Shown: piece by piece, positions 1 through 64,000 of the stretch
Numbering within the stretch: position 1 is the stretch's first letter
Layout: the number at the start of each line of letters is the position of its first letter
DNA from: Capitulum mitella
Taxonomy: Eukaryota > Arthropoda > Thecostraca > Pollicipedomorpha > Pollicipedidae
Assembly: GCA_030062745.1 (NCBI GenBank)
Contig: CP099841.1
Span: 32,046,368 to 32,110,367, forward strand
Length of the DNA: 64,000 bases
Direction of reading: 5' to 3'
The notes under the pieces: model-generated
What the model was told of the DNA's origin: nothing
Databases searched by the model: none
The model's input: only the letters and a program-made list of their open reading frames with translations
Translations under genes and position numbers: made by a program

Positions 1-1107
1 ACAAGAAACACTGGGAGGGACATTGTCTCATACCCCTCTTCCCTTCTGATTAGGCAGTTTGTTTGGGCTCAGGAAAAATGATGTCGTTTTTCCATGCAGT
101 CCCGTAGGTTGCGGCCAGCTATTGCCGCCTGGAACACATGGGAAGCGGAATAAGGGAAAAGGCAGAGGAGACATCCCCCCTCAGCCAGCTCCGAGAGAAG
201 CTTTTGTGCTCTGGGGTGCCTAACAACCCGTCACGCAGCACCATTGGCCAATGCCTACTGAAATCACCGAATATTGCCCGTGGTGTACCCAGGATTCGGT
301 CCAGGAGGGAGAGGACCCAAATTTAGGTCCCCCCAACCAGCCCAAAATTAGCAAAATGCCCCAGTTTTCGTCCATTTTATTGTCACGGACCCCTGGGAAA
401 TGCGATCAAATTGACATCAGTGACCGCCCGCATACTGTTCCTGAAGTATTACAGTGACGGCCACACATGACAAGATGACGGGATGGAAGTGTTATCGCTC
501 GTTTTGCCAGCAGACTGAGCTCAGTCATCCATCATCGCATCGGGTTTTCTCATTATTTGCACGTGGTTTTTTACTTGTTCTTTTTCCTATCTTGCACTGG
601 CAAGCTGACCTTTGGCCTGGCAGGATGCCTCCGAAATGACATCCGTAGCGGGCTGGCGAGCGTTAGGCAGTCGGCCTTCCTACTCCCTCTTGCGCGTGCC
701 ACCAGGGCTTCTCTCTGATGCGCAGGGGATAAGAAACTCTACCCACTATCACGACCACAGCTACAGCGCATGCGCAGACGGACAGGAAGTGGATTTGACC
801 TTGAAACTGCGTTGGTGGGTCCTTCCTATGTATAAAGTCACGTAAGTAATGGCTTGCATTGAAATAAGTAAAAAATAAACGGCAGTAAGCAGGATTGCAA
901 AAATGATGCAGAAAAAGTGCAGTCCAATCCGCAATCAGATCATTGCTTAAGGAGTTTATTACAGCTGCCATCCTTCAAAACAACTGAAATCCAGGATTGC
1001 ACATTCTGTAATCCAACTACTGATGATCCCTACCCACATGTTGCCCGAAATGACCCTAAAAGTTTCAAAATTTAACGCGGAACTAACCTCAATTTGACGA
1101 TTAAGCT
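1..1107. other. No recognised feature
   Basis: Only short open frames on both strands. An acceptor-like site on the minus strand at about 710 opens only a 17-codon frame, and another near 130 leads to an early stop in the phase needed by the lectin-like gene. The missing 3' exons of that gene may lie beyond the left edge. Confidence 0.5.
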
Positions 1108-2356
1108 TTAACCCTATTCCCGGCAGGAGGGGGACTGAATCCGCCCCCCTCGGGTTTTTGCTTGCCAATTCCAGGCTTTTAACGCAGCTTCACGGAACTT
1201 GGTCTCTTTTCCTAGCTATTCCTTCTACGTGCCGTGACAAAATTTCAAAATTCTATTTTGCTCAGGGGCGGAGCCAGGCAACATTTTTGGGAGGCACCTC
1301 ATGCAATTTTTGGTCATGTTGAGGGTAAAAGGAAAATGGCTGCCAAAAACAGAGTTTCAAAGATAGAACTTAAAACTTTATATGGATATATATCTAAATA
1401 GTTGGGCAATGTGCAGATATAATTTTGTTCATCTGAGGTCATTTTACAAGGTCAGGTCAAGGTCAAAAATCAAAATTTGTTTTTTAATAAGAAAAGAAGT
1501 ACAAATCGATATTCCCAATAATTCCCAATAATTTTGGCGCCGTTTTTTTCAAATACCAAACCCGAAATATACATGACCTTAAAGGATGTCTTCTACTCGT
1601 GTACCAAGTTTCAGCTTGATATCAGGTCGGGTCACGGAGCTATGACCTAAAATGTCAGTGCGCGTACCCTATATCGCAATAGCCATAAAATGAAATTTTT
1701 GAAATAGAGTGAATTCAAATGATTGAAAATGTTCAGAGATAATATTAAATGCACATGACATCATTCCAAGTGACCCCAAGGTCATTGGAGGTCATTTGAG
1801 GTCAAAGGTCACAAGTTGATCTGAAGAACGTGTGACCATGACAGTTCCCCTTTTTCATGTCCCTGGCACCGCCTATGCTAACATTTTACAAACATTGTGA
1901 TGCGATTTGTACTTCTTTATCATGACATGAGTAGCAGAAGCCAAAAAGGGTGTTTGCCTCTTTTGTTCATTGAGTTGTTAGAAAACTAATTCTCCTACTT
2001 TTGAAACCCTGTGAACGCCCATGAATTTTCTTAAAATTTCAGATTTGTGGACCTATGGTAAAAGCCCTATTTATAACCCCTCGATTCATGCCAGTTTCAT
2101 TGAAATCGGTCGATAAACAAGGGAGTTATAACAAGTCCAAAAGTACCCCTCATTTTAACATTTTTGCCCCCTGTATCCACAAATTTGAAAATTTTGAAAA
2201 TTTCTTTTTATAAAAATGTAGTTCACGTCACGGCAAATCGATTGCTGTTTGTTGCGATGAAATCGGACGAGTAGTTCTCGAGATCTCAGGGGGGGCCGAA
2301 TCCGCCCCCCTGCCGGGAATCAACCATACCGTCTAGCCCTCCTGGAATAGGGTTAA
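1108..2356 (-). mobile_element. TTAA-family element 1 (piggyBac-like MITE), full length
   Basis: It is bounded by TTAA (1108-1111 and 2353-2356) with inverted ends CCCTATTCCCGG, the second slightly mutated. A sub-terminal G-run/C-run hairpin follows the termini. The interior matches copies at 10947 and 34209 and has no coding capacity. TTAA targets and CCCTA ends are typical of the piggyBac superfamily. Confidence 0.85.
1779..1811 (-). promoter_or_regulatory. Cluster of four AGGTCA half-sites (DR4-DR4-DR1) in a TTAA element
   Basis: AGGTCA occurs at 1779, 1789, 1799 and 1806: two 4-base spacings, then AGGTCAAAGGTCA, an exact DR1. DR1 and DR4 are classic nuclear-receptor binding arrangements. 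Equivalent clusters are at 11514-11546, 21170-21202 and 34759-34791; in the 12749 copy the DR1 is lost. Confidence 0.6.
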
Positions 2357-3604
2357 AGAAACTAATATTTCCAGACCAAATGTCAGAATATCCCCATTTT
2401 ACATATGACAAAAAATCTATAAGGGGTAATGTCGTCCGACTCATTGGAACTTTTGCTATTGGTAAAGGCGGCCATTCCCAAAAATGGTCATTGTAAACAT
2501 TGCACAACGTGTCAATCCTTTCGTCCCAAACAGCCATAAGAGCTTTTTTTTAATAGTTTTACAATGGTAATCTGATCCAAAAGCACCATGTGGGTTGCCG
2601 TACGTTGCGTCATGCAGTCAAGTACTCTGTATGAAATCAACGGTCAGTAGGTGGGCGGCACAGCAAATAAGACGGGAGAATCCATCATCTGAAACTCTTC
2701 TTAAAGAACAGAGACTTTTCCACAACCGTAAACAATCCTCAACTAATACTTTCATCAGTCTTTCATACGGAAGTCAGATGATGTTCACGTTAGTTAACCG
2801 GCAGATACTCAACGATGTTCCATGCCCATTAGGGTGTGGTAAAAGTACACTCTTGCAAGATCTGGATCTGCTTTTAAATTTACTTGGTGCCTTTACATGT
2901 GTAGAATGCCTCTGTAATGTCGATTTTTGCATATTTTTGGCAACGAATATCGCGTCTCAATTTGAACACGCACAATCTCTCCGCATTTCGTCAGCTTCAA
3001 AGGCACAATGCCGGTAGTGAGACGCATTTAGGGCTGCCAAACAAAACAAGCTAGAGAAGCGAAACAAAAATCAGTATGTTGCTCATTGCCGGGGTCTCCA
3101 ATGACACCAAGAATTTGTATCTGAGGTCATTGGACCGTATTCCAGATGAGGCCAAAGGCCATTTTTACCCAAAACCGGTCATTTTCACGTGTTGCCTTGC
3201 ATTGTAAGAGAACGACGAACGGTATCCTTGTAAAACGCTTGCAAGAGTGTTTTCCAATGTATTACAAAGTTAACGACACATCATATGCTAGATATGGATA
3301 TTTATAGGTATCATGAGCCAGGTCAGGCCAAAGAGTTGGTCTCAAGTTGGTCGATCGAGAAATACTGCCTAAATTATGTTTCATGTTCACTGGGGTAAAA
3401 CCGGACGCTAGAATCGAATTTGGCAGCCAAAAGCAACGATGTGCCAATAGTTAACTCTAATTCCAAAACAGTCGCACAAGATCAGCATTCGCACAAGGTC
3501 AATGATCCTGAATGACCTTGAGAAGCTAAATGACTCACATCGCCCTGTTGTTGGAGTCCTGAATTGCACTAACTGCACAATTGCAGACCATAATTGTGCA
3601 ATGT
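2357..3604. other. No recognised gene
   Basis: A 140-codon plus-strand frame (2595-3017) has no recognisable motif. The stretch 3100-3400 contains GAGGTCATTGGACC and other AGGTCA motifs resembling the interior of the TTAA elements but could not be aligned to them. Confidence 0.4.
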
Positions 3605-3652
3605 TGGTCAAGGCTGGCCTTGACCGACATTGGTCAAGGCCAGCCTTGATGG
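3605..3652. repeat. Short nested inverted repeat (GGTCAAGGCTGGCCTTGACC)
   Basis: A near-perfect palindrome of 20 bp is followed after a few bases by an inverted partial copy (GGTCAAGGCCAGCCTTGAT). It sits at the edge of the minus-strand pseudogene. Confidence 0.6.
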
Positions 3653-3703
3653 TGGTCATCTGAGCGGGGCAGCAATCGGAGCAGTGTTCCATTTATACGA
3701 CAA

Positions 3704-4192
3704 CTATCCTGGAGATAACCATTCCTTCTTCCTGTGGTTAGTGGGCATCAGCTGCCTATTGGCCATACCGGCCCTGATGGCAACCCTGGCCGGCGCCCCG
3801 AACATGTTCTCACAGGCTCTCGTTACTTCCTTTACATACCACTCCATCGACTGACCGTGGACGGGCCTGTAGGGGACCACCATGAACTCGTCCACGAACC
3901 CGTTAGTGTTTTCCGTGGTAGCAAGTGAACGGTGGCTCATACTCGTCGGCCCTCCAGCGGAGGGGTTGAAGCTGTCGGCATGCACCCTCTCCCTGCAGCT
4001 GGTTCCCCCACCCTCACTATCCCCTCGCAGCCCGAGGCTCTGCCCCATCGCGGACCTTCGTTCGTCCACGTGGCTGCCGCGCCGGAGGGTTTGAAGAACG
4101 GCTTCACTGTGCGAGTACCAAGCGGAACTTCTGTGTGCAGGCTGACCAGGTCCTGTACCGTCTCTTTCTACAAGCATACTAGCTCTAGCTGG
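3704..4192 (-). pseudogene. Broken copy of an uncharacterised arthropod repetitive protein, C-terminal part
   Basis: The minus strand encodes HRSSAWYSHSEAVLQTL, then FVDEFMVVPYRPVHGQS, VTRACENMFG and ANRQLMPTNHRKKEW before a stop. I recognise this pattern (RNAYFAHPEN-type block, PxHxQSVERxVKxVTxA block, closing SR/NRxxxPxxxxKKD block) from uncharacterised repeat proteins common in arthropod genomes. The reading frame is shifted within the copy relative to that pattern. Its 5' end faces the plus-strand copy that begins at about 4200. Confidence 0.55.
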
Positions 4193-4197
4193 GCAAG

Positions 4198-4687
4198 GCG
4201 CTGGCCAGAGTGGCCAGCCTTGAGTTCAACCCCAGCTCCTCCAAGTTCAAAATCGGGCCGGGACTGATTGAGCTAGAGGAGGGTAGCGTATCGATTGGTC
4301 AACGCCATCCGATCCAAGGTGATGACTGTGAACCTGCTCCTGCTGGAAATCGGTGCTGTCTGCCACAGCAGATGGCTAACCACTATTATCCGGTTGATGA
4401 GGATGTCGGTGAGCAAGCATTACTTCAAAGAGGACAACCTGGTGAACCTCAGACTAATCACAGAGTTCATTATCGGAGTCTCCACCTCGATATGGTTTCA
4501 TGCCAAGGTGAAGTGCAGGTTCGGGAACGGTCCGGACCACATCCTCAAGCAACTAAAGCTAGTTCGTCTGCAGAAGAAGACGGTGCAGGACCTGGTCAGC
4601 CCTCACATCAGAAGTTCTGCCCGGTACTCGAACAGTGATGCTGCACTACAAACTGTCTGGTGCAGCAGCCACATGGACGAACCATGA
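4198..4687 (+). pseudogene. Second broken copy of the same protein, central part, inverted relative to its neighbour
   Basis: The plus-strand frame has SRWLTTIIRLMRMSVS, TEFIIGVSTSIWFHAKVK, GPDHILKQLKLVRLQKK, VQDLVSPHIRSSARYSNSD and ALQT. The final roughly 100 bp (4570-4680) are the reverse-complement counterpart of about 4060-4170, so the two copies share the HIRSSAxYSxSxAxLQT block. A truncated TTAA element begins at the last codons (4684). The frame is broken upstream of about 4290. Confidence 0.55.
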
Positions 4688-5046
4688 CCTTGACCTGACC
4701 CTATGAAGTGAACTGAGATTAACAAGGTTATTTTTGTATGCTTGCATAGCTATTTCCTTATACACCCATGTGAAATCTTAAGTTCTGCCTTGAAAAAACC
4801 ATTTTTGGAAACCAGTCTTCCTTTACCTTCAAGAGGGTCAAAAATGGCCTGAAGCACCTCCCAAAAACGTAGCCTGGCTCCGCCCATGAGCAAAATAAGA
4901 TTATGAAAGTCTGGCACAGCACGTAGAAAGAATACGTTGAAAAAGTGAGTAAGTTTTGTGAATCTACGTCAGAAATCCCGGGATTGGCAGGCAAAAAATC
5001 TTCGAGGGCAGGACGGTTCAGACACCTCCCGCCAGGAATAGGATAA
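4684..5046 (+). mobile_element. TTAA-family element, 3' fragment, diverged
   Basis: It matches the last roughly 360 bp of the family (GCCTGGCTCCGCCCATGAGC and the closing CAGGAATAGGATAA) and begins exactly at the end of the adjacent pseudogene. Confidence 0.7.
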
Positions 5047-5349
5047 GCCAGATAAGACCGTAATAATCAGTTTTGAAGAAAACTGTGGCACTTTTGCTAG
5101 ATCAGCGCCAAGCGAAACACATAGTTTCACGGGGGACGCGGGCTTCAGTTGGCTGAGGAGTTCCGAATTCGAGGATTCAAAAAGTGGTGTGTTCTGGAGA
5201 AATCGAGTTAATGATTTTCAGTGAAAATGGATGGTTGGTGGTGATTGTTCACCTTGCAACGATTGTGTTCAACGACTGACTGGCGAATTAAAACCAGTAA
5301 GATGCCTTGTGCGGTGCATGTCGAAAGGGACCTACTTTATTGCTGCTTC
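5047..5349. other. No recognised feature
   Basis: Ordinary sequence between two TTAA-family remnants. Confidence 0.5.
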
Positions 5350-6255
5350 CATTAATACTTTCTGTAATAAGAAAGTCTGAAATCTTGCAGAGGCACAAAC
5401 AGAGTGCAAAAGGGTCAGAAAGGGGTGTTTTTTGCTTCTTATAACTCCGATGCTTATGGAACCGTTTTCTTTGATATTTGGCATAAATGGCGAGTCAATC
5501 GATGCCAATGTTTCCTTTTGCCCAAACGTTTAGAATCTTGGTAAAATTCATAGGCATTCACAAGGCTTTTAAAAGAAAAACACATTCTTTTGAAAAATGA
5601 TCTAAAATAAAAATTAAATGTGATACATTGGCTTCTGCTATTTATCTCGTATCTAAAAAGTACAAACCGCATCACAGTGATTGTAAAATGTTGCCATAGG
5701 CGGTGCCGGAACATGAAAAGGGAAAATTATCACGGTAGCATTTTCATCAGATCAGCTTATGACCGTTGACCTTGAATGACCTCAAATGACTTGAAGGTCA
5801 TTTGGGGTCATTCGAGGTCATTTTTTGCCAAATAACTCCCAGGTCATTTGACAAAAAATGGTCCTGGGTTCATTTCAGTGTTCGAAAAAGATTCCAACCA
5901 TTTCAACTGATTATCTTCCCAAATGTCCTATTTACGACCGTTATGTTACAAGGCACACGCACGGACATTTTAAGTCGCAGCTCCGTGACCTGGCCGAATA
6001 TCATCCTGAAAGTTGAAACACAAGTAAAGAACATTCTCGTAAGTGATTCATATTCGAGTTGTTTCGTTTTGAAAAAAATGCCCAAAACAATGGATAACAC
6101 AAAATTTTAACGTCTGGCCTAAGCTTGACCATGTGAAATAATTTTACGTCAACGAAAACATTTTCGTTTGCTTGTGCAGCTATGTTTATCTATGCACTCA
6201 TGTCAAGTTTTAAGTCTATTTTTGGCGCTTTATTGTAGTCAAATTCAATGTTGTT
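5350..6255 (+). mobile_element. TTAA-family relative, strongly diverged internal copy
   Basis: It shares the order of family landmarks: ATAACTCCG..TTATGGA, CATAGGCGGTGCCGG.ACATGAAAAGG, GACCT..AATGACCT, CTCCGTGACC, and the CAAG.AAAG.ACATTCT stretch. Both termini are missing or unrecognisable. Confidence 0.6.
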
Positions 6256-6491
6256 CAGTCAAGGGCTTTCCGGCGAATTTTTTTTCCAATACTCATAGTC
6301 CTAGAGATCTTGAAGCTCTCATCAACCCCGAGTCTCTTAAAAGTTGATTCGAAGGCCAACTCAGCAAGGATTTATGAGGCCTTTGATGAAGAGGTGGTGG
6401 GCATGGCACTTTGCCCCCCCCCCCCCATCCTGACGCTAAGTGCATTCAATCAATAAGACTGCGTATTCAGTATCATCGAACGACAGCATAC

Positions 6492-6729
6492 CTGAAATGC
6501 ATAGCCGTCATCAGGTTGTGATTGCCGGGATTGTCGATCCGGTCTTTTTTAACCGGGAAATCTAAAAGTTGTTCGCCGCTTGCACCACACGTCTTCGCAG
6601 CTTCGTATACACTGTGAGCTTTTCCTTTAACCGGTGACAGACAGGTGGAACGATATATACGATGTTTGGTGTTGTCGTTGTTCTCCCATTCACTGTGACT
6701 AACGAGAGTATAGCCTGACGGGCACGGCT
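6492..6729 (-). CDS. Exon with first half of a C-type-lectin-like domain
   Basis: It has a strong acceptor (cttcttctttccacag|AGC) and the donor TTCAG|GTATGC. One frame is open for all 238 bp: PCPSGYTLV, a 16-20 residue insert rich in Asn, STCLSPVKGKAHSVYEAAKTC, GASGEQLLDF, then a polar tail. The CPxGY opening, the Cys to Cys spacing with an EA pair before the second Cys, and the GxxL that follows are the usual C-type-lectin signature. The frame contains no start codon, consistent with an internal exon. Confidence 0.6.
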
Positions 6730-8960
6730 CTGTGGAAAGAAGAAGGGGGGCCGGTTAGTTACAAAGTGGAGCACAACGGCCCCAGAGCACCAGTGTACGC
6801 GTGGTGTACGCGCACGACGAAAGATGGGACGGTACCATTCGTCCAAGGGGCGTCAACCTTCACGGGGGGAAGGCGCCTGCCTCGTTGACGTGCCTGGTCT
6901 GTAAGGGGCACTGAATTATTCAGATGCGCCTTATGTGTGGGGGAAAGGGGTGCCTAGCCTGTATGGGATGCCCAGCATGTGGTAGTAACCTAATCTGTGC
7001 AAGGGCGCCTGGCTCGTGAGGAACGTGGAGTCCACGACGAGTGCTTGGTCTATACGTGGGAGCGCCTGGAGGTTGACCGTTGCTCACAAGGTAAGAGCAC
7101 CTTCCCCAGGAAAGAAATCTCCGGATTTGGAGCGGGTTCTTGACCTTTGGGCCCAGGTTTAAGAAGTGCTTCTTTTTCAGATTTCTTCAAAAACCCAGTC
7201 CTTTTTTGCTGCGGCATAGAGGGGTGACCGTTCCATGGGCCAAAATGTGGCGGAAGGATACTTCGTTCACTCATCTCCTAAACTCATGCACTACATGCGC
7301 GGCTGTCCGTTAAAAATTACAATTCGGCCAGCAAGATGCACTGATGAAGGATCCCTTGTCGATGGCGGTTCGATGGCGAGACATAAAAAAAGTGACAGAC
7401 GCAAGTTCCTGTCCTCTTTTGCGCCTGATGGCTTGGCGCCAGGAATGCTTGTTTTTCAGAGAAATGTCAATGTCTAACTCTTGGATACTGCGGAATAACA
7501 AGGTCGGCTACGAAATTCCGTATAAGAACTGTTCCCTCCATTGAAGTGACGGTGGCGTGCCTGCTCTGCTTTTGGCTTCACTTCTCTTAGTGCCAAGCTG
7601 ACTCAAAATTGTAACGCCGCATCAAATTGTTGGACCCTCACCGCATTGTCTGAACCATGTTGAATTCATGCTGGCTATATCCAAAAGCCCTCTACATGAA
7701 ACTAGATAAAATTTCGCTTCCTCAGATATCCGTCAGGTGTGTGGTGCATTTGACGAAACGGAGTTGCTGCCTTGCCTAGCAACGGCCGGCCGATGGCTAT
7801 TGCTTGCATAGCAAAGGCCTTGGCCGATGATCGAGCCGGAATAGGCACGTCGCCTGGGGGTCTGGGGTCAGCTGATGGGCGGAGCCGTCTCGAACGTGAA
7901 CATTCGGGAACTTATGACGGCTGGCGAGTTTGTTCATGGCGCCAGGCGGCTAACTGACGCCTGACGAGACACAAGATTGGACGCCTGAACCCAAGAGACC
8001 CAAGACACCCAAGAGGTTGGGCGTCTTAACTCGCAACATTTAAGGTGCCGTGCGGTTGGCCGTGCTCCGAGGGGACGTGCCCTATTGCACGGTTACCGCG
8101 AGGCTGGCAGGCGCCACACAGGAACTACACAATGCACGTCGAGAAATTCAGCGTCTAACTTAAGTCAGCGGTGCATGTAACGTTCGACACGATGTGGCTT
8201 TACACTCGCAGCGCAGACCAAACCAATGAAGCTGGATATATTTCCGCTATCTTTCCCCTACAAAACACGGACCTGTAAAACGGCGGATGTGGTCAGTCCT
8301 TGAACAGAGCACAGGCTATTACCGCACAGTTCCGCTAAGTCAGTCCGACAACTCACCCATGCATATCAGTTCAGGCGCCAGCGGCAGGTCCGAAAACTGC
8401 GTCCCTGTCGTGCGGCTACAGTTAAAGACAACTTCACTGGACAGCCCGGTGTAATCGTTTGCAGTGTACTGGTTTACCGTTGGGATGCGCTGAAAAGACG
8501 GACAAGTAGCAAATCGGCATTCAGTCAAAGCTCCATTCGTAAGAGGCAAGGACGATCATGCAAAAAAAACTAACAAAACGTAAAAACAAACAAACCAAAA
8601 TGAATCATTCGATTTTGTTAGGTAGACACAGCATTGCATTAGTTGATATACAGCATTATACAACACAGATAGGCGTGGGAAGGGTTCCACAATGCTCGCA
8701 TAATTCAGACATCTGCCGTTCAATTTACCCGCAACAACGTAACGTTCGTTTTCAAGCTGATCGTGCAGGGATCAACTATCTTACGTCTCCAGCAGGCCCT
8801 TCGTCCTCTCAGAATTCTATTTTTCGAAGCCCCTATATCCTCAAGGAGACTCAGCGACCCCTTAGACTTCCTATTGTTTTGATAGGTGATCGATTTAAGG
8901 GGCCTGGTTTTCTTAAATATGATCTGTCATCAACCGCGGAACAGTGTTGTGTGGAAAGTT

Positions 8961-9008
<48 letters not shown>

Positions 9009-9390
9009 AGAGAGAGAGAGAGAGAGGTATCAAATAAATTTAATCCGAATGGCTTACTAGGATGATGCTGATGATGAGATATCTTATTAGAGGAGCTTGC
9101 TGCGTAGCGCATAGGCAGTGAATGTCAGATCCGATCGTCTTATTCCAAAAGCATGAAAAACAGCAGGGTAAGCATTCTCAGCATGGGAATCGGCAGAATT
9201 TAGAGGAGACTGTCTGCACCGACCTTCGAGCTATCTTTGCAGGTGATTGTAACGTTGGTTGTAAAGCCGCTATCGGCCGGAACCTGCGGCGTGATGGCCG
9301 ACTCCATTTGCAACTCGAACTTTGCCAAGTCCTCCGGATAGAGGGCCAGGAGACTCAAGCCAAACCGAGCACCACTCGAGCAGAAGTCAC
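6492..9390 (-). CDS. Partial gene: sushi-like sequence followed by a C-type-lectin-like domain (three exons seen)
   Basis: Three candidate exons are read in the order 9390-9224, 8489-8357, 6729-6492. Their phases agree: the first ends in phase 0, the second runs phase 0 to 1, the third enters completing a Glu codon and leaves in phase 2. The joined protein has a Cys-containing S/T-rich stretch with sushi-like spacing (NVTITC, then VVFNC ... ELICM), then PCPSGYTLV and a Cys-(about 17)-Cys run with EAAKTC and GEQLLDF, as in the first half of C-type lectin domains. Such proteins are extracellular or membrane receptors. I found no convincing exon for the start or for the second half of the lectin domain. 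It lies directly downstream of the FREP gene in the same orientation. Confidence 0.55.
6730..8356. other. Presumed intron of the lectin-like gene
   Basis: It contains weak repetition of GGCGCCTGGCTCG/GTGCCTGGTCTG motifs (6870-7075) and an imperfectly repeated GACGCCTGA motif (7950-8030). No further exon was recognised. Confidence 0.4.
8357..8489 (-). CDS. Exon, sushi-like (VVFNC ... ELICM)
   Basis: The acceptor is cttgtccgtcttttcag|CGC and the donor is ATGG|GTGAGT. The 133-bp exon is in phase 0 to 1 and encodes RIPTVNQYTANDYTGLSS, EVVFNCSRTTG, then LAPELICM. The Tyr...Gly...V-x-F-x-C run and the second Cys about 19 residues later resemble a CCP/sushi module, but the Trp that closes such modules is not seen. 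Its outgoing phase fits the lectin-like exon at 6729. Confidence 0.5.
8963..9027. repeat. (TA)n followed by (GA)n microsatellite
   Basis: About 42 bp of TA repeats run directly into about 20 bp of GA repeats. It lies in the presumed intron between exons at 9224 and 8489. Confidence 0.97.
9224..9390 (-). CDS. Candidate upstream exon (FCSSGARF ... NVTITC)
   Basis: The acceptor cacgtcttcag|GTG is good. The donor GAAG|GTCGGT is weak. The 167-bp exon leaves in phase 0, matching the next exon. The open frame includes DFCSSGARFGLSLLALYPEDL and FTTNVTITCKD. The opposite strand also has an acceptor-like ttgcag and a short open frame here, so strand assignment rests mainly on phase fit. Confidence 0.35.
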
Positions 9391-9678
9391 CTGAAGACGT
9401 GAGCACAGACACGTTTTGGCGACTGCACACGGCCACGCATTTGTCTGGACGCGCTACGGTACAAATGGCTCCAGACTGGTGACACGGGTAAATCGCACAT
9501 CCATTTGCATGAATGAGGTACTTTGGTAACTTCACAGTAAGCTTATGCCGACCATTGTTGGTCAGCAAGACTATCACTTACGTACACGCGATAACTTTTG
9601 GAGCTACTACAGTCGTGAAAATGTTCACGACGTATTTTACGGAGGCCTCTAAATTAAAGAGATCTTCGACGCGAAAGC

Positions 9679-10268
9679 TTAACCCCATCCTGGGACCAAT
9701 GGGGGTGGCTTATTCAGTCCTCTCCCCCCATTCCTGACATCTCGAGGATTATCCGTCCGATTTCATCGCAACACACGGCACTGGATTTGAAAATGACGTA
9801 AACTGCAGTTGTAGTTTAAGTTTTAACGTAAGAAAAGTTTTAGAAAAATCTTAAAAGAGGCCCACGGATGGCGAAAAAAGACCTTCGACCACTCAGCTGC
9901 GACAGCTTAACGTATCCTGAAACCAATGGGGGTGGCTTATTCAGTCATCTCCTCCCCATTCCTGACATCTCGAGGGCTATCCGTCCGATTTCATCGCAAC
10001 ACACGGCACTGGATTTGAAAATGACGTAAACTGCAGTTGTAGTTTAAGTTTTAACTTAGAAAAAGTTTTAGAAAAATCTTAAAAGAAGTGGACACACTGG
10101 GCAAAAAGTTACAAAGGGCGATATTTTTTACTTGTTATAACTATGACGGCGATTGACCCATTTTGACGCAATAGGCGTGAATCGAGAGCTAATCGACGGA
10201 ATTCTGTCCTTTGTACGGTAAGGGCTTACAGAATGTTGATAGACGTTCACAGGGCTCGGAAAATGGAA

Positions 10269-10311
<43 letters not shown>

Positions 10312-10680
10312 CTGAACTAATATCAACGTTAAAAATGCTTATTTGATTTTTACTAGTTATGCCCTACTTAAGAAGTATAAACCGTAATACAGCGTTCGCG
10401 CAATGTTGGCATAGTCTGCGCCAGGGACATGAAAAGGGGAGAATTATCATGACGCATGTCCATCAGGTCAGCTTACGACGTTTGACCTTAAATAACACGA
10501 AATGGCCTCAGAGTCACATAGAATGGCCTTGGGTCCATTCCATAGTGGCTGCAAACGTTTCCAGTCATTTGAATGGGCCATATTTCGAAAAAGTCCTGTC
10601 TATGGCCGTTTTCACACCACATATGCCGTATACCAAGATGCTGACAATCTACAAGTTGAACACCGCGGAGGCAGACGGTC
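9679..10680 (+). mobile_element. TTAA-family relative with tandemly duplicated 5' end
   Basis: A terminal block starting TTAAC..CATCCTG..ACCAATGGGGGTGG occurs twice, from 9679 and from 9907, 228 bp apart. The body continues with family landmarks to about 10680, interrupted by a (TA)n tract at 10271-10310. The 3' terminus was not found. Confidence 0.6.
10271..10310. repeat. (TA)n microsatellite
   Basis: A pure TA tract within a diverged TTAA element. Confidence 0.97.
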
Positions 10681-10689
10681 TCAGCAGCG

Positions 10690-10946
10690 CACGATTCTTT
10701 CGCTGTTCTTTTTTTCATTTTCAGTTTTACGGGAAGCTTTCGGTCCCGGAATCTTTGTGCTCAACATCCTACAGCCGCGCACCTATCTCCGAGAATTCAG
10801 GAGCCGAGCCCGCTCAGGGCTTGCGTTCGGCCTTGCTGCCCGACGCAAATCATGGAACTGTTGAGACAGACATGCAGAGCTATGGTTCCGGAGCCTCCGG
10901 GCACGCTTGCGTTTCCTTCCACGTCATTCTTATTGTGCGTTCATCC
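10690..10946. other. Unique GC-richer segment between two TTAA elements
   Basis: On the plus strand a strong acceptor-like site (tttttttcattttcag at about 10727) opens a frame FYGKLSVPESLCSTSYSRA. No usable donor follows, and the frame's downstream end is TTAA-element sequence. Unassigned. Confidence 0.3.
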
Positions 10947-12181
10947 TTAACCCTATTCCCGGAGGGCTAGACGGTATGGTCGATTCCCGGCAGGGAATCG
11001 ACCTCCCGGCAGGGGGGCCGATTCGGCCCCCCATGAGATCTCGAGAACTACTCGTCCGATTTCATCGCAACAAACGGCAATCAATTTGCCGTGACGTGAA
11101 CTACATTTTTATAAAAAGAAATTTTCAAAATTTCGAAATTTGTGGATACAGGGAGGCAAAAATGTCAAAATGAGGGGTACTTTTGGACTTCTTATAACTC
11201 CGTTGTTTATGGACAGATTTCAATGAAACTGGCATGAATCGAGAGATGATGGATAGGGCTTTTACCATGGGTCCACAAATCTGAAATTTTGAGAAAATTC
11301 ATAGGCGTTCACGGGGTTTTAAAAATAGGAGGATTAGTTTTCTAACAGCTGAATGAACAAAAAAGGTAAAAACACTTTTTTGACTTCTGCTAGTCATGCT
11401 ATGCTAAAGAAGTACAAATCGCATTACAATGTTTGTATAATGTTCGCATAGGCGGCGCCAGGGACATGAAAAAGGGGGAACTGTCATGGTCACACGTTCT
11501 TCAGATCAACTTGTGACCTTTGACCTTAAATGACCTCCAGTGACCTTGGGGTCACTTGGAATGGTCTCGTGTGCATTTAATATTATCTGTGAACGTTTTC
11601 AATCATTTGAATTTACTCTATTTCAAAAATTTCATTTTATGGCTATTGCGATACAGGGTACGCGCACTGATATTTTAGGTCATATCTCCGTGACCCGACC
11701 TGATATCAAGCTAAAGCTTGGTACACAAGTAGAGGGCATCCTTCTACGTCACATATATTCCGGGTTTGGCATTTGAAAAAACGGTGCCGAAATTATTGCA
11801 AAAAAACAAATTTTGACTTTTGACCTTGCCCTGACGCTGTAAAGTGACCTCAGATAAACAAAATTTTGTGTGCACATTGCCCAACTATGTAGCTATACAT
11901 CCATATAAAGTTTTAAATTTTATCTTTAAAATTCTGCTTTTGGCAGACATTTTTCTTTTACCCTCAACAAGGCCAAAAATGACCTGAGGTGCCTCCCAAA
12001 AATGTTGCCTGGCTCCGCTCCTGAGCAAAGTAGAAATGTGAAATTTTGTCACAGCGCGTAGAAAGAAAAGCTAGGAAAAGTCACCAAGTTTCGTAAAGCT
12101 ACGTTAAAAAGCCTGGAATTGGCAAGCAAAAAACCCGAGGGGGGGCGGATTCAGCCCCCCTCCTGCCGGGAATAGGGCTAA
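10947..12181 (+). mobile_element. TTAA-family element, full length (1235 bp)
   Basis: It starts TTAACCCTATTCCCGG and ends CCGGGAATAGGGCTAA (right target mutated to CTAA). It has sub-terminal G-run/C-run hairpins and no coding capacity. It is one of the two best-preserved copies. Confidence 0.87.
11514..11546 (+). promoter_or_regulatory. AGGTCA half-site cluster (complement strand) in a TTAA element
   Basis: TGACCT occurs at 11514, 11521, 11531 and 11541, the same DR1-DR4-DR4 array. Confidence 0.6.
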
Positions 12182-12748
12182 TCACGTTTCCGCAGTCATT
12201 CCATGCTTCTAATCGTATTTCTGTTGCCTGGCTCCACTTTTAATTGTTTCTGTATCGTGACGCTGCGGGCGTGCTAAAACGCATCTCCCTCGTTTGGTGG
12301 CACCGTTTGAAATGGCCTGACGCGCAGTCAGCCTGTCTCCGGTTGTGGGTGAAGCTAAGCGCTGAATGGATGATGCCATGCCTCTCTAGCCTCTCGCCGG
12401 GGCGATAATTCATCTTTTTTGACACTGAGTGTCCGAGGGAAGCACCCTGATATGTTGTCGGATTCTGACCAAACTGCTTCCAGAAATCAGCGCTTAAGCC
12501 GAAATGGCGATGTGCGCAAAGTTTCATGAACCTAACCCGTAATTGCACAAACCATAGACAATAATTAAGACTCGCATGGTTTCACGCCAGCAACGGTGGC
12601 TAAAACTTCCACCTCTTTGCCATGATGGCACCCAAGCATGATGTTACTCCCAGCCATGCGTTACTATTTGGTTCCGCCGAGACAGCAATTGGCCAGTACG
12701 GATAACATACCAGTAAGGAAGACGATGGTGACGAAGCATTATCGCGAC
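12182..12748. other. No recognised feature
   Basis: A 102-codon minus-strand frame at 12240-12548 shows no family motif. Unique sequence between two TTAA elements. Confidence 0.4.
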
Positions 12749-13772
12749 CTAACCCTATTCCCGGAGGGCTAGACGGTATGGCCGATTCCCGGCAGGGGGG
12801 AGGCTGATTCGGCCCCCTCCTGAGATCTCGAGGACTACTCGGATTATGGATGGGACTTTTACCATTGGCCCATACATTTGAAATTTTGAGAAAATCCATA
12901 GGCGGTCACAAGGTTTTGAAAACAGGAGAACTTGCATTTTAAAAACTGATTTAACAACAAAGGTTAACAGGATTTTTTGGCTTCTTTAAGTCATGTTATG
13001 CTCAAGAAGTACAATTCATATTACAATGTTTGTATAAAGTTAGCATAAGCAGTGCCAGGGACATAAAAGGAGAGACTGTCATGGTCGCATGTCCTTCGGG
13101 TCAGCTTGTTTGACCTTAAATGACCTTTAATGACCTTAAAATACTCGAAATGATCTCGTGTGCATTTAATATGATCTGTAAACATTTCCAATCATTTGAA
13201 TTCACTCTATTTCTGAAATTTCAGTCTACAGCTGTTGTGATGTAGAGCATGCGCAATGACATTTTAGGTCATAGCTCCGTGACCCGACCTGATATCAAAC
13301 TGAAACTTGCTACACAAGTAGAGAGCACCCTTCTACGTCATATATATTCTGGATTTGGCATTTAAAAACATAGCGCCAAAATATTTGTTATAAAACCAAA
13401 TTTTGACTTTTGACCTTGACCTGACCTTGTGAAGTTATTTCAGATAAACAAAATTGTATTCGTATGTTGCCCAACTGTATATCTATACATCTCTATAAGG
13501 TTTTTGGTTCTATCTTAAATATGCTACTTTTGACAGCCATCTTTCTTTCAACCTGAACAGAGCTAAAAATGGCCTGAGGTGCCTCCCAAAAAGGTTGCCT
13601 GGCTCCGCGCCTGAGCAAAACAGAATTACGAAATTTTGTCAGACTACGTATTTACAATAGCTAGGAAAAGTGATCAAGTTTTGTGAAGTGCGTCAAAAAC
13701 CCGGGAATTGGCAAACAAAAAACTATAGAGGGAATGGATTCAACCCCCTCCCCCTCCTGCTAGAAGTGTTAA
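12749..13772 (+). mobile_element. TTAA-family element with internal deletion
   Basis: Left end CTAACCCTATTCCCGG; right end, degraded, closes at TTAA 13769-13772. The segment normally between the ACTACTCG and GATTATGGAT landmarks is deleted (junction near 12840). Confidence 0.8.
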
Positions 13773-14379
13773 AACTGCCGGCCCAAAATTTCCCATTTGA
13801 TTTGAGTTGCTCTACTGGCAGGTGTGTTCAGGGTCCACGCAGCAAGTTGTGCTCAGCATGGATTCTGGTGCCTTAATTTCATCCCACCAAAGCAATGGGA
13901 AGGAATTTATGAAGCAATTTATGAAGCAAAATCCATGAGCGAGTAAGTCATAAATTTCCCATATCATTCACCTAGAGTTCTGTTTTGCCAATCAATATTT
14001 ATCATTATTTTTTCACTGTCATAAACTTCATCTTTGTCGAAAGAGACGCGAAAACTTTGACAACACTGAAATTATACTGCTTGTAAATTTAAACGCTTAA
14101 AGAAATAAATTTTACCACCAATGCGCAGCAACTGGGGTTCAAACCTATGTGCTATGTTTAAGCTAAACTGCTTTGGTTTTGCTTCGTTTGTTTTTTGGGA
14201 TGGAGACCGCGGGAATTGACGTCATCAGTGATCTGTTTAAATTTTCTTTTAATATGTTTCCCAACAACAGGAAACCCACCAAGAGTAAGGCAAATTAAGG
14301 AGACATCTCTCTTACATTTATCTCAGATGGGTAGTTTGGCTGCGATCCAAATTTGGTGTGCAGATTCCAAGTACTCTCA

Positions 14380-14412
14380 AGTAAAGTGCACGGTATGACC
14401 GTGCACTTTACT
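14380..14412. repeat. Perfect 14-bp inverted repeat with 5-base loop
   Basis: AGTAAAGTGCACGG, loop TATGA, CCGTGCACTTTACT: an uninterrupted stem. It lies about 255 bp past the FREP stop codon, so it may be in that gene's 3' UTR. About 55 bp away (14466-14481) is a perfect 16-bp palindrome, GCCGCCAGCTGGCGGC. Confidence 0.75.
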
Positions 14413-14655
14413 TTATCATGGTGATGCAAGCATTGCTTACATCTAAGCTTAATTAAAAGCCCATCGCCGCCAGCTGGCGGCCATGAGCCGCCAGCTGACC
14501 CCTGCTCCCTTCCTCCCCCCTCCACCACGTCTTGAAACTTCCTATTTGAAACCCTCCGATTTGAAACTATTTGAAGCCTTCCTCTTCGCTGAGATCTTTT
14601 AGCGAAAAAGCCAAGGAGGAACGCCCGTCGCTAATTTGTCAAACAAGGCGGATTT

Positions 14656-14661
14656 TTTAAT
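14656..14661 (-). terminator. Possible polyadenylation signal (ATTAAA) after the FREP stop
   Basis: On the minus strand ATTAAA begins about 7 bases after the stop codon. A second ATTAAA lies at 14253-14248. No AATAAA was seen on the minus strand between 14000 and 14667. The first site would give an unusually short 3' UTR; the second would place the hairpin at 14380-14412 inside the mRNA. Confidence 0.3.
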
Positions 14662-14667
14662 ATAACG

Positions 14668-14799
14668 TTACTTGCCTGTTTTATATCTGACTTTGAGAGC
14701 GATCGTCTTCAGTGCCTGACGCAACGTTGGCCAGTCGAAGGGACCGTCTGCACGTGCCGACCCATCCAAAGGCTCTCTGGTGAGATGAGGCTCATCCGT
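14668..14799 (-). CDS. FREP exon 6: C-terminus and stop
   Basis: The acceptor is ttctgtttcag|ACG. The exon is in phase 0, with 43 codons and a TAA at 14670-14668. It ends FDWPTLRQALKTIALKVRYKTGK, matching the closing GIxWxxWxxxxYSLKxxxMKIRP strand of the family. The bases around the stop also read CAG|GCAAGT, which could act as a rare GC donor, but I treat the stop as the end. Confidence 0.85.
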   Translation of the reverse strand, partial: TDEPHLTREPLDGSARADGPFDWPTLRQALKTIALKVRYKTGK

Positions 14800-17700
14800 C
14801 TGAAACAGAACGGACGCGCTCACCTCGGCTAACCTGACTGCTGTGCGAATAGACACCAGCCTCAGAGCAGCATGCCACTGACTAGAACTGTCGCTTGGAC
14901 GACGGCGGACTGCAACTGTGGAACAAGCAGCGCCGGATCGAGGACCGGTGATGTTGGCCTGCACCCTGGACACAGTGGAGATCAGGACATTTCAGCTCGG
15001 TGAAAATGCGATATACTTTGCTTGTTTTCCTTGTCATTTCTGACTGACAGCAGAAATCAGGCAGCAGAACTTTTGTGTGTGTACGATGGCCATTATACTG
15101 ATCTGAACATACCATGAGGAGAAACGATGACGGCTACGGATATTTGCAGATCTTCCTGGAAGTTTGGAAGGCTCTCAAAACCAATAACGAGGCTCATGAT
15201 GCTCTCAGAATTACAAATAGGTCCAGTAGCATTAAAATCGACTTGCATTGTTTTGTAGGGCCTCCAGCAAAGTTCTAGCAGTCTTTTGCCAGATTCCGAA
15301 GGGGCCCCAAGAAATTCTTTGGGATAGTCATGAAGCCTAGTAAGTATGGACTACTCTTGTAGTCTGAGGAAGTCTCAGAACAGTACAAGAGTCCTCATAA
15401 AACTATGAAAACGTTATGAAGCACTTCATGGAAGTCTGCAAAGGGACTGATTTCCTTCACTTTTTTGTAGAAGATTTCCTTCACTTCCATTATCGAATGA
15501 AATGACCAAATTTGACATCGGGTGCTTTTTTACTGCAACGGATGGAGAACTCAGGCCTTCTTGTTATGTCCAGTTTTTTTTTTGAGCCACGTTAACGACC
15601 TGAGTATCGCGGTTTTCTGGCCAGAAGCGTCACCAAGTGATATGACATTGGGTGATCTCTGGAAGCAAGCACGTAGATTTCCCTCAAGAGGGAAGGCATC
15701 TGTCAAATTCTGCCATATGCCACTGGCATATGACATCATTTGTAGGAAAACGCAACAGCTTTTACATTCACTTCATATTTAACAGACAGGAGAACATAAT
15801 GTTTGTTTCCATAGCACATATACGATTATTTTTCTGTATTACTGCGAAACCGTTAAATATCTAGTGTAGACCGCTTGACTCTGACTGACAATATGCGGGG
15901 GGGGGGGCCGCCATGCCCCCTTTGGCTACGTGCATGTCTAGAACCCTCAATATTGGTATGGTCGGACTAAATCTGGGAGCTCTCTCTTAGTTTCGCCAAG
16001 GCTGGTTTCGGTGGCGTTCCATCGATGATTGTTATTGCTGTTCTTACTCTGTCTGTAATACTTACAGTTCTCAAGATAGTGGGGGGTTCTCACCTTCTCC
16101 CCCTTCCCAGGCCTGGCGAAGGTGGATCCAGTGGCCGGCCCGACGAAGGTTAACGTTTTCCTTACTCTTTGTCTGTTATTTACAGTTCTCAAGATACTGG
16201 GGGTTCTCACAGTCTCTCCCCCTCACCCGGTCTGGAAAAAGTGGATCCAGAGGCCGTTCCGGCGAGGGTTAAGCTCCGTTCGGGGGGTGCGGTGCATTAG
16301 AACGCCCCTTCCGGTTTTCTGAGTTAAGCCAAAAAATGAAAAGGCGCAAAGATGTGAAACCTGGAGCACATTTTCATGCATGCTTACACCTTGTGCTAGT
16401 TTCTTGAATCAATGTTACCTCAGGTCACTGACCTAGGACAGGCAAAGTGAGACCATGTCCCCCCAAAAAAACAAAACAGGAATGGCATTTTGTGAAATGA
16501 GTCGACTGGCATGACACTTGGCATACTGACAGAACATGGCAAATGAAACAATTTCGCTATCCCAAATTTTTCATAGATTTCCAGGGCATTGACCTTCGCT
16601 CACCTGGACTTTTGGTCTTTTTACGTTTGTTTTTCAGACTGTGAGACTTGCCCGGCGGCTCTGAGACTTGGATATATATCCTGGTGTTTTCCACGTCATT
16701 CGTAGACGTAATTGTATCCCTTGACCCGTGACGTAGCGTCAGCTTACGTTTTGTACCAAATTTTCAGGCCCGCAACCGAATACAATGTTTTGGTTTGCAG
16801 TCTTCGAATCTGTATCGATATGTACAAACCATTCGTGCTTCGGATGCATTAATGTATGACAGAACTTATTTGCCAAGGTTGACACAGCCCCATTCGGTCC
16901 AGGCTGTTCTGATTTGACCTTTTAATATATCATGTTTGTTTTCAATGCAAACAGACTTTGTATGGCCGCAGATTATAAGACCTGTACCCATGACTTCCTA
17001 CTATACAGTTTGTAATGCCCCATATTCTTACTTTTGACTGACAAAATAAAAATGCTTGACGTCGCTAAAAAAACTCCCGGTCAGATATAAGGTTTTCTAA
17101 ATTGCGTCTGTACCCGCTGCCCATTGTCTGTTGGAACAAATGCCTTCATGATTACATTACATGAACAAATGCTACGGGTGTAGGATTTTGTGTCACGTCG
17201 TGTCTGATCGATGGAAATCTAATCGATAGATGATACCGCAGATATCAGAAAACCCCGACCCAAAGGCGTCAAAAGTTTGACCTAGAACGACCTTGTTTGA
17301 CTTTAATATGATAGTTCCGGATCTGATATGCATCCTAAGCATATTTTCGGCATGTTCTAACCAAAGCACAGTTTTTTCGTCTGAAATGACCACATCTGAC
17401 CCCGAGTGTTTCTTTACTACACCAGATATGTAAATCAGGCCTTCTTTTAACATCTTCTCTCTTTGGAGACACGTAAACGAGTCGATTATCGCAGTTTTCA
17501 GCCCAAATGTTAACAAGTGGTCTCACCTAAGATGACCTCTAGCGACCTTAATATTGACCTACTTTGACTAAATCTAGATGCTTTCTTCTAGTCAAGACAA
17601 AGGCTCCAACGGTGTTCTAGCCTTTTCTGCGGGAGTTATAGCTCTCGAGGTCTCGGGAGAAGGGGATCTCGTACCCTCGGACCAGCAAAGGTGCACCGGA

Positions 17701-20700
17701 GGCCGGGGGTTAATTATAAAGCATGCACTTAAAAAAGCAGGATCGAACGGCAAAGTGCATTCTAGCATTTTGCCTAGTCTCAGCATGGAATGCTACCCAT
17801 TGAGTTCAATAACGTCGGCCTGAGAATCGCTTTCGTGAATCAATCGTTTCGTTGTTGTTGGTTGCCTTGAAGTTCGGCTCCGGCGCTGGACCTAGTCATC
17901 ACCTCCATTTCTCTCGTTTCGCAGCCACAGAATGGCGTCTACCGCGCGTCTACAATGGCGTCTACAGCGCGTCTCTTGCTAGCCATCATGCAAGAAACGG
18001 GTTTCCAGGATGTGCGCTGTAAGCGTTGCAGGCAACATTGGGACATTTCATGCTGTCGGAACGAGCGCTTCGGTGCACCGAGATGTGCTGGCTGGCATCT
18101 GATCTCAATCCACGAGGATGCGCACATGATCATTGGCGAGGTACGTGCCACCTAGTCATGACCACTGATCACGCACGCGCCAGTGTAAGCTGAGATCTTT
18201 GAACAGCTCACTGCACGAAGGACGTGTTCCGACAGCTGACGGGTGCTCCAGCTCCTGAGCAGCAGGTGCAATACGCACAAGATGCACATAGGCAACAGCT
18301 ACGCCGCCCGCAAGACCTGTCGCAAGGGTCGCTAGGCACACAGTGAAAAACGTGCTTCTTTGAGCGCTCACTGACGAGGACAAGGGTCATGCCGGATCGC
18401 TGTAGACGCCATTTTGCGGACGCAAAAGGAGCCTCATCGAGATGACGCTTCGATTTGGTCGTCCCAAACGCCGGCACTGACGTTCGTGGCAGCCAGCAAC
18501 ACGGGGTCCGAAAACCATCGTCTGTTTTCATCATGGCCATTAGCCAGATGAAAGCTGCCCGAGAGGAGAGGTACGCGGCTGACGGTGGAGGATGTGCCAG
18601 GTACATCCACAACGTGGCGAGGGCGGTGAAGTCTGAAATTCAGACATCGAGTGCCGCGTGCCTCTATGTCAAGTGTGACATGTACGTTACAGCCTGGGTC
18701 GTGTCGCGTGAGCTGATGCTCTTGGCTAACATCAAGGGACTTCACATGGGCTCCACTCGCTGAATGCTGGCCATGATAGTTGATGTGCAATACTGTACTG
18801 TTCACATGTGAAAAGGGACGGAATAAAGACAAAATAATAATTTAAAGAAAAGTTAACGTGCGACCTGATAGCAGTGCGTCTCCCTCGTCCTGATATTGGG
18901 CAGCATACCGTGCCTGATATCCAGCTAAACGATCATTATGCAATATTCCACGCGTCTGATATGTGTAAGTCGCTATTCAAACAAGTCGTTTGATGTTCGT
19001 CCGGCACTCCACAGTTTATAAGACATGTCAGGAGTTAACTAGCCTGTTATGACACCGCGTATTTTCAAAGGAGATTGCGACCACCGAAAACTCGTCAATG
19101 CACTCAAAATCTAAAACCGCGCGCCTGCCTGTGCTGTGATTTTCAAGGTTCTTTCTGGACAATACTAGGAAGTCACCGTGACAGCAGAAACGTACGTTAT
19201 GTTTCACGGTTACAATTTTTCGCCCACTCAATAAATCATGCATGAGACAGACTCCAGTTTAAAGGCTTTCGCCTGGCTTTTAAACGGCCTTTAGGGAATC
19301 AGGGGCCCACAGAGGCGGCCACTCTGAGTTCATGGAGAAGGGTCTATCGTCCCTGAGAGCAGGCACGTAGCCGGGGGGGGGGGGAGCAGGGGGCCATGGA
19401 TGCCCGTGAGCCAAATGGTCTATACTAGATATTTAGCGATTTTGCAGGAATGCCGACTCGTGGTCATATATATGATGCAAAAGCAGACATTACGTGTTTC
19501 TCCTGTCTTTAAATATGAGGTCAGTTACATGAAACTGCTGTTTTTTCCCTATACATTTTGTCATACCCTAGTGACATATGACAATATTTGACATTTCCCC
19601 CCCCCCCAGGTAAATCCTATGTTCGTGCTTGCCTGACAGAACCTCGAAAAATTCTGGGGTCGTCATAAAACCATCAGAATCAGGGACCTCAACAAAATAA
19701 GAAGACCCCCAAAAGAGATCTGAGGGTTTTCGTGCTATATCAGTAACCCTCATGAGGTCATTAGCGACACTCGCAATGTTCTGGGACCACGCAGGCCCAG
19801 GAAACGATACCAAAATTCTTTTAGCTATGGGTCACCTGTTGACAACGTAGGAGACCATGTGGAAAAAAATATTTGGTCCCGTCGCAAAATTCTGGTTGCG
19901 TCCCTGCAAAAACACTGCGGTCGAAAAGGCCTTCCTCCTCACCGCTGTGTTCGGGCACGAGCCATGGGTTTCATGTGTCTTGTCGAGTGACTGACTGGAC
20001 GACATAGTACCTTAAACGGAGCATAGTTTCTTATGGTTTTTGCAAAAAGCGGCCCGATGTCGACCTATGTCACAAAGCCAAATCAAATCATAACACGGCC
20101 TGTAACTTTATTGTAACTTTATACATGTTACTGGTATAGCACTGCAAGAAAATTTCAAAAAGGTCATTTTGTCTGCATTCGCTGACTAAAAAAAGGTCAA
20201 CTCGGAAGTGTACCAAATTTTTAAAAGGCTATCGATGACGTCACTTTAGATCACCTCCGACTCCTGGGACCTGATATTTGTTCTGTAGGTTACCCCTGGT
20301 TCCTGCCAGTTTCTTGCAAACCATATCCGCACAAAAAGACATCGGGATCCTATCACAAACGTACGCATATAGAGTCCTCATATTGCCCCTGAAAACCACG
20401 CATACGATGCAGCTCATGACACCATAGCACATGGCCTGCAATGACGTGGTCAATTTTATCAGGAGGTGGCTTTATTGTGAAGTCACGGATACTCACAATT
20501 TTGGGCTGCTGGCTTGTGTCGCTCAGAAGCTATGCCGCCAAAGCAAGAGGAAGTGAAAAACGCACACGTTGACTCGTAGGTAGGCCTGCTGACTACTGGG
20601 GGTCCTTGGAAAGAATTTCGCCAGTTATGCAAGTTCCATTTCATACCACGCCCATACTTCCCGATTGTGTGATGCAAAGTACCGCAAAAACTGGCTGTAG

Positions 20701-23700
20701 GTGTCACCCCCCCCCCCGTTGCCATGACGTGCACCTTTGCAAAGGAACACAGCTTTGGTGCCCGAAATACTGAAAATTGTGATAGATTTCCCCGGCAAAG
20801 CAGAAAGTTTTAACCCTGGAAACCAGACACATATTTCATTAAACGCAGTCTCACGCTGTTCATGTCTACTACCCATAGGGCCGCGTTAATAACTCCTGAG
20901 GTACAATGATAGTTTAGCCAGGCTGCCAATTTGGCTTGACGGGCAACGGGCCTGGTAACAAAGCCCGGTCGCGGCAAGGACTGGGTTCGAGTCAGGGAAT
21001 AGATCCGAGAACGGTAGTTATTTTAGGTATTTGGTCCGAAAAGGATAACATCTGCCGACCACGAAGCGGCAGTGTCGTAAATTCCGCAGCACAACAGACA
21101 TGATCCTTCGACGCCATTTGGTTCGGCTACAAGAAAGTTCATGAGACCTCGTCATTCCAGGTGACCCCAAGGTCACTGGAGGTCATTTAAGGTCAAAGGT
21201 CACAAGTTGATCTGAGAAACGTGTGACCATGACAGTTCCCCCTTTTTTATGTCCCTGGCACCGCCTATGCTAACATTATACAAACATTGTAATGCGATTT
21301 GTACTTCTTTAGCATAACACGACTAGCAGAAGCCAAAAAAGTGTTTTGGCCTTTTTTGTTCATTCCGTTATTGGAAAACTAATCCCCCTATTTTTGAAAC
21401 CCTGTGAACGCCCATGAATTTTCTCAAAATTTCACATTTGCATACCCATGGTAAAAGCTCTATCCATAATCTCTCGATTGATGCCAGTTTCATCGAAATC
21501 GGTCCATAAACAACGGAGTTATAAGACGTCAAAAAGTACCCCCCATTTTGACATTTTTGCCCCCCTGTATCCACAAATTTCAAAATTTTGAAAATTTCTT
21601 TTTATAAAAATGTAGTTCACATCACGGCAAATCGATTGCCGTTTGTTGCGATGAAATCGGATAAGTAGTTCTCGAGATCTCAGGGGGGGGCCGAATCCGC
21701 CCCCCCCCCCTGCCGGGAATCGGCCATACCGTCTAGCCCTCCGGGAATAGGGTTAAAGGCAGTGGGAAATCCACCATATAGGGCGAATTATCTGCCTTCG
21801 CATAATGGGAATATGATAATCTCAGAGCATATGTCCAGGAGCTCACAGAACACTCTATCAGCTTTGGATCTTCCCTGATATTGACGACAATATGCTGGAT
21901 TAAAGTTTTACGCCATCCACTTCAGAAAAAGAAGGCCATCCTGCGCCCAGGTTTCGGTGCGTTGTTGACAGCAGCGGCAGTGCCTCACCGCGGCTGACGT
22001 GGCGGCGCAGTCGGCACTGAACCAGGCGGGGTTGCAGGCGGCGTCGAAACGTTTTCCAGATAGCCGGTGCATATTTCCATCTCCTGAAACATTTCGGCTC
22101 AAATGAGCATCCACATGGAGCTTAGGAGATCGGAATCCTGTCAAGGCGACGTAGATGACCTTATAACGGGTGCGCATTATGAAAGGAGACAGAGTTTACT
22201 TGGCTCCGTCATGCGCGATTTATGACATTGCTTTTTAATTTGGGATTTAAATACCCATAAGTCTAGAGTACGCATAACTGAAATTGCAATGATCTGCAAG
22301 CATTCTGTGTTTTAGCTGTGAAGCTGTGTTTTATCCAGAACTCGCCAGAGTCTACTACATGCGCCAGACCTCGAAACTTCTGGAGGTCAGTGTGCCCGTG
22401 CTTGCGCGTGAGATGGACCCAGTCTCTGCACCAAGCTCCAGTCTATTGAAGACCTGTGAGGTTAGGATGCGACATGATGCCACTTTTGGGGGAATTCACG
22501 GCTCTCCCATGCTCCCAGGTTTTCCCATGCTTGCGACTATGCTGATCACGAATATCCCATTTCTTTTTAATTTGGCCCATCGGAACGCGCCGCCCATCTC
22601 AATTTGAAATTTCATGTCTCGCCATATTTTATCCATTTTACTGTTGCACTAGACCAAGGCAATTCACGTCGGCAGAGCATGCCGGTGGCCATGCGTCATC
22701 AAAAACATCTATCAGTTGGTTTTATTACAATCTTAAACGCGCCACTGAGCCAGCGATATGGATCAGAAATGCAATATGTCCCCTCGTCCTGGCGATGGAA
22801 CTTGACACTGAGCCGTATCCGGACTTGGGCCGAGAATGCTGAGCTGTCGGCTGCGGAACAGCGCTGAACAAGACTGCGTCACTGTGCATGTCATGCATCA
22901 CAGACTGGTTCCGACAGTGGCAGCGTTCCGACACAGGGAAGGTATATTTCTTTTTACCTGAACTCGACCACCTACATTCGCAACGTTGTGCCACCACCCG
23001 CAAGACGGTTTCGAATTAGGTCCAGATTTGGGCCTGCTCGACGCCGGACGGCTAAGTCCAAACAAAGACGGTTAATATCGATGTTCTTGCATTTACGTAT
23101 GAAAAAATTACCCCGAAGGAGCTGCCAAATTTTCAATACAAAAATATCGAAATTAATTAGTAGTAATAGCCGTTCGTTCGGTTTTGCTCTTGATGCAGGA
23201 ACTTCTGAGGTGAGCATGCCCCCAAAAGACAGTTACCTTACTGGTAGATGCACGGATCCGAGGTCATGGTGCAGTGCACGTCATGAGTGCTTCAGTACCG
23301 GGCAAGGTTACTCAGTCGGGAAGCCCGAAATCTCAAAGAACTACAGCCAACATCGCCGCCCCAGCGGCATCAGTCGTACCGGACCCGACAAAATCATTTC
23401 GCCGTCGCTGCCAAGAGCTCGAGCTGTCCAGGAATGGGTTGTCTAACATCCCGGAACAGGACAAGAAACTACACCCAAACCGTATAGGTGTGTTCTATTA
23501 ACTCGAACCCTAAGACATGGAGAAACGGATGGTGATGTGTCGGCAGTTCACTGGTGCACCCGAGCAGAAGCCAAGCATTCTCGACGATTCCTGGTTCACA
23601 CATGAGGCACGTTTTTTGCTCAATGGCCATGCCCATTCAAAGAACAATGTGAGCTGCGGAGAAACCAAGCCCAATATTGTACTGCAGCGACCTCTGCACT

Positions 23701-26700
23701 CAGTGAAGTGTATCGCATGGGTGGCGATGTCCAAGCATAGTCTTATCGGACCATTCTGGTTCGAGGAAGATGACGGCCGCCCGGCTACAGTGAATACGCA
23801 GCGATACATTGAAGTCATGGGGAGTTTCCAGGAGTATGTGCAGGTCCAGACACCACTTCGGTTATTTCCCTGATGGAGTTGCACTTGGACCCAGTGGGGT
23901 TGCATCTACAACCCATTTGTATATAAAGTTACACAACTTTTAATGTATTTCAGTCAAAAGGTAGGTAGGCCATGGGCTCGTTATGTAAAAACTATTTCGT
24001 CGAGATCAAAGAATAACAATGGACTGGAGGTCAAACCGCACTTCCGACGATCCAAGACAAAGCTGCTCTCCTGAGCCTTTGCATTGTCATATCGCAACCT
24101 GCACGAATGTAAAACCAACCTTTAAAAATGGGAGGGCCTCCACCCGCCCAAGAGGGCCCTCTCCCCACAGCAGGTACCAGACAAAACAATGGTACTGTAT
24201 TGTACGGGCAGTAAAAAAAAAAAAAAAAAAACGATACATTGCTATAATGTGTTGGTATGTAATGTAAAGAGATGTAAAAATACCCTTCCCCTTGGGGAAA
24301 AACTGGATCTGCTCCTGGATCCTCCTGCGAAGAAAGCTCAACAGCGAGCTGATGCACGTGACGTGAGCTGATAAACGTGAGATGCACAATCGAGCAAACC
24401 TACTGTGAAACGTTTGCATCGCGCACCAAAAGGCAACTCACCTGCGGTTCCAAACGTGTAGCCCCCAATCGTGAGAGAGTCAGGGTACTGAAACTCGTCG
24501 AATATGGCGAAGTAGCGTTGATTGTCCGCGGCTGTGAGATCCACCATCAGCTCATACCCGGGGACATTGATTTTTGACATTTCTTCTGTTCCTGAAATAA
24601 AAATAAGAAAAGGCTCAGCCAATGGTATCAGGAAAGAGACAGTGCTGAGATGGCAGCTGGTTACTACCATGGATTCTGTTCTGTATCTTGCTAAGCACTT
24701 TCCCCGATGTTGACCGTGACCATACTTGTCACTTTTACATGAGAATAACTAACAGGGCCGCCACGGATTTTCGATGGGCACACACGGTAACGGGTCCAAT
24801 CGTTTTTAGGGCAAACGTTCGTATCGCACAAGTTCGTCGGACAAAAGTTCGTCGGTTTAAGTTCGTCGAACAAGAGTTCGTCGTGCAGAAGTTCGTAGTG
24901 TAAAAGTTCGTCTAGGGCAAAAGTTCGTCTAGGACAAAAATTCGTCTTGCAAAAGTTCGTCGTGGAAAGGTTCGTCGAGGGCAAAAGTTCGTCGAGGGTA
25001 AAAGCCCGTCGAGGACAAAAGATCGTCGAGGACAAAAGTTCGTCTTGGAGAAGTTCGTGTAGGACAAAAGTTCGTCTGGTACATAGGTTCGTGTGGGACA
25101 AAAGTTCTTCTCACAGAAGTTCGTCTGACGCAAAAGTTCTTATAAGACAAAAACTTGCATGCGGCAAAAGTTTGTCTAGGACAAAATCCTTCATTTCAAA
25201 TTATCACCATCATCACAAAAGTTTGTCGAGAACATGTCATGTCATGTCAAGGGTAAAAGTTCGTCTAGGACAAATTCGTCTCGCAAATGGAAAAGCTTCG
25301 TACTGTAAAAGGTTCGTATGGAAAAGGTTCGTAGGCAGAGAAAGTAAGGAAGGAAGTAAGGGAAAAATTCGTAAGGAGAAAGGTTGGAAGCCAAAGGTTA
25401 CTTAACTTAAGGTTCGTATCAGAAGTTCAGGAGTGGACCTGAAATAGTACCCTAACCTGACGTAAACTTACCTCTCTGTTGGACGGAACCAAGTCCGATC
25501 GCACCCTTTATCGGCCTGCAGCCTGTAGTGGCCTTTACCGCGCCTTTTGCGCAAACTCAGAATGACTCCTTTCCCATAGGAACTTTTGTTTACGAACCTT
25601 TGGCTACGAACATTTTTCTTACAAGCCTTCCTCCCCACGAGCCTTTTTCCCACGAGCCTTTTCCATACGAGCATTTTGCCGTTCAAAACTTTTTGCGTCA
25701 CGAACGTTTTCCGATAAGAACCTTTCATTATACGAGCCTTTTACCACACGACCCTCGTGCCTACGAACCTTTGTCCAGTTACCCACTGGCCTGTGACTCG
25801 GGCAGGTCAATACGGCGCACAGTGGCTGAAGTGGGATGTGCACGACAGTGTTAAAAAAGACTGTGTCCTGGGAATGGCGTCAACGACCAAGTGCTTGCTA
25901 AATTGGCGACCACGTCCAGAAATATGCGCCCTTTAAAATTCACCCCTCCCGATCAGTTTATATGTGTCTAGAAAATACCATTCCTGAGTAAGCTGGAATT
26001 TAGGTACTGTGATTTAGTTACTTCAAAAATATACTAGGACTATTCCGATAGTACTACCAGCTCTTTTGCCATTCGAACCTACCACTTTTTCTACTGGGCC
26101 CTTCATCCCACACCGGACACCGCTCTCCTGGCTACCACATGTGCTAAACCAATGACATTCCGTGGTCGCCAAAAGCGGTGACGAGAGGCCAACCCGTGTT
26201 CATCGTGGTCGGCGCCCAAAAAGTTAGGCGTAAGCCTTGGGCGCCTTGATAGAATATGCGGATCGTCCATGGTGTAGATTTCAAATTCCAACGTTTGTGT
26301 GGGCAGTCGAACTACCTCGAAACTGCATTGCTTGTCGTAAGCAAGGTAGTGTGAGGATCAACACCAAGAGAAGACAAAACACAGAGGAGAAAACTGTGGG
26401 CAATGCGAGGGTAAATGGCAAGAAGAGGGTGAAGAGAAAGTATGCATGTGACCATGAAGGATGTTCGTGGTCAGGTACCGAACAAAGCATATATAAACAT
26501 ACAAAGAACAACATGAGGTACATGAGCCAATGAAGATATTTCCAGAAAGCCAGTTTGCTCGAGGACGCTGGTCAAGCTGGATAAGACATGAAGGTATGTA
26601 CCCAGTACCTAACCATTTCATGAAACGTCGATTTTCTGGTGCTTTTTTTCATTTTTGTTTTTTTGCTGTGGAAACTGTCTTTCAGTTACTGACATTAAAT

Positions 26701-29700
26701 GAAAATAATGACCGTTGTGCACATTTTGGATAACTCATGTTTGTGCATCCAACATAACTAATGATACCGTCACATGATGCTTTCTTTCCTGACAAAGCTT
26801 TGACTTGTGTGTTTATGTACTACCTAAGCTTGAGCCTTAACTCGTCCCCGACTGGGGGGGGGGGCAGTTGGCCGCCCCCCTGAGGTTTTTCTAGGATTGC
26901 GAGAGAACGAACAAACACAGAGTCACGAAACTTTGTGCACCTTTTTGCTTCATCAATTTTGCATTTCGTGTCAAAATTTGGACCTCAGGTCAGGTTAGGT
27001 GCCTGACCTAGGTCAGGTCAAACAGACCTATGTCCAAAAACGTTTAGCGCCCTGTAACTTTGTCGGAAAACAAGATATCTCAATAATACTTTCAGGGATT
27101 AGTTATCGTGATAGATGCAACAAATCTGCTATCTCAGATTTTTCCGAATTTTCCGGGTCATTGACCTAAGGTCAAGCCCATTTTTAAGACATGTCGTCGT
27201 TTTTTCGGAAATTGACGGAATATTTCATAACATTTTTAGTATGGAGTCAAGCAGACATCTAGTTACCGTCATTGGGCAAAGCGTCAATGACTTCCAGCCA
27301 TTGACCTGAGGTCAAATCACGAATAATTGTAGTGGGCCAAAATGTACCACAGTCAAAATCGGCGATGAATTACTCAGAAGGGGTAGAAAATAGCAGAACT
27401 AGCTTGCACAGACGTAAGTAATACCAGGAACCTCAAAACGTTTGAAAAATAACATATTTTGGAAATAAATAGGCTCTCGCGAATAAAACTCCGCCAATTT
27501 TGTAGATTGGTAACTAATGGATTTTTCCAAAATTTAAGCATGAAAAACCATCACAAGAACCACTAAGATCAATAAAATTTACATAGATAGGCTTTTTTCG
27601 CGAAAATAAAGGAATGCCAAAATTAGTTCCCGTCAGTTTGTTACTGCATACGGCTGGCGCACGCCGACAGCTGGCGTGAGAATTGCCGTGTCTTTAACTC
27701 AACGTTTCGGCGTATATATGGAAGAAATCTGGGAATTAGACGTGTATCGGCTTCCGCGGACCTTTACTTGTGCGCTAGCGCCATTAACTATGCGTTATTA
27801 GTCACAGCCCGTGAAATTCAGGCCATTTCTCGGTCTGATGCAGTCGGCTATGAGAAAACATATATAGAGCGAAAATTGCTTACATGTTATCTAAAACTAA
27901 AAATGAGACCAATTTCGAGCTCCACTCGTCACAAGCTTTCCAACGGTATGCTTATTTTTATCGTGCGGGCAACCGTTCGTGAGTTGGAGGGGGACGGTTA
28001 ACTGCCCCTCCCCCCAGTCGCGCATGTTCGAAACCGACCGACGGTCGTGCGCGGGTTAAATTATCAAATCATAGCAATGTTCTTGGAGCATATGTTTCAA
28101 TTTAGTCTTAGTTTTTGTGCAACTGCAATACTGCATTCTCATAACTACCATGACAGGATTATTTTTCCAACCCTGCCTTTTCTAGAGCTGTGGGAAGTGA
28201 GTATAGATTGACTAAATCTGATTTTTCAACACATATACTTCATATGTCAGTACTTTCTTTCTTGTAGAAACATCAATGCAGATGTCTCATCCACTGAACA
28301 TGAAATGATGTTGGCAACAGGTTAATCTGGAGATTTCTGTCAGTCGCAGTCATATGTGCAATCATACATCTCTGTTTAAGCTTCTCGTTTTTTGTGCCCC
28401 CTCCCAAAAAAAAACGTCTTCAGCAACTAAATATGTGTATAAGATTACTCAAACTGTGACGGGTTTTTGTTTCCTTGGGTGCTACATTTGGCACAGTCAT
28501 GCCCCTTTAAAAATAACAAGAGCCCCCTCTCCCCTCCGGTTGGCGACCAGTTTACAAAGCTTGTATGCGGTCGGCGGCCATCGAAAACTTTTTTTCAGCC
28601 CTGGTGTAGGAGTTCCAATGGGATCAGTTCCGGATCCGGCCATGGGTAGAGCATCATTCACCAGCATGACTCCATGAGCTGTCATCTGACAGTTGGCAGT
28701 TTTTCTTGACTAGACATATACCAGATATATAGTTGACTAGATATATACTAAATATATAGTTGACTTGACTAGATATGTGCTGCCCTGAAGGACTTCCGTG
28801 CGAGAACCATGTGACACGGACAGCCTTTTTTCGTAGAGGAACGTTTGCCCTTGACGAACTTTTGGCCCAGACGAACTTCTGTCCAAAACGAGTTTCTGCC
28901 AGATGAACTTTTGTCCTGGACAAATTTTTGGCCTAAACGAGCTTTTGCTGGACGAACTTTTGTCCTTTACGAACTTAAGTGCGACAAACTTTTGTCCTAG
29001 ACGAGCTTTTGTCCTGTGCAAACTTTGTCCATACGAACTTTCGCGAGACGAACTTTTGCCCTAGATGAACTTTTGTCCGACGAACTTTTGTCCTTACGAA
29101 CTATTGCCCGACGAACTACTGTCCTACGAACTTCAGTCCGACGAATTTCTGTCCGAAAACCATCCAGTCTCATGGGTTACCCCAGTCTTGATCTGCACTC
29201 GGATTTCGACCGACTTCTTTTCCAGTTTAAAAGGAAGTGAATGTCGTATGGAATAACAATAAATATAAACAGATGTTAACAACATCGGATTAACTACCAA
29301 CGTCAAAGCTTATTCACACTTATGGACGATAACCAGTCTTGTTTTAGCATGGTAGCCTCGACTTGCACCGTCTAGGACTGACGATCGCTCGTTCTGCCCA
29401 TCATTAGTGCGGACAGTTATTATACTACTGAGCTCATAAGTGTTCCATTTTGCAACCAGAGCGTCGCTGAATGGTGCCAACAGATGAAATTCATACGGGA
29501 TCAGAAAACGATGAGCCATGTGAAGAAAATTCCGTTTCCTTAACCCGACATTGACTGGGGCGGTTAACGTCCCCCTTGCCTTTCTTCGATATATCCTAAA
29601 CTAATAAGTGCAGCACCCTGAAAGTTTCAGTGCATATTGGTACATGAATTGTATACATACTGACAGGAATTTGGGTCTGAAGTGACGTCCTGATGACGTC

Positions 29701-32700
29701 ATAAACAACCAGTTTTTGCTATCTAACGTCCAATTTTACTTCGCCGTTACATTGCGCTTTCACAATGTGTGGTTACTGTAGCTCACAATGCATATGAGAA
29801 TGACCTGAGAGTTCGATATGGAGCATCTTGACCTCATGCTAGGTCATGTAAGGTCGAATATGTCTTTTCCAATCAGGGTCCATCGTGAATACGTTTTAGA
29901 AAAGGGAACGAAGAAGCTGCTTTGTAGATGCAGAGAGATAAATTATCAAATTTTCTTGCTAAATGCGACACGTACAACTTACACAGCAGTTTCGGTCAAC
30001 AATGCAGCATTTCTGGCAGCTTGGCTTTTGGTGCGTTTAAGCAGACTTCGCCTCAGCGAGAAAACTGGTGGCGCCGTTTCACGTTCTCAGGCACGTAGCC
30101 AGGATTTTCCTCGGGGGAGGCGGCTTATCTGAAATTTGTCATATGCGACTGGCATATGATTAAATTTGTAGGAAAAGGCAGCAATTTGATGCAATTTACC
30201 TCATATTTCACACACGGGAAAACATATAATGCTTGCTTCTGTGACATATATACGATCATTCTTCCGTATTCTTCCAAAATGGCTCTATATCTAGTGCAGA
30301 CCGCTTGGCTCCGGGGGGCCATGGCCCACATGCCCCCCTTGGTTACGTCCCTGCACGTTCTGGACAATCTGTGGAGATGTCGGCCTTTAGAACGTTGTGA
30401 ACTATTCCGGCGCAACGTGGACAAAGTGACATGTAGGATCATCTAGAGATACTGCATGGAGGCCACTAATGGTACTGCGAGTTTGAAACCACAGAATGTT
30501 ACAATATTGCGTGTGCATGGTAAATGGCACCATTCAAAGGTCTTCTTTTTGCCTAAATCTCTTCGACATTACCTTCTTTAGAATCTCCGTGTCAAAGGGG
30601 CCAAAAGTACGCATTGCGTGGCTCGTTACCACGTACATCAAATTTGACCCGGCCTGTGACCTTGGCCTTTGACGATCTTGGGCCCGGTGTTACTCAGAAT
30701 ATGGGATCTTCCAGAGACATACTGACAAGCAAATTTCAGCCTCGGTCCACTTTTCATCGCGATTAGGCAACTTTCGAGAAAAGGGCCACTTTTTGGTGTT
30801 TGGCATGACCTTTGACTTCATGAGTGGCCCAAAGTTAAATAATGCATACGTCGCAGGACCTAATGTTTCGGCGGTGTCGATTGTCGTTTGATTCGATCGA
30901 ATCGGGAGATTGATTCTCGAGATCGGCCGGGGGCCTCAAACGCCCTCCCCCGCACCATTGTCAATGGAAGGCGGCGAAATACCCCAGTCAATGCCGAGAT
31001 AAAAGTCTGATAGTCCTTGAAAACCAAGATGTATAATAATCTCTGCATCGCATTAGCACAGGCATTTTTGCGGGGTCGAATAAACCGTGTCTCGAAAGAT
31101 GGAGGGGGGACTGTAGCTTAACTTTTGTACGTGCTCAGCGCCGGATGTCAAATGTGCTAAAAGGCATGGGTGCAGTGTGCTAAATGTGCTAAAAGTCGAG
31201 GATGCAAATCATATAAACCTCTTAAACTTCACTTTGGCATCATCACTTTTTGCATCGAAGGCCAGGAAGGCTTGAAGAGCATTCGGGAGTGAGCAGGGTG
31301 CTTTCCAAGGCTGTTCACTGTTCCAAACATTTCAAAGCAATATAACTAATTTTGAGTCTACAAGGACTTTTGGTTGTCCGACTCAGATAGTCATCACGCA
31401 TCTTTGAACAGTCTGTCAAATAGCCATGCAAATTAGCGTCACTTTCTGCAGCCCCTTTGTAAACGCCAGGAAATTCCTTCCAAAGCTGGCAAACCATCCC
31501 TCCTTGAAAAGGAAAAGGCTAAATTGCGCCGCCGCTGTTGACAGATGAGGGCACCCGTATCTGTTCAGATCCGAGACCGAAAGGACCTGCCGGTCACGGG
31601 CAGCCGGGTCGTGACGCCCCATGGCATGATGCAGATTATCCAGCGCCGTCTGGTTCTGTATATGACACGATACTGCTCCGTATTTGAAGTGTTTGGGTGG
31701 TGAGTTCAGAATCCACGCGACACTCTGCCTAGGTTGGCCTCTGATTCTAGCAATTCGTCACGCCCGGGCTAGATTTATGCACAACTGGCATAGAAAAACC
31801 AGGAGCATGCGCAATATGTTACGTAAGGTTCAGTCACGGACACAGTATCTTTAACTACTTTCCCTTCAATAATTATAAGATGTATACCGTCAATAACGTA
31901 ATGTATTACGCAGAATACGTAGTTCAAGACTCAAGCTCGTAGAGAACACGAGTGCATAGCAGCTCAAATGAAATAGCTAATACCAAGGACGTCGATTCGT
32001 ATTTTTGTGCAGCTCCCACGCCCCGCCCCCTCCCGCAATGCAAATCCAGGTCCCTCGAAACATGATTTGCTCCCCCCGCCCTCCATATTCTCTGCTAGTT
32101 TTAGCAAGCATGTTATTTGGTACATGACAATCAAGAAATAAAACTGAAAATTTCTTTCATTCGAAATAAAGTGAACTAAATCTGTTCAGTTACTCATACT
32201 TGGGGGAGGTTACGTTCCCAGGTCCCGACTCGACCCCACCCCCCTAATCATTCACACAGAACGACATCCCTGGCTAAGACCAACGTCCTCTGAGGCTCTG
32301 AATGACAAACATGCCTGCCTTTTTGTTTCGAGATGAGCGTACGGGCAAGATCGAGAGAGATGACGGATAGTAAAGGCCTTTTGTACCACCCTTAGGACGA
32401 GTAGGAGGAGGGGAACCCCAGGGTACCCCTGGCGGCGGCATGATCCCAGTGAAACGTCGGCGCCACGGCGCCACACGTTTTGCCGGGGACGCTCCTCAGT
32501 CTTACCGACGAAGAACTCTTTGGACAGGTTTCCGTGCAATAGTCCGTTGGTGATGCCGCCGCTGCTGCCAAAGCTCAGCTCTTCGCCGGCCGGGATGGCC
32601 GCTCCGTCAGCGTCGACTCCGCGACGGAGCAGCACGTTCCATCGTCCGCCGGTCATGTCGCAGAACACCTGCGGGAACGGCAGTAAAACGCACCGAAGGA

Positions 32701-35700
32701 CTCTACCCGGAGAGGCTGGCGAGGGTATTCTGAAGCTTTTCAGGTAGTCCGGGTCTGACGTTTTGGTCAGTTTTTCCTTCAGACAGCCACTTGACGGTCA
32801 ACGCACAAACGTAAGCAAGCACTTGCAGATCAACGCGCGTCCGTCATTGCGCACACCAAGTAGGCATTCGCACCGGATAAAATGAGACCGGTTCGTACGC
32901 ACTCGCCTTGGCCTTTCTCGAATGGAAGCTTGTCCGGGGTAGGTTAACTTATTCTAATTTTCGTCTATTCTCCCTGGATCGGTGAGCGGCAAAGGAGGTA
33001 CGGATCCTGCGAGGCATGTACTTACCTCCCGGAATGAGCTATCCGTTTGCCTCATGTGATAAATTCCGTCGCCGACAAACTCTGGCGGTAATTTGCTGCA
33101 GAGGAAGCCATCAGGTCCGCCACTTGTCACCGGGCACGCGTCCATGGGGTAGAAAAGGCTCAGTGCCCCGACAGCACCGGGTCCCGCCACTGAAACAACA
33201 ACGTGATGTCGTCCCTGGCTTCTCAAGGCGTTTCTTAGTCATTCAGCACCGTCGCTGCGTCTTCGTCAGGACAGCGCAGTGACGACGACCCTTACATAAA
33301 CAGTATGATTCAAAAGAGTGGTATTGACGTCATGGGACATCAAAGGCCACCGTGATGAGGAAAAGTGGCCGATTTTTTGTTTTCATGCGCATCCGATAGA
33401 ACTGCAGACGCTAACTGCGGATACACCATCTGATTTGCTGTTCGACGTCTAGTTCACGAGATATTCGCGCCGGAAGGTACAGTGGTCCTGAAACGCGCCC
33501 GAGACCATGTGACGTCACAAAACCCCAGGTGTCGGCGAGCTTCGTTGGCGGCCGCCCGTTTCGCGTTATCTTTCGACGTTTTGTCGCCGTCTGCCCACCG
33601 TGACGGTTCCTGCGGTCCCAGTCCTGCGGGAGCTCGGCGGAGCTGTATTGTTTCCGGCGGCTTTGGGCACCACGGCAACCTAAGGCATATCACATGTGCC
33701 CATCTGGACTGCAGTCGTTTGCTCCCCCGCTGTCTATGGCTCCCCAACCGGCGAACGGTGCGCAGGCACGAGTAGCGGAACGAGGCAAGCACTGGGACAC
33801 AGCCCCTGCGAGTAAATCGCCAAAATAAGCCAATTTTCATACACCTATAGCAAAGTGCTGTCCTGCGATGGTGTTCCTGTTGCTGAAAGGCTTCCGCCGA
33901 AAGTGGACGCAATGAATGGTGCCGTGCGCACCGTTATTCGACGTTAATGCAGTCCAACGTTACAGACATGGAGTTCAGTCAAGAATGCATTCGTTCAAAA
34001 CACCGATTCGAGAAAGCTGCCGAAGATGGACGCCATGATGATGTCGCGGCGAGGCAGAACGTAGTACTGTCTCTAGCCGCCCCTAACGCGGCGCCACCGT
34101 TGGACCCACCGGCGAAGGATGACCGCGCGACATAGCATCGGTGGACGAGAAGAGAATACGTTTGTAGAGTAACTTTTAATGAAGTATTATTTTTTGCATC
34201 CTTATTTATTAATCCTATTTCCGGAGGGCTAGACGGTATGGTCGATTCCCGGCAGGGGGCGGATTCGCCCCCCCCCCCTGAGATCTCGAGAACTACTCGT
34301 CCGATTTCATCGCAACAAACGGCAATCGATTTGCCGAGATGTGAACTACATTTTTATAAAAAGAAATTTTCCAAATTTCGAAATTTGTGGATACAGGGCC
34401 GCAAAAATGTCAAAATGGGGAGTACTTTTGGACCTCTTATAACTCCGTCGTTTATGGACCGATTTCAATGAAACTGGCATGAATCGAGAGATTATGGATA
34501 GGGCTTTTACCATGGGTCCACAAATCTGAAATTTTGAGAAAATTCATGGGTGTTCACAGGGTTTCAAAAATAGGAGGATTAATTTTCCAACAACTGAATG
34601 AACAAAAAAGGCAAAAACACTTTTTTGGCTTCTGCTAGTCATGCTGTGCTAAAGAAGTACAAATCGTATTGCAATGTTGGTATAATGTTAGCATAGGCGG
34701 TGCCAGGGACATGAAAAAGGGGGAACTGTCATGGTCACACGTCCTTCAGATCAACTTGTGACCTTTGACCTTAAATGACCTCCAGTGACCTTGGGGTCAC
34801 TTGGAATGATCTCGTGTGCATTTGATACTATCTGTAAACGTTTTCAATCATCTGAATTCACTCTATTCCAAAAATTTCATTTTATGGCTCTTGCGATATA
34901 AGGTACGCGCACTGACATTTTTGATCATAGCTCCGTGACCCGACCTGATATCGAGCTAAAACTTGGTACACAAGTAAAGGGTGCCTTTTCTACGTGACAT
35001 GTATTTTGGGTTTGGCATTTGAAAAAATGGCGCCGAAATTATAGCGAAAAAAACAAATTTTGACTTTTGACCTTGACCTGACCTAGTAAAGTAACCTCAA
35101 ATAAACCAAATTTTGTGTGCACATTGCCTAACTATTTAACTATACATCCATATAAAGTTTTAAGTTCTAGCTTTAAAATTCTGTTTTTGGCAGACATTTT
35201 CCTTTTACCCTCAACATGGCCAAAAATGGCCTGAGGTTCCTCCCAAAAACGTTGCGTGGCTCCGCTCCTGAGCAAAGTAGAATTGTGAAATTTTGTCACA
35301 GCGCGAAGAAAGGATAGCTAGGAAAAGTGACCAAGTTTCGTGAAGCTGCGTCAAAAAGCCTGGAATCAGCAAGCAAAAAACCCGAGGGGGGGCGGATTCC
35401 GCCCCCCCCCCTGCCGGGAATAGGGTTAAAAATGTTAAATACACGTTTAAGCACTGTGCGCGAGTGATTCAATGACTGCCCCAGCAGTGAAGATCATTTA
35501 TCCGTCTTTGAAACGGGAGAAAACCTTCCGCCTGGGGCGCTGGACGAAGGCGTATCCCCATTATTTCCATTGAGCGGATTCCAGTAGATGCCCAGTTTGC
35601 TCCGGCATTCTTTGCAGATATAGACAAAACACCGAAAGTGATGCGTCATGTAGCATTTCGTTTATTCATGCGATCGGTTCTTAGATTTTTCGGTTGACGA

Positions 35701-38700
35701 GAATATTGCGAGTTTTTTATGTGGAAGTATTCATGAAGTTCAGTTATTTCCAAGAAACTGGATGGCGCGAGGCGATTATCAGCCCGACTTTCTAGTGATC
35801 CAGAAATCCGAGCTTGGAACGAAGAAATTCAAACTTCCAGATCTGAAATCTGATGCACAGTCCAGCAAAATTTTATGACGTTATTTTGCCCGTTAAATTT
35901 AACTTCGGATGTATTATGACAAAGAGTGATTTCATAAATGAGATCACGGAAATCTGGTCGCTGCTCGGAGAAGCCTCTTTCTAAAATTTCCTTGACAATG
36001 TGGATGATTACCAATTTAAGTCATTTTAACCAGGTAAGGGACAATTTCTTTTTTTTTGTAAAGACCGTAAATCGCAAAACAAATGGCCCAAATCCCGGGA
36101 GGAACTTCCGTTTTAAGCGGAGGGGTCTTCTTTCAAGAGCTTGGTCTGCGCCCCTGGTAGTACCGTACAATAAAAAAGCTGTGGCGCCGCCCCTGAGTTC
36201 GGTGCTTCATTTGCGCCGTGCCTCAGGTGTCTGTGAGACCAGGAGTAGCCACTGCCGCTGTCATAACTATTTCGACTACGCTAACCCCAGTATCGGTAAT
36301 TACCAGTAATGGCAATGACTGATACTAAAAACGTTTCGTAACTAAGAAATCTCCCGACTCAGAAATGGCATGTCTTTCCGTTAAACCAATCGAGTTTGCG
36401 ATTATGCTAGGACATTTAGGTATGTAGGTAACACACTGAAAACATTTTTATCTGAAGATAATGGGTAAGCCCAAAATTTGCAGCCAGGCCAACACGCAGA
36501 CGTTTTTGACACTCAGGGCTGTGGTAAACATACCATTGCATAAGGGCTCTTCATCCATCATTAGTGGATTCACACACCGCTGTGGGCGTGTTAACCCGCT
36601 GCCTTCACGACAGAACCTTGTGTTAATCGTATCGCTTACTCCACATTACCGTGCTTCTCGTTGTCGTCGCACGCTACAGATGTAGTCATGGACGTACATC
36701 CGGTGGTATCGAGTAAACAAAAAGTCTTGATCCGTGTTTTGGGGATCAGTTTAAAGCCATCTGACACGTCGTGGACTGGTAACGTACTCGTTCCTGGCGT
36801 ACATAAATGGGTCATGTCCGCGGTCCGGCGCGTGCGTCATCATCACCCCGTGTCAACAGCATGAAAACGCCAATACTTGCATTCAAGACTCGTCTTCGCT
36901 GCCAAAACCACTCCCGTCCAACGAACATCGCAGAGCATATTTCAAACAGATTCCTTCGATCATCAACAGTTGACCGAGAAATATACAGCAAGGCAGCCGG
37001 TAAATGTATTTCACATACTAGTCTCAACAATGAGGCGCTGCAGATTCTGTGGGATCTTGCTCTGTTAGTTTGTTTTTAGCACGAAGCACGCCATCAACAC
37101 CGCCGCATTTACGCATGTTTGAAATGTAAGTTTCTGATTAAACAAAGTGAACGCTGCCTCCCACAAAAGAAATTCTTTGCTTCCCCTCAACATTACATGT
37201 AAGCACATCCTCCACATAAACAGCTCTCTTGTTCCCCTTCCCGGAAACTATGACTGGATGCGTACACTGTCTGGCTTCCTCTACGCGAACGATGACATCC
37301 TCGCACTGTTTTAGGCACCCCGGGAGGCTTTGACGGTCTTCCCTGAAAAAGACATTTATCAGTTTGTAGCAACGGGGTCAAAACTACCAACAGAACTAAT
37401 GATGATGGAGCTACCAACACATCACAACACCCAAAATACTTACTGGACCGCATATATTACTATTTCGAAACGTCAGTCCGCCTTTCACTTTTTGCCGTTA
37501 TCGTCTTGGAATTCCTCTCTCGTTCATAATGGAAGCAGGCTACATTCGCAAGTTCTTCACACGGATCGTCCGCAATTTGAAATTATTTCTTTAACTCGCA
37601 ACAGACAGAGGAAGGAACCCCTCCTCCCATTTTTTTTTGCCGTATGAATCCGCAGCCAAAACGCCAAACGCAAACAGGAATGCCCATCAGTACATGAATT
37701 CTGCAGTTTCGTTGAAAAAATCCGGTTCTGGTTAACTTCAATAGCAGGTTTGCCATGAAGAAAAAGATTTTTGTGACGAAATTTAATGGGATAAATGATC
37801 TTTATTTACATACACTGGAGTCCGATAAAGTATGACAGATTGGCAATGGTATTCCTATACAAGATTGTGTTATTTTATTTGCATCACGTTGGCTAAGATG
37901 TGAACATCACTCCATAACCAAAACATTGTTTTTTCAGTGAAATACTGCACCAGAATGAATATAATGTGAATGCACATCTAGATAAACATTGCATGCTTTA
38001 TAAAATCCATCCGGAATACAAGCTACAGTTCAACTTCATCATATGAAGAGCACTAGGTAAGCACGTCGGAAAATGTGCAGCATTTGAGACAAGCTCAAAA
38101 CGGGCACAGTGAAACCACTGCTTTGCACACTTGACCAATCGCCTACGCCAAGCAAAGCATCAACACTTCCGCAACAATAGTTTTGGTGACAGCTCATGAT
38201 CCGTCAGTTGAACGGGCTGTTCTACTTACACATGTTACCCGACGATCAATACGTCAATCAGTCAAAAGCACCTTACAGCTTACTGGCGTTTCATCACTGG
38301 AAAACATGACGCCCTTGCAGCATTGCGCGCGCCAAGATCCGCCCGAATACATCGTGTCATTCATCCGCTGATAAATGGTAAGCGGACATGCCGGCGGGTA
38401 ATCTACTCCCATTCTACGAGCCAAATGAGTCACTCGTAACGGGTGAGTTCGAACTCGGCGCGTCAGGGACAACACTCAGGCCGGTATTTTTCGTATCGTT
38501 GACGAGTAAATTCAGATGTTAATTGGAAACGTTCTGCAGTTACCTTCGGATGATTCGGAAAATTTATGCAAAATCTTTGCACACAGGGTTAACCCGCCCT
38601 ACGCAGGTGAAAATGTTTTCTGCACATGAACAAAGACCTTGCTTTGATACAACAGCAATATGGAGAAGACAAATGCAACTGGAGTTCAAACGAGGTCAAA

Positions 38701-41700
38701 TCCAGTTTTTGCTTGAGTTGCACGGATCTTTCAGGTATTCACAAGGCAACACTTGAAACGCCCACGTAGACCAAAATAGTGTCTAAGTGGTTGGGGAAGG
38801 TGACATGAGGTCATGCAAGTTTATCTCGATTCTGACCTGGAATGACCCTGAACCTACCTTGCAATGTGCCGTAGCAGTGTCGCTGCATGACAAAAGATCG
38901 CGTTCCATCACTTTAGACGAATTCTGGAACTTGGCCTGACGTGACCTTGACCTTGAATACCTCGTGCCCGCTACAGACATAAACCATACGCTACAGACAT
39001 AACCATTCCATAGGACTATGACATGCCTTAAACACGCTTTGAAAGGAGACTCACAGTGGAATATTTATCACGGAATGTGACCCGACGTGACCTTGACTTT
39101 AGATTACCTGGGCCCTGCAATGGTAATAAAAGGTCACTTCGTAGCCGGATGTAACCTCTAGAACAACTAGTAAACAGCAATCTCATCTGAAACCAGCAAC
39201 ACTATTTTGGACACTACGGTTCAGATTTTCGGTATCTGTGAGCTGTACGCCCACGCGAACGAAGTCACAGCTCAGTGACCTGACGCGACGTGAACTTCAA
39301 ACTTTCAGTGCATTTGAAAAAAAGGTTCAAAACCCAGCTGACCAGTTCGGCATCTATCCCCGAAAACCGGCGGGGGGTTGCACCACCTCACTCCTGGACT
39401 GGCGACGGGTCAATATATCGTTATCGGGTCAATATATCAATATATCGTATATCGGGTCAAGATAGCGTTGGCGCTTCGAGCTGGAGGAATGGGTTTGCGT
39501 CGGTTCTAGGCACTGGGAGAGCCTACGGGATAACTGGTCTTCCAGTGAAGTGGCAATTTGGCCAGTACTTGATAGCTTTAGTTTGGACTCCTGGACTATG
39601 AAACACGTTTAATTTTTGTAATGCCTCTCCCCAAACCCCAATGGAGCCGCCACTTGATGCAGTGGGATGGTGTATTTATGTCAACGTTTGTTAGACAGGG
39701 CATCAAGAACAATCACCCAGTTTTACCGGCTCTATCTCGGACGATTCACAACTGCAGACAAAAAAAAACCTTGGTGACACTTTCTGTCGTGTCAAAGGTC
39801 ATGGCTCGGCCGGACCAACCAGCGGCTGGGGATTTTCGGGTAGAGGTTCGTCGGACTATAAGTTCGTAGTACAATAGTTCTACGGGCAATAATTCGACGG
39901 GCAATAGTTCGTAAGGACAAAAGTTCGTGGGACAAAAGTTCGTCTAGGGCAAAAGTTCGTCTGGCAGAAATTCGTTTAGCACAAATTTCGTATAGGGCAA
40001 AAGTTCGTCCAGTAGAAAGACTGTCCGTGTGATTTTTACTTCGTCCATTCTCGCACGAAAGTCCTCCAAGACAGTATATGTCTAGTCAAGAAAAACTGCC
40101 AACTGTCAGAAGTGAGCTCATGGAGTCATGCTGGTCAATGAGGCTCTAGCCATGGCCGGATCCGGCATTGATCCCACTAAAACTCGTGCACATCCAGCTG
40201 TAGCCACTATGCACGGTATTGACCTGCCCGAGTCAAAAGCGAGTGGGTAACTGGACCAAGGTTCGTATGCACGAGGTTCGTATGGTAAAAGGCTCTTATC
40301 AGAAAAGGTTCGTGGCGCGAAAAGTTCTGAACCGCAAAAGTCTCGTATGGAAAAGGTTCGTTGGAAAAAGGTTCATTAGGGAAATGCTTCGTAAGGAAAA
40401 ACGTTCGTAGTCAAAGGTTCGTAAACAAAGGCTAGTATCGGAAAGGAGTCGCTCCGGATTTGTGCAAAAGGCGCGGTAAAGGCCACTAGAGGCTGCAGGT
40501 CGATAAAGACTGTGATCGGACTTGGTTCCGTCTAACGGAGAGGTTAAGTAAGGCTAGGTTAGGTTACTATTTTAGGTCCGCTCTTTTCCGATGCAAACCT
40601 CAAGTTAACTAACCTTTGGTTTGGAACCTTTTTACCTTACGATTTTTTCCCTTGCTTCGTGCCTTACTTCCTTTGCCTACAAACCTTTTCCATACGAACC
40701 TTTTACAGTATGAAGCTTTTCCATTAGCGAGACGAACTTGTCCTAGCCGAACTTTTGCCCTTGACGAACTGTTCTTCTAGACAAACTTCTGTGATGATGG
40801 TGGTGATTCGAAATAACGGATTTTTGTCCTAGACAAACTTTTGTCTCATGCAAGTTTTTGCCTTGTACGAACTTTTTGTAGGGTTTTGGAATTTTTAAGT
40901 TAAAAAAAATTTTTCGAACTTTTTCGCGTTTGTAGACGAACTTTTCAGACGAACTTTTACGAAGAACTTTTTTGAACTTTTGTCCAACGAACTTCTGCAA
41001 TACAAAGTTTTGTCCTAAAACCGCTGCTGGACGTTTCGTGCCTCAACAATCACAAGCGTTTGCCGAACGCAGGAAATTTACGTGATTTTTGCAGTTCTAG
41101 AAACGGATTTGCAATCAGAGGTTGGGAATGCACTTAACAAAACGAACAAATAGGAATATGTTTCCGTGGTTCATCGATCGAAGGTCACTGCTCTGTTGGA
41201 TTCTGTCAGTGTCATAAGATGAAGGCTAACCACCGTGCAAGGAGTGTTCAAAAGACCTCGACTTTTCTCTTTGAGGGGAGGGTGACGCAAGCGACAAAAC
41301 TTTCCCTTAATCGTTTCCAATCCAATCCAGGGTTCTGAAGTTGAACGTTGTGAAATTTAAAGATTTTCTCCAGGACTTTACTCTGCAGAGACTGGTTTGT
41401 TACTCAGCTGTCAATACCGCACAATAAATTAGCTGAAAACCCAGATTAAATCAGTTCTTTCTAAACAATGATCAACAACCTCACGACGCCAGAAGACGCT
41501 CGATAAATTCCACTTTGCATCTGCCGTACATTTGTACATTTCCACGCGTGCATATTCATTTCACGACTTGGACGAGTTACGTAATGAAAATGAACGGTTG
41601 GAACTGCATGAGGAAGGGGGCAATGTCCGCGTCTACCTGGCGCAGACGACGATGTATGTATGTCCGCACGGTCGGTGGACTCGGGAGACGTGGGTCTTAC

Positions 41701-44700
41701 GCGGCTCGTCTTCACGTCGAATTTGTTAATGCCAGTTTGGCGGAAGCGGCGTGAGTGGCGGGTTGGAGGTAGGCAAAAAGCTGCACCATGTCCTGAAATT
41801 TACTGTTTCATGTTCATTTTTTATTTATGCCTTTACCTGGGAGCATCCACAGCGGACCATGGCTATTAACACTCCTGTGTTAGTGGACTGAGTAAGATGC
41901 ATGAAAGACACATAGGCATACATATATGCAACGCACATTGATCCATCCGTAACTCTGTCAACCCCCCATCCCACCCCCACCCACGTTGCATCATACGACG
42001 ATTCAGGGATAGTTTGAAATGGTTGCTTGACATGCTACGTGGTTGGGAGCCTGTTGTATTGCATGGCAGTGCGGTAGCAAAACCTGCGTTTTACAACCGC
42101 AGGAGGATGAAAGGACAGGCCCAAGTTACTGTCCGGCCTTGTGGCCCTATCTGGCAACTCATCGTTGTTGTGGAACACGATAGCAAGGGCGAGGGGTTTG
42201 CCGGTTCAGGTGACCTTGTGCAAAAGATTCATTGTTTGGTATGACGACAGGTCGGTAGCCGATAGCCAACCCAAGACGTCACACACATTCGTCTCATGGT
42301 CATATCTGCGGCGTTCCGCAATTACCCTAGCAGCGAAGTTGGTGACTTTTTTAATATAAGCAATGTTTTTCCTTACACATTTTCCGTACAATGACAGACA
42401 GTGGCGTATTTACGAAAGCACTAGGGCGTTCGCAGTTTTTACGATGGCGTCGGCTGGTAGATGATGGCGGGCGTGGTGCAGCCAGAACGTCACAACACTC
42501 TTGGCGATTGGTATTTAAGGGGTGTCCCATATGAGGCAGGGTCAAAAATTTCACCAATATCCTTGAGTTGTGAGCAAGTGTACGAGACGGGATGCCAAAG
42601 TTTCACTCAGATGTATAACAGTCCGCGAAAGTTCTGGCGACTACCGAAAACCATTAGCTGCGTCTTGCCGACGTTCACCGGCCATTGGCTGCAAACCAGT
42701 CGCTCAGAGCGCCGATAGTCACCTCAAGTTGAGCAACTGTCGCATCCAAAAGCCGATTTTCTACCGCAGGCCAACATCTGCGTGCCATCAGCGTATTGTA
42801 TGATGCATGCGTCGGGAGCGTGAAGGCTAAGATCGTTGTCAAAAACGGTAAACAGCAAAGGCCGAAGAGCCGATCCTTGGAATACACCTGAGTCATTCAT
42901 TTCACGGCAAATCGTGCAAGAATTGTCCCGACCCCTTTTTCGATTTTGATGAAATCTGGCAGGCTCATAGTGCATGTCGAAAAATGGCCATTAATAAATT
43001 TGTATCCCTGCGCGACCTCTGAGGTCAAAGCTACAGGTCATAAAAAGTCACCGATTTTTAGAGACATTGCATAATTCAACTGCCCATAACTCGGTGATAG
43101 ATTGTCAGAGAATGGATCGATTAACGCATTTGGGAAGAGAAATGTTCCAGCTTTCATAACGAAGTTCATGTTTTCGGTAACCTGGGGATGACCTTTGACT
43201 TGGCTATGTCACAGAAAACACTTTCGTTTTAAATCATGCTTGCCCACCGTGATATTCCCGGAAATGTAGCAAAATGTGCCTCTCGAAGTACCTGCACCAA
43301 GGGTAGCAAAAAATATTTCTGGACAAATTGAAAGTTTTTTTAGGTGTCGTAACCTAAGTGCTGTCAAGTGGTGCTTGAGAAACGTGCCTGGGAAATATCT
43401 GACGAATATTGATTGATTTCATGTCTTTCTTAGTCCTATTTTTTCTAAAATTTGGTGTGCACGATGTCCTGTGTGCGCGCTACACACCAGCTTAGTTTTA
43501 AATTACTTGACTAGGAAGGTCAAAAATCGTGAAACTCCCCTACTAGTCGATCCCTACCACTCAAATCTGACATAGCCCTCTCTCACATCTCCACGAAACT
43601 GAGTCTACCGGGTGTTCTTAGGCCTAAAGCCAATCGAGATAATGCTACTCGTGCATCGGGGCCTCTGGAAGGTCAACAGAGATCAATAACATAGGCTGAC
43701 ATTGGATTGACTGTCTTGACCTGAGATCATTCCTAGATTTTTGGGCGTTGATTTCGCATTTCACAGACATTTTGCAGCCATCGAGCTATTTATGTTCATT
43801 CCGTGTCCCGGATAAGAAATAATTTTCTTCTCTGGCGTATCGCTCGATTGCCACTTTTGTCTGCTTCCATACATAGTTGTCATTTCATTTGTTGTTATCA
43901 CAACTTTGAAGGGTAGACGTCACGACAAAAAGTCATCGCCCTCTAGCTGATACGGAATCTTCCATACGCGCAAAGTCCGATACGTGACAATATACGTGAA
44001 ATTCAGAATCAGTGCCTTGAAAAGCTATCAATGGCTCGAGGCCAGTGGATTATTCAATGTCAATCGAGCTCAGTCGCCTCGGTTCACCTTCAGAAGGCCC
44101 CTGTGCTCGAGTAAGACTGTCTCAGTTGGCCCAAAGGGATAAGAACACCCCATAGACTCACTTCCGTGGAAATGTGAAGACCGGGTATGTCAGATCATGA
44201 TGGCAGAGGTCGATTGGCGGTGGGGCGTCATGACCTTTCTGGTCACGCAATTTGAAACTAAGCTGATGTATGGCAGTCACGCATAACATTGTGCACACAA
44301 AACAGTGGTCCAATTGGACAAGCAGAAAGCACGAAATCAATCAATCTTTGTCAGGTAGCCTCAGGCATATTTTTCAAGCGCCACTTGGTAACACGAAACT
44401 AAAGATATTTCAGAACGTTTCAGTTCGTCCAGAAATGTTTTTTGCCACGGATATTTTAGGTACACGGGGACATAATGTGTTATACTTCTACGAAGATCAC
44501 GGTGGGCAAACCTGGTTAAACTAAGAATCTTCCATGTCGCCTAATCAGGTCGAAGGTCACCCCTATGTCACCGAGAAAAGAGCTTATTTATGAAAGCTGG
44601 GACGTTTCTCTTTCGAACGGCGCTAATCGCATCTTTCTTTGACAATCTGTCACCGAGTTATGGGCTTTTTAATCATGCAATGTCTGTAAAAATCGGTGAC

Positions 44701-46539
44701 GTTTCATGACATGTAACTTTGACCTCAGAGGCCACCCAGGGGTTGAAACTCCTGACTGACCATTTTTGACAGATGTTATAAGCGTTCCAAATTTCATCAA
44801 AATCGAAATCGATCGGGTCATTTCTTGAACGGCGTTGTTCGGGAGAGGTTTTGAAAATAATCGGCGTCCCATGCCCTCGGTGATGCAGGATTTCCGTGTG
44901 TCGTCCTCAGGACACGAGCGGAACCATCCAGGATCGATCCCAAGCAGTTGGAGTTTTTCAAGTTAATTCGGATGGCTGATGACATCAGAACATTAAGCTT
45001 AAATCAATGAGGCAGAGGACAGGAATTTTGATTTTGTCCATACCAGTGAGAATACGGTCAGATATACTAAACAGCGCAGTTTCGGTCGGGTGTTGCGGAC
45101 GAAATCCGAGTTGAGGATTAGGGAGAAGGCAGTTACTAGAAATGTAGTGTAAAAGCTGACGCCGGACGATCACGATCCGTTTCTTGGCGATTACTGGTGC
45201 CATTGCTGTCGGCCTGTAGTCGGATGGCAGGGCATGGCCCCCCGATTTCAAAGACTGACTGTACGAAAGATTGAACGAGGGAAGTAATTTTTGATCAGGC
45301 AGTTGCTGAAGACACGCAGGCAGGACTATCGGCCCGGTCACATCAAAACAGAGCTTTACAGTCTTGATGGAGAACCCGTCAAGTCTGCATGCCGATGTAC
45401 CTCGCACGGAGAACGCTGCGGCCCAAACGGCACCAATGCTATTGGTTCTAACGGTGTACGCACATGTCCCCACATGTTAGCTCATAGAGTTGTTTGCAAA
45501 AAGAGGAAAAAAACAACTAGACTTGTTTTGTGCCTCCAGTAACAATTCTTTAGCCGTTCCTCGACTGCTGCCATTGGAATAAAGATAAAGCTTTGATTAC
45601 TAAGAGTTGAAAACGCCGAATGTTTAACACCGAACTCAGTCTTTATAGGCCATTTTGGACTGGTGGATTGGTTGCCTGCCTCGTAATCTGAACATTCTTC
45701 CGAACTACACCGTACCTTTTTTGTTTTATTTTTTGTTTCACACCGGAATGACACGCTGATTTTTTCTCCAGTTTTGCTGTTCGCCATACGGAATGCATGT
45801 AATGATATTCGGCGCTGTCGGGCTGAACACGTTCGAGCACATTGCCTTTTGTCGTTTGTTCCATTTCGGATTACATAAGGCGATGGCGGATCCCGACCAT
45901 ATGCTGATGGGGAAAAGTAGAATTCAAACCCAAATGCTTATTTCCCTTCGGATTTAGGTGACTACGTTTCTCCATTTTTGAAAATTTCGCAGTTATGCAA
46001 TTTATTTCGAAAATGAAATACCTGTCATCTTCGTCGGAAAACTGGGACCGGAAACATATTGGTCTCGGGTTTTCCAACGAAAGAGCTTTGGCTTCTTTGG
46101 ATCCACCAGTGAAACAAAACGCCGTAAGACAAGCAAACGCTTATAAAAAGAGGCGTTTTAGACGGAGCAAACTACCTTTTGATTGTTTCGTGATAACTTT
46201 GACGACCATTCCAGAAAGCGAAAGCCTAGCTCTCCGTGTCTCATGGAATGGCAAATCGACTATTGTCTGGAACGGGGGAGCGACGTGCCTCTGTATCGTA
46301 ACAATCCCCGATGCCTTACACCTTACAGCTCACACACAACCTACAGTTTGCAGGTTGAATGGCCGTTTCTCGGCTCCGAAGTCACCACAAGTAAAACGGA
46401 GCCCATGGCTTCGACGTGCCCGACAGCGGCTCCTCCTCTGGCCGCGCCAACAGCCGGAGAGCGCGACAGAGAAGAGAAGCACCAGCCGAGGTGGGACAAA
46501 CTTACCCAGGGCGAGGAGCACCAGCCGGAGGCGCGCCAT
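14668..46539 (-). CDS. Secreted fibrinogen-related protein (FREP/ficolin-like lectin), complete six-exon gene
   Basis: The coding sequence joins 46539-46506, 33189-33026, 32668-32506, 24591-24442, 22083-21989 and 14799-14668. Every intron is GT...AG, phases agree at all five junctions, and the total is 738 bp (245 aa plus stop). Residues 1-20 form a signal peptide (MARLRLVLLAL, then VAGPGAVGA). The rest is one fibrinogen C-terminal domain: CSKLPPEFVGDGIYHMR near 42-58, VFCDM at 67-71, GGRWNVLLRR at 73-82, EFFVG at about 117-121, GYELMVDL at 132-139, IGGYTFGTAG at 162-171, PAWFSADC at 189-196, FDWPTLRQALKTIALKVR at 223-240. Family members are extracellular pattern-recognition lectins binding acetylated sugars. 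Compared with typical domains of about 220 residues, the DxDND calcium loop before the second disulfide is missing and the two cysteines (187, 196) are closer together, so sugar binding may be altered. There is no collagen or coiled-coil stalk. An extra Cys30 could form an intermolecular bond (inference). Confidence 0.88.
15666..15936 (+). mobile_element. hAT-type MITE, diverged
   Basis: Ends CAAGCACGTAG and GGCTACGTGCATG are degraded forms of CAGGSACGTAGCC. The interior has CATATGCCACTGGCATATG and CTAGTGTAGACCGCTTGACTC. Flanking octamers TCTGGAAG and TCTAGAAC agree at 6 of 8 positions. Confidence 0.7.
16020..16272. repeat. Tandem duplication of a TTAA-element terminus (118-119 bp)
   Basis: The block from ACAGTTCTCAAGATA to GGATCCA..GGCCG and GGTTAA occurs twice (16064-16153 and 16182-16272). 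A related, diverged terminus is at 17630-17713 (GGCCGGGGGTTAA). Confidence 0.65.
17930..18830 (+). other. GC-richer block with several short open frames and an AATAAA; unidentified
   Basis: Open frames of 60-135 codons occur on both strands, including MASTARLLLAIMQETGFQDV from 17955 and a 102-codon frame from 18455. ATGGCGTCTACAGCG occurs at about 17963 on the plus strand and again inverted at about 18408. AATAAA is at 18822-18827 after the last plus frame. It may be an old insertion of a retrocopy or transposon. No family was recognised. Confidence 0.3.
18831..21149. other. FREP intron 5, remainder
   Basis: Apart from the hAT MITE at 19360, I see only poly-C/G runs (19590-19610, 20708-20718) and a tRNA-B-box-like GGGTTCGAGTC at about 20987. 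No exon. Confidence 0.4.
19360..19614 (-). mobile_element. hAT-type MITE, one end lost
   Basis: It has CAGGCACGTAGCC at the left, then GGCCATGG, TCATATATATGAT and GTGACATATGACA in reverse order relative to the other copies. The opposite terminus stops in a C-run near 19610. Confidence 0.7.
21150..21756 (-). mobile_element. TTAA-family element, truncated
   Basis: The half next to the CCGGGAATAGGGTTAA end is present (TTAA 21753-21756). It breaks off near 21150, just beyond the AGGTCA cluster. It lies in intron 5 of the FREP gene, about 230 bp from exon 5. Confidence 0.83.
21170..21202 (-). promoter_or_regulatory. AGGTCA half-site cluster in the truncated TTAA element
   Basis: AGGTCA occurs at 21170, 21180, 21190 and 21197. 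The cluster is inside intron 5 of the FREP gene, less than 800 bp from exon 5. Confidence 0.6.
21989..22083 (-). CDS. FREP exon 5: shortened calcium-loop and second disulfide
   Basis: The acceptor is aatgtttcag|GAG and the donor is GCCGCG|GTGAGG. The 95-bp exon enters in phase 1 and leaves in phase 0. It encodes GDGNMHRLSGKRFDAACNPAWFSADCAATSAA. The W-F-x-x-x-C part corresponds to the usual GAWWYxxC. The preceding DRDND calcium-binding residues and the usual run before NCA are absent, so Phe183 leads almost directly to Cys187. A truncated TTAA element ends about 230 bp away. Confidence 0.82.
22084..23273. other. FREP intron 4, part
   Basis: No recognised feature before the transposase pseudogene. 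The 23000-23270 stretch may hold its badly decayed 5' end. Confidence 0.4.
23274..23930 (+). pseudogene. Mariner/Tc1-type (DDE_3-like) transposase pseudogene
   Basis: One frame runs through SPKSQRTTANIAA, DPTKSFRRRCQELELSRNG, LHPNRIGVFY, then two in-frame TAA codons (23499-23501 and 23511-23513), then DMEKRMVMCRQF, ILDDSWFTHEARFLLNGH, LQRPLHSVKCIAWVAMSKH, IGPFWFEEDDGR, TVNTQRYIEV. After about 23870 the frame is lost, but GPSGVASTTH in another frame resembles the usual QQDGATPHT block. The expected catalytic Asp in FTDEAHF is replaced (FTHEARF). The helix-turn-helix N-terminus is incomplete and the C-terminal third is missing. It lies in intron 4 of the FREP gene on the opposite strand. Confidence 0.8.
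24210..24230. repeat. Poly-A tract in an unclassified short repeat
   Basis: A run of about 19 A follows TGTACGGGCAGT. The flanking 24120-24330 region resembles a short element (GGGCCCTCTCCCC, CTGGATCTGCTCCTGGATCC). A related TACCGTACAATAAAAAA string occurs at about 36160. Confidence 0.6.
24442..24591 (-). CDS. FREP exon 4: YELxVDL ... GGYTFGTAG segment
   Basis: The acceptor is tttttatttcag|GAA and the donor is CCGCAG|GTGAGT. The 150-bp exon enters completing a Gly codon from exon 3 and leaves in phase 1. Residues GYELMVDL, RYFAIFDEF, DSLTIGGYTFGTAG align in order with the central strands of fibrinogen C-terminal domains. An 8 kb intron filled with repeats separates it from exon 3. Confidence 0.9.
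24800..25850 (-). mobile_element. Foldback-like element A: arrays of about 15-bp subrepeats in inverted arrangement
   Basis: Left to right: an array of ACAAAAGTTCGTCG-type units (24808-25290), an array of AAAAGGTTCGTATGG-type units (to 25410), a unique core (25425-25545), an inverted array of the second type (25560-25775), then a second unique segment (25780-25850). Reversed, this follows the order of the copy at 39840-41020. It includes a shared non-repeat spacer (ATCACCATCATCACAAAAG) within the array. Open frames here are only repeats of a 5-codon unit. Confidence 0.75.
26237..26533 (+). CDS. Open frame with a single zinc-finger-like motif, unassigned
   Basis: A basic stretch (INTKRRQNTEEK, NGKKRVKRK) precedes KYACDHEGCSWSGTEQSIYKHTKN, which has C-x4-C and a downstream His as in C2H2 fingers. 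The final His is replaced or displaced. The frame stops nine codons later. It may be a fragment of a transposon or zinc-finger gene. It lies in intron 3 of the FREP gene on the opposite strand. Confidence 0.3.
   Translation: MGALIEYADRPWCRFQIPTFVWAVELPRNCIACRKQGSVRINTKRRQNTEEKTVGNARVNGKKRVKRKYACDHEGCSWSGTEQSIYKHTKNNMRYMSQ
26837..28059 (+). mobile_element. Second TTAA family, apparently complete (1223 bp)
   Basis: TTAA lies at 26837-26840 and 28056-28059. The sub-terminal parts are inverted copies: GACTGGGGGGGGGGGGCAGT on the left and the complement of GACTGGGGGGAGGGGCAGTT on the right. The outermost 15-45 bp differ more. There is no coding capacity, and many AGGTCA motifs near 26990. Confidence 0.65.
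28520..29165 (-). mobile_element. Foldback-like element B: partial copy
   Basis: A unique segment (GGATCCGGCCATGG, CATGACTCCATGAGCT, GACAGTTGGCAGTTTTTC) is followed by a tract of GACGAACTTTTGTCC units (28835-29155). Reversed, this matches 39845-40190 of copy C. Within the unique part, a GACTAGATATATA motif has been tandemly multiplied (28710-28780). Confidence 0.7.
29540..30079 (+). mobile_element. Likely end fragment of the second TTAA family
   Basis: It starts TTAACCCGACATTGACTGGG with a following CGGTTAACGTCCCCC, resembling the right terminus of the 28059 copy. The body is not alignable by eye. The hAT MITE at 30088 sits at its right side. Confidence 0.4.
30088..30353 (+). mobile_element. 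hAT-type MITE with perfect 8-bp target duplication
   Basis: 266 bp, ends CAGGCACGTAGCCAGG and the complement of CAGGGACGTAACC. It is flanked on both sides by CACGTTCT (30080-30087 and 30354-30361). The 8-bp duplication and CAG-starting termini identify the hAT superfamily. No coding capacity. Confidence 0.92.
30362..32505. other. FREP intron 3, right part
   Basis: 30550-31000 resembles the interior and end of another short element (AAAGGGGCCAAAAG, TCTCGAGATCGGCCGGGGGCC). The exon-like segment at 31545 is listed separately. Otherwise nothing recognised. Confidence 0.35.
31545..31698 (+). CDS. Exon-like segment open on both strands, unknown
   Basis: On the plus strand it reads from an acceptor (ctgttgacag|ATG) through MRAPVSVQIRDRKDLPVTG, HGMMQIIQRRLVLYMTRYC to FEVFGW and a perfect donor (TG|GTGAGT). 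On the minus strand, catatacag|AAC opens a frame NQTALDNLHHAMGRHD. Neither matches a family I know, and both lie in FREP intron 3. Confidence 0.25.
32506..32668 (-). CDS. FREP exon 3: VFCDM / GGRWNVLLRR core
   Basis: The acceptor is ttcccgcag|GTG and the donor is GTCG|GTAAGA. The exon is 163 bp, entering in phase 0 and leaving in phase 1. It carries the family hallmark: the V(F/Y)CDM strand with Cys69 (partner of Cys42), then GGRWNVLLRR in place of the usual GGGWTVIQRR, ending at EFFVG, which corresponds to the usual EFWLG. The segment that is normally a W-E-x-Y-K-x-G-F helix is replaced by a Gly/Ser-rich stretch (FGSSGGITNGLLHG). Confidence 0.9.
33026..33189 (-). CDS. FREP exon 2: end of signal peptide and N-terminus of fibrinogen domain
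   Basis: The acceptor is ttgttgtttcag|TGG and the donor is GAG|GTAAGT, both close to consensus. The 164-bp exon enters with two bases of a split codon and leaves in phase 0. It encodes the rest of the signal peptide, a short linker with Cys30, then the start of the domain with Cys42 and the GIYHMRQTDSSFRE segment. That segment corresponds to the SGVYxIxP strand of fibrinogen domains. The following intron is only 357 bp. Confidence 0.88.
34209..35429 (+). mobile_element. TTAA-family element, full length (1221 bp)
   Basis: It is bounded by TTAA at 34209-34212 and 35426-35429, with ends TCCTATTTCCGG and CCGGGAATAGGG. It is near-identical in order to the 10947 copy. It lies in intron 1 of the FREP gene. 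Confidence 0.87.
34759..34791 (+). promoter_or_regulatory. AGGTCA half-site cluster in a full-length TTAA element
   Basis: TGACCT occurs at 34759, 34766, 34776 and 34786, with identical spacing to the other copies. It is in intron 1 of the FREP gene. Confidence 0.6.
37199..37345 (-). CDS. Orphan exon-like open segment, unknown
   Basis: The acceptor tgtctttttcag|GGA is strong. One frame then reads EDRQSLPGCLKQCEDVIVR, VEEARQCTHPVIV, KRAVYVEDVLTC with evenly spaced Cys, open for 67 codons without a start codon. The only donor is weak (ACAT|GTAATG). Its entry phase does not fit FREP exon 1, so it is not part of that transcript's coding sequence. It could be a relic exon. Confidence 0.25.
39408..39465. 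repeat. Short repeat GGGTCAATATATCG, about three to four copies
   Basis: Adjacent partial copies of GGGTCAATATATC with TATCGTATATCGGGTCAA. Confidence 0.7.
39840..41020 (+). mobile_element. Foldback-like element C: most complete copy
   Basis: The order is: array of ACAAAAGTTCGTC units (39845-40020), unique segment 1 (40020-40245), array of AAAGGTTCGTATGG units (40250-40440), central segment (40440-40620), inverted second array (40620-40730), inverted first array (40735-41010). The element can fold on itself. Terminal inverted repeats made of short tandem subrepeats are the defining architecture of Foldback-type elements known from Drosophila. No coding region was seen. Confidence 0.75.
41950..42924 (-). 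pseudogene. LINE reverse transcriptase, C-terminal part of the same copy
   Basis: The frame resumes with GVFQGSALRPLLFTVFDNDL and IIQYADGTQM (YADD catalytic motif mutated to YADG). A frameshift leads to TVAQLEVTIGALSDWFAANG, and further downstream KKVTNFAARVIAERRRYDHE, DVLGWLSATDL and YQTMNLLHKV, which are the post-RT motifs of this LINE group. Several frameshifts and stops show it is dead. The gap to the N-terminal part is filled by a palindromic insertion (42925-44829). Confidence 0.8.
42925..44829. mobile_element. About 1.9 kb near-complete palindrome (foldback/hairpin element) inserted in the LINE
   Basis: The left arm (42925 to about 43735) matches the reverse complement of the right arm (about 44030 to 44829) almost throughout. 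Examples are CGATTTTGATGAAAT at the tips, CACCGATTTTTA, GCCCATAACTCGGTGA, TTGCCCACCGTGAT, ATTGATTGATTTC, and GGGTGTTCTTA near the centre. Substitutions and small indels are frequent, so the arms are old. Only about 300 bp around 43880 is unpaired. There is no coding capacity. It splits the LINE between the A-motif (CLIDLS) and the GVFQGS motif, which dates it after the LINE. Confidence 0.8.
44860..45473 (-). pseudogene. LINE reverse transcriptase, N-terminal part (non-LTR retrotransposon)
   Basis: The minus-strand frame contains LDGFSIKTVKLCFD, SDYRPTAMAPVIAKK, RQLLHYISSN, QLGFRPQHPTETALF, DRILTGMDK and CLIDLS, the ordered early motifs of reverse transcriptases of CR1/L2/Jockey-type LINEs. 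After CLIDLS the reading shifts frame and continues with CSDVISHPN, LEKLQLLGIDPGWFRS before an unrelated insertion begins near 44829. The element is 5'-truncated: no endonuclease was seen upstream. Confidence 0.82.
45474..46379. other. FREP intron 1, promoter-proximal part
   Basis: Contains a long plus-strand open frame (45995-46657) that runs into the CpG-rich block and overlaps exon 1 antisense. I see no family motif and regard it as chance. Confidence 0.35.
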
Positions 46540-46870
46540 GGCGGCCGGCTGCCGTCAGCGGACAGTGCGGTCGGCAGCGGCGGCGGCGCCGGCGGCCCGC
46601 TTGTTGACGCGTCGCCCCGGCCACGGTCGGGGTTGTTGCCGGCGGTGCAGCCCTTGAGGGCCGCCAGTCACGCCAGCCGTGCCCGGACCCCGACCCGCCG
46701 TGGGGCCGGGGTACGTCCGACACGGTGGGGCGTCTCGGCGGCCGGGCGGCGTCCTTCGGCGACGGCCGGCCGTGCCGCCGCCTCTGAAGGCCGGCACTGG
46801 CAGGCGAGGCTGACCTGCCGCCATCGACGGCCTGAACACTGCAGAGGACGGTGCCAGCGTTGCTGTAGAC
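46380..46870 (-). promoter_or_regulatory. CpG-rich 5' region of the FREP gene
   Basis: This block of about 490 bp is visibly far richer in G+C and CpG than its surroundings and spans the FREP start codon and 5' leader. Open frames run through it on both strands, as expected in such base composition. Those upstream of 46539 on the minus strand would be 5'-UTR uORFs, not separate genes. Confidence 0.6.
46506..46539 (-). CDS. FREP exon 1: start codon and signal peptide
   Basis: The start codon at 46539-46537 sits in a near-ideal context (gccggccgccATGG). Eleven codons, MARLRLVLLAL, are followed by a single G and a perfect donor, G|GTAAGT. The exon leaves in phase 1. That matches the exon starting at 33189, whose first two bases complete a Val codon and continue the hydrophobic core. 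It lies inside a strongly CpG-rich block, as expected for a first exon. No other exon candidate in the 13.3 kb intron fits this phase without a stop. Confidence 0.82.
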
Positions 46871-46936
46871 TCTAGACAAGCTCAATATTTGTACGTAAGG
46901 TGATGCATATAAACATCATCGTGTACGCTGACGCGT

Positions 46937-46949
46937 CCTTATATATACT
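46937..46949 (-). promoter_or_regulatory. Candidate TATA box for the FREP gene
   Basis: On the minus strand this reads AGTATATATAAGG, a strong TATA match, with a GC-rich stretch just downstream. A start site about 30 bp on would give a leader of roughly 370 nt before the ATG. This is inferred from motif and position only. Confidence 0.35.
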
Positions 46950-47164
46950 GTCCCCATATTTCAACGGTGAGAAACCAATGAAAAATAACAAAGTGATCCT
47001 AACTGCTGGAACTCCTGGGAATCAAAGTTAAACAGTTGCTAGTGTTAGGATGATGGGAGTTCAGCCCATCGACCCTACCACATGCATTAATAATTTCATA
47101 GTAAGCCTTATGGTGTCGTGACTGCCCAATCACGTGTAAGTCCAGTGACTCTCACCCAGCATCA

Positions 47165-47232
47165 TATATATATATGTGTGTGTGTGTGTGTGTTTATATG
47201 TATATATATGTATAGATATATATACGATGTAT
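47165..47232. repeat. (TA)n/(TG)n compound microsatellite
   Basis: Short TA, then TG, then TATATG-type repeats. Confidence 0.93.
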
Positions 47233-47286
47233 ATGAAATACGATATCCTATCCTACGATGTATACGGCAGAAATTCACTCCGTCTG

Positions 47287-47370
47287 AGTGCAGTCACTCG
47301 CTCAGATGGTAGAGCACTGTTTTTCCCGTTCCCTGCCAAAGTATGTTCGAGTCGCTTTGGCTCTTGACAT
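47287..47370 (+). other. Degenerate tRNA-like sequence (possible SINE head)
   Basis: GCTCAGATGGTAGAGC forms a good D-arm/A-box and GTTCGAGTC a B-box at suitable spacing. The T-stem and acceptor stem do not pair, so this is not a functional tRNA. Confidence 0.3.
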
Positions 47371-48313
47371 TTGGCCCGCGGTTAAAGAGGTAGTTGACCA
47401 AAATAACCTTGTATTCGCTTCCACAGGACCGTTTCATAATCATGAATGCACTTGGGATTTTCGCCGTAAAATCATTCGTCAACATGGAAACGCGCGATTG
47501 GATGTCGGGAAAAAGTCTGTGCATCATGCTCCGCTTAGAAACGCAGAAATTCGGAGTTCGGAACAAGTTATTGCAACAAAACATTGTATGTTATTTTGCA
47601 TCACGTGCGAAATGGCCGTTTGCTTGGAAACTTGCATGGCCTCATTCTACAATCATGCGCATTGGCCGGATCAGGCTTTATGCAGATTGCTATTCCACAT
47701 GACTCGGTGGCAAACTGGAACCCCTTAACTTTATCCCGACACTGACTGGAGAGTGCTTAAAGCCTCCTCTGGCGTATTTTCTAAAATATTGCCACGATTC
47801 TGTCTCCAACATAGAGGAGTAGGTTTTGACTAGATCACGTGGCCAGCCTGACTGCAGCTGCGTGCAGCTCAGGGAAGGGGTTCGGAGAAGATGGAAGGAA
47901 GAGGATAGGTTTCCTGGACAGTGAGGTACGGTTACGTTATCGTAGTCATGACGAGCCCAGAATACAAACGATTGTAACATTACGTTATCGCTAAGATCGT
48001 TACGAACCCAGAACACAGGCGATTGTAACAACTGAATGACTTCCAAATGAATGACAGCGACGCCATGAAACTTGCGGTACTGTTTTCGTCAACTGTGTCC
48101 ATGCTGACAAATTTCGCAAACGAGGTCATCTTAGGTTACTCCCAAGCGACACCATGAATACAAAAGTTATTGAACATAACCATTATCATAAACGTAACCA
48201 GCACTGCGATTGACGTTCAGTTTCCTTCGGTGTTTCATTCTCGATGCTTTTACGCGGCTTACTGCAATGCCTCGTCTAACGCGCTATCGTGTCTAACATG
48301 GGGAGGGTTCAAC

Positions 48314-48471
48314 CAGGGGCGCAGCCAGGATTTTTTTTATAAGAAGGGGGCAGAGCTCAGTAAGAATTGAAATCATACGGAAACAACATGGTGGGGAGAC
48401 GATGTGCAATGGGTTTCACTAAAAAAATGTGGACCTAAGGGGGGGGGCGTGCCTCCCTCTGGCTGCGCCGG
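48314..48471 (+). mobile_element. Possible short hAT-like MITE (CAGGGGCGCAGCCAGG end)
   Basis: The left end is the common CAGGGGCGCAGCCAGG type. The right side has CTGGCTGCGCC, an inverted partner, but it does not close on CTG and no target duplication is evident. Confidence 0.4.
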
Positions 48472-48539
48472 TGGCCTTAGCCCCCGCCGTGGAGTTGCCA
48501 GTCCCCCAGGGAAGACGTCACGAATTTTGAGTTGGGGGG

Positions 48540-48810
48540 GCAGAATTTTCCAGTGGATTTCTTTGACGAAACGGGGTCTTTTTGCAGGGAAACCTTCTGA
48601 CTCATACAGGGGGCTTTCCAATCCAGCAAAAGACTTCCTTACCCCGAAACAGTACCCCTGTTCCAGAACAGGGGCCTCCTGATGCATAAAGGGACCCTCT
48701 AATCCGGAACAGGAACCTCCTGATTCCAGAGGGGGCCTCCGGATCCAGAAAAGGGTCTCCTGAACCCGACTGAGGACCACCTAGCTCAGTTATGGGACCT
48801 CCTTGCTCTG
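48540..48810. repeat. Degenerate tandem repeat, about 30-35 bp
   Basis: Repeated forms of GGGCCTCC, GATCCAGAA and AGGGTCTCCTGA at roughly 30-bp spacing. Confidence 0.5.
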
Positions 48811-49299
48811 AATTTTGATAACATATGTGTAACTGCAGAACTTTCAGTCCGGGTAAAAGGGCCTCCCAATTTTTCGGGGGAGGGGCAAAAACATGCTCTT
48901 CCCCCGTCCCCTGCTACGCCGCCTCTCAGCCCCCAGTCGAGGAAAAACAGGCTAATTAGGGAGTTGGAATGTTCAAAATCATAAAATCTAACACAGTTTT
49001 TGGGGGATATGCAACATTTTCTTTCAAATGTGAAGTCGCTAAGAAAATGCCTCGTCCACATAGGCAACGAAAGAAGAGGGAGAGGGCAGGGAAGACAGCT
49101 GTCCTCCAATCGCGATGGGTCCGGTGCAAGACTATGTTTTTTCCCCTCCCCATTTATGAGCTTCGGGAGCTTCGTAAGAAACTCAACAAAAATGGAAATG
49201 GGGTTAAGAACAGGGTCACGCTAAAAAAAAAAAAAAGAAAACATTACTACGGAGGCAATGAAGTAGGCACATGGCATGCGTGTCCTTTCAAGTCCACTT

Positions 49300-49930
49300 G
49301 GTAAGGGGCATCAGGTTTCTTCCGGTAGGGACCTCGAACAGGTCGCTGCCAAAAGTGAACATACCGCGAACGTACAATTATTGAGGGGCCTCGCGGAATG
49401 GACTCGGCAGGCCAGTCCTGACAAAGAGTTCGGATCATGCTGGGGGCCCTGGCTTTAATCCAAGAGAGGGTCTCTTGCCGATCCAAGACTGAGAAGTGGT
49501 CCAGAGACCAGGAACTGACAAATTTTAGAGGGCCTCACAAAATGGATTTGGGTGGCCTGCACTGAACCAAGGTTCGGATCTTAGAGAGTGTTCCAGCTCC
49601 CATCCCCGTAGGAGGGCCTCGCACCAATCATGCTCAAAAGTAACCAAGAGACTGAATATTTAAATTTTTAGGGGGCCTCGCAGAACAAATCCTGGTAGCC
49701 TGCGCTGAACCGCAGTCAACCCCACCCTACCAGAGGGTCCCAGCTTCCGTCCGTTAGAGAGCCCCACACCGATAACACCTAAATACAGCCTACAGACTGG
49801 GAATCGAAGATTTTTTATGGGTCTCACAGAATGGACCCGGGTGGCCTATGTCCATTTTGTCATTTGACCGAAGTCCCGACCCTGCCTCGGGGCCTCGTGT
49901 TCCGTCCGTAGAGAGAGTCTGGTTGCTTAT
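49300..49930. repeat. Degenerate tandem repeat, about 145 bp, four units
   Basis: GGGCCTCRCARAAYGGAYTYGGGTGGCCTG-like blocks (shortest shared core GGGCCTCGC, written with variation) start near 49384, 49530, 49673 and 49819, each followed by GAACC and a CAGCTTCCGTCC-type segment. Confidence 0.65.
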
Positions 49931-49931
49931 T

Positions 49932-49997
49932 GGGTTAGTTAACGTTCTTAACCAAAACCAAAAGGTTAGTGGGTTAGTTAACGTTCTTAACCAAAAA
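49932..49997. repeat. Direct repeat GGGTTAGTTAACGTTCTTAA
   Basis: Two adjacent copies (49934 and 49970 region) separated by CCAAAACCAAAAGGTTAGT. Each copy contains a small GTTAAC palindrome. Confidence 0.75.
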
Positions 49998-49999
49998 GC

Positions 50000-52900
50000 G
50001 GAGATTCGTATCTTCTGCAGCGGCCGCACCCCCCCGCCCCGCCTCCCCCATTCCCAATGGTTTGAGATTTAGCGTACGCATTTGGGTGATGCATGGAAAG
50101 AAACGCAATGAAAACACATTTATCCCCCCAGTCATTTTAAGAATTCTCCGCTTGCGCTCTCGACTACCGGGGTCATGGGCGTCACAACCGGACACGCCGA
50201 TTGTCGCGGATGGTACGGCGAAACGTGACCATAACCCGAACACGAACCGGGACCGAAAATGGGTCCGCACTCTTGACACCTAACGGCGATCCAGAGACCA
50301 CGGGACCCTGGCTCCTTTTGTCTCTCCTTTGGGTACATCACTGAACCGAGGAACGTGCAGTTTGTCAAGAGAGCTAAGTTACCCGGTTACAAAGACGACT
50401 CCAAATGTGTGGGCCCACAGGGCCAGGGTCTTCCTTAGTCTCCGATCGAAATTACAATTACTCATTTTTGAGCGAAGCACAATTCAGATCAGTAAAACGC
50501 ATACGCCTCTGCCTGGGATGGCCCAGCACGTGTGTTCTTCGCACTGCTGACATGGCACCTGGACCTCAGACTCTGTTTTTACAGGGCCAGGGGAGGCCAA
50601 GGTCCCTATGCCTGCCAGCCCGTGCAAATTTGCTTGTAAACTAAAGTTAGCCCGTGTAAAGTTAGCTTGTAAACTGCCTGTCAGCCCGTGCTGTCGCTTC
50701 CTCAAAAAGTCAGCCATTGGATCTGTACATGGCAAAGTTCTCTTCTTTCTGTCATAAATTTGTGATGTAAAGGTACCATTAAATGTAATGCATTTGTCTC
50801 AGGTCCCAGTATCAGGGATATACCTTCTTGGTAAATTTCCTTACCACATGTTCAGTTTTCACCATTTCCGGTTCCACTGTTTCAGTTATGTATGTTACCA
50901 TACATCTTTATATACTATAGTTGCATCATTCGGATTATTTGTTACACCAATGACTGTATACATCTTTTACATAGGCTGCTCCAATTACTTGGAATTTGAT
51001 CTATGTTCTTTGGTCTGTGATGATCTCTGTTGAAACATGATCAATGCTTTTTGGACAGAAATGACAAAGTGCAAAAAGCCTCGGCCGACGAACTCTCACC
51101 CGGCAGAGGTAGACAGACAACACGACAGCGTACTTCTGTGGTTCTTATGGATCCGTAAGTTTTTTTTCAAAGTACACTTCTCATGGAAACTGATGGCCAC
51201 ATTCCATAACCGACTAATGCCTAACGTCCAATCCATTTTTGACATTGCTTTATGTGCTGAGTTGATGTAAGGGCATTTTAATTTTTCGTATGAAGCCTTG
51301 TCAGTACGAGAACTAGACTCGGATTCCGTTGCCACGGCGTCAGCTGCCTTGACTTCCGACCAGCTGTCTGCCTGTGGCCGTCAGGAGGTCACAGTGGGAC
51401 CGAAGTGTGCCGCATCCGCTTAGGCACGCGCACCGTTTTGTGGAAAAGCGGAGGTGGTGGGCACGGTGGCAACAGACGGCCAAATGGCGCGCCGAACGAC
51501 ACACTTGGACAGCAGAAGCTGGCTATTTGTGTGCAAAGCTGGTCAGTGCGCATTGTGCTTTTAAGGTAGCTTTGAATTACAAAAAAATACATTGGTGGTG
51601 ATGCAGCTTTGAAACAACACGTCCTGGCGTGAGCGTGGCTATTTTACATCTAACACGCAATAAACTACTAATGACAGTAAAATCAGGTAGATTGCGTCGC
51701 TCGGGTTATGTGGGTTTCGCGACCGAGTGCCAGAACTCGCACAGCGCACAGCTGTGGAGCGTCGGCTGACCCCGTTCCGGTGAGCCAAAATACGATTCCC
51801 ATTACGTGGCCTCACCACGAGAGTTTTCGTGCAACATGGACTTTTTGGAGATGAGGAGCCCTGCGTAGGAAAGGGGCCTCTCAAGATCAATTCGCAATTT
51901 CGTTTCCCCCTCACCCCATGATGAAATATGACCCGCCGTCATTGCTCGTCCATCCATTTTTGAGTGACATTTGTCGCACTAGTGGCAGTGTATAGAAACA
52001 CAGGGTTATGCATGCTGAGAAATGCCAAATGAATAAATGCAGGATTCTCGGGGGAGACATAATTTTTTTTCATATCACGAAATCACTGCAAAAATGCTTC
52101 ATCTACCAATTTTTGTACGTTTGAATCACCAGCGATGGTACATGCATATGCCATTACATTTTTTCAAGCTGCAACAGCACCAAAAAGGGAAATCACCAAA
52201 AAAAAATAATGCAGTCGAAATATAACGGATAAAAGAGCAGGGTATAAAGGTCAGAGGTAAAGAAAAAAGCGGAGTCCAGAAAACCATGATTATCTTTTAT
52301 ACAGTCATTGTAGTAAACCAGGAATGCCCTATTTTTCACTGGTCCTTCCGAAGTATTCACCTTTTTGGAGCCATGCACTTTTTACCTTAAAAATGGCCGT
52401 TTTTTGCAAATGATATTTGACCTCACATTGTCTTTACCACCTATTGGTGCAACTTTTACGTCATAAGGGTCCAAAATTTTCTTGGAAGTGGTGCCAAATT
52501 CGTTGGCATGCATTCCTTGATTACAGAACATAGTACCGTCTGGCATCAAATGGAAGAAATGTTGAACGCAAGCCAACGAACTTAAAACTTCGAACAAGAT
52601 AAATAACAACGGACGTAAATCTCAATCGGGAAAATATGGAATGTGAAAGATATCGATCTGGGGATTAATGTGGAAGAACGGTTTTTCGCCAAACAAAACA
52701 TGGAATGAAAAAGCACCGAAGGAGAAATGTCCAGCAAAAACAACGAAACAGCAAAGATTTCAACCGGCTGTATACAAAATGGCAGGTAACTGAATGACTT
52801 GATATCGGGGCAGGGATCAATAACGCACCAGAAAAATATTTAGTTGAAAAATATCGCGAATGTCGGCTAAAGTTGGGTTTTTAAGAAGGTCATTCCCTTC

Positions 52901-53640
52901 AAGCGCCCAGATGACTGTCGCGCGGATCCATAAGGGATACATACCATGACTATTTTTTTTTCATTCCAATAGATCAACGCTCAGCACAAATGAACGTAGT
53001 ATCGTGGGCAGGTGGGTACGGAACCTGAATTTTCGTGAAAATTTTATGGGACATTCCAGCAGGAATATCGTGAAAGCTTTCCACTGTTTGCACATAGTTT
53101 CCCAAGAGCCTCACTATTTAGCTAGAATCCTCCTAAAATGAATATTCTAGTTATTCCAAGGGGCTGCTAAGCTGAATCGACCAGACAATTATCCTGGTCA
53201 CGCCACTGGGGCTGATGGTGTGGTTGCAAATATACTGGCATTTTACGTAATACAGTAGGCGGGGTTCGAGTCCTTGGCACAAAAAAAATCCTCCTCCTTT
53301 TTCCCCAATGGTCTTTTGAGGATAAGCTGTGATTACCGTTGCCTGGGGATCTTCCACCTGGTAACAGCTCATGACATTGTGCTAAAAAATGTTTTTCCCT
53401 GACGTCTGGGATACAAGAATCGTGGAACATACCGCCGATTTCCGGCGACGGCCAGCGCTGATTACCGTATCTGCCAACAACTTGGTGACAAGCAACGGGA
53501 AAATTTCGAACAACCGGGACTTGAATTCCGTCCGTGATATTTACAGACGAAAGCCTTGACCAGCTCGCCATCAGGTCCATGTCCTGCCATTATCTTTATT
53601 CTCTGAGATATTTAACTATTACATTTTGTTCCACCTCCAG
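50000..53640. other. Intergenic, no recognised gene
   Basis: Open frames up to 137 codons (minus strand 53167-53580) lack recognisable motifs. GGGTTCGAGTCC near 53265 is an isolated B-box-like string followed by an A-run, perhaps a SINE end. Confidence 0.35.
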
Positions 53641-53719
53641 ATTTTCTAATGCAGAAGTTGGCCATTCTATACCCGCCCATTTACGATGCCCGTCCCAGGT
53701 ACGGTGACACAAAGCATAG

Positions 53720-54010
53720 CCTTGCAATGTTTTATCATTCGATATTTTACCGCTGGGGTGATAATCGAGATCCATTTTTTTCCTGTTTTGTATGTTCTGT
53801 TGGCTATTTGTTCATCCAGTATTTTACCCCGCAATATATTCCCATTTCAGTGGATACCGTTTTTCGATGTTTTTCCGTATTCGATACTTCAACATTTGAT
53901 GTTTTTCCGTTTGATATTCATCCCTGTCGGCATTTATTCTGTTCCATATCCTACCTTTAACATTTTGTTTTCAATATTTTTGCATTCGATATTCCGCCAT
54001 ACCTCATATT
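53720..54010. repeat. Degenerate short-unit repeat (TTCGATATTTTTCC-like)
   Basis: Motifs such as TTCGATATTTTACCG, GATGTTTTTCCGT, TTTGATATTCATCC, ATTCGATATTCCGCC recur every 15-30 bp. The design recalls the subrepeats of the foldback-like elements but the unit differs. Confidence 0.45.
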
Positions 54011-54738
54011 GTGGGGTAGCCGTGTCTTCCCTAGTTCCGGAGACAAACACGGGCTAGAAACCAGAAGCCGGTCCGTGCCGACGCCCGGCGGGTGTCGGGT
54101 CACCTTGACCGGCGTGGCGCCAATCCGGACATGTGCGGTTCGGATTGGTCGAGACTGATGTCACGTGATGCACAGTGCCGAGGTCAGGTCGCCGGATCGC
54201 GAGGAACTGAATGGGTGATTCCGAGTTCGGGCGGCTCGGGACGGAACGGTCAGTGTGCCGACTGAGCCTGAAAACAAAGCTGCAAGTGACTCAATGTGTT
54301 AATGAGAAGACCACGCTTACCCAGTCAATCACATGCGGCACAAAAAAATGTGATCAGTTTGCACAGTGCATTTCCTGTAATTCTTCTAATGGTGCATTTG
54401 TACATTTATTTGAAATGACGCAGAGCGTCGATATTAAAAATCTTTTACTTGCGAGTGACAGTGTTTGATATTCATCTGCTCTTTACAATGTCACCATTTA
54501 AAAACATCCCTGTTTCTCACAAAACTGCCTTCTTCTCTCGTAACGATTAACACATTACTCCGCAAACGCCAGTGACTCAGGAAACTAGAAGCACACATAG
54601 GCATGGGTGTCGATTTGCATATTTTTGGGCGAGTCCCCGGCCCCCTCCCCAATGTTAAGTTCGGCTTCCGATATCAGCGGAATAACACCCGAGGTTTGCG
54701 TCCCTGTTTTATCTGACAGCATTGATCTGATATATATT

Positions 54739-54794
<56 letters not shown>

Positions 54795-55387
54795 ATAATT
54801 GTGTATGTATGTTTATATATGTCGTGTGCGTTTGTGTGTGCATTTTGTTTGAAATACAAACAGGACACAATGTGGAAAAGGTCGAAAAACTGCCGTCAGT
54901 GAAAAAAGCGGGTTAAATCCGATGAGAAACTAACAGTGAGGGGTGTTTCGTTATCGGGTCATCGGTTCTGTCCCTTCGATCATTTACAGAGATCGATAGT
55001 CGCGCCCATAAGAGTGTAGCATTGTTTCGATACCCGCCGATGAATGCAAATTATTATGGGAAAGGCAGTGGGGTTCTGTTACACTTAAAAGGAGAAGTGT
55101 CGGTAACGATCCTGTCCGGAAATGCTCAGCCCTGTTTGCAACGTGGTCGCAACGTACTAAACAGGTCTCAGAGTTCATAGAATGGAGCAAAGAAAGGCTC
55201 TATAAACCCCTATGCACCGTAGGAGGGACACCAGAAGACCAAAAGTTGCACCTGTGAACCATTCAGGTTTTCTTTGAACCTGAATGATTTGTTGATGTGT
55301 TTAATTGCATGACTGATTGACTAACTGAATGGGTGACTGAAAAACCTGAAAGAAACACAGCCAGTCAAGGCACTGCAACGACGAAGT
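54011..55387. other. Intergenic; short CpG-rich patch at 54060-54250
   Basis: The patch contains ATTGG (inverted CCAAT) and a CACGTG site and is followed by an 85-codon Cys-containing frame (54211-54468). This could be a small promoter/exon but there is no homology to cite. Confidence 0.25.
54731..54840. repeat. (TA)n(TG)n microsatellite
   Basis: About 50 bp of TA followed by TG-rich and TATG-rich sequence. Confidence 0.95.
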
Positions 55388-55395
55388 GACATGTG

Positions 55396-55669
55396 CAGAC
55401 ATGTAGCCAGGATTTTCTTTGGGGGAGGGACAAATGTCAAATTGTATTATACACCACTGGCATATGACGTAATTTATGCAAAAAAAAAACAGTAATTTTA
55501 CGCAATTTGTCTCAAATTTAATGCACAGGAAAAGCATATAACGTTTACTTTTGCAACATATATATGACCACTTTTCCGTATTCCTGTGAAATCGTTAGAT
55601 ATCGGATGTAGACTGTTTGGCTCAGGGGGAGCATGGCCCCCAAGCCCCCCCCCCTTGGCTACGTCCGTG
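55396..55669 (+). mobile_element. hAT-type MITE with perfect 8-bp target duplication
   Basis: 274 bp, same family as the 30088 copy, flanked by GACATGTG on both sides (55388-55395 and 55670-55677). Confidence 0.92.
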
Positions 55670-55677
55670 GACATGTG

Positions 55678-57420
55678 TCATTGGCTTGGGCAGATCTGGA
55701 TGCATCCCTCCGAGTTTTGCAGAAGTGACCTTCATGACTACGGCATTGTATGAGAAATGATGTGATAACAACTGGATGAAGTCGTGCATTGTTAAATGAT
55801 GCTGTTGTGCGACATCCCTTGCTGCATATTGCATGTGGTTGCCAGTTATCATATGCATTATATAACAGCACGTTGTTTTCTAATTCACGTTTGTCTTCCG
55901 AACCGGACATAAATAACGTGCTCCAACGGACTTGGCTCCCCTTCTATAAACATGTTTTTCTTGGCATATCTGTGACCTAAAAACCGGACCTTGTGGTGGT
56001 CAATGACGTTATCTAGGACAAAATGCAAGGCCACTTTTGCACTAGCGGGTGTCAAAACATAGAGATGGTGTGGTTTAAACGAAGCTATGGATCATGAGAA
56101 GGCTAGTAAATTGTTTGAAAAGGCCGGTTCCGAGTAGCAAAGCAGTCTAAACAAATAAGGAAATATTGCTCCAGGAGGCTATATTAGGATATATTAGGAT
56201 TTCTTTCATTTCATTTTTGCACCAACGCAGTACGTAGGCATTACTGGAATACAAGATTGGAAGACCTCTCCCCCCAGTCAAAATTGACATGCCTCCCATT
56301 CAATTCCTTAGACGATGCCCAGGTTGTCTGACATGGAAAATGAAACTAGTATCTGCTATGCACCATGTTTTCTGTTTATTTCACATTCCAGCAGGCAGCT
56401 AACCCATCATTTCAGTCTATATCCCAAATGCGACGGAAAACCGGCTTATCGTTTTGACTCTTCTTCCCAGATGTCGCACAGTCGTCGAAATCTCATTCGG
56501 TAAAATGGCAAATGATCAAACATAAGACCATTCGGTGTACCTAATATTTAACAAAGACAACACGAAAAGAAGGCTTGCTTCCATGTTTTGAAGTCCCGTG
56601 AAATGACTTAAAAATTGGGAGTGGCCTTAAAAGCTGTGTGAAGCTAACCTTTACATAAATCACATGGAGCAATGCCCAAAATATGTCCCGATAACGTCAT
56701 ATTTCTGCGGTGCAGTATCGCTATTGGTGGTCCTTGATATTCGTATCGATATTACGCTAGTGCGTCGAAAAAGGTGTGCGTGGTGATGTTTTGTGTTCCA
56801 TTGTTTTGCCAGTATTGAAAAAATAGTTGGTGACACATTAAAGGACAGGAAGAACCAGCAACAAGGTGAGGTTGTTTGAAACGCTGATCGTTGTGTCCTT
56901 TGTTTAACGGAATGCATGTGCATAGGTGTAGCGGTAGGAACAATAAAAAATGGAGAGGAACTGACAGATTTTGAAACGCCTTCCGGCCCCTGTTAAAAGA
57001 TGAAGCAATCAGGGGGCAGGGCCTCCACCCCATTTCAACGCAGACGTATGAAATGCGTAGGTTTTGACTTCAAACAATAACGAACATTCGTGAGATGGAT
57101 TCTCGGTGCTTCTGTTTGCATGGCGCGGGTAAGAAGCCACCACTTTTCGCCATCTTGGTTCCTCAGTGGCGTCATAGTTGAATAGTTAGCTGAATGGCAC
57201 TTTCAGCCATGTTGACGGGCGGTGGGTTTTCGAATAGAGGAAATGTTGGACGATAGCCCGCAGCTTTTCAAAATTCTTCAACGCAGCGTTGCTGTTCGCA
57301 AGGTAACGTCACACGCAGCTTTTTGTGGTTTTGCGCCGGTCGCCGTTGTGACGTCATTTGTCATTCTCCGCCGTAATGGCTAACCCAAGAATGCAGTCCC
57401 AAGGTCGTTCTCTACCTGAA
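55678..57420. other. Intergenic, no recognised feature
   Basis: Only short chance frames and no repeats I can define. Confidence 0.4.
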
Positions 57421-57739
57421 CAGACACGTAGCCAGGATTTTTCTCAGGAGAGGGCCAGTTAGCCAAAATTTGTTATTTTTTGTTATTTGCGGAGGCCGAC
57501 AAAATTAGCCAAAACGGCGAATTTTGCCATATTCCACTGCCATATGATGAACTTTTTAGGACAAACAGCAATTTTGCGTAACTGGCCTCATATTTAACAC
57601 ACCGGAAAAGCATGCAATGTTTGCTTTTGCAGCATATATATGATAACTATTCCATATTCCTGCGGAGTCGCTAAATAACTAGTGTAGATTGCTTGACTCA
57701 GGGAGCTTCTCCCCACGGCACCCGTTTTCTACGTCCCTG
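57421..57739 (+). mobile_element. hAT-type MITE with internal expansion
   Basis: Ends CAGACACGTAGCCAGG and TACGTCCCTG. About 50 extra bases containing repeated TTGTTATTT and AGCCAAAA follow the 5' end. The flanking octamers match poorly (TACCTGAA and TACGCAGA). Confidence 0.85.
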
Positions 57740-57749
57740 TACGCAGAAC

Positions 57750-58016
57750 CAGGCATGTAGCCAGAATATTCCTCGGGGGGTGAGGGCAAACGTCAAACTT
57801 TGTCATATACCACTGGGGTGTGACAGAGTTTGTAGGAAAAAGGAAGTCTTATCCAATTGACCTCACGTTTAGCACAGATGAACACATAATGTTTGCTTCT
57901 GTAATATATATATAAATGATCACTGTTCCGTGTACCTGCGAAACGTCTAAATTATCTAGTATAGACAACTTGACTCAAGGAAGTCATGACCTCATCCCCC
58001 CTTGGCTACGTCCCTG
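57750..58016 (+). mobile_element. hAT-type MITE, ten bases after the previous copy
   Basis: Ends CAGGCATGTAGCC and GGCTACGTCCCTG. Flanking octamers CGCAGAAC and CCTAGAAC agree at 6 of 8 positions. Same orientation as its neighbour. Confidence 0.87.
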
Positions 58017-60721
58017 CCTAGAACTGCCAGGAACGGATACAGCTGACTGCTTTTGGAGAGGCCAGATTTACGGGGGGCGGGGGGACATTGTGAGATAGGG
58101 ACGTGGTGGTTGTTGGATGACTAGGGGTTGATCCTGCCAGCAATCTATGTATGTAGTTTACGTTGGTGGCAACATCGACATACCGAAAAGCGTGGCTTTG
58201 GCTACCTTTGAGCAGGATTGAGATTCAGCTGTGTTCCCCTTAAAGGGCTCTCAACTGTCGGTACAAAGCGGGCTGCCGAGTGGCCGGCGGCCGTTCCGAA
58301 GTTGGCCAAAGACGTGCCGAAGGCGGAGTATTCCACAAGAAACCAGCCAACGGCGACGACCCCAGAGAGCGAGTTAGTAGACAAGGACGGAGGCTCCCAG
58401 GTGTGGCGAATCACGACGAGCCAGAGGTATCCATTTCCATCAGAGTCACAAACCCCCAAAGAATCTCGCTGCACGCGCTGTTTCGGCTTTTCGATCTCCG
58501 CAGGGTGACATGTTTGGACCAGGTTTGATTCAACCATTGCAGCTCCGCACGGCTAGTGGGGCTAACCGTTCACTCCTGTCCGTGAGTGGAGAACTCTTTT
58601 TGAAGTTGTGGCAAAGGCCAGCCTGGTCAGTTCCGTGTTCTCGGTTTTGCCTCTCCCTCCCCATTTATTTTCTTGCCGTTTTTAAGCCATTTCATTTTCG
58701 ATTTTCATGGAAAAGACATGAAAAAGGTGTTTATTTTCCGCCAAGTTACCTAGGTTTACATCACAGCACTAGGTGAACAAGCACTGAAGAGTGCAGCGAA
58801 CCAAACCGGTACATTGCGCACTCTTCACATATTGCGCAGCGTGCAGCCGCGGAAACCGCTAGTTCGCAACTTCAGTTATTGGGAAGGCCAGTGAGGCTGG
58901 TCTGCATATGTTGCTGTTATGACCCAGCCCGTATGTGGAAAATATTTTCGTAGGAAATAAGATCTATTTTATTTATTATTTGCTCAAACGTAACATGGTA
59001 TTTAGTAAATGGGCACAGTTTTAATTTGACTGGTTCGTAGGTGATGTAGATTATTTTCGGCCCTGCTATACACTTACACCTTTGTTTCTAGTTGAGAAGT
59101 GATGCGTAGGTATGTACATACCCCTATTCAGAGGTAGCTTGAGGTGTGCCTGGCTATTGTGGAACCTGATGTTGGCCTTTTGGGACAAAATCACCCTGCG
59201 CATTGTGTACTGCATTGGAGTGTTCAGTTATGGCATTGTTTGGATAATCTGTATCTACTGTGTAATTTGTTATCAATTTCGTACTTAATATTTTCGCGAA
59301 AAAGAAAAATTTGTGGTGTAATTGGTGCCACGCCCAGTTTTAAAAACACTAAATTTTAAAAGTTAGTGTGGCATGCGACACCAACGTTTGATGTTGGTGT
59401 GGTGGAGACCACACCTATCGCATCGCATTCTCCGCCCTTACTCTTGTCCAGAGTCACCAGGCTCACATTGCAGTAAACGGCCTTAAAACGGAAGTTTGAG
59501 TTAACAGACCAGTAACTACGGGCAGTAGTTTCCCTTTATCTCCCCAAAATCCCCTCATCCGTTTTCCGCGTCTCGTGCCAGATCAAACCAACAAAAGCTT
59601 TCTATATCACGGTCAAAGCAGCTTGGCAGGCACGCGGACCAACGGCCCTGTCAGAGCATCAGAAGTGGGAAGAGAATGGCACATTCGTATGCACTTGTCG
59701 TGGACCAGAGGCATCGCATTCATATCCATTCGTGAAATCAGTCGAGCGAGATGAACCGTAGTGAGCAGTGGTAATAACGCCCTTATGGTCCTGCCGAATA
59801 GGCGCCTGCATTGTATCCGAATCTAGAGTCACAGCTGCCGAACGTCGTTTTCAAGTGCACCTTGGCGAAGAGCAGCCGTCAATTTCTGATGCCCGACGTC
59901 ACGGCTTTCAGCTCAGCTGGGTTTGTAACAGGCGGCGTAGCTTCGCTGGGACTGATGCAAGTACCCAATCTATCATGTTATGGTGCCCATAATATCGACC
60001 TGCATTCCATTTGCATTACAGCGTAAACATTCATGAGTTATTACGGCCTCTGTAATCGTCAGTCGCTTTTCATCAGTGCCCTTTCGTCCACGAAAAAAAA
60101 TAATTGCGGGGCGGATCTGTCAATATTCTGCATCGGTTGCACCTCTCAAAGCCACCTGACCACCGACGATATAAAAGAACTACGAATTAGCAAACCAGGG
60201 TACTACGAAAATGATGTTGCGCAGTTCTGAGGAGCGGCCCTTGCTGGTGTACGCCGCAACCTTCTATTTGCTGTACGGTGAGGGAAGAGGTCATCAGAAA
60301 CCCCCCACTCATCAGCTGCAATGATGGATCGATTTGGCGGATTCTGATAGTAATGGATTGGCCTTGATGCCCCCACCTCGAGCACGTCTCATTATTGGCC
60401 ATGAATTTTTTTTTGGCCACAGGTGACGTAAACATCGTAGTTTTTTTCTGTTCAACCGGATTTATTGCGGGTTACCACGCACTGTAATTGATTACAGGCA
60501 TTCTGCAACCAACACGCCAGTCGACGTCCATGTGGGACACCAAAACACGTCAACACAGTGACACAGTTCAACACAGGTCACAGGAACCAGGGTTGGAACT
60601 TTGGTTTCTGTTTCTGGTGTCGGAATATAATTTCCATTTTGGAGTGCAAAGTTTTGCGAACAGTAATGCTGGTTTAAGTTGGCTTTCTCGGTGTAAATCA
60701 GTTATGACATCATACTGCTTC
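58017..60721. other. Intergenic, no recognised gene
   Basis: 58200-58540 is GC-richer and open on both strands (111 codons minus, 96 codons plus) without known motifs. 58900-59350 is AT-rich. Confidence 0.35.
59378..59400. repeat. Hairpin ACACCAAC / GTTGGTGT
   Basis: Eight-base perfect stem with a 7-base loop, followed by a further GTGTGGTGGAGACCACAC inverted repeat. Confidence 0.6.
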
Positions 60722-61099
60722 TTACTGAATGGAGGCAGTCATTTCCTTGCAGGGTTCGGAATTTGTCAACATGATTATAATGTAGCTTTTTGATGGATGT
60801 GAAAGATCAGACTTTGGGAGTATTAAGTATTTTTGGAGCACACATCGTCTGGTGTTCTTTAACACCAAAAACAGCACCTTTTCCTTGACCTTGCCCGGAA
60901 CCGCGTAAATTGATTTCATCAAGCGTTCGAAAGCGTTATGCTCCGACGCATGGTCGTTTTCGCCCGCCTGCCGGCCGCCGCCTCGTGTTAGTTGCGGCGG
61001 CCGACGCTGCAGCCGACGACACGGCTTAAGCAGACCACAGCGCCGGGCGTTAATGCTTATTGCATAGTGCATGCACCATGTTTCGTGTAACCTTTTCAC
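60722..61099 (-). CDS. Unrecognised open frame of 125 codons
   Basis: The minus-strand frame contains GENDHASEHNAFERLMKSIY, VPGKVKEKVLFLVLKNTRR and LILPKSDLSHPSK. Its first third overlaps a short CpG-rich patch. No domain was recognised and no clear splice sites were assigned. It could be a transposon remnant or chance. Confidence 0.2.
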   Translation of the reverse strand: MKRLHETWCMHYAISINARRCGLLKPCRRLQRRPPQLTRGGGRQAGENDHASEHNAFERLMKSIYAVPGKVKEKVLFLVLKNTRRCVLQKYLILPKSDLSHPSKSYIIIMLTNSEPCKEMTASIQ

Positions 61100-61494
61100 T
61101 ACTCATTTCTGGAAAAAGATGAACGTCTTCCGGTCATCAGGGGTGGGCCATGTCAGTTAGAAATTTAAAAAGCTGCGTTTCGAACCACCCTACTTTATAC
61201 ACTGCTCAGCCAGAACTTCGAGTATTTTGCCAGTTCATACACGGCGCAAACAATGCAGTCAGAGGGCTGGTAAGGTTACAAATCACAAACCACTTAATGA
61301 CAAAAAGCACTAAATCACACAAATCATTAAATGTATAAATATGATATATAATATATAAATGTATAAAAATAAACCACACAGCATTAAAATCGAAAAGTGG
61401 CAAAACATTGTCGCCCAAATCTGATGTGAAAACCATATTTCAGGGAAGACTGGGTCACTTCTCTCTGAGTGTGCACTTCCAATCAAAACCTCAG

Positions 61495-61850
61495 AGTCTC
61501 GCCCCTGATCCGGATCCCCTCGCCCTGACAGCCGGCCGTGCCTCTGTGCTGAGACGGGCCGTGAGGCGGCGCCGGTCCGGCCGCAGTGGGCCGCCCCTGA
61601 CCGGAGCGGCTGCAGTCGGCCATGCTGGTTCCGGCGCTGCCGTTCAGCGGCCGCGACTGGTTCGGGCAGCGCCGCCGGCGCCGCCTGCGGTGGGCCGGTT
61701 CGCGCCTGCTGGCCGTGCCGCCGCCGGCGACCGCCGCCGCCGCCGCCGCCTCGGCCGGCCTCGCCGACGGCGACCTGCGCAGGTGGGAGGCGCTGCTGCC
61801 GGCCGCAGCGGCGGGCCGGCGCCGGCCGAGTTTCACGGTTTCATGGGTCG
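61495..61850 (+). promoter_or_regulatory. CpG-rich block, possible promoter/first exon of a plus-strand gene
   Basis: G+C and CpG density rise sharply compared with the flanks. The block includes a start codon at 61622 and (GCC)n-like runs. A second CpG-rich stretch follows the minisatellite at 63150-63300. Confidence 0.45.
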
Positions 61851-61897
61851 TTTCGGGGGAAGGGGCGTATTGTCGGGTCAGTCAGTGGACGACCTGA
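61622..61897 (+). CDS. Possible first coding exon (Ala/Arg-rich), function unknown
   Basis: From ATG 61622 an open frame of 91 codons begins MLVPALPFSGRDWFGQ and runs through Arg- and Ala-rich sequence to LADGDLRRWEALLPAAAAG. A possible donor (CGCAG|GTGGGA) lies at about 61781. The frame is in a CpG-rich block where chance open frames are common; the other strand is also open. I do not recognise the protein. Confidence 0.25.
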   Translation: MLVPALPFSGRDWFGQRRRRRLRWAGSRLLAVPPPATAAAAAASAGLADGDLRRWEALLPAAAAGRRRPSFTVSWVVSGEGAYCRVSQWTT

Positions 61898-62189
61898 GAG
61901 GAAAGGATATGGTTGGGGATTTCTGATTTTTTTTACCGGGAAGTGGGTCTCATGGGATTTCAGACCGTTTCTTTTCAGTCATTGCCATAGGGCCAATGTT
62001 AAAATGCGTGAATGTTGGGGGCGGGGGTCCGGTGCACCCATCCCTCAGGATCGCCGGCCATTGGAGAGAACGTCTGCGCGCCTGACCGCTGACGTCTCTG
62101 GCAGGGTTTGCTCCAGTCCTGCGTACAGGATATGTCATATATGTGGCTGCATGGTGTGTGATGATGGTCTGTTGGCGGGGTATTGGCAC

Positions 62190-63157
62190 TCTGTTCTGTG
62201 TGATCACAGTCTGCCGGCAGGAGACCGTGGCTGTGCGGTGTGTGATCACGGTCTGTCGGCAGGAGACCGGGGCTGTGCGGTGTGTGATCACAGTCTGCCG
62301 GCAGGAGACCGTGGCTGTGCGGTGTGTGATCACGGTCTGCCGGCAGGAGACCGTGGCTGTGCGGTGTGTGATCACAGTCTGCCGGCAGGAGACCGTGGCT
62401 GTGCGGTGTGTGATCACAGTCTGCCGGCAGGAGACCGTGGCCGTGTGTGATGACGGTCTGCCGGCAGGAGACCGTGGCCGTGTGTGATCACAGTCTGCCG
62501 GCAGGAGACCGTGGCTGTGCGGTGTGTGATCACGGTCTGTCGGCAGGAGACCGTGGCTGTGCGGTGTGTGATCACGGTCTGTCGGCAGGAGACCGTGGCT
62601 GTGCGGTGTGTGATCACAGTCTGCCGGCAGGAGACCGTGGCCGTGTGTGATCACGGTCTGCCGGCAGGAGACCGTGGCTGTGCGGTATGTGATCACAGTC
62701 TGCCGGCAGGAGACCGTGGCCGTGTGTGATTACGGTCTGCCGGCAGGAGACCGTGGCTGTGCGGTATGTGATCACGGTCTGCGGGCAGGAGACCGTGGCC
62801 GTGTGTGATCACAGTCTGCCGGCAGGAGACCGTGGCTGTGCGGTATGTGATCACAGTCTGCCGGCAGGAGACCGTGGCCGTGTGTGATCACAGTCTGCCG
62901 GCAGGAGACCGTGGCTGTGCGGTGTGTGATCACAGTCTGCCGGCAGGAGACCGTGGCTGTGCGGTGTGTGATCACAGTCTGCCGGCAGGAGACCGTGGCC
63001 GTGTGTGATCACGGTCTGCCGGCAGGAGACCGTGGCTGTGCGGTATGTGATCACAGTCTGCCGGCAGGAGACCGTGGCCGTGTGTGATTACGGTCTGCCG
63101 GCAGGAGACCGTGGCTGTGCGGTATGTGATCACAGTCTGCCGGCAGGAGACCGTGGC
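62190..63157 (+). repeat. Minisatellite, 24 units of 42 bp or 37 bp
   Basis: Unit starts (CTGCCGGCAG and variants) are at 62211, 62253, 62295, 62337, 62379, 62421, 62458, 62495 and so on to 63137. That gives fifteen 42-bp and eight 37-bp intervals. From 62621 to 62937 the two alternate, giving a 79-bp higher-order period. Each unit holds two palindromes, CTGCCGGCAG and TGTGATCACA; short units lack five bases (GCGGT) between them. The 42-bp unit is open in several frames on both strands, so 14-residue repeats (for example GDRGCAVCDHSLPA) appear, but each 37-bp unit shifts the frame. I regard it as non-coding. Confidence 0.95.
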
Positions 63158-63294
63158 TGTGCGGTCGGCGGCCGGCCGGCGCTGGGACGCTTTCTGTCGA
63201 GCTGCGCCGACTGAGGGCCTCATGCGCGCGCCGCCGCCGCCCCCGGCACCTGATGGAGTCGCCGAACGACAGGACGACTGGGAGCCGCCTCCTC
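63142..63294 (+). CDS. Possible exon between the last minisatellite unit and a canonical donor
   Basis: The last repeat unit supplies an AG (CCGGCAG|GAG), and the sequence is open in two frames up to CCTCC|GTGAGT at 63294/63295. One frame reads RRWDAFCRAAPTEGL and then a Pro-rich run ending DDWEPPP. Phase does not match the simplest splice from the exon at 61622. Not recognised. Confidence 0.25.
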
Positions 63295-64000
63295 CGTGAG
63301 TGCTGGCAGCGCCTCCTTCTGACGCGACGGGAGCTCGGTGACGTTGCGGAAGATGGGCCGCTAGATGAAATACGTCTTCATGCTTTCGAGCATGTCTGTT
63401 TAAAGTCCGGTGTGTCTCAGTTCGTTAACGATTTACAGTTGTGTTAGATATGCTTTTTATTTAGGTTTTGTTTTTTTTTATTTCCATAAATTTGATCCGC
63501 GCCTTCTGAAGTGGAAGGTTTTGGGATCAGAGTCCTCACTAAGCAGAACTTTTTGTGCAGACCCTGGCCCCGCCTCCCAAGTGAACCCAAATACGGAGTA
63601 ATTTTGCTCCAGGCAACGGACCGGATAACGCTGAGGATAACGGATAACGGATGAGGATAACTTATGTACCGTGAAAGCCGCGACACGGCCGCCCCGTGGT
63701 CTAGGTGTCCCTTTCTGTGTCTGTTTGCTGAAGATGGTTGTTACTCCGTAAGCTCCATGCCACCACGCTCCGTGTCGAAGGTTGGGAACCAGACATGTAC
63801 TGGGGTCCCAATGGGCTGCAGGTTATCCTCATTTTGCATCGGATTCTAAGCTGAGCAGGACACGTGCTGCGTCACCTGGGCACCGCCTTGCTCCGGAGAG
63901 ACACGACGCGTTCGAGATGACGTAATGACCCGCCTAAGTCAACGAAGGATTAAATACAACACTGGCATAACCTGCATTCCATTGGGATTCTGGCACATGT
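63295..64000. other. Right edge, no recognised gene
   Basis: One frame of the preceding block continues past the donor to 63447 (ending FVNDLQLC). Near 63615-63660, GGATAACGGATAACGGATGAGGATAA is a tiny tandem repeat. Nothing else. Confidence 0.35.

Follow-up and report, generated by a model that had tools for sequence, protein, structure and literature searches.

Does the repeat-rich DNA near 39.8 kb in this 64,000-nucleotide stretch of the Capitulum mitella genome (the window) belong to a mobile element, or has a short tandem unit simply spread by itself? The initial annotation had read it as one of three copies (at 24.8, 28.5 and 39.8 kb) of a single foldback-like mobile unit, not as independent simple repeats. 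With at most one mismatch, 65 places in the window match the 15-17-bp unit, 62 of them within two elements (A and B), whereas 20 dinucleotide shuffles of the window gave a mean of 6.5 and a maximum of 16 matches, so the arrays stand far above chance.

The order that had been claimed (array a, segment 1, array b, core, inverted b, inverted a) was seen at 39831-41022, and we refer to this copy as element A (Table 1). It is 89.0% identical to the family consensus described below, with an array a shorter than that of the consensus. Its target-site duplication can alternatively be read as an 8-bp one, GCGGCTGG/GCTGCTGG, with seven of eight bases matching.

Table 1. Coordinates of the two foldback-type elements, their parts and the nested insertion, in positions of the window.
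Feature	Position	Strand	Remarks
Element A, non-autonomous foldback-type element	39831..41022	+	1192 bp, both ends present; from termini and flanks
Left target-site duplication of element A	39822..39830	+	GCGGCTGGG, 7/9 shared with the right one
Array a of element A	39831..40019	+	15-17-bp units GTTCGTC(TA)GGACAAAA; boundaries approximate
Segment 1 of element A	40020..40250	+	non-repetitive; boundaries approximate
Array b of element A	40255..40445	+	14-16-bp units GTTCGTATGGAAAAG; boundaries approximate
Core of element A	40446..40580	+	non-repetitive except GGTTA repeats
Inverted array b of element A	40581..40720	-	boundaries approximate
Inverted array a of element A	40721..41022	-	contains spacer CTTCTGTGATGATGGTGGTGATTCGAAAT; boundaries approximate
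Right target-site duplication of element A	41023..41031	+	GCTGCTGGA
Element B, opposite orientation	24802..29161	-	4360 bp in total, about 1.6 kb after subtraction of the nested insert
Target-site duplication of element B	24794..24801	-	GATTGGAC on the minus strand, 6/8 with the other side
Target-site duplication of element B, other side	29162..29169	-	GACTGGAT on the minus strand
hAT-like insertion, non-autonomous, nested within segment 1 of element B	25846..28603	+	2758 bp

The window turned out to hold two copies and not three. On the minus strand, 25845->25132 aligned with element A at 82.3% over 718 columns, and segment 1 of element A carried on along that strand at 28806->28764 and 28721->28604. 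Since the alignment is collinear and on one strand, the pieces at 24.8 and 28.5 kb each represent one half of a single reversed element, element B. The three pieces could be taken for separate elements, that is, for several independent mobile units with the same arrays, because the first two lie 3 kb apart and differ in content at first sight; given that they are collinear halves and that a hAT-like insert with a boundary of its own lies between them, we consider this extremely improbable.

The insert carries hAT-type ends (CAGTGTTAAAAAAG / CAGGGCTGAAAAAA) and is flanked by an imperfect 8-bp duplication (gtgcacga/gtgtagga, 6/8). Its left boundary was examined with a 551-base query crossing it, for which the best 40 of 243 candidates in the genome were scored. 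The predicted boundary falls on query base 147, and of the 41 listed matches, one of which is the window's own, 28 start at query base 146-148, corresponding to window positions 25845-25847. This confirms the boundary and identifies the insert as an independent repeat family. One of the listed matches to this family is on the contig of the window itself, about 12 kb upstream of where the window starts. The hAT superfamily is characterized by 8-bp duplications and CA...TG type ends. The nested insert of element B does fit hAT ends, whereas the foldback family itself does not show these features: its ends are GG...CC and 18 of its 28 duplications are 9 bp long.

The whole genome assembly (477 Mb, 16 contigs) was searched with the core (40440-40620) and with segment 1, as had been proposed, and both queries returned dispersed copies. 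For the core, the best 40 of 397 candidates were scored; matches were found on all 16 contigs and, element A itself aside, the scored ones were 79-85% identical to element A. For segment 1, the best 40 of 224 candidates were scored. We read 40 copies, comprising 38 further core loci and elements A and B; as these are the best-scoring ones, degraded copies are under-represented among them. A map of the units revealed one layout common to most of the copies mapped, with a few shortened or rearranged (e.g. L015, L018, L027 and L033).

From 29 copies, with L022, L027 and element B excluded from the alignment, we derived a consensus of 1534 bp. It has arms of about 350 and 430 bp, which are 81.6% identical over 326 bp when one is inverted. 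Within single copies the arms are only 68-80% identical in their best stretch, so that the term inverted repeat applies in an imperfect sense. The family termini are GGTTTTCGGGCAGAAG...CTTTTGCCCTAAAACC, with GGTTTTCGGGCAGAAGTTCGTCGGACTAAAG as the left and TTCTGCGATACGAACTTTTGCCCTAAAACC as the right terminus. The ends are fixed but imperfect (5' GGTTTTCGGGCAG... and 3' ...GCCCTAAAACC), and the ends and flanks of the family copies bear out the GTCCGAAAACC-like termini proposed earlier.

The initial annotation had suggested looking for target-site duplications at the ends. An end was called when seven or more of its nine outermost bases matched, and by this rule 32 of the 40 copies read had both ends. 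With a threshold of at least 6/8 or at least 7/9 matching bases, 28 of these 32 copies had an 8- or 9-bp duplication (18 of nine and 10 of eight bp) versus 9 of 992 swapped flank pairs. The identity of the two flanks was 0.27-0.30 for k = 5-7, rose to 0.50 at k = 8 and 0.59 at k = 9, and was down to 0.26 at k = 10; between different copies, flank identity was 0.24-0.25 at every k. Four of the 32 copies lacked a duplication (L010, L022, L027 and L035), and the called ends of L022 and L027 look spurious. The search for left ends started 400 bp before the core, and shorter copies such as L015, the left end of which lies 317 bp before the core, were therefore missed and left unscored.

Under the alternative of a dispersed satellite or minisatellite, in which the apparent element would be a by-product of array spread, arrays are expected to occur without the unique cores. 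This alternative draws on the fact that the units are 15-17-bp tandem repeats and on a published precedent, described for Tetris, of foldback units seeding satellite arrays (PMC4079207). Arrays devoid of cores were not seen among the segment-1 loci: all 15 loci examined, of the 40 listed, hold the core and the arrays; 11 of the 15 are absent from the core list. The counts of arrays and termini pointed in the same direction. A 31-mer of the array had 1168 matches in the genome, which at the 2.4-2.9 array matches observed per element read corresponds to about 400-490 elements. Allowing 3 mismatches, the left-terminus 31-mer matched at 274 places (142 + 132) and the right-terminus 31-mer at 233 (113 + 120), with no genome matches to the backwards control patterns of either; at a detection of 0.675 per copy these counts correspond to 345-406 elements. 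The element numbers are rough because the detection rates come from best-scoring copies, but the two ranges roughly agree, and we estimate the family at several hundred copies. Together with the duplications in 28 of 32 copies and the cores in 15 of 15 loci, this agreement makes satellite spread highly improbable and favors a single mobile unit of foldback-like structure, as had been claimed.

The features by which foldback-type elements are recognized are thus present in the family: long inverted termini composed of short tandem subrepeats (units of 15-17 bp), dispersed copies that share non-repetitive segments, and target-site duplications of a length comparable to those of Tetris (8-10 bp) and Tm1 (9 bp). 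We conclude that it very probably consists of non-autonomous, foldback-type terminal-inverted-repeat DNA transposons of the cut-and-paste kind. In such a scheme, a transposase encoded elsewhere would have bound the terminal units, and the element would have been cut out and then re-inserted with a staggered cut. The arrays may represent multiplied binding sites or by-products of slippage, and the family would now be inactive and subject to decay, in which whole units are lost, internal inversions occur and other sequences insert into the copies.

A long copy encoding a transposase, which the initial annotation had hoped for, was not found among the pairs formed from 100 of the 274 left and 100 of the 233 right termini. 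These 100 + 100 listed termini gave 30 left/right pairs, 28 of which span 0.66-1.82 kb. Three recognized copies exceed 2.3 kb, and two of them, element B and L068, are enlarged by nested hAT-like inserts, so that neither qualifies as an autonomous element; the long copy of the window owes its length to such an insert. L068, a 4.57-kb pair, is a core-deleted copy with a nested hAT-like insert of 3671 bp flanked by an exact 8-bp duplication, TCCATAAG. L069, a 2.3-kb pair, has the usual ends and arrays and a different interior of about 1.3 kb (L069:609-1953), which replaces part of segment 1, array b and the core. In the right arm of L065, a copy of 2154 bp absent from the pair list, about 0.9 kb of the sequence is foreign (about 2780-3695).

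No transposase was recognized either within the copies or next to them. In the window, 90 stop-to-stop open reading frames reach at least 100 aa; Pfam scans of 85 gave only three weak matches, and the five outside the scan comprise four that overlap element B and one at 62086-62487. The window contains no tRNA and no Rfam family at the gathering threshold, and searches of viral and prokaryote genome contigs with the unit doublet gave no exact match. Elsewhere in the window, at 62197-63165, a tandem array of 24 copies of a 42-bp unit overlaps a 313-aa open frame with a weak match to a double zinc ribbon, below the Pfam cut-off.

The copies also retain a record of how the arrays evolved. Each of the 29 aligned copies is 87.2-92.8% identical to the 1534-bp consensus, and identity from copy to copy is 77.7-86.7% (mean 83.2%). 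The copies are thus about 9% diverged from the consensus, as radiation from one master or one old burst would give. We compared ten 17-bp units of array a with one another. Units at the same position in different copies were 83.2% alike, versus 75.0% for units at different positions within a copy and 74.5% for those at different positions between copies. Because same-position units are more alike than units at different positions, the arrays were fixed before the burst and have not been homogenized since. Of the 93 gaps of at least 10 bases relative to the consensus, 45 measure 15-17, 32 or 49 bases, i.e. whole units or sums of units.

Two further loci showed unusual arrangements. In L067 the middle is inverted between the inverted arms, as recombination within one element would produce. 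At L068:354-1310 (G000 C5:12204000-12210200), two left ends face each other head to head at a distance of 467 bp, and their flanks are mirrored around a long (AT)n stretch, forming a palindrome that includes the element end.

We then considered which transposase might have mobilized the family. A Mutator-like (MULE) enzyme, as suggested for most foldback elements, would make it a MULE-derived foldback MITE, a reading that we hold tentatively as a reasonable possibility while stopping short of favoring it outright. The duplications are mostly 9 bp long (18 of 28), although the other 10 are 8 bp, and the genome contains six matches to the MULE domain PF10551. None of the six MULE loci (3.2 kb read each) contained the arrays; one array match lies 5.7 kb from the MULE locus L058, beyond the stretch read. 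A loose scan of these loci (at most 4 mismatches in 16) returned three single left-terminus matches, in L055, L057 and L060, all of which look like chance; those in L057 and L060 fall inside sequence common to these two copies. L057, L058 and L060 belong to one family, the tandem arrays present in L057 and L058 have a different unit, and we rejected these loci as relatives. Copies of the MULE family of L057 and L058 are 87-92% alike; their arrays consist of units of about 30 bp and, at the two opposite ends of the copies, seem to be inverted.

The other candidate is a Merlin-like transposase. Merlin elements are described as having a conserved terminal GG, 8- or 9-bp duplications and, in some families, internal tandem repeats (PMC8101967), and the present family resembles them in its termini, which start with GG, in its duplications of 8 or 9 bp and in its tandem repeats. 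Matches to the Merlin domain (PF12762) are commoner in the genome than those to the MULE domain (36 vs 6), and some belong to copies 95-99% identical to each other with open frames of 199-324 codons (L070-L077). In addition, a 14-mer, TTCGTCGGGCAGAA, occurs at the right end of one recent Merlin family in all six copies read and lies within one mismatch of the array units, with 34 matches in 38 element loci; no match of this kind was found in the window outside elements A and B. Against this, the ends of the Merlin families read begin with GGTC (TGTC in L076), unlike the termini of the foldback family, the 14-mer points the opposite way with respect to the terminus and was noticed only post hoc, and the eight Merlin loci read of the 36 (L070-L077) contain no arrays. 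The main text of the Merlin survey does not use the term foldback (PMC8101967), and no transposase was found here between the family termini. Mobilization by a Merlin-like enzyme therefore appears somewhat unlikely to us. The more specific proposal, hinted at by TTCGTCGGGCAGAA, that a Merlin-type transposase mobilized the family and that the 15-bp unit is a multiplied Merlin binding site is speculative, and we regard it as unlikely. Runs of CCTAA repeats were observed in the Merlin loci L070 and L074, and the core of the foldback element also has a GGTTA run.

How does the family relate to known foldback systems? Foldback (FB) of Drosophila melanogaster and TU of sea urchin have long inverted ends with internal tandem subrepeats, and TU, a foldback element reported in Nature in 1983, has 15-bp outer units and 8-bp duplications. 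The present elements share with FB and TU the long inverted ends with tandem subrepeats, a likeness of design. The initial annotation knew of no described relative. As far as the unit sequence is concerned, this agrees with our literature search, in which the sequence was not found in relevant papers of the collection searched and 12-base pieces of it appeared in five papers, the four listed being unrelated by title; with regard to the design it does not hold, given Tm1, Tetris and Galileo.

The nearest design, nearly the same as the one found here, is that of Tm1 of root-knot nematodes, a Mutator/Foldback element whose composite inverted ends consist for the most part of 13-15-bp tandem units in varying number (PMC3169594). 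The two have in common inverted ends of short units and different short motifs at the two outer ends, and the account of Tm1 further mentions 9-bp target duplications, many MITE-like copies and a family now decaying (PMC3169594). They differ in the unit, which is CGATTCAGTATCCGC in Tm1 (PMC3169594) and another sequence here, in the duplications, which here are 8 or 9 bp, and in the arrays, which here are of two kinds, a and b, separated by a unique segment at just one of the two sides. Tm1 also has copies with a putative transposase (PMC3169594), whereas none were found here.

In Tetris of Drosophila virilis, too, the inverted ends are long and have tandem repeats in their outer domain, and the duplications are 8-10 bp; the description of Tetris reports no coding copy and suggests membership in Mutator (PMC4079207). 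Its units, however, are about 220 bp long, three structurally complete copies are described, and the units grew into satellite-like arrays (PMC4079207), of which our counts gave no sign. Galileo, of the P superfamily, is similar in its long, internally repetitive inverted ends, which resemble Foldback, and in being a structurally variable family, and differs in having P-type transposase-coding sequence (PMC4168063, PMC3573991). The elements described here are thus a new family of a known design, the foldback.

What the analysis adds is a foldback family that is well resolved, represented by many copies and bounded by clean target duplications. It also carries a warning for annotation, in that a nested hAT-like insert can give a single element the appearance of two. 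If the Merlin lead is true, the range of transposases known to mobilize foldback elements would become wider. The family shows subrepeat arrays that were fixed in a master copy and then decayed, largely through the loss of whole units.
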